A stretch of 46,869 nt of DNA from a virus: positions 1-46,869 of the IMG/VR virus record IMGVR_UViG_3300020463_002569; one strand, 5' to 3'. The notes beneath the pieces were generated by a model, which saw only the letters and a program-made list of their open reading frames with translations, was not told the DNA's origin and ran no database searches. A program made the translations under genes and the position numbers. Shown piece by piece: positions 1-46,869 of this stretch. Positions within the stretch are counted from its first letter, which is position 1. Every line of letters starts with the position of its first letter.

Positions 1-1290
1 GATGGTACCCGTGTTGCCATACTTACAAAAACTGCAAGGACTTTAGATTCAACGCCAACCGGCTTTGCATCAGCAACACTTAATGCAGGACTTACGTTAT
101 ATCAAGATTCAGATTCGACAACTTTTAGATTGCATGGTACGGCACAAAATGCACTTGAACTTGGTGGGTCGCCAGCCAGCACATATTTGGTCAACAATGC
201 AAACCAATCTACTACAGGAACTTTTGCTGTTGTTAACAATACAGGACTTACTGTTGGGGCCAGCAGTGATGCGACTCTATCTATTTCAAGTAGTGACTTG
301 GTGATAACACAGAACAATGTTGACAAATCAATTCTTTTCAAAATTAACAAAGACTCCACAGTAACCACAGCACTGACAATTACTGACACAGCTGATGTTA
401 ACGTAGCAGGTAATCTTACTGTGCAAGGTAATTTAACCACAGTCGGAGCAGCTTCATCCACAGCCGCTAATGTCCTGTCAATCAACGATGAAGATGGAAA
501 CAGTGGATCAAGAGATTCAAATCAAAACGCAGGATTATTAATTGATGGTTCAGAGGCAAGCAATGACGTAACTTTCCAAGTTAATGGAGCAGACGGTGGC
601 CCTTTAAGATCATCATCTGGACTATCTGTAGCATCTGGCAAAGCCTATGACATTGCAGGCACAGATGTGCTGTCAGGAACAACTTTAGGTTCCACCATAG
701 TAACTTCTTCACTGACAGCAGTTGGCGTATTGGCATCAGGATCAATTGCAATTGGATTTGGTGACATTGACGTTGGTGATTCTAATTTTGTTGCGGCAGG
801 CACAGGACGTTTTGGAGCATTGGTGTTACCGTCAACAGGAAACAGTGATGATTCTTCCACAGCAACCACTGTTGATAATTTTTCAGATGATGCACAGATG
901 ACTTCTGCTAATCCAGAAAAAACTCTAGTAAGTGAAAGAGCAATCAAACAATTTGTTTCGGAACAAATAGCAGGTGTGGCAACTGATTTACACTTTGCAC
1001 TTGATACATCAGGCCTAAACACAACACAAGTTGGAAACATTTTAACTGTTTTGGCACCGCCAGCAACATTACCAGTTGGCACAAAAGCTAGAATTGCAAG
1101 TATTGCCTATTCACCAACTTCATCATCTTCACATAATCCTGCATCAATTGGTAATCCAGAATCCGTCACAACAACCACATCATTGAACACAGCAAGAAAT
1201 ATCACAGCTGCTGGTGGTGGAGCGGCGTTGATATATACCATTGTTTCAGGTCCATCCTGGTCATACACATCAGGATCACTAGCATCTTAA
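1..1290 (+). CDS. Partial virion fibre-like structural protein (5' end outside window)
   Basis: The reading frame is open from the first base of the window, so the N-terminus is missing; about 429 residues are visible. The sequence is rich in Thr, Ser, Asn, Gly and Ala with short beta-strand-like repeats and no long hydrophobic segment, as expected for a trimeric fibre or fibre-associated virion protein. A module around the middle (LTVQGNLTTVG, then SINDEDG and SNDVTFQVNG) also occurs in the proteins at 2998-4731 and 4733-6343, so the three are partial paralogues. It heads a late + strand run and is followed six bases later by an oxygenase-like gene. Host-range or receptor-binding function is inferred from composition and context; no adsorption domain was recognised. 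Confidence 0.75.
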   Translation, partial: DGTRVAILTKTARTLDSTPTGFASATLNAGLTLYQDSDSTTFRLHGTAQNALELGGSPASTYLVNNANQSTTGTFAVVNNTGLTVGASSDATLSISSSDLVITQNNVDKSILFKINKDSTVTTALTITDTADVNVAGNLTVQGNLTTVGAASSTAANVLSINDEDGNSGSRDSNQNAGLLIDGSEASNDVTFQVNGADGGPLRSSSGLSVASGKAYDIAGTDVLSGTTLGSTIVTSSLTAVGVLASGSIAIGFGDIDVGDSNFVAAGTGRFGALVLPSTGNSDDSSTATTVDNFSDDAQMTSANPEKTLVSERAIKQFVSEQIAGVATDLHFALDTSGLNTTQVGNILTVLAPPATLPVGTKARIASIAYSPTSSSSHNPASIGNPESVTTTTSLNTARNITAAGGGAALIYTIVSGPSWSYTSGSLAS

Positions 1291-1295
1291 ACTAA

Positions 1296-1796
1296 ATGAC
1301 TGATTTCAATCCACAAGTGGTGGAAAACTATGTCACCAACTCTGATGAAATCTTACAATATGTGCAGGACAATGATCATTTGTTTAGTCGACGAGATATA
1401 AACAGTCGCTATGCACATAGATCAAGGATGGATGGACCAACATCTCAATTTTCATCCATATTCCAGGACAAAATGCCACAGGAGTTACAAGACATGTGCC
1501 TTGCAACTATTCCACATGATAGAAAATGGTTGTCACAATTGGTAATAAACAAATACGAACCGGGTGATTTTTTAGTTAAACATCAGGATTCGCAAGGAGG
1601 TTATTACAAATTCAAACTTGTATGGCTTACAGATGGCTTGCCACATTTTTGTTGGTATAATGAAAATGATGAACCAGTATTTGTGCAGGAAAAAAAAGGC
1701 GCCATGTTTAAAATGGATATTGGACTTGCACATGAAGTTACGCAAATACAGCCTGACGAACCAACCAAATACTCTTTATGCTTAATTTGGAGGTAA
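1296..1796 (+). CDS. 2OG-Fe(II) oxygenase-like protein
   Basis: A 166-residue protein with the pattern of the 2-oxoglutarate/Fe(II) dioxygenase superfamily. HQD at residues 96-98 supplies the first His and the Asp of the iron triad, and His146 in the LAHEVTQ segment supplies the distal His. The following TKYSLCLIW strand carries Lys158 where the family usually has an Arg or Lys binding 2-oxoglutarate. The double-stranded beta-helix fills the C-terminal half. Such oxygenases are common beside fibre genes in marine T4-like phages, where substrates are mostly unknown; hydroxylation of a virion protein side chain is possible. It lies between a fibre gene and a small hypothetical gene on the same strand. 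Confidence 0.65.
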   Translation: MTDFNPQVVENYVTNSDEILQYVQDNDHLFSRRDINSRYAHRSRMDGPTSQFSSIFQDKMPQELQDMCLATIPHDRKWLSQLVINKYEPGDFLVKHQDSQGGYYKFKLVWLTDGLPHFCWYNENDEPVFVQEKKGAMFKMDIGLAHEVTQIQPDEPTKYSLCLIWR

Positions 1797-1803
1797 CTAA
1801 ATA
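1797..1803 (+). promoter_or_regulatory. T4-late-like promoter box
   Basis: CTAAATA lies five bases upstream of the ATG at 1809. T4 late promoters use TATAAATA, and marine relatives use a shortened (C/T)TAAATA form recognised by the phage late sigma system. The call rests on the motif and its position in front of a late gene; in AT-rich DNA such a heptamer can occur by chance. Confidence 0.35.
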
Positions 1804-1808
1804 ACACT

Positions 1809-2276
1809 ATGCCAAAAGAAACAAAGTTATTACTGTTTAATAAAAAAACAGGTGTGCTGTTAGGTGATATTCCAAACGACCAACCACTTGACGTTGTAAG
1901 TTTAGATAAGTTTGTCACTAAAGAAGTTTCAATAGATCCTATTGCTGAGTATTGGGATGGAGATTACAACACAGGCGCTGTTAAAACAGTTGATGTGACC
2001 ACAAGATTTACAGAAACAGCAGTAAATTCAGAAACTACTGCTGACATCGAAGAAAAATATGACATTGTTGCACAATTAAATCTTTTAAGAAACGCAATCG
2101 AAGCCATAGGCGGAGATAAATTGCCACAAGAATTTATAGACATGTGTGATCACATCCGTGACTGTGTTGAAAAAGGCAAGGTCAAAAAGAAAACATATAA
2201 AGAAAATGATGCTTTTGAATATATGTCAAAAGAAGATCTTGCTAACCGCACCAAACAAGCAATAGACTTAGACTAA
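1809..2276 (+). CDS. Hypothetical protein next to fibre genes
   Basis: A 155-residue acidic, soluble protein with no motif I recognise. The N-terminal third is beta-rich (LLLFNKKTGVLLGDIP); the C-terminal half is helical and charged with a Lys cluster (GKVKKKTYKEN, about residues 121-131). There is no signal peptide or membrane segment. It sits among fibre and structural genes on the + strand and its last nine bases overlap the 3' end of the convergent SGNH-like gene. A fibre accessory or small virion protein is possible from context only. Confidence 0.55.
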   Translation: MPKETKLLLFNKKTGVLLGDIPNDQPLDVVSLDKFVTKEVSIDPIAEYWDGDYNTGAVKTVDVTTRFTETAVNSETTADIEEKYDIVAQLNLLRNAIEAIGGDKLPQEFIDMCDHIRDCVEKGKVKKKTYKENDAFEYMSKEDLANRTKQAIDLD

Positions 2277-2948
2277 TTTTTTATCCAAAATAAAATTACA
2301 TACAGACTGATGTGCCTCATGTAAAGGATGATTATGTGGACCTTTTAAAAATTTTTTAGCGTCGCAGTATTCAACAAAACCAAGTCCATCAATATTATGC
2401 AATCCTTTGATATCACATAAAGAGTTGCACCCAGCTATAAAAATATAAGGAGTTTTGGTTGAGTCCAGTAATTGTTGCACCGCAAGTATTGCCAAATTAG
2501 TATAAAACATAAAATTATCATCATTGCCTGTGTGCCTATAAACCATATCGTGTAGTTTGTCGATTTTAAGATCTTTCAATTGTTGTGTGTATTCTCGATA
2601 TTCATGGAAATGATTAATCAGGTCCCAGTTATTAGGAGCAAGATCAAACCATTGTTTATTTTGTCCGTGTTTGTTTTTATATTCATAGGATAGATTTACC
2701 CCCAGTCTACTAGGAAAGGTCCATTGCACAATAACCAAACAATTGTTATATTCCTTATAATCAAAGAGTGTTTTGGCAATGCCTTGATTAGAAGCAGAAG
2801 GATATGCCACTGAGTCATAATTTACTCGTAAATGCTTGGCTATCAAAGCAGGATAGGTTTGCTGTGAAAATGGATGTTCATCACCTAATTCACTGCCTTG
2901 TATAAAGGAACATCCAGCTGATAATATTTTGTTAAAATTACTTGACAT
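2268..2948 (-). CDS. SGNH/GDSL hydrolase-like protein, inverted within the late block
   Basis: A 226-residue protein that begins with GCSFIQG (about residues 12-18), resembling block I of SGNH hydrolases with the nucleophilic Ser, and ends with a His-rich block (HNHPLHEAHQ) in the place of the catalytic Asp/His region. The canonical DxxH is not clear, so activity is uncertain. It lies opposite to every neighbouring gene and has its own TATAAT box five bases upstream of the ATG. The N-terminal half aligns by eye with the other inverted gene at 34896-35579 (shared YPAS and PSR segments), so they appear to be paralogues. Family members remove acyl or acetyl groups from glycans and lipids; the substrate here is unknown. 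Confidence 0.6.
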   Translation of the reverse strand: MSSNFNKILSAGCSFIQGSELGDEHPFSQQTYPALIAKHLRVNYDSVAYPSASNQGIAKTLFDYKEYNNCLVIVQWTFPSRLGVNLSYEYKNKHGQNKQWFDLAPNNWDLINHFHEYREYTQQLKDLKIDKLHDMVYRHTGNDDNFMFYTNLAILAVQQLLDSTKTPYIFIAGCNSLCDIKGLHNIDGLGFVEYCDAKKFLKGPHNHPLHEAHQSVCNFILDKKLV

Positions 2949-2953
2949 CAGAG

Positions 2954-2982
2954 ATTATATCTACACTTAATTGTAGTGCATA
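2954..2982 (-). promoter_or_regulatory. Sigma70-type promoter for the inverted SGNH gene (weak -35)
   Basis: On the - strand TATAAT (2959-2954) ends five bases before the ATG at 2948. The -35 region 17 bases upstream (TATGCA) is a poor match. The arrangement would give a leaderless or nearly leaderless transcript, as at four other genes in the window. Confidence 0.4.
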
Positions 2983-2986
2983 AATA
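2980..2986 (+). promoter_or_regulatory. T4-late-like promoter box
   Basis: ATAAATA lies 11 bases upstream of the ATG at 2998 and matches seven of the eight bases of the T4 late box TATAAATA, the first T being a C here. It lies in the divergent 49-base gap in front of the first of three tandem structural genes, which fits late expression. Confidence 0.45.
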
Positions 2987-2997
2987 TTTAATCAAAC

Positions 2998-4731
2998 ATG
3001 GCTTACACAATTAACAAAACCGACGGAACAGTGTTAACGACTATTGTTGATAACACATTAGATGAAACATCCAATTTACAACTACCAGGAAGAGGCTATG
3101 TAGGTTATGGTGAAAGCCACAATGAAAATTTTGTAAAACTGTTAGAAAATTTTGCCAACACAACCGCAAATGCACCATCTAAGCCAATAATAGGACAATT
3201 ATTTTATGACACAACACTTGATCAAATGCAAGTGTACGATGGCTCATCATTTAGAGCAGTCAGTGGAGCAATAATTTCTGCTTCTACACCATCCTTTGGT
3301 GCCCAAGGAGATTTATGGTACAATTCTACATCATCACAACTGTATGTTTACACTGGCACTGCTTATGTGCTAGTAGGTCCACCGTCATCATCAACAACAG
3401 GAGCAATCACTGATACAATCACTGATAACACTGGCACAGTAAACAATGTGGTCAAACTAACTGTAGATAACAACATAGTTGCAATTGTAAGTGATAATGA
3501 ATTTACGCCTCAAGTGTCTTTGACAGGATATGAAACTGTCAAAAAAGGCATAACACTAGGAACAAACATAACAACAAATAGATTCCAAGGCACTGCAACT
3601 GATTCGGATAAATTAGGTGGCGTATTAGCTGCAAATTACTTACGGAGTGACGCCGCAGACACATCAACAGGAACACTAACAATTAAAAGTGATGAATCCT
3701 TGGTGCTTGGAGTAGACAGTGATATTGTTATGTCACAAGACGCAGCTAACTTTACAATAAGAAATGCAAGTTCCAACGGTGATATAATTTTTAGAGTCAA
3801 TGATGGTGGTGTTACAACCACTGCATTAACTATCGATGGTGATACATCTAGTTTAGATGTGCCAAACAATTTAACTGTGTTAGGCACAACAACTTTAAGT
3901 GATCTTACAATGACATCAGGCACAGCAAATTTAAACAATCTGACTGTGCAAGGTGACCTTAATGTTGAAGGCACACAAACAATTTTAAACACAAGCACCG
4001 TTGAAATAGAAGATCCAATACTTTTACTAAGCAATAATACAAGTGGCGCTCCGTCCTCAAATGCAGGCATACAAATTAAAAGAGGAACATCAGATGATGT
4101 AACTTTTATATGGAACGAGAGCACCGATAAATGGACACTTGGCACAGAGACTCTGATTGCAGGCACATTCGAAGGTAACCTTACTGGTAATGTCACTGGA
4201 AATGTTGTTGGAAATACAACTGGAACACACACAGGTAATGTATCAGGAGATGTGACTGGTGATGTTGTGGGTAATCTGACTGGAGATGTTGTGGCAAGCA
4301 CAGTAATTACAAACGTTGTAAGATCAACAGATTCTTCACTAATAGAATTACAAGACAGTTTAAGAGTGACTGGCACACTACAAACAAATATTATTGAGTC
4401 AAATGATTCTACAACTGTTACAATAAATGATGGACTAAATGTTGAAGGAAATGTGCAGGCTGCTACATCAATGTCAAGTAATAAAGTTTTTACAAATCAA
4501 ATTGAATCAATGGATTCATCACAAGTAGAAGTGCAGGATACACTTGTTGTGACAGGATCAATAATTTTCAATGAAGCAAGTTCCGCAGATTCTTCAGCTA
4601 TTACTATACGTGATGGAGTGCGTGTCACAGGCACTGTGCAAATTGATATTGGATCATTACCAACTTCAGATCCTACTAATGCAGGCCAATTGTTTAGAGA
4701 TGGAACAGATCTTAAGGTTAGTTTAGGTTAA
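2998..4731 (+). CDS. Virion fibre-like structural protein with GNVTG repeats
   Basis: A 577-residue protein starting MAYTINKTDGT, an N-terminus typical of fibre-like structural proteins of marine T4-like phages. The first 130 residues (KLLENFANTT, GQLFYDTT, GDLWYNSTS, YVYTG) are shared closely with the downstream protein. The middle contains the LTVQGDLNVEGTQT and IEDPILLLSNN module. At about residues 394-430 there is a run of short GN(L/V)TG-type repeats, probably a beta-helix or triple-stranded shaft. No lysine-rich or membrane segment is present. It probably forms part of the tail-fibre or baseplate periphery. The stop is followed one base later by the next gene. Confidence 0.75.
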   Translation: MAYTINKTDGTVLTTIVDNTLDETSNLQLPGRGYVGYGESHNENFVKLLENFANTTANAPSKPIIGQLFYDTTLDQMQVYDGSSFRAVSGAIISASTPSFGAQGDLWYNSTSSQLYVYTGTAYVLVGPPSSSTTGAITDTITDNTGTVNNVVKLTVDNNIVAIVSDNEFTPQVSLTGYETVKKGITLGTNITTNRFQGTATDSDKLGGVLAANYLRSDAADTSTGTLTIKSDESLVLGVDSDIVMSQDAANFTIRNASSNGDIIFRVNDGGVTTTALTIDGDTSSLDVPNNLTVLGTTTLSDLTMTSGTANLNNLTVQGDLNVEGTQTILNTSTVEIEDPILLLSNNTSGAPSSNAGIQIKRGTSDDVTFIWNESTDKWTLGTETLIAGTFEGNLTGNVTGNVVGNTTGTHTGNVSGDVTGDVVGNLTGDVVASTVITNVVRSTDSSLIELQDSLRVTGTLQTNIIESNDSTTVTINDGLNVEGNVQAATSMSSNKVFTNQIESMDSSQVEVQDTLVVTGSIIFNEASSADSSAITIRDGVRVTGTVQIDIGSLPTSDPTNAGQLFRDGTDLKVSLG

Positions 4732-4732
4732 A

Positions 4733-6343
4733 ATGGCTTTTACAATTAATAAAACAGATGGAACAATTCTTGCCACAGTGCAAGATGGTACACTAGACCA
4801 AACAACAAATCTTTCTCTGTTTGGAAAAAACTATGCTGGATATGGTGAACTGTTAAATGAGAACCAAATAAAACTATTAGAAAATTTTGCAAATACAACA
4901 GAAAACGCACCTGACAAACCTATACAAGGAATGTTATTTTATGATACCACAAAAGGTCAAGTGCAAGTTTACGATGGCACATCATTTAAAGCTGCCACAG
5001 GTTCCATTGTAAGCACAAGCCAACCTACAACAGGATCGACTGGTGACCTTTGGTTTGATTCAACTAATGAACAAGTGTATGTGTATAATGGTTCTTTATG
5101 GGTGCTGATAGGGCCTATTGCTTCAGCAGGAGCTGGCACCACAGGGTCAATATCTGCTACAATTACAGATGATACAGGCGTTGCTAGGTCAGTAATACAA
5201 GATTTAGTAAATGATACTATAGTTTCTATAACTTCAACAGTTGCGTTTACTCCGCAAACTGCAATCACTGGATTTGCATCAATTGCCAAAGGTGTTAATT
5301 TATCAACTGCAATATCAGATGCTAAATTTACTGGCACATCAACAGATGCTGATGCATTAGGAAGCACAGCCGCCGCAAACTTTTTAAAATCAAACGCAGA
5401 CGATACCACTAGTGGGACAATATCAATCCAAAAAGATGCGTCATTAATATTAGGAGCAGATGGTGATGTCACAGCAACTCAATCGGGGGCAAATTTTACT
5501 CTTAAAAACACAACTTCAGATGGAAACATAGTATTCAATGTTAGTGATTCTGGAAGTGATACCACAGCACTTACAATTACAGGAAGTGATGCTTCTGTAA
5601 CAGTTGCAAACGATTTGACAGTCACAGGAAGTTTAACAGTCAATGGCACAACATCAACTATTTCTACAACAAACACAACTATAGAAGATAATATTATTGT
5701 TTTAAATAGCGGTCAAACAGCATCAATTGTTGGCGGAGCTGGCGGATTTGATTCTTCTACTGCTGACTCTACTGTAGGAAATGACATTGGAATAATATTT
5801 GATAGAGGAATACATGCCAACGTTGGATTTATATTTGATGAATCAAGAGATGAATTTGCATTGATAAACACAACTGAAGATGGCACAAGCACTGGTGATA
5901 TTACAATAAGTTCATATGCAACGCTACATGCAACAGCTACGTCAGCACAATATTCTGACTTGGCGGAAAGATACGAATCTGATGTTACGTTGGAAGCAGG
6001 TGATGTGGTAAAAATTGGCGGTTCAAAAGAGGTTACAAAAACAACACACCAAGGAGACACAGACGTATTTGGAGTTGTGTCAACTGAACCAGCGTTTAAA
6101 ATGAATGCAGATGCAGGAGATAACGATACACATCCTTACATTGCTCTTACAGGACGTGCCCCTTGCAAAGTAAAAGGGCCTGTAACAAAAGGTGACAGGC
6201 TAATATCATCTGAGGTGCCAGGGGTTGCAGAAGCACTTAGTGATATAAATTTACAACCATTACATTCAATAATTGGCCGTTCATTAGAAACTTCGAATGT
6301 TAACGAGGTTAAATACGTTGAAATTGTTGTAGGAAAAAATTAG
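4733..6343 (+). CDS. Virion fibre-like structural protein, paralogue of the upstream gene
   Basis: A 536-residue protein whose first 130 residues repeat those of the upstream gene almost segment by segment (MAFTINKTDGTILATV, NYAGYGELLNENQIKLLENF). The middle carries LTVTGSLTVNGTTST and IEDNIIVLNSG, again the shared module. The C-terminal 120 residues differ: a compact domain beginning YSDLAERYESD and containing GDVVKIGG, ALTGRAPCKVKG and GDRLISS, which looks like the terminal head or chaperone-like domain found on some phage fibres. The two genes probably arose by tandem duplication with a different tip. Function as a fibre or fibre tip is inferred. Confidence 0.75.
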   Translation: MAFTINKTDGTILATVQDGTLDQTTNLSLFGKNYAGYGELLNENQIKLLENFANTTENAPDKPIQGMLFYDTTKGQVQVYDGTSFKAATGSIVSTSQPTTGSTGDLWFDSTNEQVYVYNGSLWVLIGPIASAGAGTTGSISATITDDTGVARSVIQDLVNDTIVSITSTVAFTPQTAITGFASIAKGVNLSTAISDAKFTGTSTDADALGSTAAANFLKSNADDTTSGTISIQKDASLILGADGDVTATQSGANFTLKNTTSDGNIVFNVSDSGSDTTALTITGSDASVTVANDLTVTGSLTVNGTTSTISTTNTTIEDNIIVLNSGQTASIVGGAGGFDSSTADSTVGNDIGIIFDRGIHANVGFIFDESRDEFALINTTEDGTSTGDITISSYATLHATATSAQYSDLAERYESDVTLEAGDVVKIGGSKEVTKTTHQGDTDVFGVVSTEPAFKMNADAGDNDTHPYIALTGRAPCKVKGPVTKGDRLISSEVPGVAEALSDINLQPLHSIIGRSLETSNVNEVKYVEIVVGKN

Positions 6344-6351
6344 GAGTAAAA

Positions 6352-7344
6352 ATGGCATATCAAACAGGTGACTCAATATTAGACGATCATTATAATGGTT
6401 TTGCTGATGATAACTCACCCAACAATATAAACAAAATTATAGGCACAGGAAATGGCAACTATGGCTACGGACAAACCAACACCATATCCACAGTAAGTGC
6501 TGGTGATAATGTAGCTGCATCACAGTGGAACACCTTGTTGAACAGGATGATTGCAGTAGGTGATCACCAAGGCACTAACATGACAACGTTGGATTCAGGA
6601 CAACTTACTGCTGGTGATCCTATAGCGGCAATACTTTCAATCAGTACAGACATTACGTCATTTGGAAATAATAGATTCAATGCAGTATCATCTGCACTAA
6701 CAGCCAGTTCAGATCCCAACTCTGTAAATAGAAACTTTACAACTGTTTGGACAACAAATGTTATCCACGAAGTTTCATTTACTTTTGGTTCATCAGATAA
6801 GGCAAGATTCTTTTTTAATTCAGGCGGTAAAATTACACATGTGTGGAACTTATCAGGACACACATCCGATGACAAAGCAAATGAATGGGCAGATCTTTTC
6901 AACACCAAAGCCGCTACATTTACATTTGCTGGCGCTTCAGATAGTTTAGGTGGATCAGGTTCCGCAGGCACTAATTTGAATGAAGGTTTTTGGTCTTCAT
7001 CAAGTGATGATTCATACACCATACATCAAAAAATGTTTGCAGACAGTTCTCCATACACATCAAATTATGTCCAATGGGAAGCCAAAATGACTGGAGACCA
7101 CGGTAGTAATGGTGGAATTGGAAATGTTCTGACCTTAAAAGCAACCGCCAGAGATGACGCGACAGATAGTGCAGACTTAGGTCAAGCACCTCAGGATGCT
7201 TTTGACTCCGCAGTAACAGGACTTGATGAAGTAGATGGCACATTGACTTCATCTTGGGTAATACAAAAACCAAACACAACATTTTTAAATGCAGACGTTA
7301 TTGGTACAATCACTGCCGCTGAAGTGTCTCACACAATTGCTTAA
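6352..7344 (+). CDS. Virion structural protein, hypothetical
   Basis: A 330-residue Thr/Ser/Ala/Gly-rich protein beginning MAYQTGDSILDDHYNGFADD. A good ribosome binding site (AGGAG) lies seven bases before the ATG, which fixes the start. It contains aromatic-rich beta segments (EVSFTFGSSDKARFFFNSGG, about residues 144-163) and no membrane segment. I associate this N-terminus with structural proteins of marine myoviruses but cannot name a domain. It is the last gene of the structural run; the next 35 bases hold a promoter for the accessory block. Confidence 0.65.
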   Translation: MAYQTGDSILDDHYNGFADDNSPNNINKIIGTGNGNYGYGQTNTISTVSAGDNVAASQWNTLLNRMIAVGDHQGTNMTTLDSGQLTAGDPIAAILSISTDITSFGNNRFNAVSSALTASSDPNSVNRNFTTVWTTNVIHEVSFTFGSSDKARFFFNSGGKITHVWNLSGHTSDDKANEWADLFNTKAATFTFAGASDSLGGSGSAGTNLNEGFWSSSSDDSYTIHQKMFADSSPYTSNYVQWEAKMTGDHGSNGGIGNVLTLKATARDDATDSADLGQAPQDAFDSAVTGLDEVDGTLTSSWVIQKPNTTFLNADVIGTITAAEVSHTIA

Positions 7345-7373
7345 TTGCTTTATAAAATTTTTCATTATATAAT
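7345..7373 (+). promoter_or_regulatory. Sigma70-type promoter giving a leaderless transcript
   Basis: TTGCTT (7345-7350), a 17-base spacer, then TATAAT (7368-7373). The ATG of the next gene begins six bases later, where transcription would be expected to start. It sits directly after the stop codon of the last structural gene, so it could drive the accessory block independently of late transcription. Confidence 0.55.
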
Positions 7374-7379
7374 ATTGAC

Positions 7380-7655
7380 ATGAGTCAACGCAGATTTGCA
7401 ATAAAAAGAGATCTGGCCTTACTTAAACAAAGATGTAATGCACAGATGATTATCGTGTATGAAGGTGGTATGTTTCGATGCGATGAGCATTTTGTTAGCT
7501 ATAGTAATTTGGTACAAGACAATGATGTCATATTAGATGTAAACACAACTCCAATCAAAATTGTTGATGCTAAAGATTTCCAAGACACCGTGTTTAAACA
7601 GCATAGGATGATAATGAATGAATATGCAGAGGAGTATAAAAAAATTGTCCAGTAG
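7380..7655 (+). CDS. Small hypothetical protein, first gene of accessory block
   Basis: A 91-residue basic protein with no recognised domain. It has alternating hydrophobic strands in the middle (QMIIVYEGGMFRCDE and NDVILDVNTTPIKIVDA) followed by a charged helix, so a small alpha/beta fold is likely. There is no signal peptide. A promoter lies directly in front and the ATG coincides with the predicted transcription start. Its 3' end overlaps the beginning of the next gene, suggesting translational coupling. Confidence 0.55.
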   Translation: MSQRRFAIKRDLALLKQRCNAQMIIVYEGGMFRCDEHFVSYSNLVQDNDVILDVNTTPIKIVDAKDFQDTVFKQHRMIMNEYAEEYKKIVQ

Positions 7656-8400
7656 TGGCATCCTTATTTTTAATTTTGCAACACATATAGATTACACAAA
7701 AATAGCACAAAAATGTGTTGCTCAGTGTAAAAAGTATCTTAAACAAGTGCCAATTATGAGTGTTGGTGAATCGATTCCAGGAGCTGATCTGCATCACACA
7801 CTTGAACCACCACAAAGCAATAAAAAGGTTTTCAATGGTGTTAGTAAAATATGGTATAATCTTGCTAGGCAGAATGCTTATGATATCTCTCCTTGGGACA
7901 CAACAATTGTAATTGATTCTGACTACATGATATTTTCAAAGCAATTAGAAAAGTTATTTGCTAGTCAGCAACAAATATTAATGCATAGGCAATGGTATGA
8001 TATTACAAATGAAACTACAAGTGTCACAAAGGTTGGCAATTCAGATATTGATATGCTTTGGGCAACTGTTCTGAAATTTGATCGGACGCCTGAGGTGCAA
8101 GAATTTTTTAAACTATGGCGTAGGATCATAACCAATTATTCATATTATGCAAAACTTTTTGGATTTTCATCCCACGTTATTAGGAATGACTTTGCAGTTA
8201 GCATTGCTTTAAAGCAATTACTAAACTTTGGTGCAGTTGACCATTGTATTATCCCATGGGATATACATACCACCAGAGATAATGTTCAAGTAAAAAGTTT
8301 TAGCGAGAATGGATTATGTTTATCTGATAGCCGCAGTTCATTTTCTGTGGATTTCGATTGCCATGTCTTAGATAAAGAAAGTTTACTACATGCGTGTTAA
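7618..8400 (+). CDS. GT-A-like glycosyltransferase candidate
   Basis: A 260-residue protein with features of nucleotide-sugar-dependent GT-A enzymes: a hydrophobic strand leading to TTIVIDSDYMIFS (about residues 98-110), where DSD would be the metal-binding DxD, and RNDFAVSIALKQLL near residue 190, resembling the acceptor or catalytic helix of GT8-like proteins. It is paralogous in layout to the next gene. An alternative start is the TTG at 7645, preceded by AGAGGAG with ten bases of spacing; this shortens the overlap with the upstream gene from 38 to 11 bases and aligns the N-terminus with that of the next protein. Acceptor unknown. Confidence 0.55.
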   Translation: MNMQRSIKKLSSSGILIFNFATHIDYTKIAQKCVAQCKKYLKQVPIMSVGESIPGADLHHTLEPPQSNKKVFNGVSKIWYNLARQNAYDISPWDTTIVIDSDYMIFSKQLEKLFASQQQILMHRQWYDITNETTSVTKVGNSDIDMLWATVLKFDRTPEVQEFFKLWRRIITNYSYYAKLFGFSSHVIRNDFAVSIALKQLLNFGAVDHCIIPWDIHTTRDNVQVKSFSENGLCLSDSRSSFSVDFDCHVLDKESLLHAC

Positions 8401-9211
8401 AAATGGAGTAGGATATTTTACATTTGCAATTAATACAGATGTTGATTATGAAAAATGTGCCGTATTATGGGCGTTAAGTTTAAGGGCAACCCAAAAACAT
8501 AAAATTAAGATAGCAGTTGTGGTCAACAACAAAAATACTTGTAGGAAAGATCTACATGATGTGTTTGATTTTGTTATTTCAAAACCCAAAAGACCCGTAA
8601 TAAATCCTATGCAATATGAAGCAGATTTATTGCAACTATCTCCTTTCAAAGAAACAATTAAAATGGAATGTGATATGTTAGTACCATGCGATTTATCTGT
8701 ATGGATGCACACATTTCGATTGAAGGACTTAACCATTACAGGACATGTAATAAATCATAAACATGAACTTGCTACAGACCAAAAATATAGACAGTTCGTG
8801 CAAACCAATAAACTGCCAAATGTATATAATGGTTTATACTATGTGCGTTACACCGCAGAAAACATCAAGTTTTACAGAGAACTTGATAGAATATTTGTAG
8901 ATTGGAAAAATGAAATAAAAAAATATAGATTATGGGAGAGACATGCTCCGTCAACAGATTTTGCAATGTCTATGGCATTAGCAAACTTGAATATGGAAAC
9001 ATGTGTAGTACACACTCCATTGCCAACCTTTATACATAACAAAAAGCACTGTGTAGGTGATTGGAAACATTATACAATTACAAATGCAAATACTATTATA
9101 GTAAATGGAACAAAGTTGCAATATCCGTGGCATTATCATGACAAAAATTTAGCCTCTGAAAATTTAATATTTAAATACAAACAGTATGTACAGAATTTAT
9201 TACACACATGA
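8390..9211 (+). CDS. GT-A-like glycosyltransferase candidate
   Basis: A 273-residue protein sharing its plan with the upstream gene: an N-terminal strand (GVGYFTFAINTDVDYEKCA), a nucleotide-binding-like segment, ETIKMECDMLVPCDL (about residues 84-98) in the position of the DxD region, and STDFAMSMALANLN (about residues 184-197) matching NDFAVSIAL of the neighbour. The two overlap by 11 bases and probably arose by duplication. Transfer of a sugar is inferred from fold-level resemblance only; the exact family is not assigned. Confidence 0.55.
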   Translation: MRVKNGVGYFTFAINTDVDYEKCAVLWALSLRATQKHKIKIAVVVNNKNTCRKDLHDVFDFVISKPKRPVINPMQYEADLLQLSPFKETIKMECDMLVPCDLSVWMHTFRLKDLTITGHVINHKHELATDQKYRQFVQTNKLPNVYNGLYYVRYTAENIKFYRELDRIFVDWKNEIKKYRLWERHAPSTDFAMSMALANLNMETCVVHTPLPTFIHNKKHCVGDWKHYTITNANTIIVNGTKLQYPWHYHDKNLASENLIFKYKQYVQNLLHT

Positions 9212-9500
9212 TGGCGAAATAACTACGGTTGGTGTGTCCAAAGATCCTGGCACTTTTATCGAATGCGATTTGGAACTTATGGAAAAAGTGCAAAAAGCTC
9301 CACACACGTTTTTGATTAAGGATAAAAAATTAGTATCCAAAATAAATCTTCCTACCAAGGAGCCTAAAAAACTACGGCTGTCAGATGAGCCACCTGGTTG
9401 GATATGTTCCCATGATAATTTTTTTGAAGTAATTGAGTATGCAAACGAAAAACCATTATGGTTCGATTTTGACAAACATAAATGGGTGCGTTATGATTGA
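9186..9500 (+). CDS. Small hypothetical protein
   Basis: A 104-residue protein of unknown function. Beta-rich N-terminus (MYRIYYTHDGEITTVGV), a Lys/Pro-rich centre and an aromatic C-terminus (WFDFDKHKWVRYD). No signal peptide, membrane helix or known catalytic motif. It overlaps the upstream glycosyltransferase candidate by 26 bases and the downstream gene by eight, so it belongs to the same translationally coupled cluster. Confidence 0.5.
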   Translation: MYRIYYTHDGEITTVGVSKDPGTFIECDLELMEKVQKAPHTFLIKDKKLVSKINLPTKEPKKLRLSDEPPGWICSHDNFFEVIEYANEKPLWFDFDKHKWVRYD

Positions 9501-10353
9501 TATAGCAGATCTTGATGTCGTGTTTTTATCTTACAAAGAGCCTAATAAGGAACACAATTGGCTGGACCTTAAAGCGAAATGCCCATGGGCCAAACGTGTC
9601 GATGGAGTAGAAGGATCTGATGCCGCACACAAAGCTGCAGGAGAATGTGCTAAAACAGAAAGATTTGTTTTAGTAGATGGGGACAACATTGTTGATCCGG
9701 CTATATTTGATCAACAGATCGATCTATCTAAACAAAATGAAAATGTTGTTATACGTTGGCGTAGCCTTAATAATATTAATGGATTGAAATATGGAAATGG
9801 TGGAGTATCATGTTGGACAAAACAATTTGTGCGGAATATGAAGACACATGAAAACACAGATGGCTCAGAAGCATCTCTAGTAGAGTTTTGTTATGAGGAT
9901 GGCTATTTGGCCTATCCACAATGTTATTCTACCACTATAATAAATCATACCGCACAACAGGCGTGGCAAGCTGGCTTTAGGGAAGGAGTCAAAATGTCGT
10001 TAGATCGTGGCAAAAGGAAGACTCCAGGCGAATTTTTACAGTCTGTACATAAACAAAATTTACTGTGTTTGCTGACTTGGATGAGTGTAGGCGCTGATGT
10101 AAAACACGGTTTATGGGCCATGTACGGAGCATGTGAAGGTTGTTATATGACAATGGTTGCAGATTGGGACCATGTTAATGTGCGAGACTTTAAATATTTA
10201 GAACAACATTGGGACGATAAACACATTAAAGAACAAGATCTTGCAAACACAATAGACCAACTGATTGCAGAACTTAATTATACTTTAGGAGTGTCAGCGT
10301 CCAGATTAGGAGCAGAACAGTCGAAGTTTTTTAAGTTTTGTATGAAATGGTAA
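9493..10353 (+). CDS. GT-A-like protein of the phage YKEPN type
   Basis: About 286 residues from the ATG at 9493, chosen because it overlaps the preceding stop by only eight bases and gives the N-terminus MIDIADLDVVFLSYKEPN; an in-frame ATG 60 bases upstream would add residues lying inside the previous gene. The strand VFLSYKEPN followed by a helix and then RFVLVDGDNIVDP (DGDN in the DxD position) looks like a GT-A fold. The same module (TIVLGYKEPNIQENY) recurs in the repeat protein at 20983-22491. Probably a glycosyltransferase; donor and acceptor unknown. It directly precedes the first radical SAM gene with a seven-base overlap. Confidence 0.55.
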   Translation: MIDIADLDVVFLSYKEPNKEHNWLDLKAKCPWAKRVDGVEGSDAAHKAAGECAKTERFVLVDGDNIVDPAIFDQQIDLSKQNENVVIRWRSLNNINGLKYGNGGVSCWTKQFVRNMKTHENTDGSEASLVEFCYEDGYLAYPQCYSTTIINHTAQQAWQAGFREGVKMSLDRGKRKTPGEFLQSVHKQNLLCLLTWMSVGADVKHGLWAMYGACEGCYMTMVADWDHVNVRDFKYLEQHWDDKHIKEQDLANTIDQLIAELNYTLGVSASRLGAEQSKFFKFCMKW

Positions 10354-11711
10354 GCAAATATCAAACAGACGCAAATAAAGCCAGACTAAAATTAGATAAA
10401 GTATCTGATACCATGTGTTTGGCAAAGTGGATGCAAACTTCTTTGCATTTGACCACAGGTATGACCAATTCCTGTTATCATCCTCCTTTGCACAAAATAG
10501 ATTTAGAACAGATAAAAAATAATCCTTCCAAATTACACAACACGGATGAAAAAAAATTGCAACGCGGTCAAATGTTGCATGGAAAAAGACCAGCTGGATG
10601 TTCCTATTGTTGGAAGTTAGAAGATAACAAACAAATGTCAGACAGATTTTATAGGTCAGGTGAACCATGGGCAATGGACAACTATCAAAACATATTACAA
10701 GATCCACATGCTGATGTAGTACCAACTTATGTAGAAGTAGACTTCTCTAGTGCATGTAATTTTAGATGTTCATATTGTTCGCCACAGTTTTCAACTGCAT
10801 GGGCACAAGAGGCAGAAGAGCATGGAGCATATCCCACAAGTGTACCACACAATGATCCTGCACACTTCCAAGGTGAACGTAAAGTGTTGGCACAAAAAGA
10901 TAATCCATATGTGGAAGCATTCTGGAAATGGTGGCCTGCACTGTATCCTAAACTAAAACACTTTAGAATGACAGGTGGTGAGCCAATGATGGACAAAAAT
11001 ACTTTTAAAGTATTTGATTATGTAATCGATAATCCTAAACAAGATCTACATCTCAATGTCACATCAAACTTTTGTCCACCTGCTCCAGCACTTGGAGACA
11101 AATACTTTAACAGTGTTAAAACAATGTGTGATGGTGCAATGATTGAACACTTTATGCAGTTTGTTTCACTCGATGCTTGGGGTGAAAAAGCAGAATACAT
11201 TAGGAACGGCATGGACTTTGGCACTGTGTGGTATAATGTAAATCGTTTTCTCACTGACATACAAGGACACAACTCTATAACATTTATTATAACAATGAAT
11301 AACCTAAGTGTATCAAGTCTTAAAACACTTATGGAAAACATATTAACACTAAGACAAAAATACTCATCTACCTACCAACGTGTATGGTTTGACACTCCTA
11401 TTTTGAGACAGCCCATATGGCAACACATTGGACTTCTTGATGAATCCTTTGCACACTATTTTGAAGACGCTATAGAATACATGAAACAGCATCAACACAG
11501 CACAGATATGGTTGCATTCAGAGATTTCGAAATAGCCAAATTACAAAGAACATACCAAATAATGAAGCAAGGATTAGATGATAAACATACACACATGGCT
11601 AATTTTTGGCGTTTTTTCAGGACACATGACGTAAGAAGAAAAACTGATCTCGTTGCAACATTTCCTGAATATAATCGATGGTTTAGTTTATGTCAGAAAG
11701 CAACACAATGA
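10347..11711 (+). CDS. Radical SAM protein 1 with N-terminal twitch-like Cys module
   Basis: About 454 residues from the ATG at 10347 (a TTG three codons upstream is also possible). The radical SAM motif CNFRCSYC (Cys137, Cys141, Cys144) binds the [4Fe-4S] cluster that cleaves S-adenosylmethionine, and TGGEP follows on the next strand. Unusually, four Cys lie before this core (Cys24, Cys43, Cys85, Cys88; CLAKW, NSCYH, GCSYCWK), forming an auxiliary cluster site like a twitch or half-SPASM domain at the N-terminus. It is closely related to the next gene (shared HKIDLE, LHNT, RPAGC segments). Reaction unknown; twitch/SPASM enzymes modify peptides, sugars or cofactors. Confidence 0.8.
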   Translation: MVSKYQTDANKARLKLDKVSDTMCLAKWMQTSLHLTTGMTNSCYHPPLHKIDLEQIKNNPSKLHNTDEKKLQRGQMLHGKRPAGCSYCWKLEDNKQMSDRFYRSGEPWAMDNYQNILQDPHADVVPTYVEVDFSSACNFRCSYCSPQFSTAWAQEAEEHGAYPTSVPHNDPAHFQGERKVLAQKDNPYVEAFWKWWPALYPKLKHFRMTGGEPMMDKNTFKVFDYVIDNPKQDLHLNVTSNFCPPAPALGDKYFNSVKTMCDGAMIEHFMQFVSLDAWGEKAEYIRNGMDFGTVWYNVNRFLTDIQGHNSITFIITMNNLSVSSLKTLMENILTLRQKYSSTYQRVWFDTPILRQPIWQHIGLLDESFAHYFEDAIEYMKQHQHSTDMVAFRDFEIAKLQRTYQIMKQGLDDKHTHMANFWRFFRTHDVRRKTDLVATFPEYNRWFSLCQKATQ

Positions 11712-13054
11712 GTGAAGATCTAGAATTTAAACAAAAATATTTAGATACAAAATCGGCGTCGTTCTGTGCGGCAAAATGGTACAATGCAACAATATGGCTT
11801 GGTAGCGGCATGACTACTAGTTGTCATCACCCCCTTCCACATAAAATTGATCTAGAAGAAATAAAGAAAAATCCTAGTGCATTACACAACACTAAGGAAA
11901 AAAAAGAACAACGTAGACAAATGCAATGCGGTGAAAGACCCGCAGGATGTGAATACTGTTGGAAAATAGAAGACATTGGCAGAGATTCAATCAGTGATAG
12001 AGTATACAAGTCTAAAATTTATACTGACAACGATCTTGACTTGGCTTATAAGTCTGACTATAAAAAGGATTTTAATTTACGCACATTGGAAATTGCTTTT
12101 GACAGAACGTGCAACTTTGCATGTTCATATTGTAATCCAGCTTTTAGCACCACATGGGCAAGAGATATCAATCAAGGTGGTCCTTACAACGACATGATTA
12201 CAGACGGAAGAAATCATTTTACACATTCCCATGAATCCGCTGAACCATATAAGAAAGATGAGACAAATCCGTATGTGGAAGCATTTTATAAATGGTGGGA
12301 GTCTGATTTGCACAAAAGTTTGGACGAACTGCGAATAACAGGCGGTGAACCAATGATGAGTCCAAATTTATGGAGGTTACTTGATTGGATCGAAACACAA
12401 GGACACAAGATGAATCCTAATATGCGTATTGCAATAAATTCAAATTTAGGTGCCAAACAATCTATAATAGATAGGTTTAAGGAAAAATTAAAAAACTTTT
12501 CAAATTTTCATTTGTATACAAGTAATGAATCTGTATCAAGCCAAGCCGAATACATAAGAGATGGACTAAATTTTACCCAATGGTATGAAAACATGTTGTC
12601 TATGATGAAAGAAAATATTCCTTCCGAAATACACAACATGGCAACAATTAATGCATTGTGTTTGGAAACTTTGCCACAATTTTTAGAACAACTTGTAAGA
12701 TTAAAGACAGCAAGTAAATTATACGGGCCTAGATTAAATTTTACATTGAACATTTTACGTTTTCCAAGTTTTCAATCTCCTTTAGTGCTTCCTGATGATC
12801 TACGTAACCTTTTTAAACAAAATCTAGAAAAGTTTCTAAGTAATAATTCCAAATATTTAGAACATATGGAGATTAACCATACGCAAAGATTAATAGACTA
12901 TCTTGATGTAGTTAAAACTCCACACGCTGGTGCAGCTACACAAGAAAAATTACAAAAAGATTTCAAAATTTTTTATAGTCAATACGACAAAAGAAGAGGA
13001 AAAAACTTTGTGAAAACTTTTCCTATTATCGGGGAGTGGTATGGCCAACTATGA
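11708..13054 (+). CDS. Radical SAM protein 2 with N-terminal twitch-like Cys module
   Basis: About 448 residues from the ATG at 11708, which overlaps the preceding TGA as ATGA; an in-frame ATG at 11690 is an alternative. The radical SAM core motif is CNFACSYC (Cys135, Cys139, Cys142) with TGGEP downstream. The auxiliary Cys are 20, 39, 81 and 84 (FCAAKW, SCHHP, GCEYCWK). The first 90 residues track radical SAM protein 1 closely, so the two are tandem paralogues that may act on related substrates or together. No signal peptide; cytoplasmic. Confidence 0.8.
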   Translation: MSEDLEFKQKYLDTKSASFCAAKWYNATIWLGSGMTTSCHHPLPHKIDLEEIKKNPSALHNTKEKKEQRRQMQCGERPAGCEYCWKIEDIGRDSISDRVYKSKIYTDNDLDLAYKSDYKKDFNLRTLEIAFDRTCNFACSYCNPAFSTTWARDINQGGPYNDMITDGRNHFTHSHESAEPYKKDETNPYVEAFYKWWESDLHKSLDELRITGGEPMMSPNLWRLLDWIETQGHKMNPNMRIAINSNLGAKQSIIDRFKEKLKNFSNFHLYTSNESVSSQAEYIRDGLNFTQWYENMLSMMKENIPSEIHNMATINALCLETLPQFLEQLVRLKTASKLYGPRLNFTLNILRFPSFQSPLVLPDDLRNLFKQNLEKFLSNNSKYLEHMEINHTQRLIDYLDVVKTPHAGAATQEKLQKDFKIFYSQYDKRRGKNFVKTFPIIGEWYGQL

Positions 13055-14321
13055 AGATAAGTTACCAAACAAGATAAAACTAGATCAACTTACCGATCGA
13101 GAAAAAATACATCTTACTGGTAACAAATATTTTTGCATGTTGCCATGGACACATCTACATGCCTATCCTAATGGAGATGCTTATCCATGTTGTCTTGCAT
13201 CGCATAAACATCCAATTGGTAATATGAGGGATGAAACAATAGATCAATTATGGAATAATAATGGTATGAAGACCTTGCGTAAAAATATGCTGACTGGCAA
13301 GGCATCAAAAGAGTGTGTCAAGTGTTATGAACAGGAATCCAATGGTTGGACCTCAATGCGTAAGTCTGCAAACAAACACTTTGGACATCATATTAAAGAG
13401 ATACATCATACAGAAGATGATGGTTACTATGAAAAAGTTAATATGATCTATTGGGACATAAGATTTTCAAACCTTTGTAATTTGTCATGTAGATATTGCG
13501 GCACTTATTTTTCTTCTAATTGGTATGATGATCAAGTTGCTTTATTTGGAAAGCCTAATCATCCAAAAGTAACTTATGCAGGTAGCTCTAAAACAGATGC
13601 ATATGACCAATTAATCAATTATTTGCCAATGGTTGAACAGGTATATTTTGCTGGCGGTGAGCCTTTGATAATGGAAGAACATTATAAAATTTTAAAGGCG
13701 TTAATTGATATAGGTAAAGCTGATAAAGTGAGGCTAATTTATAACACCAATTTTACGAGGCTGGCTTACAAAAAGTTAAATGTGTTGGATCTATGGCCTG
13801 AATTTGAAGACGTCAGTGTTGGTGCGTCATTAGATGCAATGGGTCCAAGGGCAGAACTTATCCGTAATGGCACCATATGGAAGGATGTCGAAAACAACAG
13901 AGAACTAATGATGAAAAAATGTCCTAAAGTGGATTTTTATGTAAGTGCAACTCTGTCAGCTTTTAACGCCAAACATGTTGTTGACTTTCACGATGACTGG
14001 GTTGAAAAAGGATTTATTACCTACAAGGATTGGAATATGAATGTTGTGCAAGATCCAGAACACTACAGAGCTGATATTTTGCCCTTGTCTATGAAAGAAA
14101 AAATTACTGAGGATTATAAAACACACATTAACAAAATTGCTCCATATGATGATCTTGGTAGAGCAACTAATGGGTTTAGAAGTGCAATAAAATTTATTAA
14201 TTCAACTGACAATACTGTTTTGTTGCCAAAGTTTAAAAAGTATATCAAACTTTTGGATGAAAGAAGAAAACAAAACACATTACAAATATTTCCAGAATTA
14301 CAGGGGATATTTGATGTCTAA
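13041..14321 (+). CDS. Radical SAM protein 3 with N-terminal twitch-like Cys module
   Basis: 426 residues. GGGGAG lies just before the ATG, supporting this start, and the gene overlaps the previous one by 14 bases. The N-terminal module has Cys32 (CMLPWTH), Cys50-Cys51 (PCCLA) and Cys92/Cys95 (ECVKCYE), the classical C-PW ... CC ... CxxC pattern of a twitch or half-SPASM auxiliary cluster. The radical SAM core is CNLSCRYC (Cys146, Cys150, Cys153) followed by AGGEPLI. It differs from proteins 1 and 2 in the N-terminal module, forming its own subgroup. Substrate unknown. Confidence 0.8.
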   Translation: MANYEDKLPNKIKLDQLTDREKIHLTGNKYFCMLPWTHLHAYPNGDAYPCCLASHKHPIGNMRDETIDQLWNNNGMKTLRKNMLTGKASKECVKCYEQESNGWTSMRKSANKHFGHHIKEIHHTEDDGYYEKVNMIYWDIRFSNLCNLSCRYCGTYFSSNWYDDQVALFGKPNHPKVTYAGSSKTDAYDQLINYLPMVEQVYFAGGEPLIMEEHYKILKALIDIGKADKVRLIYNTNFTRLAYKKLNVLDLWPEFEDVSVGASLDAMGPRAELIRNGTIWKDVENNRELMMKKCPKVDFYVSATLSAFNAKHVVDFHDDWVEKGFITYKDWNMNVVQDPEHYRADILPLSMKEKITEDYKTHINKIAPYDDLGRATNGFRSAIKFINSTDNTVLLPKFKKYIKLLDERRKQNTLQIFPELQGIFDV

Positions 14322-15504
14322 TAAATGTGTACTGCCTTGGATTCATACAGAACTTTCAACAAATGGCAAGTTTAGACCCTGTTGCCTGTTCAAAGATTTT
14401 ATTAAAAAACCAGATGGTACACACTACAGTGTTCAGAATGGTGATTCTATTGAAGATGTGTTTAAATCAGAATACATGCAAAAAATAAGGCAGGATTTTT
14501 TAGCAGGTAAAAAGATAAGAGAATGTGATGCATGTTGGCAAGTTGAACAAAGTGGTGGTGTTAGTAAACGTATGAACGATAACAAAACTTTTAATGTTTA
14601 CAACAGTATGATAGATCCTAAAATAATCTATATGGGTATAAAATTTGGCAACATTTGTAATTTAAAATGCAGAATTTGTGGATCTCAATCGTCTTCAAAA
14701 TGGGCACAAGAGGAAATGAAAATTTATGGATCTAACAGCGATGCTTACCATATAGCAAAGAATAATCTAAAGGATGGGTCATGGCCTAGAGAATCGACAA
14801 AATTTTGGAGTGATATTATCCAGGTACTCCCTGCAATATCTCTTATGGAATTTACTGGTGGAGAGCCTATGATGATTCAAGAGCAATTTGAACTTTTAAA
14901 AATATCAAAAGACAATGGATGGTCAAAAAAACAAAAAGTTCATTACAATACAAACGGAACTCACTTTCCTGAATATGCTATTGATAATATTTGGCCTTTT
15001 TTTAAACATGTAGACATAGCATTTAGCATTGATGATGTAGGACCTCGGTTTGAATATCAAAGATTTGGTGCTGAATGGAATCTGGTTAATGATAACATCG
15101 AACGTTTTCATAAGGCCAAATCTAAATCAAAAAATATTACTACACAAGTCTGTTTAACTATTAATATGTTCAATATATTCAATGTTGAAAATCTTTTTAA
15201 ATGGATCAACACTAAGACGTTTGACCATGTGTACGTTAATTTTTTACACAGTCCGAAAGAATACTGTGTTAAGTATCTACCATTAAAATATAAAAATATA
15301 ATTACTGAGAAATTGTTAAATTATGCAGGACCAGAACAATATAGAAATCAAATACAAACTTTTTTAAAGTTTATGAATGAAACATTTGATGAAACTGTCT
15401 CGGTGCACAGCAAAAGAACGCAAAAAATACTTGGGAGCGATAAGTTCAGACAAGAAAAGTTTTATAAAATTTTTCCCGAATATAAAGGATTGATCGATGA
15501 ATAA
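14314..15504 (+). CDS. Radical SAM protein 4 with N-terminal twitch-like Cys module
   Basis: 396 residues from the ATG at 14314, preceded by AGGGG and overlapping the upstream stop by eight bases; an upstream in-frame ATG at 14257 would overlap the previous gene by 65 bases and is unlikely. The N-terminal module starts almost at residue 1: Cys5 (CVLPW), Cys23-Cys24 (RPCCL), Cys71/Cys74 (ECDACWQ). The core motif is CNLKCRIC (Cys115, Cys119, Cys122), then TGGEP. It is very similar along its length to the next protein (FGNICNLKCRICGS, FSIDDVGPRFEYQRF), so the pair is a recent tandem duplication. Confidence 0.8.
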   Translation: MSNKCVLPWIHTELSTNGKFRPCCLFKDFIKKPDGTHYSVQNGDSIEDVFKSEYMQKIRQDFLAGKKIRECDACWQVEQSGGVSKRMNDNKTFNVYNSMIDPKIIYMGIKFGNICNLKCRICGSQSSSKWAQEEMKIYGSNSDAYHIAKNNLKDGSWPRESTKFWSDIIQVLPAISLMEFTGGEPMMIQEQFELLKISKDNGWSKKQKVHYNTNGTHFPEYAIDNIWPFFKHVDIAFSIDDVGPRFEYQRFGAEWNLVNDNIERFHKAKSKSKNITTQVCLTINMFNIFNVENLFKWINTKTFDHVYVNFLHSPKEYCVKYLPLKYKNIITEKLLNYAGPEQYRNQIQTFLKFMNETFDETVSVHSKRTQKILGSDKFRQEKFYKIFPEYKGLIDE

Positions 15505-16642
15505 GATTTGTACTTTGCCTTGGATGCACATTGAAACAACACCTCTAGGTCAATTTAGACCATGCTGTTTAGCAGAAGAATCTATTCCTAATTTAAACAT
15601 TATACAAGGGCACACAATAAAAGATGCATTTCATTCCCCTTACATGGAAAATTTAAGGCAAGAGTTTTTATCTGGCAAAAAGCCAGATACATGTGCTAAA
15701 TGTTGGGCTCTTGAATCAGCAGGTGGCACGTCAAAAAGAATGATTTCCAATCAAAAATTTGGAGTAGACACATCAAAAACATCTCTTAAGTTTTTAGATC
15801 TTAAACTTGGAAACATTTGCAACTTAAAATGTAGAATATGTGGATCTTGGTCTAGTTCCAAGTGGGCTCAAGAAGAAATAAGTTTAGACCATAATAAAGC
15901 ACAAGGTTGGCTAAAAGCAGGACAATGGCCGAGAAAAAAACATAATTTATGGAAAGAAATAATTAATCTACTCCCCGATATAAAGTTTTTTGAATTTACT
16001 GGAGGAGAACCATTTTTAATTAAGGAACATTTTGATTTGCTAGAAAAAAGTGTTGAACTTGGAACTAGTAAAAAACAAGAAATACACTACAATACAAACG
16101 GAACCACTTTCCCCAAACACGCTGTGGAAAAAATATGGCCGCACTTTAAAAATGTTGAAATAGCGTTTAGTATAGATGATATAGGTGAAAGGTTCGAATA
16201 CCAAAGATTCCCAGCAAAATGGAACGAGGTAACAAACAACGTAAAAAAATTTAACTCCATAAAGTCTGATTATAAAAATATTACCACACAAATTTGCTGT
16301 ACTATAAACATACAAAATATTTTTAACTTAGAAAACATTGTTGCTTGGATAGAAAAACAACCGTTTGATTACGTATTTTTTAATTATTTACATGAGTCAA
16401 AAGAATGGAACGTGCAGTATCTACCTAAAAAATATAAATTGCACATACAAAATAAATTGTTAGGTAGTAAAATGATTAGCAAACACAAAAAAGAACTTCA
16501 TAAGGCTTTAATTTTTATGATGGATAATGATCTTGGTGATGACCAAATGCATTGGCAAAGAAAACGTAAAATTACACAAAGTGACAAATTTAGAAAGCAG
16601 GCATTTGAGGAAGTTCATCCTGAGTATAGGGGTTTATTATGA
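15497..16642 (+). CDS. Radical SAM protein 5 with N-terminal twitch-like Cys module
   Basis: 381 residues, overlapping the upstream gene by eight bases. N-terminal cluster Cys: 5 (CTLPW), 23-24 (RPCCL), 66 and 69 (TCAKCW). Core CNLKCRIC (Cys108, Cys112, Cys115) and FTGGEPFL downstream. It matches protein 4 segment by segment, including FSIDDIGERFEYQRFPAKWN and a C-terminal YLPKKYK stretch, while the C-terminus diverges. Conservation of both cluster sites in both copies argues that each is functional. Probably acts on a substrate close to that of protein 4. Confidence 0.8.
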   Translation: MNKICTLPWMHIETTPLGQFRPCCLAEESIPNLNIIQGHTIKDAFHSPYMENLRQEFLSGKKPDTCAKCWALESAGGTSKRMISNQKFGVDTSKTSLKFLDLKLGNICNLKCRICGSWSSSKWAQEEISLDHNKAQGWLKAGQWPRKKHNLWKEIINLLPDIKFFEFTGGEPFLIKEHFDLLEKSVELGTSKKQEIHYNTNGTTFPKHAVEKIWPHFKNVEIAFSIDDIGERFEYQRFPAKWNEVTNNVKKFNSIKSDYKNITTQICCTINIQNIFNLENIVAWIEKQPFDYVFFNYLHESKEWNVQYLPKKYKLHIQNKLLGSKMISKHKKELHKALIFMMDNDLGDDQMHWQRKRKITQSDKFRKQAFEEVHPEYRGLL

Positions 16643-17928
16643 AAAAAATAAAACCTGCTGATGGTAATAAAACTTTTTGCATGGCCCCATGGACACACAC
16701 CTATCTTTCCCCACAGACGGAAAGAAGAATGTGTTGTGCTTCTCGGGAACCTGCACAAAGTTTTAAACAGTACATAGACACTGGAAATGACAGTAAAGCC
16801 TACAATCCATTAACTTTGAAAGAACACTGGAACTCACAACATATGCGTTCGGTCAGAAAAAGAATGTTACAAGGAAAAACGTTGCCTGAGTGCGAAGTGT
16901 GTAATGATAAACTTCTTAACACAGATGTATACAAATCATATTGGAATCATTTATTTGAACATCTTATCGACAAAGCTTTTACTGACACCCAAGAGGATGG
17001 AACCACAACCATGCCTGTGATTTCTTATGACTATAGGTTTAACAATCTGTGTAATTTCAAATGCCGGATGTGCGGAAGCATGTTAAGTTCCTCATGGGAA
17101 TCTGAGCAAAGGAAACACAAGGACTGGTCTATATCAAGTTCACCTTGGATGGAACCAAAATTAAGGGAGCAAATCAAATCTTTTCAAGATACACAAGTTG
17201 TTAATGAATTTATGCATGGAGTCGAAAACCAAATCATTAGGGAAATTTATTGGTGCGGAGGTGAACCTTTGATGTGGGACATACATTGGACTGCAATGCA
17301 AAGAATAATTGATTTAGGATTTGCCAAAGAAGTGTATGTGCGATACAACACAAATTTAAGCAGAACAACGTATAAGAAACAAAATGTATTTGACATGTTA
17401 AAACATTTTCAAGATTGGCAGATATGTGCTTCTCTGGATGGCACAGGAAAAATAGGAGAGTATATACGTGATGGACTTGACTATGATTTGTGGCTAAACA
17501 ATTTTAAGGAAGGCAAATCTGCTTCAACCAATCCAAGGCAGATGCGTATAGACTATACGATTACAATGCCGGGACTACTAGAACTTAAAAATATGTTTGA
17601 CCTAAGTAGAGAACTAGACGTGCAAATATTAACAAAAGTAATGTTTACTTTTTCCAATGATGAAATCTTCAGTCCATTATCTTTGCCAAAAAATTTATTA
17701 CACAAAATTATAGATGATGCACTAAATTATATGGCACCAAAAGCAAATTGGAAACAGCAAAGTATGATCGATGTTTTACAGAATCTAAAGACAAGAGAGT
17801 GTTTTGTTCCATCATTAAAAGGTAAAAATAAACAGATAGCCATAGACAAGATAAGGAAAAAATCTATTAATGAAGTATTGGCAAATAACACAGAACTACT
17901 AGAGTGGTGGGAGACAAAGGTTAAATAG
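16639..17928 (+). CDS. Radical SAM protein 6 with N-terminal twitch-like Cys module
   Basis: 429 residues, starting within the preceding stop (ATGA). The N-terminal module has Cys14 (FCMAPWTH), Cys32-Cys33 (RMCCAS) and Cys85/Cys88 (ECEVCND). The core is CNFKCRMC (Cys138, Cys142, Cys145), followed after about 70 residues by YWCGGEPLMW. It is nearest in pattern to protein 3 but clearly distinct. It is the last of six consecutive radical SAM genes and is followed immediately by a methyltransferase gene, as if in one pathway. Confidence 0.8.
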   Translation: MKKIKPADGNKTFCMAPWTHTYLSPQTERRMCCASREPAQSFKQYIDTGNDSKAYNPLTLKEHWNSQHMRSVRKRMLQGKTLPECEVCNDKLLNTDVYKSYWNHLFEHLIDKAFTDTQEDGTTTMPVISYDYRFNNLCNFKCRMCGSMLSSSWESEQRKHKDWSISSSPWMEPKLREQIKSFQDTQVVNEFMHGVENQIIREIYWCGGEPLMWDIHWTAMQRIIDLGFAKEVYVRYNTNLSRTTYKKQNVFDMLKHFQDWQICASLDGTGKIGEYIRDGLDYDLWLNNFKEGKSASTNPRQMRIDYTITMPGLLELKNMFDLSRELDVQILTKVMFTFSNDEIFSPLSLPKNLLHKIIDDALNYMAPKANWKQQSMIDVLQNLKTRECFVPSLKGKNKQIAIDKIRKKSINEVLANNTELLEWWETKVK

Positions 17929-18522
17929 TTGAATGTTCAACTGGATCAAAAAAAAGTATACAAAAATATTATTAGAGATAAAATACTGGAAAAAAATAAG
18001 AGAATTGCGAAAGAAAGACCCTTTCATCTATCATTAGACACAGATCAACATGGTATGATTAAGTGTCATATTGATGGATGGATGCACATAGATGAAGCCA
18101 AAGTTTTATGGCAAACAATACAAAATCGGAAAAACTGTTTAGAACTAGGAACTTATAAAGGACTAAGCACTTGGATACTATCTGAGGCAAATCCAGATTG
18201 TAAAATAACTTCATTAGATATATTTCCTGAAAACACAAGCGCCGCCAAACTTAATTGTGTTGGTAAAAATAACATAAATTTTTTAACTGAAGACAGCAAT
18301 GAATGGCTAGATAATAGCACACAAAAATTTGATTGGGTTTTTGTTGATCATTCGCATGAAAGTTTTTACATGGACAGGACAATTATGCTTCTTAGTAAGT
18401 GCTTAGCCGAAGATCATTTAATTTTATTACATGATATGCATCTTCAAGGTGTACAACAGCAATCCTATAAATTTGCAAACTTAACAAGAATAAGAAATCT
18501 TGGCATCGGCACATTATGGTAG
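17929..18522 (+). CDS. Class I SAM-dependent methyltransferase-like protein
   Basis: 197 residues with a TTG start placed directly after the upstream stop codon; no ATG lies near the N-terminus. CLELGTYKGLSTWIL (about residues 70-84) is a Rossmann motif I with the glycine loop that holds SAM, ITSLDIFPEN gives the acidic residue after strand 2, and FDWVFVDHSHESF (about residues 133-145) is motif IV/V of the Methyltransf_24 type. The HDMH segment near residue 166 could bind a metal, as in O-methyltransferases. Likely O- or N-methylation of a sugar or small molecule made by the cluster. Its stop codon overlaps the promoter of the next gene. Confidence 0.65.
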   Translation: MNVQLDQKKVYKNIIRDKILEKNKRIAKERPFHLSLDTDQHGMIKCHIDGWMHIDEAKVLWQTIQNRKNCLELGTYKGLSTWILSEANPDCKITSLDIFPENTSAAKLNCVGKNNINFLTEDSNEWLDNSTQKFDWVFVDHSHESFYMDRTIMLLSKCLAEDHLILLHDMHLQGVQQQSYKFANLTRIRNLGIGTLW

Positions 18523-18528
18523 TATAAT
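18500..18528 (+). promoter_or_regulatory. Sigma70-type promoter giving a leaderless transcript
   Basis: TTGGCA (18500-18505), 17-base spacer, TATAAT (18523-18528), then six bases and ATG at 18535. The -35 box lies inside the end of the methyltransferase gene. A start at the usual distance from the -10 box falls on the A of the ATG. It would give the carbamoyltransferase sub-operon its own expression. Confidence 0.6.
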
Positions 18529-18534
18529 GTTATT

Positions 18535-19527
18535 ATGCAAACAAAACTTAACATTTGGTCAGATTTAGCCAAAGGAGTTACAACAAACAAATTTGCAAGA
18601 ATACTATCCGAATATTTTGAATACTCCAAAAACCATAAACAAAAAATTATTTTAGATCTTTTTCCTGAAGGCACCAATTTGTATAAAAACAGCATTTGGC
18701 ACACAATTGAGCAAGTTGCATCTAAGCACAGTGTACAAGTCAGTGAAATATATTTAGAGACATGTGACTTACATGCCGAATATCCATGCAAAGTTGTAAA
18801 AAAAGAACCAGCATGGTTTAACATGATACTTAACTATCCAAACATGTTCAGCACTAAATTTTCAAATGCACATGACAAAATTTTTGGACATTTTGTGGCA
18901 AGGCCAAGTTGGGACAGAGTAATTTTACATGACCATATTAAATCCAAAGCAAAAAGTTTATATTCTTTCAGGCAGGCAAAAAATAAACCGATATCCTATG
19001 AAAACACACTAGAGGATATCAAGTATTATTATCCAAATGATTTTAAGTATTATCAAGATATAGCAGATAGTCTTCCTGCATCAAATATTGATCTTAAAAA
19101 TGATAAGGCAGATTATATCACATTTCCAAATAACACCCTACCACTTGCTCCATTTTATAAACGCATTTTTGTAGACATTGTCAGTGAATCTATTATTGAT
19201 AAAAAGATTTGTTTTATAACAGAAAAGACTGTAAGACCAATCTTATTTAAATCGCCATTTATCATTATGGCAGGTCAAGGCTTTTTAGCCACATTGAAAA
19301 AATTTGGTTTTAAAACATTTGATACATGGTGGAGTGAAGACTATGATAATTACACTGGCGTAGAGAGATTAGAAAAAATTAAAGAACTTATTGACTCCAT
19401 ATCAAAAATGCAAAACTTATTCGATATCAAACTAGATATGCAAGAAAACATTGAACACAATTATAGCCATATTATAAAAAAGAGATGGAAACTGTATAAC
19501 GATAAAATAGGAATCGGCAATGTCTAA
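18535..19527 (+). CDS. Conserved phage-type protein of unknown function, possible glycosyltransferase
   Basis: 330 residues, soluble. The C-terminal third contains ICFITEKTVRPILFKSPFII and then KKFGFKTFDTWWSEDYDNY; a TEKT segment before a loop resembles the donor-binding part of GT10 fucosyltransferases and of a poorly described family seen in marine phages and bacteria. The N-terminal part (KIILDLFPEG, then IYLETCDLHAEYPC) looks alpha/beta. It is preceded by its own promoter and overlaps the carbamoyltransferase gene by eight bases, so a joint role in making or decorating a sugar is plausible. The family assignment is weak. Confidence 0.5.
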   Translation: MQTKLNIWSDLAKGVTTNKFARILSEYFEYSKNHKQKIILDLFPEGTNLYKNSIWHTIEQVASKHSVQVSEIYLETCDLHAEYPCKVVKKEPAWFNMILNYPNMFSTKFSNAHDKIFGHFVARPSWDRVILHDHIKSKAKSLYSFRQAKNKPISYENTLEDIKYYYPNDFKYYQDIADSLPASNIDLKNDKADYITFPNNTLPLAPFYKRIFVDIVSESIIDKKICFITEKTVRPILFKSPFIIMAGQGFLATLKKFGFKTFDTWWSEDYDNYTGVERLEKIKELIDSISKMQNLFDIKLDMQENIEHNYSHIIKKRWKLYNDKIGIGNV

Positions 19528-20983
19528 AATTATCTGGGGAGTGTCAGCATTATTTCATGATGCTGGTCTTAGTGTTATTGCAGATGACAAGTTAGTGTTT
19601 GGTGCCCATTCTGAAAGATATTCAGGAAAAAAACATGACAAGCATCTTAACAAATATATTATACAAGAAGCAGTAAAATTTGGACGTCCAGATCATGTAG
19701 TATGGTTTGAAAATCCTTGGAAAAAAAGGGTGCGTCAGTTTTTATCTACTGAAATGTTTCACACAAAAACTTGGGCCACACATCCAAAAAAATATCTAAA
19801 GCAATATGATATCGATTGTCCAATCACTTATGTTGATCATCATTATTCTCACGCCTGTGCAGGTGCATATACTTCGCCTTATGAAAATGCAGTTGTGGTT
19901 GTAATAGATGCAATTGGAGAACTAGACACTTGTTCTGTCTGGAAATATAACAAAGACGCAGGATTAGTAAAAACAGATTCAATCAAATATCCTACATCGA
20001 TGGGACTATTGTATTCTGCTTTTACTAAACGTTGCGGATTAAGACCAATGGATGAAGAATATATCACAATGGGGATGGCAGCCTGGGGAAAGCCTATGCA
20101 CGTAGACAAAATAAAACAAGATTACATAGTTTCTTACAATCCATTTAAGATGAAAAAAAATGTGCATAAAGGCATAGGTGACTATCTACCGCATGCTGAT
20201 CCTATGGATCTAGCTGCATCAATACAGGTTATTGCAGAGGAGTTTATATGTGACTTTATTTCTAATGCCATTAATAGACATCCTAATTTGCCAGTTGTAT
20301 ACCAAGGTGGTGTAGCACTAAATTGTGTTGCAAATTCTAAATTGTTGGATATATGTAAACACGGATTATGGATAATGCCCAACCCAGGAGATTGTGGAAG
20401 TTCTACTGGAGCGGCATTGTCAAACATCAAAAAACCCATTATTTGGCCTGGACCCTATATTGGCACTGATATTGCTAAACCATACCCTGTAGACGCAATT
20501 ATCACTGAATTACACACCAAAAAAGTGGTGGGAGTAGCCAACGGACGAGCTGAATTTGGGCCACGTGCTTTAGGACATAGATCATTACTTGCGGATCCAC
20601 GCGGGCCAGAAATAAAGGATCAAGTCAATTCAATAAAACGTAGACAAAAATTTAGACCATTTGCACCAGCTATACTGGAGGAACATTTGCATGAATATTT
20701 TGAAATAAACACTGATAGTTCTCCGTACATGCAGTATGTTGGCATATGCAAAAAACCAAAGGAATTTCCAGCTATAATTCATGTCGATGAAAGTTCAAGA
20801 ATACAAACCGTGGGCAAATCCGACTCGCCTGGCTTTAGAAAACTTTTAGAAACTTGGTATAAGGCTACTGGATGTCCAATGTTATTGAACACTTCATTGA
20901 ATATCAGAGGAGAGCCGATGGTCAACACAAGAGAAGATGCAGATCGATTTGAAACAGAATATGGAATCAAGGTGTTTTCGTAG
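19520..20983 (+). CDS. NodU/TobZ-family O-carbamoyltransferase
   Basis: 487 residues, somewhat shorter than the usual 550-600. The N-terminal Kae1-like domain has GVSALFHDAGLSVI and the metal-binding DHHYSHACAGAY (His107, His108, His111); VIDAIGE follows. Later motifs are all present: YQGGVALNCVANS, GSSTGAAL, GRAEFGPRALGHRSLLADPR, KFRPFAPAIL and LLNTSLNIRGEPMV in the C-terminal part. Such enzymes use carbamoyl phosphate and ATP to form carbamoyladenylate and then carbamoylate a hydroxyl of a sugar or antibiotic. All key motifs look intact, so the protein is probably active. The target is unknown but is likely a sugar handled by the neighbouring genes. Confidence 0.9.
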   Translation: MSKIIWGVSALFHDAGLSVIADDKLVFGAHSERYSGKKHDKHLNKYIIQEAVKFGRPDHVVWFENPWKKRVRQFLSTEMFHTKTWATHPKKYLKQYDIDCPITYVDHHYSHACAGAYTSPYENAVVVVIDAIGELDTCSVWKYNKDAGLVKTDSIKYPTSMGLLYSAFTKRCGLRPMDEEYITMGMAAWGKPMHVDKIKQDYIVSYNPFKMKKNVHKGIGDYLPHADPMDLAASIQVIAEEFICDFISNAINRHPNLPVVYQGGVALNCVANSKLLDICKHGLWIMPNPGDCGSSTGAALSNIKKPIIWPGPYIGTDIAKPYPVDAIITELHTKKVVGVANGRAEFGPRALGHRSLLADPRGPEIKDQVNSIKRRQKFRPFAPAILEEHLHEYFEINTDSSPYMQYVGICKKPKEFPAIIHVDESSRIQTVGKSDSPGFRKLLETWYKATGCPMLLNTSLNIRGEPMVNTREDADRFETEYGIKVFS

Positions 20984-22491
20984 TGTATGACAGATTTAAT
21001 TATAATGGTACACTAACCAATTATCCAAGTAAGACAGATTGGTTTTGGATAACACATACTGATAATGATTATAAGAATTTTAATTTTGATTATCATGTAC
21101 CTAAATGGGAAGCATCATACGTCCAAGTGTTTGGGGATCAACATGCACAAGATTCAAAAACTTATCTTATAAACAAAAAACACGACAGTAATACTTCTTG
21201 GCAGTTTCATCACAACAAAGTCCAACGAATCACATCCGTGCCTATTTTTCATGCAACAAATTTACAACCAGAAGAAGAAAAAGGCATTCGAATGTTTTCA
21301 AATTTTTTTAATTTTATAAAAAGGTGTTGCAACAAAACAGAATCTGAATATTTTTGGATTACGTCTTCTGTGTGTGATTACTCAAAGTTTGATTTTACTT
21401 GGCATCCAGACATTGGTGAAGAAAACTTTTTACACGCATGGACATCACCTAACAACCAATATGGATACACATTTTTTGTCCCCAGGCAGATTGTAAAATC
21501 ACAAATTAGTAATATACAAAAATTAGAATGGTTTGACAAGATCAAATATCATTATGAAGTCCCAGTTCACGCTTTACCTATTAATACTTTCACACATAAA
21601 CAAGGAGTGGCAAAATCAATCAAAGAACACAATTTTACTCATCATTACGAATGGTTTGTGCAGGAAGAGGTGGAAATGGATGTAACAAAACATGAACCTG
21701 CAAGATGGGATGAAATAAATTTAGAAACTTTTGGAGAAAATAACAACGCCATGTTAGTTCCCAGAGAAGCAAAATCTTACATAGATGAACAAGTATATGA
21801 TTATCCAAACATAGTAAAACATAAAACAAAATTAAAACAACCTATATTCGATACAATAGTGCTAGGCTATAAAGAGCCAAACATCCAGGAAAATTATAAT
21901 GACATTAAAAAAATTATTCCTGATGCTAAATTGGTTTCAGGCATTGACGGCAATGTCAACGCATATAAACAATGTGCTGTACAAAGTAGCACAGATTATT
22001 TTTGGTGCGTTTTTGCCAAGTCAAATTTGCATCCAAGTTTTACATTTGACTTTCACCCAGATTGTTTAGAAAGGCCACATCACTATATTTTTAAATGCTA
22101 CAATCCATTAATTGATTATGCCTATGGACACATGGGAATAATTTTATATCATAAACAAACTGTAATAGATGCCAAGGAATGGGGTCCTGATTTCACATGT
22201 TCATTTCCTGTAAAGTTAGTAGACCAAGTATCTAACATAGCAAATTATTTCCACACTCCTTTCCTAACTTACAGGACTGCATTTAGAGAATGTGTAAAAC
22301 TGGCTTCCAACTGTATTCAAGGAAGTGACCATAATACAAACAATATTATCTTAAACAAATGGCTCAACAGTAAAGATGTGTGGACAACTAGAGGAGCTAA
22401 AGATGCCATTCAACATGTTGATAAAGATAAAGATCTTATGCAAGTCTTTGATTGGAAGTTTATTGAATCAATGTATAGTGCTTGGGTCTAA
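20983..22491 (+). CDS. Repeat protein with four YFW-type modules and a YKEPN segment
   Basis: 502 residues, GTG start overlapping the previous stop by one base. Four divergent modules occur at about residues 19-66, 123-169, 222-262 and 338-392. Each begins with an aromatic triplet (WFW, YFW, YEW, YFW), has an F-x-F/H-P stretch in the middle and ends with a hydrophobic strand plus basic residue (YLINKK, FFVPRQ, MLVPRE, ILYHKQ). Residues 291-330 (TIVLGYKEPNIQENY) match the N-terminus of the protein at 9493-10353. Probably a multi-module GT-A-like or sugar-binding protein. It ends the + strand block, and its last 24 bases overlap the convergent epimerase gene. Confidence 0.5.
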   Translation: MYDRFNYNGTLTNYPSKTDWFWITHTDNDYKNFNFDYHVPKWEASYVQVFGDQHAQDSKTYLINKKHDSNTSWQFHHNKVQRITSVPIFHATNLQPEEEKGIRMFSNFFNFIKRCCNKTESEYFWITSSVCDYSKFDFTWHPDIGEENFLHAWTSPNNQYGYTFFVPRQIVKSQISNIQKLEWFDKIKYHYEVPVHALPINTFTHKQGVAKSIKEHNFTHHYEWFVQEEVEMDVTKHEPARWDEINLETFGENNNAMLVPREAKSYIDEQVYDYPNIVKHKTKLKQPIFDTIVLGYKEPNIQENYNDIKKIIPDAKLVSGIDGNVNAYKQCAVQSSTDYFWCVFAKSNLHPSFTFDFHPDCLERPHHYIFKCYNPLIDYAYGHMGIILYHKQTVIDAKEWGPDFTCSFPVKLVDQVSNIANYFHTPFLTYRTAFRECVKLASNCIQGSDHNTNNIILNKWLNSKDVWTTRGAKDAIQHVDKDKDLMQVFDWKFIESMYSAWV

Positions 22492-23391
22492 ATGTTCAAG
22501 TGCTTTGAATAGGTCATACTTCCTTTGATATCCTAACACATTTTTAATTTTTTTTATACTCATTGAGCCTCTATTTGGAAAATATTTTTCTCTACTGACA
22601 GGAACAATTTTACTTTCACTGTCATAATGTTTAACAATTATTTCTGCTAACTGTTTAATGCTTAGTGTGTGTTCACTGCTAATATTAAATGTTTCATTGT
22701 TTATATCTGACTCTAGCGATAGAACAATGGCATCAACAAGATCATGCACATAGGTTATGTCTGTAAAAGTGTCCTGAGCATAAAAAATTTCTTGGCCTGT
22801 TAAAGATGCTTTAATAAATTTAGGAACTAATCTATCACCAAGGTCATAGTTACCAAATACGCAAATAGGCCTATAAATTATAAAATTACTGTTATTATTC
22901 CTGCAGTGTGATCGTATAATTTGTTCTTGGGTAAGTTTTAAATTGCCATATAAATTTATAGGAGCACATGGACTACTTTCTTCCGCTCCGTCTTGGAAGT
23001 TTCCATATACATTTGAACTGCTTATATGGATATATTTTTTGCAGGAGTGAAAGAGGGTGTTTATGAGTCCTGTTATCATTCCTTCAGCACTCATTAGTGG
23101 ATACATTTCTGACATGCTGACTCTTGGATAAGCGGCGAGATTAATTACTATGTCAGGCTGAAACTTATTGAACGTATGGTTTACTAAAGCGGTATCGAGT
23201 ATTGATCCATTTACTGTGGTAACATTGTACCATTCCTTTATTCTACCCTGTATTATCTTATGTTTGTGTTGTTCATGTGTAACACCAAACACTGAAAAAT
23301 TATCATATACGCAAACATCGTGACTGCTTTGTAAACTATTGACAAGATGGTGTCCTATAAATCCAGCACCACCAAATACAATAATTTTCAT
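22468..23391 (-). CDS. NAD-dependent sugar epimerase/dehydratase
   Basis: 307 residues of the extended short-chain dehydrogenase family. GGAGFIGHHL (residues 7-16) is the NAD-binding GxxGxxG loop, LAAYPRVS marks the cofactor pocket, SSSNVYG holds the catalytic Ser and LYGNLK the YxxxK pair. These enzymes act on nucleotide-activated sugars as C4 or C2 epimerases, dehydratases or reductases; the exact reaction cannot be read from sequence. It overlaps by four bases with the omega-like gene upstream and converges on the glycan-related + strand block, which suits a supply of nucleotide sugar. Confidence 0.8.
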   Translation of the reverse strand: MKIIVFGGAGFIGHHLVNSLQSSHDVCVYDNFSVFGVTHEQHKHKIIQGRIKEWYNVTTVNGSILDTALVNHTFNKFQPDIVINLAAYPRVSMSEMYPLMSAEGMITGLINTLFHSCKKYIHISSSNVYGNFQDGAEESSPCAPINLYGNLKLTQEQIIRSHCRNNNSNFIIYRPICVFGNYDLGDRLVPKFIKASLTGQEIFYAQDTFTDITYVHDLVDAIVLSLESDINNETFNISSEHTLSIKQLAEIIVKHYDSESKIVPVSREKYFPNRGSMSIKKIKNVLGYQRKYDLFKALEHLDPSTIH

Positions 23392-23645
23392 TCATCTGAC
23401 TCTTCAAGTTGTGGAGGTTGGACAGTTTGTCTTGATTTAATATAATCTTCTCGTAGATCTTCGAAATCAACAAGTTTATGTTCAAACATTCTAAGTGTAT
23501 GAACAGTGTTTCTTTCGCCGCGGTTCAAATCATCTAATTTTACTTTTTTTGCCTGATGGGCTCCTAAGATGATCATTTCATATGCAGATCTACATCCAGA
23601 TTTTTTAGCTGATTCCCAAGACTCCTGTGCAAATACTCTACCCAT
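23388..23645 (-). CDS. RNA polymerase omega (RpoZ)-like protein
   Basis: 85 residues, the length of a bacterial omega subunit. It starts MGRVFAQE (compare MARVTVED of alphaproteobacterial omega), continues with SAYEMIILGAHQAKKVKL, which parallels the FELVLLAAHRAR helix, then NTVHTLRMFEHKLVDFEDLREDYIKS, which parallels NPVVALREIA followed by DLREDLIHS. Omega binds the C-terminus of the beta-prime subunit and assists assembly of host RNA polymerase. A phage copy could replace or modify host omega, or be a trace of host DNA kept for transcription takeover. The match is by eye and needs a profile search; no other phage RNA polymerase subunit is in the window. Confidence 0.55.
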   Translation of the reverse strand: MGRVFAQESWESAKKSGCRSAYEMIILGAHQAKKVKLDDLNRGERNTVHTLRMFEHKLVDFEDLREDYIKSRQTVQPPQLEESDE

Positions 23646-23647
23646 TA

Positions 23648-24241
23648 TTAGGCTTCTTCATTAGTTTTTTTTGGTCTACCTTTTTTAGGTTTTAGTTCTG
23701 GATCAAGTTCATATGCTCTTTCTTTAAGCACTAACATTTTTTTCTCCAGTCTTTCAGCACGGGCCAACATTAGTTTTGCTTCATTTTTTCCTGAAGTGCC
23801 TTGTACAGTTGTATCTGGCTGTATTGCGAGTCCATGGATATCAACTCCTTTTTGATCGGCTATCATTTGATTCAACTTATCAAGTTGTACAGCATCTGCG
23901 CCTTCTTCTGTTACCATTACATTTTCAGTGGCTTGTTTAAGTAGTTTGCCATTACTGTGCAAATATTCTAACACACTCACACCTGTCATCGAAGTAGCCT
24001 GATCTTGAACTATTGGATTCTGTGAATCTTCAAGTGGCATTTTGTGCCTGCCGAGTATGTGTGCAAATTCAAAAGAATCTTGTCCATCCTTTGATTCTAA
24101 TAAGCCTTCAACTATATCTTCTTCAAAAGGTCTCATAGCATCTCTATCGATGACAAGAGATGAAAGAGCATCATCCGGTATTGTTCTATATGCAATTATT
24201 ACATTGTTTCCTGTGGTCTTTAATCTACCTACGTGTTTCAT
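23648..24241 (-). CDS. Hypothetical protein with C-terminal AT-hook-like motif
   Basis: 197 residues, acidic to neutral body with helical C-terminal half (MLARAERLEKKMLVLKERAYE, predicted coiled coil) and a tail KPKKGRPKK (about residues 184-192), which contains GRPKK, the minor-groove-binding core of AT-hooks. The tail suggests binding to AT-rich DNA. The N-terminal part (VGRLKTTGNNVIIAYRTIPD) resembles conserved phage proteins of unknown role. It overlaps the upstream gene by four bases and lies two bases before the omega-like gene, so a role in transcription or DNA organisation is plausible but unproven. Confidence 0.55.
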   Translation of the reverse strand: MKHVGRLKTTGNNVIIAYRTIPDDALSSLVIDRDAMRPFEEDIVEGLLESKDGQDSFEFAHILGRHKMPLEDSQNPIVQDQATSMTGVSVLEYLHSNGKLLKQATENVMVTEEGADAVQLDKLNQMIADQKGVDIHGLAIQPDTTVQGTSGKNEAKLMLARAERLEKKMLVLKERAYELDPELKPKKGRPKKTNEEA

Positions 24242-24519
24242 TTACTTGTCTCCTGTGTAGTTGTTGCGGTGTCACCTTCTGCTTTCTTTTGTTCTTCTGC
24301 TTTGGCATCAACTGCTTTTAGAAAAGTGTCTAATTTGTCGAACACTTCTCCTACTGTTTTTAATTCTGCGCCTCTAAATGCTCCTCTTGATGATGAAATG
24401 TCAATAATGGTTCTTACGTTTCTCAAATCAGCAACAGTAAGAGCAGGCGCCTCTGCTTGTGGAGTAGACACCGTGCCATCAGATGGCGTAGTAGTGTCTT
24501 GTGTTTTTGTTTGTTCCAT
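24238..24519 (-). CDS. Small conserved phage protein of unknown function
   Basis: 93 residues. Both ends are low-complexity and Thr/Ala/Glu-rich; the central block LRNVRTIIDISSSRGAFRGA followed by ELKTVGEVFDKLDTFLKA (about residues 32-69) looks strongly conserved and helical, and I associate it with hypothetical proteins of marine T4-like phages. AAGGAG lies in good position before the ATG, and a sigma70-type promoter with a 20-base palindrome is directly upstream. First gene of a short operon with the AT-hook-like and omega-like genes. Confidence 0.6.
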   Translation of the reverse strand: MEQTKTQDTTTPSDGTVSTPQAEAPALTVADLRNVRTIIDISSSRGAFRGAELKTVGEVFDKLDTFLKAVDAKAEEQKKAEGDTATTTQETSK

Positions 24520-24540
24520 ACGGAGTCTCCTTGGTTATAT

Positions 24541-24560
24541 TATAATATACGTATATTATA
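24541..24560. repeat. Perfect 20-base palindrome overlapping a promoter -10 box
   Basis: The half-site TATAATATAC is followed directly by its exact reverse complement. The - strand TATAAT at 24560-24555 is the -10 box of the promoter for the 24519 gene. A dimeric repressor or activator could bind here, or the symmetry could create a second, + strand -10 box that faces the end of the 25762-24581 gene. Confidence 0.6.
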
Positions 24561-24584
24561 TTTTATTTGTGGAAAAAAAGTCAA
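24555..24584 (-). promoter_or_regulatory. Sigma70-type promoter
   Basis: On the - strand TTGACT (24584-24579), an 18-base spacer, and TATAAT (24560-24555). The leader to the ATG at 24519 is about 29 bases and contains AAGGAG. The -35 box overlaps the stop codon of the upstream VWA gene. Confidence 0.6.
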
Positions 24585-25762
24585 CCATAATAAACGGTTT
24601 GTCCAAAAGGTGGTCTCACCTTATCATTTGTATGGATTACCCACAATGTATCACAGTAATCAGCATCACCCCATTGATCCCAAGTTTCGCCATCTGTGAA
24701 ACAAACTAACAATTGTGGTTTTACATCATTCTGTTGCATCCATCTCCAATTTACACCAATATCAGTACCACCATGTCCTTGTGGTTCATATGATACTATT
24801 TCTCTACCATCCCAGGATACAAAGTCTTCTGGATTATGGACATCTGTATCAAAACACCAAATTTTAATTTTATAATCATCGAATTCTTCTGCAATACCAT
24901 TTATCTCTGACAAAAAGTCTTTGAGCATATCATTTGATATAGAACCTGATGTGTCAATGCTTATACAGATATCAAGTTCATTTTGCACATCCAGTCCTGG
25001 CAAAACTGCATTGGTTGAATACATTTTACGTGATGGCCTCATCCATGTGTAATTGTTTTTTATTTGGCTTTTAATTGTTTGTCTCAACATGGATCGCCAA
25101 TCTAATTTTGGCTGTGTGATATCAGTAATTAGTCTTTCAAGTCCTGCTGGAATATTGCCAGCGCCTGATGACTGTGCCGCCTTTGCTGATTGTAGTAATG
25201 AATTTTTTATTTCATCTTTTAATTCATCTTGTTCGCCTTTTGAAAGTTTAGGCAGTTTTATTTTATGTTCTTTCCCATTTTCATCTTTAACTTTGGCTTC
25301 ACCTTTGTCTAAATCTACATGTACATCCAATATTTTTTGTTGTTTTTGCCAATCGGATAATCCATCATAAATTTGTTCTGCTGAAAGATTCCTGTACTGT
25401 GAGTCAAGTAATGGAGCATCATCACCTGTGGGTTTGGATCCTATTCCTTCATCTTCTAGTATTTGGTTAATTGCATAGTCTGCCGCAACATTCCAACCTG
25501 ATGGATCTCTATCCCCACGTCTCAACATGTGTTCAAAGGCTACATGCAACACCTCATGTGCTAGTAAAAATTCTACTTGCTTAACATCCAATCGATCTAT
25601 AAATTCAGGAGCATACCAAAGATGCCTTCCGTCTGTTGCTGCCGTTTTTATTTCAGGTTTTTCTATAAGTTTCAATCTTGTTGCCATGTTGCCAAAGAAT
25701 GGCTTCTTCAACAACAAAGATACTCGTGCAGTTACAATTTTTTCTTCTTGTGCAGTTCTCAT
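24581..25762 (-). CDS. VWA-like protein with metallopeptidase-type domain (DUF2201-like)
   Basis: 393 residues in two parts. The N-terminal part has the zinc-type motif HEVLH (residues 69-73) followed by AFEH, as in the putative metallopeptidase domain linked to DUF2201. The C-terminal part is a von Willebrand A-like domain with DTSGSIS as MIDAS-type motif and FTDGETWD further on. The central linker (about residues 150-200) is highly charged. Such proteins pair with MoxR-type AAA+ ATPases as chaperones or metal-insertion complexes; the ATPase gene lies immediately upstream and the two touch by one base. The pair is recurrent in marine T4-like phages; its target is unknown. Confidence 0.8.
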   Translation of the reverse strand: MRTAQEEKIVTARVSLLLKKPFFGNMATRLKLIEKPEIKTAATDGRHLWYAPEFIDRLDVKQVEFLLAHEVLHVAFEHMLRRGDRDPSGWNVAADYAINQILEDEGIGSKPTGDDAPLLDSQYRNLSAEQIYDGLSDWQKQQKILDVHVDLDKGEAKVKDENGKEHKIKLPKLSKGEQDELKDEIKNSLLQSAKAAQSSGAGNIPAGLERLITDITQPKLDWRSMLRQTIKSQIKNNYTWMRPSRKMYSTNAVLPGLDVQNELDICISIDTSGSISNDMLKDFLSEINGIAEEFDDYKIKIWCFDTDVHNPEDFVSWDGREIVSYEPQGHGGTDIGVNWRWMQQNDVKPQLLVCFTDGETWDQWGDADYCDTLWVIHTNDKVRPPFGQTVYYG

Positions 25763-26841
25763 TATCCCTCCATACTTGCTACAACATATTTGCCAAACTT
25801 TTCATGAAACTTGTTAAATGATTTCAACTTGCTTGGCTTCATAGGAAGTTTGTATGTGGACAATGCAATTTTGGCACCCATTACTGTTAGTTCAGTATCA
25901 AAGTTGTCCATCATAAAGTTAAGGAAGTGGTCTGCCATTTTATCGAACTCTTTGCTTTGTTCATGCTCTTTTAGTTCATAACACATTGACACTGCCAGTG
26001 AATATTGTCCTGACACTTCGACTTTTTTTGGCATCTTCTTAACTTTGCCGGATAGTATATCTGTTGGATTGGGAAGGTCAGCCGCAATTTTACGATGAGC
26101 CATAAATTTGATGGCTGTGCCTTCCCCAACAGCACCTGCAACCAGATCAGTGAGAGTATTATCCGGCAGGTGTTCTGTTAGTAATTGACTTACAAAAGAC
26201 CAAGTCCTTGGCGTTGCAAACGCCTTAGATGATCCTTTTGGATCAAAGTCATACAAATCATTTTTTGCAAATGTGCAATAACCCACCACATCTGCATGAA
26301 TATTATTAAGTGTTGCCCATTCGAACCAATCATCAAAGTCTACTTTCATTTCAATATGGACAAATCGATTAGAAAGCGGAGCAGGCATTCTGAAAGTCAC
26401 GCCCCTATCAGTTTCCCTATTACCAGCGGCCACAATCGATACGCCTTCAGGCAATGTGTATGCGCCAACTTTTCTATTCAATATAAGTTGATATGCCGCA
26501 GCCTGCACAGCAGGAGGAGCCGCATTTATTTCATCTAAAAATAAAATTGCTTTACTTTTAGGATCAGAAGGCAGTTCAATGGGTGGTGCCCATTCCATTG
26601 CATTTGATTTTGAATTATAGAAAGGGATTCCTTTAATGTCAGTAGGTTCCCATAATGGTAATCTAATATCAATCACTTCACGTGACTGTTCGTCTCCAAT
26701 CTTCTTGACAATATCTGATTTGCCAATACCTGGTGCACCCCAGATCATCACTGGTCTTTTTATATCAATGCAGTGTTGAAGTGCTGTGATAGCCTGCTTT
26801 GGGCCTATTTGTCTTGTAGTTTCTATAGTTTTGTTGCTCAT
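25762..26841 (-). CDS. MoxR-type AAA+ ATPase
   Basis: 359 residues. Walker A GAPGIGKS at residues 35-42, Walker B ILFLDEINAAPP at about 94-105, and a sensor-1-like AAGNRETDRG. The C-terminal region is helical. MoxR ATPases remodel partner proteins with VWA domains and help in metal insertion or complex maturation. A consensus promoter (TTGACA, 16 bases, TATAAT) and an AAGGAG ribosome site precede it, so this two-gene operon is probably expressed early by host RNA polymerase. Earlier phage annotations sometimes name this family cobalt chelatase subunits; I see no reason for that specific function. Confidence 0.85.
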   Translation of the reverse strand: MSNKTIETTRQIGPKQAITALQHCIDIKRPVMIWGAPGIGKSDIVKKIGDEQSREVIDIRLPLWEPTDIKGIPFYNSKSNAMEWAPPIELPSDPKSKAILFLDEINAAPPAVQAAAYQLILNRKVGAYTLPEGVSIVAAGNRETDRGVTFRMPAPLSNRFVHIEMKVDFDDWFEWATLNNIHADVVGYCTFAKNDLYDFDPKGSSKAFATPRTWSFVSQLLTEHLPDNTLTDLVAGAVGEGTAIKFMAHRKIAADLPNPTDILSGKVKKMPKKVEVSGQYSLAVSMCYELKEHEQSKEFDKMADHFLNFMMDNFDTELTVMGAKIALSTYKLPMKPSKLKSFNKFHEKFGKYVVASMEG

Positions 26842-26866
26842 CTTTATATACTCTCCTTATGTCTTT

Positions 26867-26894
26867 ATTATAAAGCCACATGGTATTATGTCAA
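26867..26894 (-). promoter_or_regulatory. Consensus sigma70-type promoter
   Basis: On the - strand TTGACA (26894-26889), 16-base spacer, TATAAT (26872-26867). Transcription would start near 26860, giving a leader of about 19 bases with AAGGAG (26858-26853) before the ATG at 26841. Both boxes are perfect consensus. Confidence 0.75.
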
Positions 26895-26909
26895 CCAGCA
26901 CAAAAGCCG

Positions 26910-27254
26910 CTATAATTGGAAGTTTTTTAGATCACCATCCAGTAATTGTAGCATCACTGCTGGTTGTTCAGAAAACATAAACACATATGTTCTTTTGCCA
27001 TTTATGTAGTAAGGAGCAGGGCAGTTGCGGTCCAAATTCAAAAGTGCCTTCATAGTAATTTTGGATGAAATTTTGATTTTGTACCATTTGAATTTTGCAT
27101 ATTTCATAAGATGGTATCCTTTATAGTTTAATTGAAAGTGACTGTCTTCATGTTTAAAGTTCCTAAACATTATTTTGATTGTTTTTTCAGTGCTAGTTGT
27201 GAGATCACACTGTTGTTTTATTAGTTCTGCAAGTCTAGATTTAGTTAGTTTCAT
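26910..27254 (-). CDS. Small conserved phage protein, unknown function
   Basis: 114 residues, strongly basic. N-terminal helix (LTKSRLAELIKQQC), a central basic, aromatic stretch (YHLMKYAKFKWYKIKISSK, about residues 47-65) and a C-terminal strand-rich part. Could bind nucleic acid through the basic face, but no named domain is recognised. It overlaps the upstream gene by 14 bases and belongs to a run of small genes downstream of RNase H. Confidence 0.5.
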   Translation of the reverse strand: MKLTKSRLAELIKQQCDLTTSTEKTIKIMFRNFKHEDSHFQLNYKGYHLMKYAKFKWYKIKISSKITMKALLNLDRNCPAPYYINGKRTYVFMFSEQPAVMLQLLDGDLKNFQL

Positions 27255-27537
27255 CTTTCAATTGCTTGCCTTGGCTGAGTTCGTATACAGCAAAATCATT
27301 GCATTTGAACATGGTGTTTAATTTTTGAGCAAGATTGAAAGCATGTCCGGGATTTGAAAAGGAAACTTTTTTATATTTTGGTCCAGGATAGTTTGATATA
27401 ATAGAAGATGATTTAAGATTAATTGGATTACCTTTGTGAAATACAGCCCATATTGCTGTTGACTCTAACACCTCCTCCATCTTATAGGATTTTTTGTTGG
27501 TGTACTGTAAAAGTATCTTTGGTTTTGGTCTACTCAT
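27241..27537 (-). CDS. Small conserved phage protein, unknown function
   Basis: 98 residues, basic N-terminus (MSRPKPKILLQYTNKKSYK), a central IWAVFHKGNPINLKS and a conserved-looking YPGPKYKKVSFSNPGHAFNL (about residues 50-69). I associate this pattern with hypothetical proteins of T4-like cyanophages. No catalytic residues recognised. A TAAATA box lies about eight bases before the ATG on the - strand, so it might also be read by the late system. Confidence 0.55.
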   Translation of the reverse strand: MSRPKPKILLQYTNKKSYKMEEVLESTAIWAVFHKGNPINLKSSSIISNYPGPKYKKVSFSNPGHAFNLAQKLNTMFKCNDFAVYELSQGKQLKDETN

Positions 27538-27559
27538 TATATGAGTATTTATCTGAATT

Positions 27560-27781
27560 TTATATCGAAAAATGCTGTTTTAAATGTTGATATGTGCCAA
27601 TGACTTTTCCATCTAAAACAATTTGCGGCATAGACCTTGCGCCGGGCACAGACTCCCACAGTTGTTCGGTTGTCCATCCATTGCCAAGATTTCTTTCTTC
27701 AAATTCTATGTTTTTTTCCTTCAATAAAGTTTTTGCCATGTCGCAAAATGTACAACCTGGCTTTGTCCATACTATATTCAT
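27560..27781 (-). CDS. grx: Glutaredoxin
   Basis: 73 residues, a minimal thioredoxin-fold protein. The redox motif is CTFC (Cys10, Cys13) after MNIVWTKPG, and RSMPQIVLDGKVIG holds the cis-Pro and glutathione-binding strand. It probably reduces ribonucleotide reductase or other disulphides during phage DNA synthesis, as T4 NrdC does. No ribonucleotide reductase gene is in the window. The ATG overlaps the upstream stop by four bases. Confidence 0.9.
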   Translation of the reverse strand: MNIVWTKPGCTFCDMAKTLLKEKNIEFEERNLGNGWTTEQLWESVPGARSMPQIVLDGKVIGTYQHLKQHFSI

Positions 27782-27996
27782 TTAAAATTTCCTCCGTCCA
27801 TACTTATATCGGATGATTGGCCGCTTCGTCTACTGGTGATTTCAACATAATGAATAAGAAGTGTGGTAAGTGCATTGCGGACACGTTTAGCGTGTTCAAT
27901 ATCAATTTTTATTTCTCGTTGTTGTGAGTTGTCGGCTCGATTGATTACATCAATAAAGTTTTTTAAATGTAAGGTGTCATTAACTTTTGTGGACAT
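27778..27996 (-). CDS. Small hypothetical protein
   Basis: 72 residues from the ATG at 27996; an upstream in-frame ATG at 28020 would extend it eight residues into the preceding gene. Mostly helical (KIDIEHAKRVRNALTTLLIHYVEI, about residues 31-54) with a Ser/Gly/Asp-rich tail. Possibly a small dimeric binding protein; nothing more can be read. It is coupled to glutaredoxin downstream by a four-base overlap. Confidence 0.5.
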   Translation of the reverse strand: MSTKVNDTLHLKNFIDVINRADNSQQREIKIDIEHAKRVRNALTTLLIHYVEITSRRSGQSSDISMDGGNFK

Positions 27997-28489
27997 CTGA
28001 AAATACTTTCCTTTGTTCAATCACAGTTTTGAATGGACCTTTGTATTCATTGTGTGCAATGGTGCTAAGTTTTGGACAAAATCCTTTTACCCAACCTTTT
28101 GGAAATTTTACACAGTAATAGCCTGCCGCATACATGTTATTAGAATTTTTTGATTTAGAATACAATGGCAGTTTGTGTTGCACATCATACACAGCATTAT
28201 ATGGCACATGCTTTGTTGGATATCCATAGCATTCTTTATCCACTACCACATCTTCTTTAACTTCTGATATGTCCGTTTGTCTAAACAATCCAAAATGTTC
28301 TTCTATTTCATCAAGTGTTAAAGTTGATACTGAAGAGTCAGAGCCAGTAACAATAAATTGATTTATATCATGCCTCTGAATTGTGCCAATTCTGGATCCG
28401 TTGTGTTCGATAATCCAGAATCTATCAGGCAGTAATTGTTTGGTCTTGATAGAGTCTGGCATTGAAAGGTTCTGCATAAAATTTAACAT
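27980..28489 (-). CDS. Conserved phage protein, unknown function
   Basis: 169 residues. The N-terminal part reads as a beta barrel-like stretch (RFWIIEHNGSRIGTIQRHD), and the C-terminal half carries a conserved-looking block YGYPTKHVPYNAVYDVQHKL followed by LYSKSKNSNNMYAAGYYCVK. I link this block to hypothetical proteins near RNase H in marine T4-like phages. It overlaps RNase H by 65 bases from the first ATG; internal ATGs at 28477 and 28462 would shorten the overlap. Confidence 0.55.
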   Translation of the reverse strand: MLNFMQNLSMPDSIKTKQLLPDRFWIIEHNGSRIGTIQRHDINQFIVTGSDSSVSTLTLDEIEEHFGLFRQTDISEVKEDVVVDKECYGYPTKHVPYNAVYDVQHKLPLYSKSKNSNNMYAAGYYCVKFPKGWVKGFCPKLSTIAHNEYKGPFKTVIEQRKVFSDVHKS

Positions 28490-29435
28490 TGTCTCTTATC
28501 CTCACTAGTTCATGTTTATTACAAAATTTTAACAGATGAATACCAACATTTGCAACCTTTTTTGGATCATCAGTTGCGTCAGCGATTGTTTCTGCAATAA
28601 TTTTTTTGATATGATCAGGCTGTTGTGCAAGATCAATTAATTGTTGGTTCGTTGTATATTCATCACGCACTATTCTTTCTTTGCCATCATGATCAACCCA
28701 CCTAGTCAGCATCATGTTGTTCCAAATAAATCCTTGGTTTTTTCTGTCCACAAATGCTTCCTTAAGTTTAGTAGTGCGAACTTTTGGAAAGGCTGAAAAC
28801 ACGTTGTCTGATGAATCACCTCGCATACACTTTTCAAATAACAACCATTCTGGATCAGGAGGCAATTTTGCCTCTTTTGTTTTTTTGTCTATTATTTCAT
28901 TGTTTTTATCGTCATAGAAGCCATTTATTGTAATAAGTGTGTCTGTAATGCCATTGTATTGACTTACATTATCAGATAACAATTGATAAAAATCAGAATC
29001 AGAAGAAACAATTACATGTTTATCATTTGGGTGTGAATGTACCCAACCGGCGATAAGATCATCTGCTTCTAATTCTTGATGTCTAAGAGTAGTGCAATTT
29101 GTTTTTTCTTCTACAAAACTTTTTAGTTCATCGAAAGTTTCCCAAAATATTTTATCTGCTTCTTGTTCAGATGGCGACATGGCATCTCTTGTTTCTTTTC
29201 TATTTTGCTTGTACTTAGGATAAAAGTCTTTTCGCCAAGATCGTCCTTCGAAACAAAACACAACATGATCCGCTTTGAATCTTTCATAACACTTTTTTAC
29301 TGAGTTCATACAGATATGCAAAGCTAGGCCAGTTTTTGTATAGATGTCATCTCCTCTAACAACATGCCTTGCACGAAAAAATGTATTTGCTGAATCGAAC
29401 AGCAAATATGTTTTAGGAGATTTCTGTTTTTCCAT
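28425..29435 (-). CDS. rnh: T4 RNase H-like 5'-3' flap nuclease
   Basis: 336 residues; T4 RNase H has 305. FEN/5'-nuclease motifs are present in order: LLFDSANTFFRAR near the N-terminus, VVFCFEGRSWRKDFYPKYK, ELEADDLIAGWVH, VIVSSDSDFYQLL and MRGDSSDNV, giving the acidic residues that bind two metal ions. In T4 the enzyme removes RNA primers and flaps during lagging-strand synthesis, aided by the single-strand binding protein and clamp. It lies among small conserved genes on the replication strand, in line with DNA polymerase and clamp further right. Confidence 0.9.
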   Translation of the reverse strand: MEKQKSPKTYLLFDSANTFFRARHVVRGDDIYTKTGLALHICMNSVKKCYERFKADHVVFCFEGRSWRKDFYPKYKQNRKETRDAMSPSEQEADKIFWETFDELKSFVEEKTNCTTLRHQELEADDLIAGWVHSHPNDKHVIVSSDSDFYQLLSDNVSQYNGITDTLITINGFYDDKNNEIIDKKTKEAKLPPDPEWLLFEKCMRGDSSDNVFSAFPKVRTTKLKEAFVDRKNQGFIWNNMMLTRWVDHDGKERIVRDEYTTNQQLIDLAQQPDHIKKIIAETIADATDDPKKVANVGIHLLKFCNKHELVRIRDNVKFYAEPFNARLYQDQTITA

Positions 29436-29751
29436 CTTCTCTTTTTGTTTCTTTTATAATTTGATTGTCATTTGCCATTGGAGTTTCTTCAGTGGCTATA
29501 GTGTTACACAACACTGAAAACCAATGATCAACAACTTCCTCATCTGTGTTGCCAGAAAATCCATGTGTTTTAAGGTTGTTTACAAAATGAACATTCCAAT
29601 CTAATTCAAAATAGCCATACTTTGGATTTTTTGGATCAACATTAGTGTCTAACACTTTTATATAAGGATCACCAGCCTCAGTGGCTATGTCCTTAGCAGT
29701 TTTTTCTACTGTCTGCTTTTTGTTGAATATATTTTTTATTTTATCAAGCAT
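29413..29751 (-). CDS. Conserved phage protein, unknown function
   Basis: 112 residues from the ATG at 29751. This start is chosen because TTGACA, a 17-base spacer, TATACT and six bases lie exactly in front of it, and because the longer form from 29796 would overlap a small membrane-protein gene in another frame. The N-terminus (MLDKIKNIFNKKQT) is basic; the middle holds YGYFELDWNVHFVNNL followed by KTHGFSGNTDEEVVDHWFS, which looks conserved. It overlaps RNase H by 23 bases. Function unknown. Confidence 0.55.
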   Translation of the reverse strand: MLDKIKNIFNKKQTVEKTAKDIATEAGDPYIKVLDTNVDPKNPKYGYFELDWNVHFVNNLKTHGFSGNTDEEVVDHWFSVLCNTIATEETPMANDNQIIKETKREDGKTEIS

Positions 29752-29855
29752 ACTAAGAGTATAACACCTATACCAATTATTGTCAAATAGCGCCATGGTA
29801 TTAATTTTTTTGTTTGTTTGGGGAGTTCGAAGTTTCTTTTGGAGAATACTCTCAT
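29736..29855 (-). CDS. Small membrane protein (39 residues)
   Basis: A short gene that starts ATGA, overlapping the epimerase stop, and ends 16 bases inside the next gene. The first 20 residues are strongly basic (KRNFELPKQTKK), then TIIGIGVILLVCLI forms one hydrophobic segment of about 14 residues followed by a terminal Lys. This fits a single-span inner-membrane miniprotein with a cytoplasmic N-terminus. It fills what would otherwise be a gap and has translational coupling at both ends. Not confirmed by homology. Confidence 0.45.
   Translation of the reverse strand: MRVFSKRNFELPKQTKKLIPWRYLTIIGIGVILLVCLIK
29758..29786 (-). promoter_or_regulatory. Sigma70-type promoter giving a leaderless transcript
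   Basis: On the - strand TTGACA (29786-29781), 17-base spacer, TATACT (29763-29758), then six bases and ATG at 29751. It lies inside the small membrane-protein gene, so RNase H and its downstream genes can be expressed separately from the epimerase operon. Confidence 0.6.
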
Positions 29856-30766
29856 TTCAATTTATCCTTCCATAGTTGTATGGTTTTGTCTAATCCTTGT
29901 TCGATGTCTACTTTAGGAGTCCAATTATACAATAGTTCTGTCATTTTATTGCCACTGTTCAACCAATATATTTCGCCATCCCGCTTTGGTTGTTTATTCC
30001 AATTGATTGTTCCATGCCATTGTAATTTTTTTGCTATTATATTTGCATAATCTTTGATCTGAATAGCATTGTCAGGGCCAACTGTAATAATGGCTCCTAT
30101 GGCCTTTTCAGGGTTGGATATTATTTTTAACCAAATATCTATTAGATCATCCACATGAAGAAAATTTCTATAAGGCTCTGCATATCCCATGTCAATACTA
30201 TCTTTGTTGGCTAGCATTCTGGTTATAATAGCTTCTGTGACAAAGAAGTCGTTTTGTTTTCTGCCATATGTGTTGGTTTGTCTGATGATAGTATATGGCA
30301 AGCCATAAGATCTTGAAGCATATTCTAAATATTTTTCACAAGCATATTTTGCCACGGCGTATGGTGCATTAGGATGTGGTATAGTGTTATGATCAAAAAC
30401 TTGTCTTTGTGTATATGTGCCTGTTGTTTTTATTTCTTCACTTATTGGTTGCCATCCATATACCTCCATTGTACTTGCAAATAGAAAACTTTTTAGCTTA
30501 GTACATTTTTTTGTAGCTTCGATCAAATTAATAGTGCCAAGATAATTGACTTCACTAAAACTTATTTGTTCATAGAAACTTTTTTCAACTTCTGTTCTTG
30601 CCGCTAAATGCACAATTAGGTCTGGATTTATCATTGCAACTTCTTGTTTGACTTTGTCATAATCTAGTAGATTGCTTTTTAGGTGATGCACTTGCCAATA
30701 ATTTTCTAATATTGGAGTAAGATCACTTCCTATAAAACCACTGCTTCCTGTAAGTAAAATCTTCAT
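29852..30766 (-). CDS. NAD-dependent sugar epimerase/dehydratase
   Basis: 304 residues of the extended SDR family. TGSSGFIGSDL (residues 6-16) binds NAD, LIVHLAARTEVEKS is the cofactor-pocket strand, FASTMEVYG holds the catalytic Ser or Thr, and PYAVAKYACEKY the YxxxK pair. GDP/UDP-sugar epimerases, dehydratases and reductases share this layout. It overlaps the DUF2237 gene by four bases and lies in the operon with QueE and DegT-like genes. It is not a close copy of the epimerase at 22468-23391, so two different sugar steps are likely. Confidence 0.8.
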   Translation of the reverse strand: MKILLTGSSGFIGSDLTPILENYWQVHHLKSNLLDYDKVKQEVAMINPDLIVHLAARTEVEKSFYEQISFSEVNYLGTINLIEATKKCTKLKSFLFASTMEVYGWQPISEEIKTTGTYTQRQVFDHNTIPHPNAPYAVAKYACEKYLEYASRSYGLPYTIIRQTNTYGRKQNDFFVTEAIITRMLANKDSIDMGYAEPYRNFLHVDDLIDIWLKIISNPEKAIGAIITVGPDNAIQIKDYANIIAKKLQWHGTINWNKQPKRDGEIYWLNSGNKMTELLYNWTPKVDIEQGLDKTIQLWKDKLK

Positions 30767-31122
30767 GTGCCTATTGCATACTTTTTGAGTGTGTCTATCG
30801 ATAATAATTTTAGTGTGCTTTGATGCGTCTTATCAAGATATATTGGTGGAGCCTTATCAGCATCAACGGCTCTAGCAAACCAACTTGCACATATGCACCA
30901 GGAATCACCATCCTTCAATCCAGGAAATCCATATTCAGGCATGGGTGTTATCAAATCGTTGCCTAACGACTTACACCATTCTAAAAATTCTGTGGTTACT
31001 TTGGCACATACTGTATGAGTGCCATGATCATTTTCATCTGTGTTACAACAACCATCTCTTAACCACCCTGTAAGTGGATCAAGTGAGCATGGCTCTAATT
31101 TATTTCCTAATACATTTAACAT
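30763..31122 (-). CDS. DUF2237 family protein
   Basis: 119 residues, nearly the whole length of the DUF2237 (COG3651) family: LNVLGNKLEPCS, PLTGWLRDGCCNT, HTVCAKVTTEFLEW, GNDLITPMPEYGFPGLKDGDSWCICASWF and APPIYLDKTH in order. The Cys pattern (CCNT, VCA, CIC) suggests metal binding. Biochemical function is unknown in bacteria. It lies two bases downstream of QueE and overlaps the epimerase, so it may be linked to modified-base or sugar metabolism. Confidence 0.85.
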   Translation of the reverse strand: MLNVLGNKLEPCSLDPLTGWLRDGCCNTDENDHGTHTVCAKVTTEFLEWCKSLGNDLITPMPEYGFPGLKDGDSWCICASWFARAVDADKAPPIYLDKTHQSTLKLLSIDTLKKYAIGT

Positions 31123-31123
31123 A

Positions 31124-32020
31124 TTATGTTCCTATGGCGTTGCCAAACAGGTATACATGTACTCTAGCCGCCACATTGTAACCACGTTGAAATGCACGTT
31201 TGGCCACAGCACCAGCAGAATCTTTTTGTTCTTCTTCCCTTGCGCCAACAGGCATTACCCACACTGGCCAATCAACTCCTGCACTTTTAAATTTTGCAAT
31301 TGCTTCCTCCATTTCATCCCATTGTTCATTTTTATGTCCACACACAAATTTTAGTTGTCCTGTTTTGGATAGATCATAGTATTCTGCTACGATCTCAGGC
31401 TTGATTGCCTTTTCAGATTTTTCTCCTGACACAGAGTAAAGTTTTGGACTAACACTAAAAAATATTTCTGTGTCTATTCTGTTGGCCCAATCAATGAATG
31501 GCTGTCTCAACTTTTGTGTGCCATTTGTTTCGAATGTCATTGATGATGGAAGATTGTTTTGTTTTTCCAGTTCTTCATATATGCCTATAGTGGCTGTCTG
31601 TCCGGTCACCATCAAAGGCTCACCACCTGTAACGCACAGATGTTGTCTTTGGTTTGTCACAGGATGCAGAAACAACCCATCTGGATTGGAGTCTGTTTTT
31701 AAGATATCAACTATCTTGTTGGCTAATACAGTTGGAGTTTCTTGACCCATAAGATGTTTGTATTTTTTTGCCCATGTGTAAGATGAATCACAGCCTTTGT
31801 CCCACACAGGCAAGTCTTCTACTTTTTTTACTTGTGATACATCATATGATTCAAATGGCAGTTCATATGTGCTGGGATCACTTGGATCAATCTGCCCAAA
31901 ACCATTACACTGCAAATTACAAAGGAAAAATCTTATCCATGCTGTTGGCACGCCAGTGTAGTGTCCTTCACCTTGTATGCTGTGAAATATTTCAGAATAG
32001 TAGTACCTTTTCTCATCCAT
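31124..32020 (-). CDS. queE: QueE, 7-carboxy-7-deazaguanine synthase (radical SAM)
   Basis: 298 residues; bacterial QueE is usually 210-250. IFHSIQGEGHYTGVPTAWIR is the family N-terminus and CVTGGEPLMV the SAM-binding strand. The cluster Cys are Cys34 and Cys38 (CNLQC) and Cys77 (KGCDSSYTW), separated by an insertion of about 38 residues instead of the usual short loop. The enzyme rearranges 6-carboxytetrahydropterin to 7-carboxy-7-deazaguanine (CDG). It follows its own promoter (TTGACA, 17, TAAAAT). With FolE, a QueD-like protein and DpdA in the window it forms a nearly complete route to deazaguanine in DNA. Confidence 0.9.
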   Translation of the reverse strand: MDEKRYYYSEIFHSIQGEGHYTGVPTAWIRFFLCNLQCNGFGQIDPSDPSTYELPFESYDVSQVKKVEDLPVWDKGCDSSYTWAKKYKHLMGQETPTVLANKIVDILKTDSNPDGLFLHPVTNQRQHLCVTGGEPLMVTGQTATIGIYEELEKQNNLPSSMTFETNGTQKLRQPFIDWANRIDTEIFFSVSPKLYSVSGEKSEKAIKPEIVAEYYDLSKTGQLKFVCGHKNEQWDEMEEAIAKFKSAGVDWPVWVMPVGAREEEQKDSAGAVAKRAFQRGYNVAARVHVYLFGNAIGT

Positions 32021-32028
32021 ATCGTTGT

Positions 32029-32057
32029 ATTTTATAACATGTATTTAGATTTGTCAA
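32029..32057 (-). promoter_or_regulatory. Sigma70-type promoter before queE
   Basis: On the - strand TTGACA (32057-32052), 17-base spacer, TAAAAT (32034-32029), eight bases before the ATG at 32020. No ribosome binding site fits between, so the queE transcript would have almost no leader. Confidence 0.55.
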
Positions 32058-32064
32058 AACACAT

Positions 32065-32649
32065 TTAAATTATGCATATATTCCTACAGTCAGGATAGTC
32101 ATATTTTATAGGTGCATGACTGTTGTTTTTAATATATCGCTCCAATTTTAAATTAATTTGTTTTGCATGTTCAAATGGCATATTATAGTGAAAAGCTAAA
32201 CCAAACTGTTTTTGTTTTTCCCAAGGCACAACTTGTAGATCTCTTCCATCGTTGCACATTTTCTTTAATTCTATATAATCATTATAATTGTCTAGAAGTA
32301 TTGCGCCACCACGTTTGTTATCGACTGGTTTGGTATGTCCAAAACTTAAACATTGCATTTGTCCTTTCCTAAACATGTTAGGGGATAAAAGCCTTGCAGA
32401 ATCCCATATATTGGTATTACCTAAGTTGTATTCACCCATCCATTGTTCATCGGTCAGTGTATAGGGCAATTTAAGTTTTTCCATTACCATTACTACAGAA
32501 AGATATGTAAAAGCAGTCATTGTTATATGCTTAGGTCTTTTAATTCTTAAACACACTTCAATTGCGTGTGTACAACAGTCTGTTAAAACAACAAAAGGAG
32601 CACCAGTAAATTTACTTAATGCTTGTTCTAGGTCAATATGACTTTGCAT
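32065..32649 (-). CDS. Short DegT/DnrJ-type PLP-dependent aminotransferase-like protein
   Basis: 194 residues, about half the length of normal sugar aminotransferases of this family (about 370). The core is kept: the N-terminal VVLTDCCTHAIEVCLR (cofactor phosphate loop), MTAFTYLSVVMVM, IWDSARLL with Asp83 to pair with the pyridine nitrogen, and SFGHTKPVDNKRGGAI with Lys107 in the PLP-lysine position. The C-terminal small domain is missing or much reduced. It may be a minimal enzyme, a partner of another subunit, or a degenerate gene. Full enzymes make amino sugars for surface glycans, which would fit the epimerases and glycosyltransferases here. Confidence 0.7.
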   Translation of the reverse strand: MQSHIDLEQALSKFTGAPFVVLTDCCTHAIEVCLRIKRPKHITMTAFTYLSVVMVMEKLKLPYTLTDEQWMGEYNLGNTNIWDSARLLSPNMFRKGQMQCLSFGHTKPVDNKRGGAILLDNYNDYIELKKMCNDGRDLQVVPWEKQKQFGLAFHYNMPFEHAKQINLKLERYIKNNSHAPIKYDYPDCRNICII

Positions 32650-32655
32650 TATGCA

Positions 32656-33117
32656 TTAATTATTTTCCCAAGGAAAAACAATCCAGCTTGAGTCTTTGCT
32701 TTTATTAATTTTTTTACCATAGTATCCCACATCAAATTCAGATGGTTCATTATCGATCAATACAGCATATTCTGTATATCTTACTCCGCGATCATGCATT
32801 ATTTTTTGTACTTTTTTAAATGTGTGTCCAGTATCATTAATATCGTCAACTATTAAAAATTTATAATGGTCTATCCAATCATCGCCAGTGCCATGTCCCA
32901 CAGGAAAGTCAGGAATCATCTCCTTGGCATGATCTCTTGTAGACAGTGTTATTGGAATCATCGGAATATCCAATTTATGTGATATAATTGTTGCAGGAAT
33001 ACAACCACCTCTCGATACTCCTATTATGTGGGTAAAAAATTTTGGTTCGACCAATTCAGCCAAGTGTGCTGACATACTGTGTATTTGTTTCCAGGTGTAA
33101 TATTTTTTATCAGGCAT
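32656..33117 (-). CDS. Purine-type phosphoribosyltransferase
   Basis: 153 residues from the ATG at 33117, overlapping the guaC stop by eight bases; a TTG two codons upstream is less likely. [17 protein letters not shown] is the PRPP-binding motif of type I phosphoribosyltransferases, and [16 protein letters not shown] is the loop seen in xanthine/guanine and hypoxanthine enzymes. The family joins PRPP to a purine base. Next to GMP reductase and FolE, a salvage role feeding guanine nucleotides is likely; specificity for a 7-deazapurine cannot be excluded. Confidence 0.75.
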
Positions 33118-34153
33118 TGCCAAACACTGTGTTGATTTGTTGTGTGCATCTTACAAAGGTGGCACATTTGGGCATGTCTTTGATTCGTTCGGCTCCAATA
33201 TATGTGCAGGCACTTCTAACACCACCTAGTATTTCTGTAACAGTATTTTGCACTGCTCCACGATAGGGAATCTCAACTGTTTTGCCTTCTGCTCCTCTGT
33301 AACCATCTTTGCGTCTACCATGTTTGGCCATTGCTTGATTTGAACTCATACCATAAAATGTCATTTTGCCATCCACTACATCACCGCCTGATTCATCATG
33401 TCCTGCTAACATGCCTCCTAACATCACAAAGTGTGCGCCTGCTCCAAAGGCTTTTGCGACATCTCCTGGATATACACAACCTCCATCTGCAATGATATGA
33501 CCTCCGATGCCATTGGCCGCATCTGCACATTCAATGATGCCTGACAGTTGAGGCACGCCTACGCCAGTCATTGTTCTTGTGGTGCATACAGATCCAGGTC
33601 CAATGCCAACTTTTACTATGTCAGCGCCTCTAATAATAAGTTCTTCAGTCATTTCTGCTGTAACTACGTTACCTGCAATAATTGTTTTGTCTGGATATTG
33701 TTCTCTTAAATGTTCTATAAAGTCTCCAAAGTTTTCGTGATATGCATTTGCAACATCAACAGATATAAATTTAATGTCTGGATACATTTGCAAGACTTGT
33801 TTGGCAGTGTGATAATCAGCCGCTTCTTTATCCCAAATATACGAGGTGCCCAAACAAACACTTATGTGTTTCATGTTTACTCCATCGCCAATTGCTTGTT
33901 TCCAATCTTCAACCATGTGATGTTTGCCTATTACAGTAAACATTTTTTCCTTTTGCAATGCTTTGGCCATACCAAAAGTTCCTACACTGTCCATGTTAGA
34001 TGCCATAATAGGAACGCCTTTCCATTCGTTGCCACTGTTGTGGAAAGTGAATGTGCGGATAAGATCAACATCTCTTCTACTCTCAAGTTTTGATCGTTTT
34101 GGTTTAAACAATACATCTTTGAAATCAAGTTTGATATCTTGTTCTATTCTCAT
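33110..34153 (-). CDS. guaC: GMP reductase
   Basis: 347 residues, the usual length. It follows the E. coli enzyme closely from [21 protein letters not shown] through [26 protein letters not shown] with catalytic Cys190, [30 protein letters not shown] and [12 protein letters not shown]. The [15 protein letters not shown] region distinguishes it from IMP dehydrogenase, and no CBS domains are present. It reduces GMP to IMP and ammonia with NADPH. In a phage this could shift guanine nucleotides towards adenine or balance pools while FolE consumes GTP. It overlaps folE by four bases. Confidence 0.92.
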
Positions 34154-34836
34154 TTGTTAGCAAACTCTTGTTGCAATTTAATATTATCCATAAACTCTTT
34201 TTTTGTGCCCATGTCTTTAGCAAACGCTCCACGCAAAACAGTTGTCTGTGTTAAACTGCTGTGTGCGCCGATGCCTCTATTCTCACAACAACCATGTGTT
34301 GCTTGGATGTAAACGCCTACATTTGGACTGTTAGTTGCTTTGCCTATCTCATTAGCAATAACATTATTAAGTTCTTCTTGCAGTGTTCCACGTCTAGCAC
34401 ACCACTGGGCGATACGTGTGTACTTGGAAAGTCCTATAAGTGTTTCAGCGGCAATGATCCCAATGTAAGCAACTCCACTTACTGGTTGATGATGATGTGA
34501 ACACATGCTTTTTATTTCACTTCTAACAACCAACATGCCTTTGTATCCATCATCTACGTGATTAGGAAATGCAGTGGCATTAGGCATTGGATTGTAACGT
34601 CCGCTCATAAGTTCGTTGATATACATTTTTGCTAGACGTCTTCCTGTGTCCATGCTGTTAGGATCGTTGAATCTATCTATAACCAAACTATCTAACACTG
34701 CTTCGAACTTTGGAGTAAGTTCTTCTATTAATAGTTCTTTCTCGCCTTCTCTGATATGCTCACTTATGTTGTCGCCTGCCCAATATCTTGTTTCCGAACT
34801 TTCTAATCTCTGCTTGATCTGTTTAGATATATCCAT
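34150..34836 (-). CDS. folE: GTP cyclohydrolase I
   Basis: 228 residues. Zinc ligands are Cys112 and His115 in [11 protein letters not shown] and Cys183 in [24 protein letters not shown] and LQEELNNVI are the substrate-binding helices. The enzyme opens GTP to 7,8-dihydroneopterin triphosphate, the first step of both folate and 7-deazaguanine synthesis. With QueE, a QueD-like protein and DpdA in this window the deazaguanine route is the likely purpose. A promoter with TATAAT six bases before the ATG drives a leaderless folE-guaC-phosphoribosyltransferase operon. Confidence 0.92.
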
Positions 34837-34842
34837 AAGTGT

Positions 34843-34871
34843 ATTATATTTAGATCGAAAAAAAAATGCAA
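34843..34871 (-). promoter_or_regulatory. Sigma70-type promoter giving a leaderless folE transcript
   Basis: On the - strand TTGCAT (34871-34866), 17-base spacer, TATAAT (34848-34843), six bases, ATG at 34836. Transcription would begin at the start codon. Confidence 0.6.
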
Positions 34872-34884
34872 GTGTTTTTTTGTT

Positions 34885-34891
34885 TTAAATA
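34885..34891 (+). promoter_or_regulatory. T4-late-like promoter box
   Basis: TTAAATA lies four bases before the ATG at 34896, in the divergent gap with folE. It suggests late expression of the only + strand gene in the right half, in contrast with the early-type promoters of its - strand neighbours. Confidence 0.4.
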
Positions 34892-34895
34892 ACAG

Positions 34896-35579
34896 ATGCA
34901 AACATTATGGGTTTTTGGACATAGTGCATGTACCAATTACAACTTACCTAATTCAGAATCTTGGCCATTAATTCTTGCAAAAAAAATTGGCTATTCATTA
35001 ATTAACCAATCATATCCTGCTTCTGATAATCTTGTTATTTTTACTAATATAATTGAATGTAACCATAAAATTAAAACAGGTGATTTAGTGATTGTAGGTT
35101 GGAGTCACCCATCAAGGAAAACATTTGTGTTAAACAAAGACAATCTGCACCAACAAGCCTGTATAAGCAAAAGTATGAAAATTAATACTCCAAAACACAC
35201 ATTTATTAGGAGCGGAGGGACTTATGGAGATGCCAATGCAAACATTGATTTTTGGCAAAAAATGATACCAATAAAAAAAAGCATTGAATACTATGATAAT
35301 TGGTATGAAAAATATTTTGATCTTACTGAACAAAAGATAAACTTTAAAGCGTACCTGAATGCTACTAAAACATTACTGGGTGAAAAAAGATATCTTCCAT
35401 TTTATTTTAGTAAAGAAAGTGTTGCAGATGTTTTGCCTAAAAGTGAAAATGACGACTTATTTTGGTTAGAATATTTACAAAGTAATAGCCATTATAGAAT
35501 AAGCAATCAAGACCACCATTTTAACTTTGAAGGACACCGACAATGGGCCAATGTTATTTTCAATAAATTAAACGCCTAA
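34896..35579 (+). CDS. SGNH/GDSL-like protein, inverted within the early block
   Basis: 227 residues. The N-terminus MQTLWVFGHSACTNY contains GHS in the position of block I of SGNH hydrolases; QSYPASDN and VIVGWSHPSR follow; the end has DHHFNFEGHRQWA, which fits the terminal catalytic Asp/His block. It aligns over its N-terminal half with the inverted gene at 2268-2948. It is flanked on both sides by - strand genes, overlaps the convergent glycosyltransferase gene by 12 bases and has its own late-like box, the profile of a moron. Possible de-acylation of a glycan; unproven. Confidence 0.55.
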   Translation: MQTLWVFGHSACTNYNLPNSESWPLILAKKIGYSLINQSYPASDNLVIFTNIIECNHKIKTGDLVIVGWSHPSRKTFVLNKDNLHQQACISKSMKINTPKHTFIRSGGTYGDANANIDFWQKMIPIKKSIEYYDNWYEKYFDLTEQKINFKAYLNATKTLLGEKRYLPFYFSKESVADVLPKSENDDLFWLEYLQSNSHYRISNQDHHFNFEGHRQWANVIFNKLNA

Positions 35580-36623
35580 ACTTTCATCTATTGTGTCGTA
35601 CAAATTTTTGCCATGGAAAAAATCATTTTGTAATTTTTTCATTTGCCTTTTAATCTCAGTGATGTATTTAGAATAATTTTCCATAAGGTCAACAATTTTG
35701 TCCATAACTTTTTGTTTGTTTTGTTGATAGTTTTGCATGTCTTCAGTCCATACACTTGGATATTTGAAAGTATCTAAAAACATTTCTTGATAAGACAGCC
35801 TGTCAGGAACCATTACCATTGTGTCTAATATTAATGCTTCATAACCAGATATTCCTAGTGTTTCTTGTAAGTTTGCAGAAAATACTAATTTAGATTCCGC
35901 TAACAAATTGTGATATTCATATTTTTTCAATTGTTTTTCCTGACACACAATAAAGTTGTACTGTGGCAACGCTTCTTTCAAATCATAAAATATTTCTGGT
36001 TGTTTTTCAGGAGCAATTCGATGTGGAAAGAGTATGGTGTTAGTTTTCTTTGCGCCTTTGAACGCTTCAAGTTCAGCATCAAAATACTCCATTGGCCATC
36101 CTGTACGCACAACTTTTTCTGGTTGGACGTTGTTAAATGTTTTGTCCCACAGTTTTATGTGGAAGTCTGTAGCATAAAAATTATGATCATAGCATTCAAA
36201 CATGCTGTGTTCTGCATGTCTTACCCATGGCTTGTCACCAATTAGTCTGCCAAGAAAGTCTGCCGGATCATATGAACCAGCATGCCACATGCCGCCAATG
36301 TTAATATTAACACCCAACAACTCAGCCATATACCTAAGCTGAATAACAGTTGGATTCCAAGCGTCAGTGTACAGAAAATAATCGCCATTATTAATTTTGC
36401 CTTCGCAAAACAAGGTTGCAATTTGTTCCAATTGATTAGATTTGTAAACATTTGTTCCTCCGAAATTTAAAAATGCTCCTGGTGTTGTTGCTTGTGGAGT
36501 ATCACCTCCAGATATGGTTGTTACTTTAGATTGAGTGTGTTTTTCAATCTGCCATGGCAAATATTTTTTCCATTCAGATGTGTATCTTGTTTCAACTGCT
36601 TCGATATCAACAATATAAATCAT
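35568..36623 (-). CDS. GT-B-type glycosyltransferase
   Basis: 351 residues. The C-terminal half shows the GT-B nucleotide-sugar domain: TILFPHRIAPEKQPEIF (about residues 196-212), YNFIVCQEKQLK, and ETLGISGYEALILDTMVMVPD (about residues 257-277), equivalent to the E-x7-E region that binds the donor in GT4/GT1 enzymes. The N-terminal half is Rossmann-like and would bind the acceptor. It is the last gene of the clamp-dpdA-queD-like operon, so glycosylation of modified DNA is worth considering beside the more usual glycan role. Confidence 0.75.
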   Translation of the reverse strand: MIYIVDIEAVETRYTSEWKKYLPWQIEKHTQSKVTTISGGDTPQATTPGAFLNFGGTNVYKSNQLEQIATLFCEGKINNGDYFLYTDAWNPTVIQLRYMAELLGVNINIGGMWHAGSYDPADFLGRLIGDKPWVRHAEHSMFECYDHNFYATDFHIKLWDKTFNNVQPEKVVRTGWPMEYFDAELEAFKGAKKTNTILFPHRIAPEKQPEIFYDLKEALPQYNFIVCQEKQLKKYEYHNLLAESKLVFSANLQETLGISGYEALILDTMVMVPDRLSYQEMFLDTFKYPSVWTEDMQNYQQNKQKVMDKIVDLMENYSKYITEIKRQMKKLQNDFFHGKNLYDTIDESLGV

Positions 36624-36922
36624 CCGTGTATGCTTTCCTCTCTTGTTTTAGTTGTGTATTTGGTTGCCATGTAAGTTACTAATTTTGGATCCTTGAACGA
36701 AAAACAGACTTCATCACAACCAGCATCTTCAAAATAAAAATCTTGTCCATAGGTGTATCCTTGGCGACCAAGATCATTTGACACAATGCAACCAACATCG
36801 AAGTCAGTGTAGTTACCATTTAGTGCACCACCTTCTGTGTCATAGTACCCGCCACGTGTTGTGGTCTTATCAGACGCAACCACTACAGTGTGTTCATATC
36901 TATAAGGGCCTGGATTACTCAT
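36620..36922 (-). CDS. Small hypothetical protein in the deazaguanine operon
   Basis: 100 residues, rich in Gly, Tyr, Asp and Thr. Starts MSNPGPYRYEHTVVVASDKTT; the middle (GYTYGQDFYFEDAGCDEVCFSF, about residues 55-76) carries two Cys. No recognised domain. It is coupled to the QueD-like gene upstream (shared base) and the glycosyltransferase downstream (four-base overlap), so it may have a role in the same modification pathway. Confidence 0.5.
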   Translation of the reverse strand: MSNPGPYRYEHTVVVASDKTTTRGGYYDTEGGALNGNYTDFDVGCIVSNDLGRQGYTYGQDFYFEDAGCDEVCFSFKDPKLVTYMATKYTTKTREESIHG

Positions 36923-37281
36923 TAGTTTGTTTGTTTTTCATAAGTTATTAGACATCCATTTTCACCATCTTCTGACACTTCTATTGTAAGTTGTCGACCA
37001 GGATATCTTGCCTGTATGGTTTTTGCCAGTTCATCTGCCATCATTTCACAGGATTTGTAATCAAGTTCAAGTGTGCCATTGTATAGACCTTCTAACCATC
37101 TTTTGAACAAAATAAATTCAATATCTCTGTTATCGTGGAATACTTCTATCCACACTTTGAAATGAAACATGTGTCTGTGAGGATAACCTAAAAAGTCGAC
37201 TGCTTTTAGTTCAGGATCAGTTAGAGCTGCCGGATATTTGTGAATACCTTCTCGTCTAAATGTTACCCAAATTTGTTTCAT
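36922..37281 (-). CDS. queD: QueD-like 6-carboxytetrahydropterin synthase homologue, divergent
   Basis: 119 residues, the usual length for QueD. His14 (EGIHKYP), His35 and His37 (PHRHMF) match the three zinc ligands, and SCEMMADELAKTIQ followed by IEVSEDGENGC matches the C-terminal helix and strand ending in the substrate Glu. The catalytic Cys that normally precedes the second His and the Asp-His pair in the middle are not evident. It may therefore be a QueD with altered active site, or a related enzyme such as the proposed CDG decarboxylase DpdL. QueD turns dihydroneopterin triphosphate into 6-carboxytetrahydropterin, the QueE substrate. Confidence 0.65.
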   Translation of the reverse strand: MKQIWVTFRREGIHKYPAALTDPELKAVDFLGYPHRHMFHFKVWIEVFHDNRDIEFILFKRWLEGLYNGTLELDYKSCEMMADELAKTIQARYPGRQLTIEVSEDGENGCLITYEKQTN

Positions 37282-37790
37282 ATTGTGCTATCATCTCCAT
37301 ATTCTTGCCAATCTGTAAAATGCGTTTCATCTATCATGTCTCTTACTGACCAACACCACACACCTGGATTAGTTGCTTTGAAATCAGCGTCATCTATCTT
37401 TATAACAACATTGCCTTTCATTTTCAGGACATCATCCATACGCAATCCATATACTATAGTAAATTTCTTATATGTCAATAGTTTCATGATGTCTTGAAAT
37501 CTTGGAGTTGGAGATGTATCAAATGTTACCCAGTAGTCGTGATCTAAAAAATATTTTAATTGGTTAGCAAGTGATAACACTTCCTCTCCTATTAAAGTTT
37601 TAAAAGAATGGTTTGCCCCAAAATAAATGTGTTTACAATTGTTTTGTTCAGCGTGTCTTAAAATAGTTGCTGTTCTTTTCATGCCGACTACAAATAGTGT
37701 TTTTTTGCCTTTTGTTTTGGTTTTCTCAACTTCTTTTCCTACAAAGAAATCAATATCTTCCTTCACTCCATCTGTATAATTACGTTTCAT
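37278..37790 (-). CDS. Hypothetical protein between dpdA and queD-like gene
   Basis: 170 residues. A Rossmann-like N-terminal half is suggested by KKTLFVVGMKRTATILRHAE then CKHIYFGANHSFKTL; the C-terminal half has WVTFDTSPTPRFQDI and VVIKIDDADFKATNPGVWCW. There is no PP-loop (SGGxDS), so it is not QueC. No domain recognised. Gene order and four-base overlap with the queD-like gene make it a candidate for a step in making or attaching the modified base. Confidence 0.5.
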   Translation of the reverse strand: MKRNYTDGVKEDIDFFVGKEVEKTKTKGKKTLFVVGMKRTATILRHAEQNNCKHIYFGANHSFKTLIGEEVLSLANQLKYFLDHDYWVTFDTSPTPRFQDIMKLLTYKKFTIVYGLRMDDVLKMKGNVVIKIDDADFKATNPGVWCWSVRDMIDETHFTDWQEYGDDSTI

Positions 37791-37986
37791 CTTTATCTAG
37801 TTCCTGCAAAATTTCCTTATATCGCAACTTTAGTTTTTTGGCATCAAGCAATTCTTCTTTGTGTGCCCATTCACGAATACGTTCTCTCTGTGACTCCATT
37901 TGTTTTACTTTCTTTTTGAGTGCTTTAAGTTGTTGTTTTATTTCTTCTTTTGTTAACGCAGTTGAATCATTGTAGTTTAACATCAT
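37780..37986 (-). CDS. Small coiled-coil protein
   Basis: 68 residues, nearly all charged helix (KEEIKQQLKALKKKVKQM, then ELLDAKKLKLRYKEILQEL), with heptad-like spacing of Leu and Ile. Predicted dimeric coiled coil without a catalytic motif. It overlaps dpdA by four bases and the next gene by eleven. A small regulatory or scaffold subunit is possible; no family recognised. Confidence 0.5.
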   Translation of the reverse strand: MMLNYNDSTALTKEEIKQQLKALKKKVKQMESQRERIREWAHKEELLDAKKLKLRYKEILQELDKDET

Positions 37987-39443
37987 ACCTCCTCAAACAG
38001 GTTATTAAATTGTGTTGAAGCATTTACTGTTTTTTTGCCTATAGCTCCTCTAGTCCCTATTATACTCATCCAATACTTTGAGTACTCTTCTATTATAGCA
38101 TCTGCTATAGTTCTGTCATCTGTTGCAAATATGGCTTCTACAATATCACGGAACATTACTCTATCGAAACTCTCATTTACCAACATATTTGGTATGCTAC
38201 CTTTATCATACTGTCTGTTTGCTTCTTGAACTGCATTTATGTGCATCCACACGTTATGACACATTAAAATGGCATAAGAAAATGAATCCCAAGAAGTTTT
38301 TCCTTCTTTGCCGATTTTATTTAGATCACCAGGCCCATAAATGCAAATATCCTTTGCTAATAAGTCTTTGGTTATAGGGGATTCTTGAAAGGAATGATAT
38401 TTTGCTTCATCAATAAAAACTTTTGAAAAACTTTCAGTGTTGGTCGAGTGTGCTTTATTATCAATTGAAGGCACCATCCTATAGACCCATTTTTGCCTAT
38501 CGGGTGTTTCTACATTGCAATACACTTGTCCATTGGCAGTGGCCAAAAAAGGTGATGCACAATCAAATGTTACTGTAAAATTAGGATTGTGATGTTTTCT
38601 TACTGCTCGCTGAATATCTGTCAGTAAAGTTGCCCACTCCAACTTAGACGTGCCCAAGAAGTGCATGTAGTCATGTATGCCTTTTTCCAATAAACCATCG
38701 AATCTAAGTGCAACTAGCCTTTTTAATACAAGATGTATGTCACACATATTTTGTCCTCCCATGGACCAACCATTGAAATGAGTTTCTGGATATTGTTTAG
38801 GATCACAATATTTTTTCATTCGATGATACCAATCATCTGCTTCTGTGTGATTCTCGCCTTGTAATACATTAAGAAACTTGCATGAGCCGGAACGATGTTT
38901 CATAAAATATTCATTGTTTATGTTGGTGGCTTGGCAGGCTTCATCATATGTTGTGATGCCTGTGGCTTGTTGCCCTTTTGGTGAACGTGCTACCCAAGCT
39001 GGAATATCCAATATCATACCATAGTCCATGTAAGCATCCATCCACGCTAACACCTGTTCACGTTTCTTTTGTGCTTTAGGACATGTAGGATTTTTCCAAT
39101 CACCCTCCCAAACACCTTTGCCGATTTGAAATCCACCAGAGTCACCCAGCAACCATGTGTTGTCACGATCTCTGTTTCGGATCATATCTTCTTTGGGCAC
39201 GTCTTTATTGATGTCAAGATCAGCATGTCCGGCAGAGTACAAACTCCAATTGTATTGGAACATGCTTTTGTCTTTGTTGAGCCAATTCATTGATTCAACG
39301 TTGTTAGGAAAATGTTTTGGAATACGATTGTTATCTACATATTCTTCATGTCTTTGTTTGCCAATAAAAGTTGCAAAAAATCCACTGATTGCAGGGAGAA
39401 ACACTGCAAAGTCAGATTGCTGTTCAGTGAGATTAGTGTGCAT
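37983..39443 (-). CDS. dpdA: DpdA-type DNA guanine transglycosylase (TGT-like)
   Basis: 486 residues. The tRNA-guanine transglycosylase barrel motifs are visible: DSGGFQ (Asp101 to Gln106), the general-base and base-binding loop, and TVTFDCASPFLATANGQ (Asp294), which parallels FDCVLPTRxARNG with the nucleophilic Asp. The zinc-binding CxCxxC of tRNA enzymes is absent, typical of DpdA. These proteins exchange guanine in DNA for a 7-deazaguanine, protecting phage DNA from restriction. It lies directly after the sliding clamp gene, so it is made with the replication machinery. Subfamily cannot be assigned by eye. Confidence 0.85.
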   Translation of the reverse strand: MHTNLTEQQSDFAVFLPAISGFFATFIGKQRHEEYVDNNRIPKHFPNNVESMNWLNKDKSMFQYNWSLYSAGHADLDINKDVPKEDMIRNRDRDNTWLLGDSGGFQIGKGVWEGDWKNPTCPKAQKKREQVLAWMDAYMDYGMILDIPAWVARSPKGQQATGITTYDEACQATNINNEYFMKHRSGSCKFLNVLQGENHTEADDWYHRMKKYCDPKQYPETHFNGWSMGGQNMCDIHLVLKRLVALRFDGLLEKGIHDYMHFLGTSKLEWATLLTDIQRAVRKHHNPNFTVTFDCASPFLATANGQVYCNVETPDRQKWVYRMVPSIDNKAHSTNTESFSKVFIDEAKYHSFQESPITKDLLAKDICIYGPGDLNKIGKEGKTSWDSFSYAILMCHNVWMHINAVQEANRQYDKGSIPNMLVNESFDRVMFRDIVEAIFATDDRTIADAIIEEYSKYWMSIIGTRGAIGKKTVNASTQFNNLFEEV

Positions 39444-39446
39444 GTA

Positions 39447-40184
39447 TTACTTGCTTTGTGCAGGCAAGATGTACTGATATTTGGCTAGTCCAGAATCAAG
39501 TGTGATCTGCGCCGCACCATCATCTGAAAAGGACACTTCACAATCATTTGATTCAATTAACTTTAATATCTGTGTGAATTGGGCAACTGGCCATGACCAG
39601 GACTTTTCTAATTTGCCAGTTATTCCTTGTGCAAAGACAAATTCACCTGCGTGCGATGATGCGTCGCCAAATGTAAATTTAAGTTTGTCTCCATCTGTTG
39701 ACACTGTAAAAACATTTTCTTCTGAGTTTGCTTGTGCTTGGAAGTTCAATCTTTGGACATCTGGCATAGTAGGCTTGAGTGTAACATGCCAATTGACTCC
39801 TCTGAACTTCACTGACTTTAATTTTTCGTTGACTATCTCAGCATTCATAAATCGATAGTCATTTTTAAAATCTTTGTTGTCATTTTCAAAATGTAAACCA
39901 ACTGGCACATTTTCGCCATTGCGTTCTTGTGTATTGATTGTTATCTCTGCATTGTCTTTGTACACAGGCAATTTTAGTAAAATATCAAGTTTGGATAAAT
40001 TGGGCATGCCGAATGTACCTGCAAATTCGCTGACCGATTTGGCAAATTCTGCTTTGACAACAACTGATCTATCCTCAGCCATTGCATCTAGTTCTGTTGT
40101 TTTATCATCGCCAACAATTTTTACCAGGTCAATAAATCCTAGTGAATGTGTGTGCTGTACGATATCATGTAGTGTATCTTTCAT
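39447..40184 (-). CDS. 45: Sliding clamp, T4 gp45 type
   Basis: 245 residues; T4 gp45 has 228. The pattern of beta strands, SWSWPVAQFTQILKLIESND and a C-terminal KYQYILPA match the T4-type clamp. It forms the trimeric ring that tethers DNA polymerase and, in T4, also activates late transcription. It opens the operon that continues to dpdA, the queD-like gene and a glycosyltransferase. A strong promoter (TTGACT, 17, TATAAT) and AGGAG precede the ATG. Clamp loader genes are not in the window. Confidence 0.85.
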   Translation of the reverse strand: MKDTLHDIVQHTHSLGFIDLVKIVGDDKTTELDAMAEDRSVVVKAEFAKSVSEFAGTFGMPNLSKLDILLKLPVYKDNAEITINTQERNGENVPVGLHFENDNKDFKNDYRFMNAEIVNEKLKSVKFRGVNWHVTLKPTMPDVQRLNFQAQANSEENVFTVSTDGDKLKFTFGDASSHAGEFVFAQGITGKLEKSWSWPVAQFTQILKLIESNDCEVSFSDDGAAQITLDSGLAKYQYILPAQSK

Positions 40185-40204
40185 GTGTGCTTCTCCTAAG
40201 TGTT

Positions 40205-40233
40205 ATTATAAGTGTAATTAGATCAAAAGTCAA
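40205..40233 (-). promoter_or_regulatory. Sigma70-type promoter before the sliding clamp
   Basis: On the - strand TTGACT (40233-40228), 17-base spacer, TATAAT (40210-40205). The leader of about 14 bases holds AGGAG. It occupies the 62-base gap after the methyltransferase-like gene. Confidence 0.7.
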
Positions 40234-40246
40234 TTTATTTTGTATT

Positions 40247-41074
40247 TTAGATCTGTTCAATCCGTGTCAAATGGTCTTTTATACTGGTTTTAACTCCAGA
40301 TTTAGTAAGAACAACAAATGAGTAAAAATTATCAATGTTATAAAAATTTGTAGCAAGGCCCACATCATCTGCTAAATTTTCAATGATGTTTTGATTTACA
40401 TATGTTATTTTGTGTTCCACAACCGATCTCCATTCCTCCTCACCATCTCCATCACTAAAGTGTATCAAAGCTTGTCCACCAGGTCGTAACACGTCGCTTA
40501 TCGATTTGATAACATTTTTAATTTGTTCAATGCTGAGATATGGAACAAAGTCAAGTGATATAAGAGTTCCTATTTGATTATGTGGCACATATCTATCTCT
40601 TATGTGTCCAGTGAATTCAAGTGGCTTTGCTCTAAACATGTTAGGATTAGATTCTGCAGTCTTTGACAATGATTTGAGTACATAATTCTTTATTTTTTTA
40701 TCATCAAATATGTTAGTGCATACGTACACTAAATGTGATCTAACAGCATGTTCAACATATTTCAAGTCATTTGCACACAAATAACACCATGGATATCTCC
40801 AATCAGTTTGTTTCACGCACCAATTTTTAACAAAATTTTTTACTGAGTCAGGATGCTTATGTTTAAGTTTTCTTACATATGCACTGGTAAATCCAAACAG
40901 TTGTGATTTGCCTTGGTCTTTGGTTAAAGCTGTAATTTTTGATTCTGTAGACTTAATCAAGCCTCTGGCTACATTTATAGAATCCTGTATTTCATTTTTT
41001 AGCCCTATAAAATCTTCTTCACAAGCATTGGACAAAATTTCTATTGCTTGTTTTATTTGACGTCTTGATACCAT
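40247..41074 (-). CDS. SAM-dependent methyltransferase-like protein next to DNA polymerase
   Basis: 275 residues. The C-terminal half ends in ISDVLRPGGQALIHFSDGDG (about residues 191-210), a typical post-motif of class I methyltransferases, preceded by TLISLDFVPYLS with the acidic residue of motif IV. The glycine-rich motif I is poorly kept. The N-terminal 100 residues are helical and carry WCVKQTDWRYPWCYLCAND with three Cys. It shares a base with the polymerase stop. It may methylate the host, DNA or a metabolite, or be an inactive relative. Confidence 0.55.
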   Translation of the reverse strand: MVSRRQIKQAIEILSNACEEDFIGLKNEIQDSINVARGLIKSTESKITALTKDQGKSQLFGFTSAYVRKLKHKHPDSVKNFVKNWCVKQTDWRYPWCYLCANDLKYVEHAVRSHLVYVCTNIFDDKKIKNYVLKSLSKTAESNPNMFRAKPLEFTGHIRDRYVPHNQIGTLISLDFVPYLSIEQIKNVIKSISDVLRPGGQALIHFSDGDGEEEWRSVVEHKITYVNQNIIENLADDVGLATNFYNIDNFYSFVVLTKSGVKTSIKDHLTRIEQI

Positions 41075-43710
41075 TATGTAAATAATTTATCAAATGTATT
41101 GTCGGCTTCGGAAGCTCCAAGATCCCAGTCTAGCACGCCAATAAGATTGTCAAGTTTTTTGTTGATTAATGTTGACTCCATTTCATCATCTGCAAATGGC
41201 AGCTCTTTGAACCATTCTGGAATACGCAATTCATCTGTCGGATATGCAATTGAAGTATATCCCATAGGATTGTCTTTAAGTTTACACACAATGCATTTTT
41301 GTCCATCAATGATATCCATCGAGTATCTATCATTGTAAACTTTCTTGAGTGTGTTCCAATTAATAGCTGCTCTCACATGTCCAGGCATGTTTACTTTGCC
41401 TTTGCGTTTCTCCCGGGAATGATATTCAGTCAATTTGTTTACACGCCTTGGTGATCCTTTTTCCCATCCAGGCATCTTTTTGAACTCTAATCTAAAGTCT
41501 GCTATAAAATCCATCACTGCTTCTTCATTGGATCCAGTCAGCACTTTGTCCAACACATCTGATAAAAAGTTCTGTATGTATGCCGGCGTATCAGAACGTT
41601 TCAAATCTAGTCCCATAGCCTTTATTTTATCAACTGATTCGCCTTCAAGATCATATATCTTCATTGCATATCTTTTCTTGGTGATGAATAACCCTTTGGA
41701 TCCCACTGCTTCCCTGCCGGCGGCAATCAGTTTGCCATATGATGAAGGACAATTGAAAGATTGATCCATGTATTTTTTAAATGATTTGTTCACTTCTTCA
41801 GCAACAGAATCATACAGTTGCACCACCGACTCTGTTGTCCATGGCACGTTCCCGGCATCGATGTCAGTCTTTAATGGCTTGTATGCACTAAAGTAGACCG
41901 AATCTGTATCACCATAAATTATTGATTGTCCACGATAGTCATAGTCACCACATATTATTTCATTTGTTTTGGCCGCCATATGTTTAGTAATACATCTTCC
42001 TGTAAGTGTTGTAGACTGTCCAATCCTTGTGTCAAAAAACCTACATCCTGGATTAAGGATAGCGCCATACAAACTGTTAAGATTAATTTTTTTAACGAGT
42101 TGTCTTTTGTCCCAAAAAGCAGTCTCCACAGAGTTGCCAGCTTCAATAGCTTTTTTCTTCTTTGCTTGTAGTTCCTGTCTTTCTGCATACCAACGTTCTA
42201 AGAGTCCTGGAATAACTCCTGCAAATGCATGTGTGAATATGGTTCCATTTGCAGACAATATCCAAGGTTGATCATTATTAAAAATTAATTCATAAACTTC
42301 TGCGGCACTAAGAATATTTGACTCTCCTGTTTCCCAATCAATTGTGATGCTTTGTGCCCTGTCTTTTCTCATCACTGCTTGATATTCTAATGATCCAAAT
42401 TCACCTTCCCATGCTCCAGCAAACGATTTTTTTCCCACAGTCATTCTTTCTTCAATTGCTGTTTCTGTAAGTGTCTGACGCAACTGTCCAACAATAGTTT
42501 CAGGAGCCATATTCAAAGCTCTGATTACAGATGGATACAGTGAATTGATATCGATCGATCCAATCCAATCCTGCAGTCCTTTTTTAGGATATGCCACATA
42601 TGCTCCTGCGGCTGGATCCGAGCCTGGCTCACGTCTCACCCTGTCAGGCACAACCATGCCACGCCTGTGTGCTTCATTTATGATGCCTTGTTCTGTCACT
42701 GCCACAGCACCCATTGTTGTTTGTATCAACACTGTGTTTTGATGTGCCAATTCATTTGAAAGTGCTATAAATTTAAGTTTGTCATCTAGTCTGCCTAACA
42801 GTGCAACGTCTTGTCTGTTGTATTCAATAAATTTTACAAAGTCTTGATTGTACAGTTGATCCAATGTGCCTTCATAAGGAGTCTTCTGTTCACCAAGTTC
42901 CATTTTGGATATAAAGTCCAAAGCATATGAATGACGTTCTTCATATGTGTATTTTCTGTACAACTGCATGTAATCTAAATGCACTCTGCCAATAATATCA
43001 TATGTAACTTCTTCATTGCCAAATCTTTCAAATGTCCTTTTGCGTGGCAGTGTGTTCCACAAACACAGTCTTCTTGTGTCATCCTTGCTCATCACCTTGG
43101 ATATTCTATTGACTGTGTATGGAATATCAAAGCCTTCTGAGTTCCAACCGCTGACTGCATCTGCATCTTCGATCAATCCAATAAATTTATCCAACATGTC
43201 TGCTTCAGAATCACACAGCATTGTGTTTTCAAATTCTTGTTCGATGATTTCCGGATTCGGAAAGTTTTTGGGAGGAATAGCCAATGACACCAATTGATCC
43301 AACCATTGTAGATACACTGTGATAGAAATTATTGGCGCCCATGCATCTGCTGGTTTGGCATAGCCTTTTGCTGGATCGAAGTCAACTTCAATGTCAAAGA
43401 ATGCAACTTGTAGTTCTGGAGCATCTTTGTTGAGATAGTTTTCCTCCAAGCATCTAAATATTGGGTTGATATCTGATTCATACAGTCTTTTTCCTGACTG
43501 CATGTGTACTTCACGTTTGAATTCTTTGCCTAATTTGGATGCTATTCTTGATACCGGAGTGCCATATACAGACTTAAATTTTCCTTTTGGGTCATCATAG
43601 TATGCCACATAACGGGCAGGATATTCAAAAAACTTTCTTTGCCCTCCTACACGCTCCACCACAGATATCTTGTCTGTGTCTCTATCGAATAGTGCATCGA
43701 CGTAACTCAT
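41074..43710 (-). CDS. 43: DNA polymerase, family B, T4 gp43 type
   Basis: 878 residues; T4 gp43 has 898. The proofreading exonuclease has FFDIEVDFD (Asp106, Glu108) and SGWNSEGFDIPY; the polymerase has SIDINSLYPSVIRALN (motif A), KKINLNSLYGAILN (motif B) and IIYGDTDSVYF (motif C). All catalytic acids are present, so it should be the replicative polymerase. It follows a DsbA-like gene by a one-base overlap and is followed by a methyltransferase-like gene. If DNA guanines are replaced after replication by DpdA, the polymerase itself needs no special dNTP specificity. Confidence 0.97.
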   Translation of the reverse strand: MSYVDALFDRDTDKISVVERVGGQRKFFEYPARYVAYYDDPKGKFKSVYGTPVSRIASKLGKEFKREVHMQSGKRLYESDINPIFRCLEENYLNKDAPELQVAFFDIEVDFDPAKGYAKPADAWAPIISITVYLQWLDQLVSLAIPPKNFPNPEIIEQEFENTMLCDSEADMLDKFIGLIEDADAVSGWNSEGFDIPYTVNRISKVMSKDDTRRLCLWNTLPRKRTFERFGNEEVTYDIIGRVHLDYMQLYRKYTYEERHSYALDFISKMELGEQKTPYEGTLDQLYNQDFVKFIEYNRQDVALLGRLDDKLKFIALSNELAHQNTVLIQTTMGAVAVTEQGIINEAHRRGMVVPDRVRREPGSDPAAGAYVAYPKKGLQDWIGSIDINSLYPSVIRALNMAPETIVGQLRQTLTETAIEERMTVGKKSFAGAWEGEFGSLEYQAVMRKDRAQSITIDWETGESNILSAAEVYELIFNNDQPWILSANGTIFTHAFAGVIPGLLERWYAERQELQAKKKKAIEAGNSVETAFWDKRQLVKKINLNSLYGAILNPGCRFFDTRIGQSTTLTGRCITKHMAAKTNEIICGDYDYRGQSIIYGDTDSVYFSAYKPLKTDIDAGNVPWTTESVVQLYDSVAEEVNKSFKKYMDQSFNCPSSYGKLIAAGREAVGSKGLFITKKRYAMKIYDLEGESVDKIKAMGLDLKRSDTPAYIQNFLSDVLDKVLTGSNEEAVMDFIADFRLEFKKMPGWEKGSPRRVNKLTEYHSREKRKGKVNMPGHVRAAINWNTLKKVYNDRYSMDIIDGQKCIVCKLKDNPMGYTSIAYPTDELRIPEWFKELPFADDEMESTLINKKLDNLIGVLDWDLGASEADNTFDKLFT

Positions 43711-43961
43711 TAAATTTGTTTTGCCACCGCTAATAGTTCTTCAAGTTCTTCTATGTCTTGTTTTTCTGCATCTAATGATTCTTTAAACGCAACTGATATT
43801 GCTTTTGTAAGCAATGCTGGTTTAATTTGCAACTCCTCTGCCACCGCTTTGACTGTATCACGTAATCCTTCGGATAAATCTTTTACCTCTTGTTTAACTT
43901 TTATGCCACTTTCAATGACGTGCTGTACTTTTGCTTGTTCTTCTGTATTAAGTGTTCTCAT
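43710..43961 (-). CDS. DsbA-like small DNA-binding/transcription protein
   Basis: 83 residues, all helical and highly charged (EELQIKPALLTKAISVAF in the middle, acidic C-terminus). Size, predicted fold and the LTKAI segment resemble T4 DsbA, which binds double-stranded DNA near late promoters and aids late transcription. The match is at motif level only. It is preceded by a promoter (TAGACA, 17, TATAAT) and AAGGAG, and shares a base with the DNA polymerase start codon, forming a polymerase operon. Confidence 0.5.
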   Translation of the reverse strand: MRTLNTEEQAKVQHVIESGIKVKQEVKDLSEGLRDTVKAVAEELQIKPALLTKAISVAFKESLDAEKQDIEELEELLAVAKQI

Positions 43962-43978
43962 ACGAATCTCCTTAATAC

Positions 43979-44007
43979 ATTATAAAATAAAATATTATTT
44001 TTGTCTA
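43979..44007 (-). promoter_or_regulatory. Sigma70-type promoter for the polymerase operon
   Basis: On the - strand TAGACA (44007-44002), 17-base spacer, TATAAT (43984-43979). The leader to the ATG at 43961 holds AAGGAG six bases from the start. Confidence 0.65.
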
Positions 44008-44150
44008 TTAATTTGTTTTGGAAATCTTACAATATAGTCAAAATATCTTTTTGGTGGTTTACTTTTACTAAGTGCTACACCTCTTGATCCAGGTGATTGT
44101 GGAGTTTTAAGTTGATTGTTTATATCAATTCCAAGTTCAATCAGTTTCAT
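43995..44150 (-). CDS. Small hypothetical protein (51 residues)
   Basis: A short gene starting with ATG at 44150 inside the end of the preceding gene (14-base overlap) and ending TAA at 43995, inside the promoter of the polymerase operon. The product begins MKLIELGIDINNQLK, has a Pro/Ser/Gly-rich linker, then a basic, aromatic tail (KPPKRYFDYIVRFPKQINRQ). No family recognised; overlap and reading-frame integrity support it being real, but it is short. Confidence 0.4.
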   Translation of the reverse strand: MKLIELGIDINNQLKTPQSPGSRGVALSKSKPPKRYFDYIVRFPKQINRQK

Positions 44151-44877
44151 TGTCAGCCTCATCTAATGGCAATGGATTTTTTATGCTTACAGGGCCTATG
44201 TCATGTCCGTCGTCATCTTCTGTGTCAACGTTAAACTGCTCCGGTTTGTCTTGTTCCCACTGTGTAAAATAGGAATCATCTGTGATGCTGTCTTCTCTTG
44301 TGTTTTCCACAGTATAAAAGTTTTGATCAATGAGATAACCTGGATTTTTTGTAAGTCTTTCTTCCATGAATGCATCATCATACCATATGGTTCTGTTGTT
44401 GGGATATGCAAAAAATGTTCCTTCGTCCATCCTAAACATGTGAGCACATTTGTGCTCTGGATCTTCGGAAAAGTTTGTGTCTAAAAAACTTGATTTGTCT
44501 TCAAATGAAAAGTCAATTGTAAACATGTATGTGCCTTTTCTTTTGGTGCCATGCCAGTCAACAAGTTCTGCTCTACAATTTGCTAATCTGTTTCTTACTT
44601 GCACGTTTACATACGCTGAGAAACAATCCCAGTACTGATGAATGTTAAGTGGATGTTTTGGTGCATCCTTTTTCCATGCCAGAGAATGTATTGGACGTCT
44701 AGTCCAATTGACTCCATTGGGTAACAAACATTCAAACAACAATGCTCTGCGTTCCAATGATGCCACGCAATGCACATCACAAAATGTAAAGTCGCCGTGT
44801 CCTTTGGTGTGATTATACAGATACTCATTTCTAATGTATGCTGAAAAAGGTGGAATGTTATGATTTAGATATGCCAT
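44137..44877 (-). CDS. Conserved hypothetical phage protein
   Basis: 246 residues. Beta-rich, with several Cys, His and Trp residues in the N-terminal half (FTFCDVHCVASLERRALLFE, then NWTRRPIHSLAWKK) and a strongly acidic C-terminus (FNVDTEDDDGHD, EADNETD). No catalytic motif recognised. It starts directly after the upstream gene, with no gap, so it belongs to the operon from the right end of the window. Structural or replication accessory roles are both possible. Confidence 0.5.
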   Translation of the reverse strand: MAYLNHNIPPFSAYIRNEYLYNHTKGHGDFTFCDVHCVASLERRALLFECLLPNGVNWTRRPIHSLAWKKDAPKHPLNIHQYWDCFSAYVNVQVRNRLANCRAELVDWHGTKRKGTYMFTIDFSFEDKSSFLDTNFSEDPEHKCAHMFRMDEGTFFAYPNNRTIWYDDAFMEERLTKNPGYLIDQNFYTVENTREDSITDDSYFTQWEQDKPEQFNVDTEDDDGHDIGPVSIKNPLPLDEADNETD

Positions 44878-45669
44878 CTACCAGTTCCTACATGACCAAT
44901 ATCTTGCTTTGGTCTTTGGGCCTGGATTGTCACAGTTGTGTCTTGCACGGAACGATCTACGTCTTGCTGGATTGGACTTTCTTATTTTCATTGTTTTTTC
45001 GCCGCGTTTTTTAGCACTAGTGCCACCATGGCCAAAATTAACTTTTTTGATGTTGCCTGTTTTAGGATCTTTGACATATACTTTGAATTTTGATACGTCG
45101 CCCCTAGTTGGTTTGTTTAGTTTTACTTTTCTTCCTCTGTACTCTGCTTCTACTGTAAATCCTACAACTTCATCACCTAAGATTTTAGCTGCCTCTGTGC
45201 AGGACTCTTCATCAATTTCGGAAATTCCCATAATTTGCATAAAATCATAATGCATTGCTTTTGTAATAGGCATCTCATCAAAAAATTGTTCAAAGCCGCC
45301 TGTAGTAAGTTCATCATCACCATATTTGTTTTTTAGTTTGGCATACTCATTAGCCTCAGCACCATCAGATAGTATTCCTGTGTCGATGTAAGATGACAGT
45401 AACCCTGAAGGTAGAGGGTCTCCGTTGCTTCCTTGGAATTGCTGATACTTTTCATACCATGCCTGTAATTTTGTTTGGTTTGCTTGGTTGTGTTCTGCTT
45501 CTAACGTGTTTAATAGTTTTCCACCTATCTCATCAGTGTACACAAGGATGTTGTCACCATGCACTTCGATGATTGGAGTGTCAATTGCAAGTGTATCACC
45601 AAACTCAAAGGTCAACACATCGCCTGCAACTGGATTTTGTATTTGATATTTTACTTCGTCAAAGTTCAT
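44878..45669 (-). CDS. Hypothetical phage protein with basic Cys-containing C-terminal module
   Basis: 263 residues. The N-terminal 170 residues are acidic and mixed alpha/beta. The C-terminal 55 residues are very basic: VNFGHGGTSAKKRGEKTMKI, then SNPARRRSFRARHNCDNPGP and KARYWSCRNW. This end module recurs in marine T4-like phage proteins, often near capsid or prohead genes, as far as I recall. It may bind nucleic acid or a metal through its two Cys and His. It overlaps the acyl carrier protein gene by a base. Role unknown. Confidence 0.55.
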   Translation of the reverse strand: MNFDEVKYQIQNPVAGDVLTFEFGDTLAIDTPIIEVHGDNILVYTDEIGGKLLNTLEAEHNQANQTKLQAWYEKYQQFQGSNGDPLPSGLLSSYIDTGILSDGAEANEYAKLKNKYGDDELTTGGFEQFFDEMPITKAMHYDFMQIMGISEIDEESCTEAAKILGDEVVGFTVEAEYRGRKVKLNKPTRGDVSKFKVYVKDPKTGNIKKVNFGHGGTSAKKRGEKTMKIRKSNPARRRSFRARHNCDNPGPKTKARYWSCRNW

Positions 45670-45890
45670 TATTTGCTCTCAATGATATTTATTATGTCTT
45701 GGATTGTGACTATTTTTTCGACTTTGCTATCATCTATTTCAATGCCAAGTTTTTTTTCCAATTCCATTACAATTTCCACAGCAGTTAGACTGTCTGCGCC
45801 AAGATCATCAATCAATTTGGCTTCTGGTTTTATTTTATCAACATCGTCAGTCAAAACTTCTTGTATGACTTTGTAAACTATTTCACTCAT
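45669..45890 (-). CDS. acpP: Acyl carrier protein
   Basis: 73 residues, acidic. LIDDLGADSLTAVEIVMELE holds the DSL motif whose Ser34 receives 4'-phosphopantetheine, and the four-helix layout is complete (KVIQEVL, the DSL helix, VEKIVTIQDIINII). The protein carries acyl chains in fatty acid, lipid or polyketide synthesis. Phage copies are unusual; possible uses are altered host lipid synthesis, binding of host ACP-dependent enzymes, or acylation of a phage protein or glycan. It lies between two genes with basic Cys modules and overlaps the upstream one by four bases. Confidence 0.9.
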   Translation of the reverse strand: MSEIVYKVIQEVLTDDVDKIKPEAKLIDDLGADSLTAVEIVMELEKKLGIEIDDSKVEKIVTIQDIINIIESK

Positions 45891-46624
45891 TTTTTCTTCT
45901 TTCTTGGTTTGTTGGACACATTAATTGCTTTGCCTTTGCGTTCAGGATTTTTGTCTTTTCTACGTTTTCTTCTTACAGCTGCCGCAATGGCTGCCTTGCC
46001 ACCTTTGCGTCTTAATGATGCCGCTCTGGCCTTTGACAAACATTTGGGTTTGCCTTCGCTAGCTTTTCTATCGCCACACTTGCCAATTCTTTCGCCTTTG
46101 GTGTTGTAGCGATCCCAACCACCTCCGCCTGCGCCACCTTTTTTGCCTTTGCCAAACCATGCCCTCAGTCCTGCATGATTTGATTCATCAAGTAATCCTA
46201 AATCATCTAGTTCATCTGCTATCCACACATATGGATCACCATCCCTGGCTTTTTGTGTGCCATATGGCATTTCACCAGTACCACTGAAATAATCAAACAG
46301 TTCACCGTATAATTCTTCAAAATCCATGATGTCAGCACCTTGTTTTAGTTGAGTGTGTGCATCAGGATATTTTGCCAAAATACTTTGTGGTGACTCCTCT
46401 GAGTCTAGCAAATGATAATTTTCTTTGAAATAGGCAACTGCTTCTTGTTCGTCGTCAAACAGTTTTACAGGTTCATTGAATTTGTCTACAACAAGATATC
46501 TGTCTTCACGTTTGACACAGTTGGGCACTCGTTTGCCAAACATTGTTTTGAACCCTTTTCTTTCGTAACCTTTCCAACAACGTGTGCCTTCGTCAAGTTC
46601 AAATATAAATTCTGTTAGGTTCAT
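45887..46624 (-). CDS. Hypothetical phage protein with Cys/basic modules at both ends
   Basis: 245 residues. Near the N-terminus TRCWKGYERKGFKTMFGKRV followed by PNCVK (about residues 14-38) is one small Cys module; a middle acidic domain follows; then WFGKGKKGGAGGGGWDRYNT and KCGDRKASEGKPKCLSKARA form a second, and the last 45 residues are almost all Lys, Arg and Ala. Such modules recur in marine T4-like phages, as far as I recall. The tail strongly suggests DNA or RNA binding, for example packaging or condensation in the head. No enzymatic motif found. Confidence 0.6.
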   Translation of the reverse strand: MNLTEFIFELDEGTRCWKGYERKGFKTMFGKRVPNCVKREDRYLVVDKFNEPVKLFDDEQEAVAYFKENYHLLDSEESPQSILAKYPDAHTQLKQGADIMDFEELYGELFDYFSGTGEMPYGTQKARDGDPYVWIADELDDLGLLDESNHAGLRAWFGKGKKGGAGGGGWDRYNTKGERIGKCGDRKASEGKPKCLSKARAASLRRKGGKAAIAAAVRRKRRKDKNPERKGKAINVSNKPRKKKK

Positions 46625-46869
46625 TTTTTGCTCTTGTTGCCCCAGTTCTTTGCGCCAACTTTACGGCAACGAACAAGTGCACCAGAGGCGTAGGCTGATG
46701 GCCAAACTTTGTATCTTGATTTTACTTTGTGGTAACATGCATCTTTTTTCTCTGCAAGTTGTTCAAACTGTTCTTCTGTGATGGCATCTTCTTTGACGCC
46801 TTTGACTGCATCATACATATCGGATAGTTCATCTTCAAGTGCTGTGTCTATGGGTCTTCCGCGTGTGAC
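46621..46869 (-). CDS. Partial hypothetical phage protein with Cys/basic module
   Basis: The reading frame stays open to the right edge of the window, so the N-terminus is missing; about 82 residues are visible. The C-terminal part (DACYHKVKSRYKVWPSAYAS, then GALVRCRKVGAKNWGNKSKK) is a basic module with Cys, Tyr and Trp similar in style to those of the next two structural-looking genes. The visible upstream part is acidic and helical. It overlaps the next gene by four bases. Function unknown; nucleic-acid binding is plausible. Confidence 0.6.
   Translation of the reverse strand, partial: VTRGRPIDTALEDELSDMYDAVKGVKEDAITEEQFEQLAEKKDACYHKVKSRYKVWPSAYASGALVRCRKVGAKNWGNKSKK

Follow-up and report, generated by a model that had tools for sequence, protein, structure and literature searches.

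What a phage might gain from an acyl carrier protein (ACP) gene with no acyl enzyme beside it is the question raised by the locus described here, which lies in a 46,869-base linear IMG/VR record (the whole of this stretch is referred to below as the window). A first-pass annotation had proposed a complete ACP gene with a DSL attachment site, and its coordinates proved to be exact: the open reading frame is complete and begins with ATG (Table 1). The predicted protein scored 50.6 bits against PF00550 (PP-binding; E = 2.3e-13), well above the curated cut-off of 20.8, and matched the profile of PHROG 5934, 'acyl carrier protein' (E = 2.9e-15), as well as ACPs in the PDB (E = 2.5e-15). Its AlphaFold model (mean pLDDT 82) has the four-helix ACP fold, and Foldseek paired the model with the ACPs of H. 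pylori, B. subtilis, S. aureus and E. coli at a TM score of about 0.85. The predicted attachment residue, Ser34, lies within the motif DLGADSL. The agreement of the profiles, the fold model and Ser34 confirms, as far as sequence comparison and structure prediction reach, that the window gene is a real phage gene for a type II ACP with an intact attachment site.

Table 1. Features of the window that bear on the ACP gene
Feature	Coordinates	Strand	Remarks
Acyl carrier protein, 73 aa	45669..45890	(-)	PF00550, PHROG 5934, AlphaFold/Foldseek ACP fold
Ser34 codon, predicted phosphopantetheine attachment site (D33-S34-L35)	45789..45791	(-)	Invariant in window clade
Thr36 codon, position of E. coli AcpP Asp38	45783..45785	(-)	Thr or Ser throughout window clade
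Upstream gene, 245 aa, Cys/Lys/Arg-rich C-terminus, PHROG 727	45887..46624	(-)	Stop overlaps ACP start (ATGA)
Downstream gene, 263 aa, conserved basic C-terminal half, PHROG 7595	44878..45669	(-)	Start overlaps ACP stop (TAATG)
Next upstream gene, cut by window end, conserved cationic family, PHROG 727	46621..46869	(-)	
Further downstream gene of syntenic block, PHROG 3704	44137..44877	(-)	
Family B DNA polymerase	41074..43710	(-)	Used for phage placement and timing of ACP gain
Six consecutive radical-SAM/SPASM genes	10338..17928	(+)	Fe-S demand of phage; context, not adjacent to ACP

Among isolates, the DNA polymerase of the window is closest to those of Sinorhizobium phage Phosso (48% identity) and Agrobacterium phage Atu_ph07 (45%), and it is 85–97% identical to those of a set of uncultivated viral contigs. 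A distant relative of the jumbo phages Phosso and Atu_ph07, the phage is a member of the T4 superfamily and of an uncultivated lineage of marine jumbo phages. The G+C content is 33–38%, and no tRNA gene was found. SAR11 was considered as host, but no result supported it, the closest polymerase isolates being Phosso and Atu_ph07.

The description of the ACP gene as lying between two phage-specific genes was borne out, in that both neighbours belong to PHROG families with no assigned function. The ACP gene is translationally coupled to both; the short overlap downstream is kept in the relatives, and that upstream in most of them. Gene order in the relatives runs from the family of the next upstream gene through that of the upstream gene, the ACP and the family of the downstream gene to the DNA polymerase, where the contig reaches that far, although no member of the upstream family was detected in a few ACP-bearing relatives. 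Because this conserved phage synteny surrounds the ACP gene in at least 12 contigs, host contamination at the locus was ruled out. A comparison of loci with and without the ACP revealed no neighbouring gene that co-varies with it. PHROG 3704, to which the gene further downstream belongs, is named as a ferredoxin family; Pfam detects no ferredoxin domain there and the name may be wrong.

The proteins encoded around the ACP, the upstream gene product and its relatives among them, are cationic, and by eye several of their N-termini resemble T4-type capsid targeting peptides. The ACP could accordingly be made together with head-internal proteins and delivered at infection, and mass spectrometry did find an ACP among the proteins of Eneladusvirus jumbo phages (PMC7760394). 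However, the window ACP itself has no N-terminus of the capsid-targeting kind, and we regard a virion-borne ACP as very unlikely.

Two scans detected relatives of the ACP, 59–93% identical, at the same genomic place in at least 12 distinct viral contigs. The attachment Ser is invariant in the 13 sequences of this group (the window clade), and an 11-sequence alignment showed no variation in residues 33–35 (DSL) or at the positions of AcpP E41, M44, E47, I54, D56 and I62. The latter are known contact positions for fatty acid synthesis (FAS) enzymes. Pairwise NG86 dN/dS values, where computable, were about 0.03–0.26 and third-position differences dominate; judged from these sequences, the ACP of the window clade is under purifying selection. 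Of the two observations that had been named beforehand as speaking against a functional phage ACP, loss of the Ser among homologues was not seen, while absence from close relatives was partial: most carry the gene and five do not. In two of these five (L032 and L038) the flanking genes are nearly joined. On the polymerase tree, some support values of which are low, the ACP is absent from the basal contigs L034, L035 and L040 and present in the crown group, except in L032 and L038, which are nested inside that group. Such a distribution is consistent with a single gain, one or two later losses and long retention; in the broader clade at 65% polymerase identity, no ACP was found near the polymerase. 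The ancestor of this marine jumbo-phage lineage may thus have gained the ACP once, and selection would then have kept it.

The window clade is a single group in the ACP tree (support 100); its branch is long, and Lachnospiraceae ACPs adjoin it (support 71). The best cellular matches were alphaproteobacterial ACPs of up to 54% identity and Firmicutes ACPs of 52%. The ACP therefore looks like an old acquisition for which, by sequence, several bacterial groups are similarly close as candidate donors. A recent transfer from a host was not supported, as no cellular match exceeded 54% in the samples searched. The nearest cellular ACPs, those of Butyrivibrio/Lachnospiraceae and Tissierellia/Erysipelotrichaceae, are about 50% identical to the window ACP, and several have Ser or Ala after the DSL; compared with these FAS ACPs the window clade sits on a long branch, and the alphaproteobacterial proteins are equally near. 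By eye, the genes for the nearest cellular ACPs adjoin fabH-like and acetyl-CoA carboxylase genes, so that a residue other than Asp after the DSL fits an ACP of fatty acid synthesis.

None of 36 window proteins scanned against Pfam contained an acyltransferase, ketosynthase, thioesterase or adenylation domain, in agreement with the earlier statement that no acyltransferase lies next to the ACP. Likewise, PF01648 (ACP synthase), PF00109 (ketosynthase) and PF00501 (AMP-binding) had no match in the window or in G001, G002 and G011–G013, the search with PF00109 being negative in G000 as well, and the window contains no linked fab gene. This sets the window ACP apart from the fabG-acpP-fabF module of Rhodobacteraceae prophages, in which the fab genes are linked. 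The contigs of the window and its close relatives are all fragments, so the absence of enzymes is provisional and a phage partner may lie elsewhere. The suggestion that the ACP must use host or unlinked enzymes is nevertheless sensible: with no ketosynthase, ACP synthase or acyl-AMP ligase found, it should need AcpS and partner proteins from the host. By contrast, the SGNH-like proteins proposed as its partners have no Pfam match, and similar genes occur, by eye, in relatives that lack the ACP (L040, 2801–3391; G002, 1–311). They are not supported as partners, being present with and without the ACP alike.

Taken with the intact DLGADSL, the predicted ACP fold, the invariant FAS-contact positions, the low dN/dS and the single gain with long retention, the missing ACP synthase, ketosynthase and acyl-AMP ligase lead us to favour, tentatively, a stand-alone type II ACP that is activated by the host and feeds host acyl metabolism. 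Host AcpS would add phosphopantetheine to Ser34, and the holo-ACP would join the host ACP pool, where fatty acid and other acyl enzymes would meet its usual helix II surface. The gene would then act as an auxiliary metabolic gene by which acyl flux is kept up or redirected during infection; a putative redirection of host fatty acid synthesis, as the first-pass annotation had it, is possible. Against this stand the lack of any acyl enzyme linked to the window ACP and the fact that the benefit of an extra ACP to the phage is left unexplained. In addition, position 36 sets the window clade apart from most ACPs and might point to a change of partners: 78 of 80 other ACPs on phage contigs have Asp at the matching position, whereas the window clade has Thr or Ser. 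The lack of a linked enzyme, together with the role of ACP as a known hub protein in E. coli, would also suit a decoy or regulator that competes with host ACP for AcpS, SpoT or MukB and so alters host control. Nothing specific points to such a role, however, and strong purifying selection acts on both the Ser and the contact surface, as would be expected of a functional carrier; we consider it the least likely of the readings.

The main rival to a role in host acyl metabolism, which we favour over it, is a role in iron-sulfur (Fe-S) assembly. The ACP of E. coli is a binding partner of IscS, whose activity rises about 3-fold with acyl-ACP (PMC13343975). By analogy, the phage ACP might support host or phage Fe-S assembly and thereby help to load the many radical-SAM enzymes of the phage, six of which are encoded in the window; we hold this to be unlikely but far from negligible. 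Three other phage contigs place an ACP gene directly in an Isc operon, with the order IscU-IscA-ACP in L024 (4356–5282) and L269 (2983–3911) and ACP-IscU-IscA-IscA2 in L349 (2995–5284), and IscU lies within about 1.5 kb of the ACP in L375 and L390. The IscU gene of L349 is split by an in-frame insertion, which could be an intein. Closer to the window, the ACP-bearing relative G011 has a cassette of superoxide dismutase, Nfu, SufT-like and IscA genes (L129, 10273–13033); this order is a conserved phage cassette, seen also in L162–L168. In G011, however, the cassette is 47 kb away from the ACP gene, and IscU was not detected in those contigs that are available for the ACP clade and for the phages with the Nfu cassette. 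The window itself has no match to PF01521 or PF01592, and its ACP, unlike those of L024, L269 and L349, has no adjacent iscU or iscA; moreover, in the similar phage L344 the ACP occupies the L024 position but IscU and IscA are absent. In the 3-kb flanks of 80 ACP loci on phage contigs, IscU was found in 4, NrdA in 6, NrdB in 4 and FabG in 5, while among 80 IscU loci 68 had IscA and only one had an ACP. Taken as raw counts, these figures indicate that the link between ACP and Isc genes is recurrent but rare. A common origin of the window ACP and the Isc-operon ACP of L024 was not supported either, since the tree places L024 elsewhere, with low support.

The residue after the DSL bears more directly on this rival. 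Binding of E. coli ACP to IscS needs D35, S36 and D38, the D38N exchange abolishing it, and SufS is not bound (PMC13343975). The window ACP has the equivalents of D35 and S36 (D33 and S34), but at the D38 position every member of the window clade has Thr or Ser; lacking that Asp and an adjacent isc gene, it does not match the IscS-binding ACP of E. coli. The ACPs of L024 and L269 do carry Asp there, so that the Fe-S reading is lowered for the window and not for those phages. It is a weaker proposition still that some phages use their own ACP as a part or activator of Fe-S assembly and that the window lineage has a variant feeding radical-SAM enzymes by a SUF/Nfu-type route. Nonetheless, Isc and Nfu neighbours in phages offer a concrete alternative to a fatty acid role for phage ACPs, and the natural Asp and Thr/Ser variants allow the two roles to be told apart experimentally. 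Should the Fe-S role prove true, the connection of ACP with iron-sulfur assembly, shown only recently, would extend to viruses.

The ACP might instead be a dedicated carrier for a modification encoded by the phage, of a surface glycan, a lipid or a small molecule, made with its radical-SAM, carbamoyltransferase, glycosyltransferase-like and aminotransferase genes. The window does contain a carbamoyltransferase, two NAD-dependent epimerases, a DegT-type gene, a methyltransferase and the six radical-SAM genes, and in G010 (64% polymerase identity) desaturase, radical-SAM and Rieske genes adjoin an ACP gene, a ketosynthase and an ACP synthase being encoded elsewhere. However, the G010 ACP is a different and very divergent protein, some 28 kb separate the window ACP from the radical-SAM block, to whose operon it does not belong, and searches of the window clade turned up no adenylation domain, ketosynthase or ACP synthase; a carrier of this type is improbable. 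The radical-SAM/SPASM block is followed by the methyltransferase and carbamoyltransferase genes. G010 (IMGVR_UViG_3300043438_000976; L175, L313, L315) is a 164-kb contig that also carries a hydroxylase gene beside its fatty-acid desaturases; together with the ACP, radical-SAM, Rieske, ketosynthase and ACP synthase genes, this content resembles a lipid or natural-product cluster.

ACPs had been called uncommon in phages, which holds for the phage records searched, 26 of 50,697 matching at 1e-5, but less well for IMG/VR, where 392 stretches carry relatives; these are relatives of another phage ACP, and some share of them may be host or prophage DNA. Two Acinetobacter 'phage' records among the 26, with fabD-fabG-acpP, look like host contigs; in L174 (CAKLQH020000007.1), an 'Acinetobacter phage' record, the order rpmF-fabD-fabG-acpP resembles host chromosome. 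Phage ACPs have already been reported from Rhodobacteraceae prophages and from Erythrobacter, Alteromonas and Eneladusvirus phages (the last in PMC7760394), so far as fatty acid auxiliary metabolic genes and with little functional evidence. Like the window ACP, those of Erythrobacter phage R6L, Alteromonas phage R22Y, Brevundimonas phage Bajun, Olleya phage Harreka_1 and Eneladusvirus are stand-alone type II ACPs, with no linked fatty acid enzymes in the cases inspected. The window clade differs from them in being a separate lineage (support 100), in having Thr/Ser for Asp after the DSL and in sitting in a conserved operon upstream of the DNA polymerase. The ACP of the window lineage is thus a conserved, ordinary-looking representative of the phage ACPs already known. 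Marine T4-like viral genomes rich in Fe-S genes have been described (Nishimura et al. 2017, PMC5332604), with an ATC (IscA-type) gene, a PaaD-like gene and many radical-SAM genes in one phage; the words 'acyl carrier' are absent from the paper. No report joining a phage ACP with Fe-S genes was found in the open-access literature searched. Stand-alone phage ACPs are therefore already published, and the Isc-operon context of phage ACPs is new to that literature.

Two further observations concern phage ACPs outside the window clade. The annotated ACP of Serratia phage phiMAM1 (L170, 3884–4156) has Glu at the position of the attachment Ser (FDELD) and is probably not a working carrier. In L390, L369 and L375 the ACP lies, by eye, near spanin-like gene pairs, L369 having ribonucleotide reductase genes as well, and the same neighbour of the ACP has been noted in a paper for Eneladusvirus.
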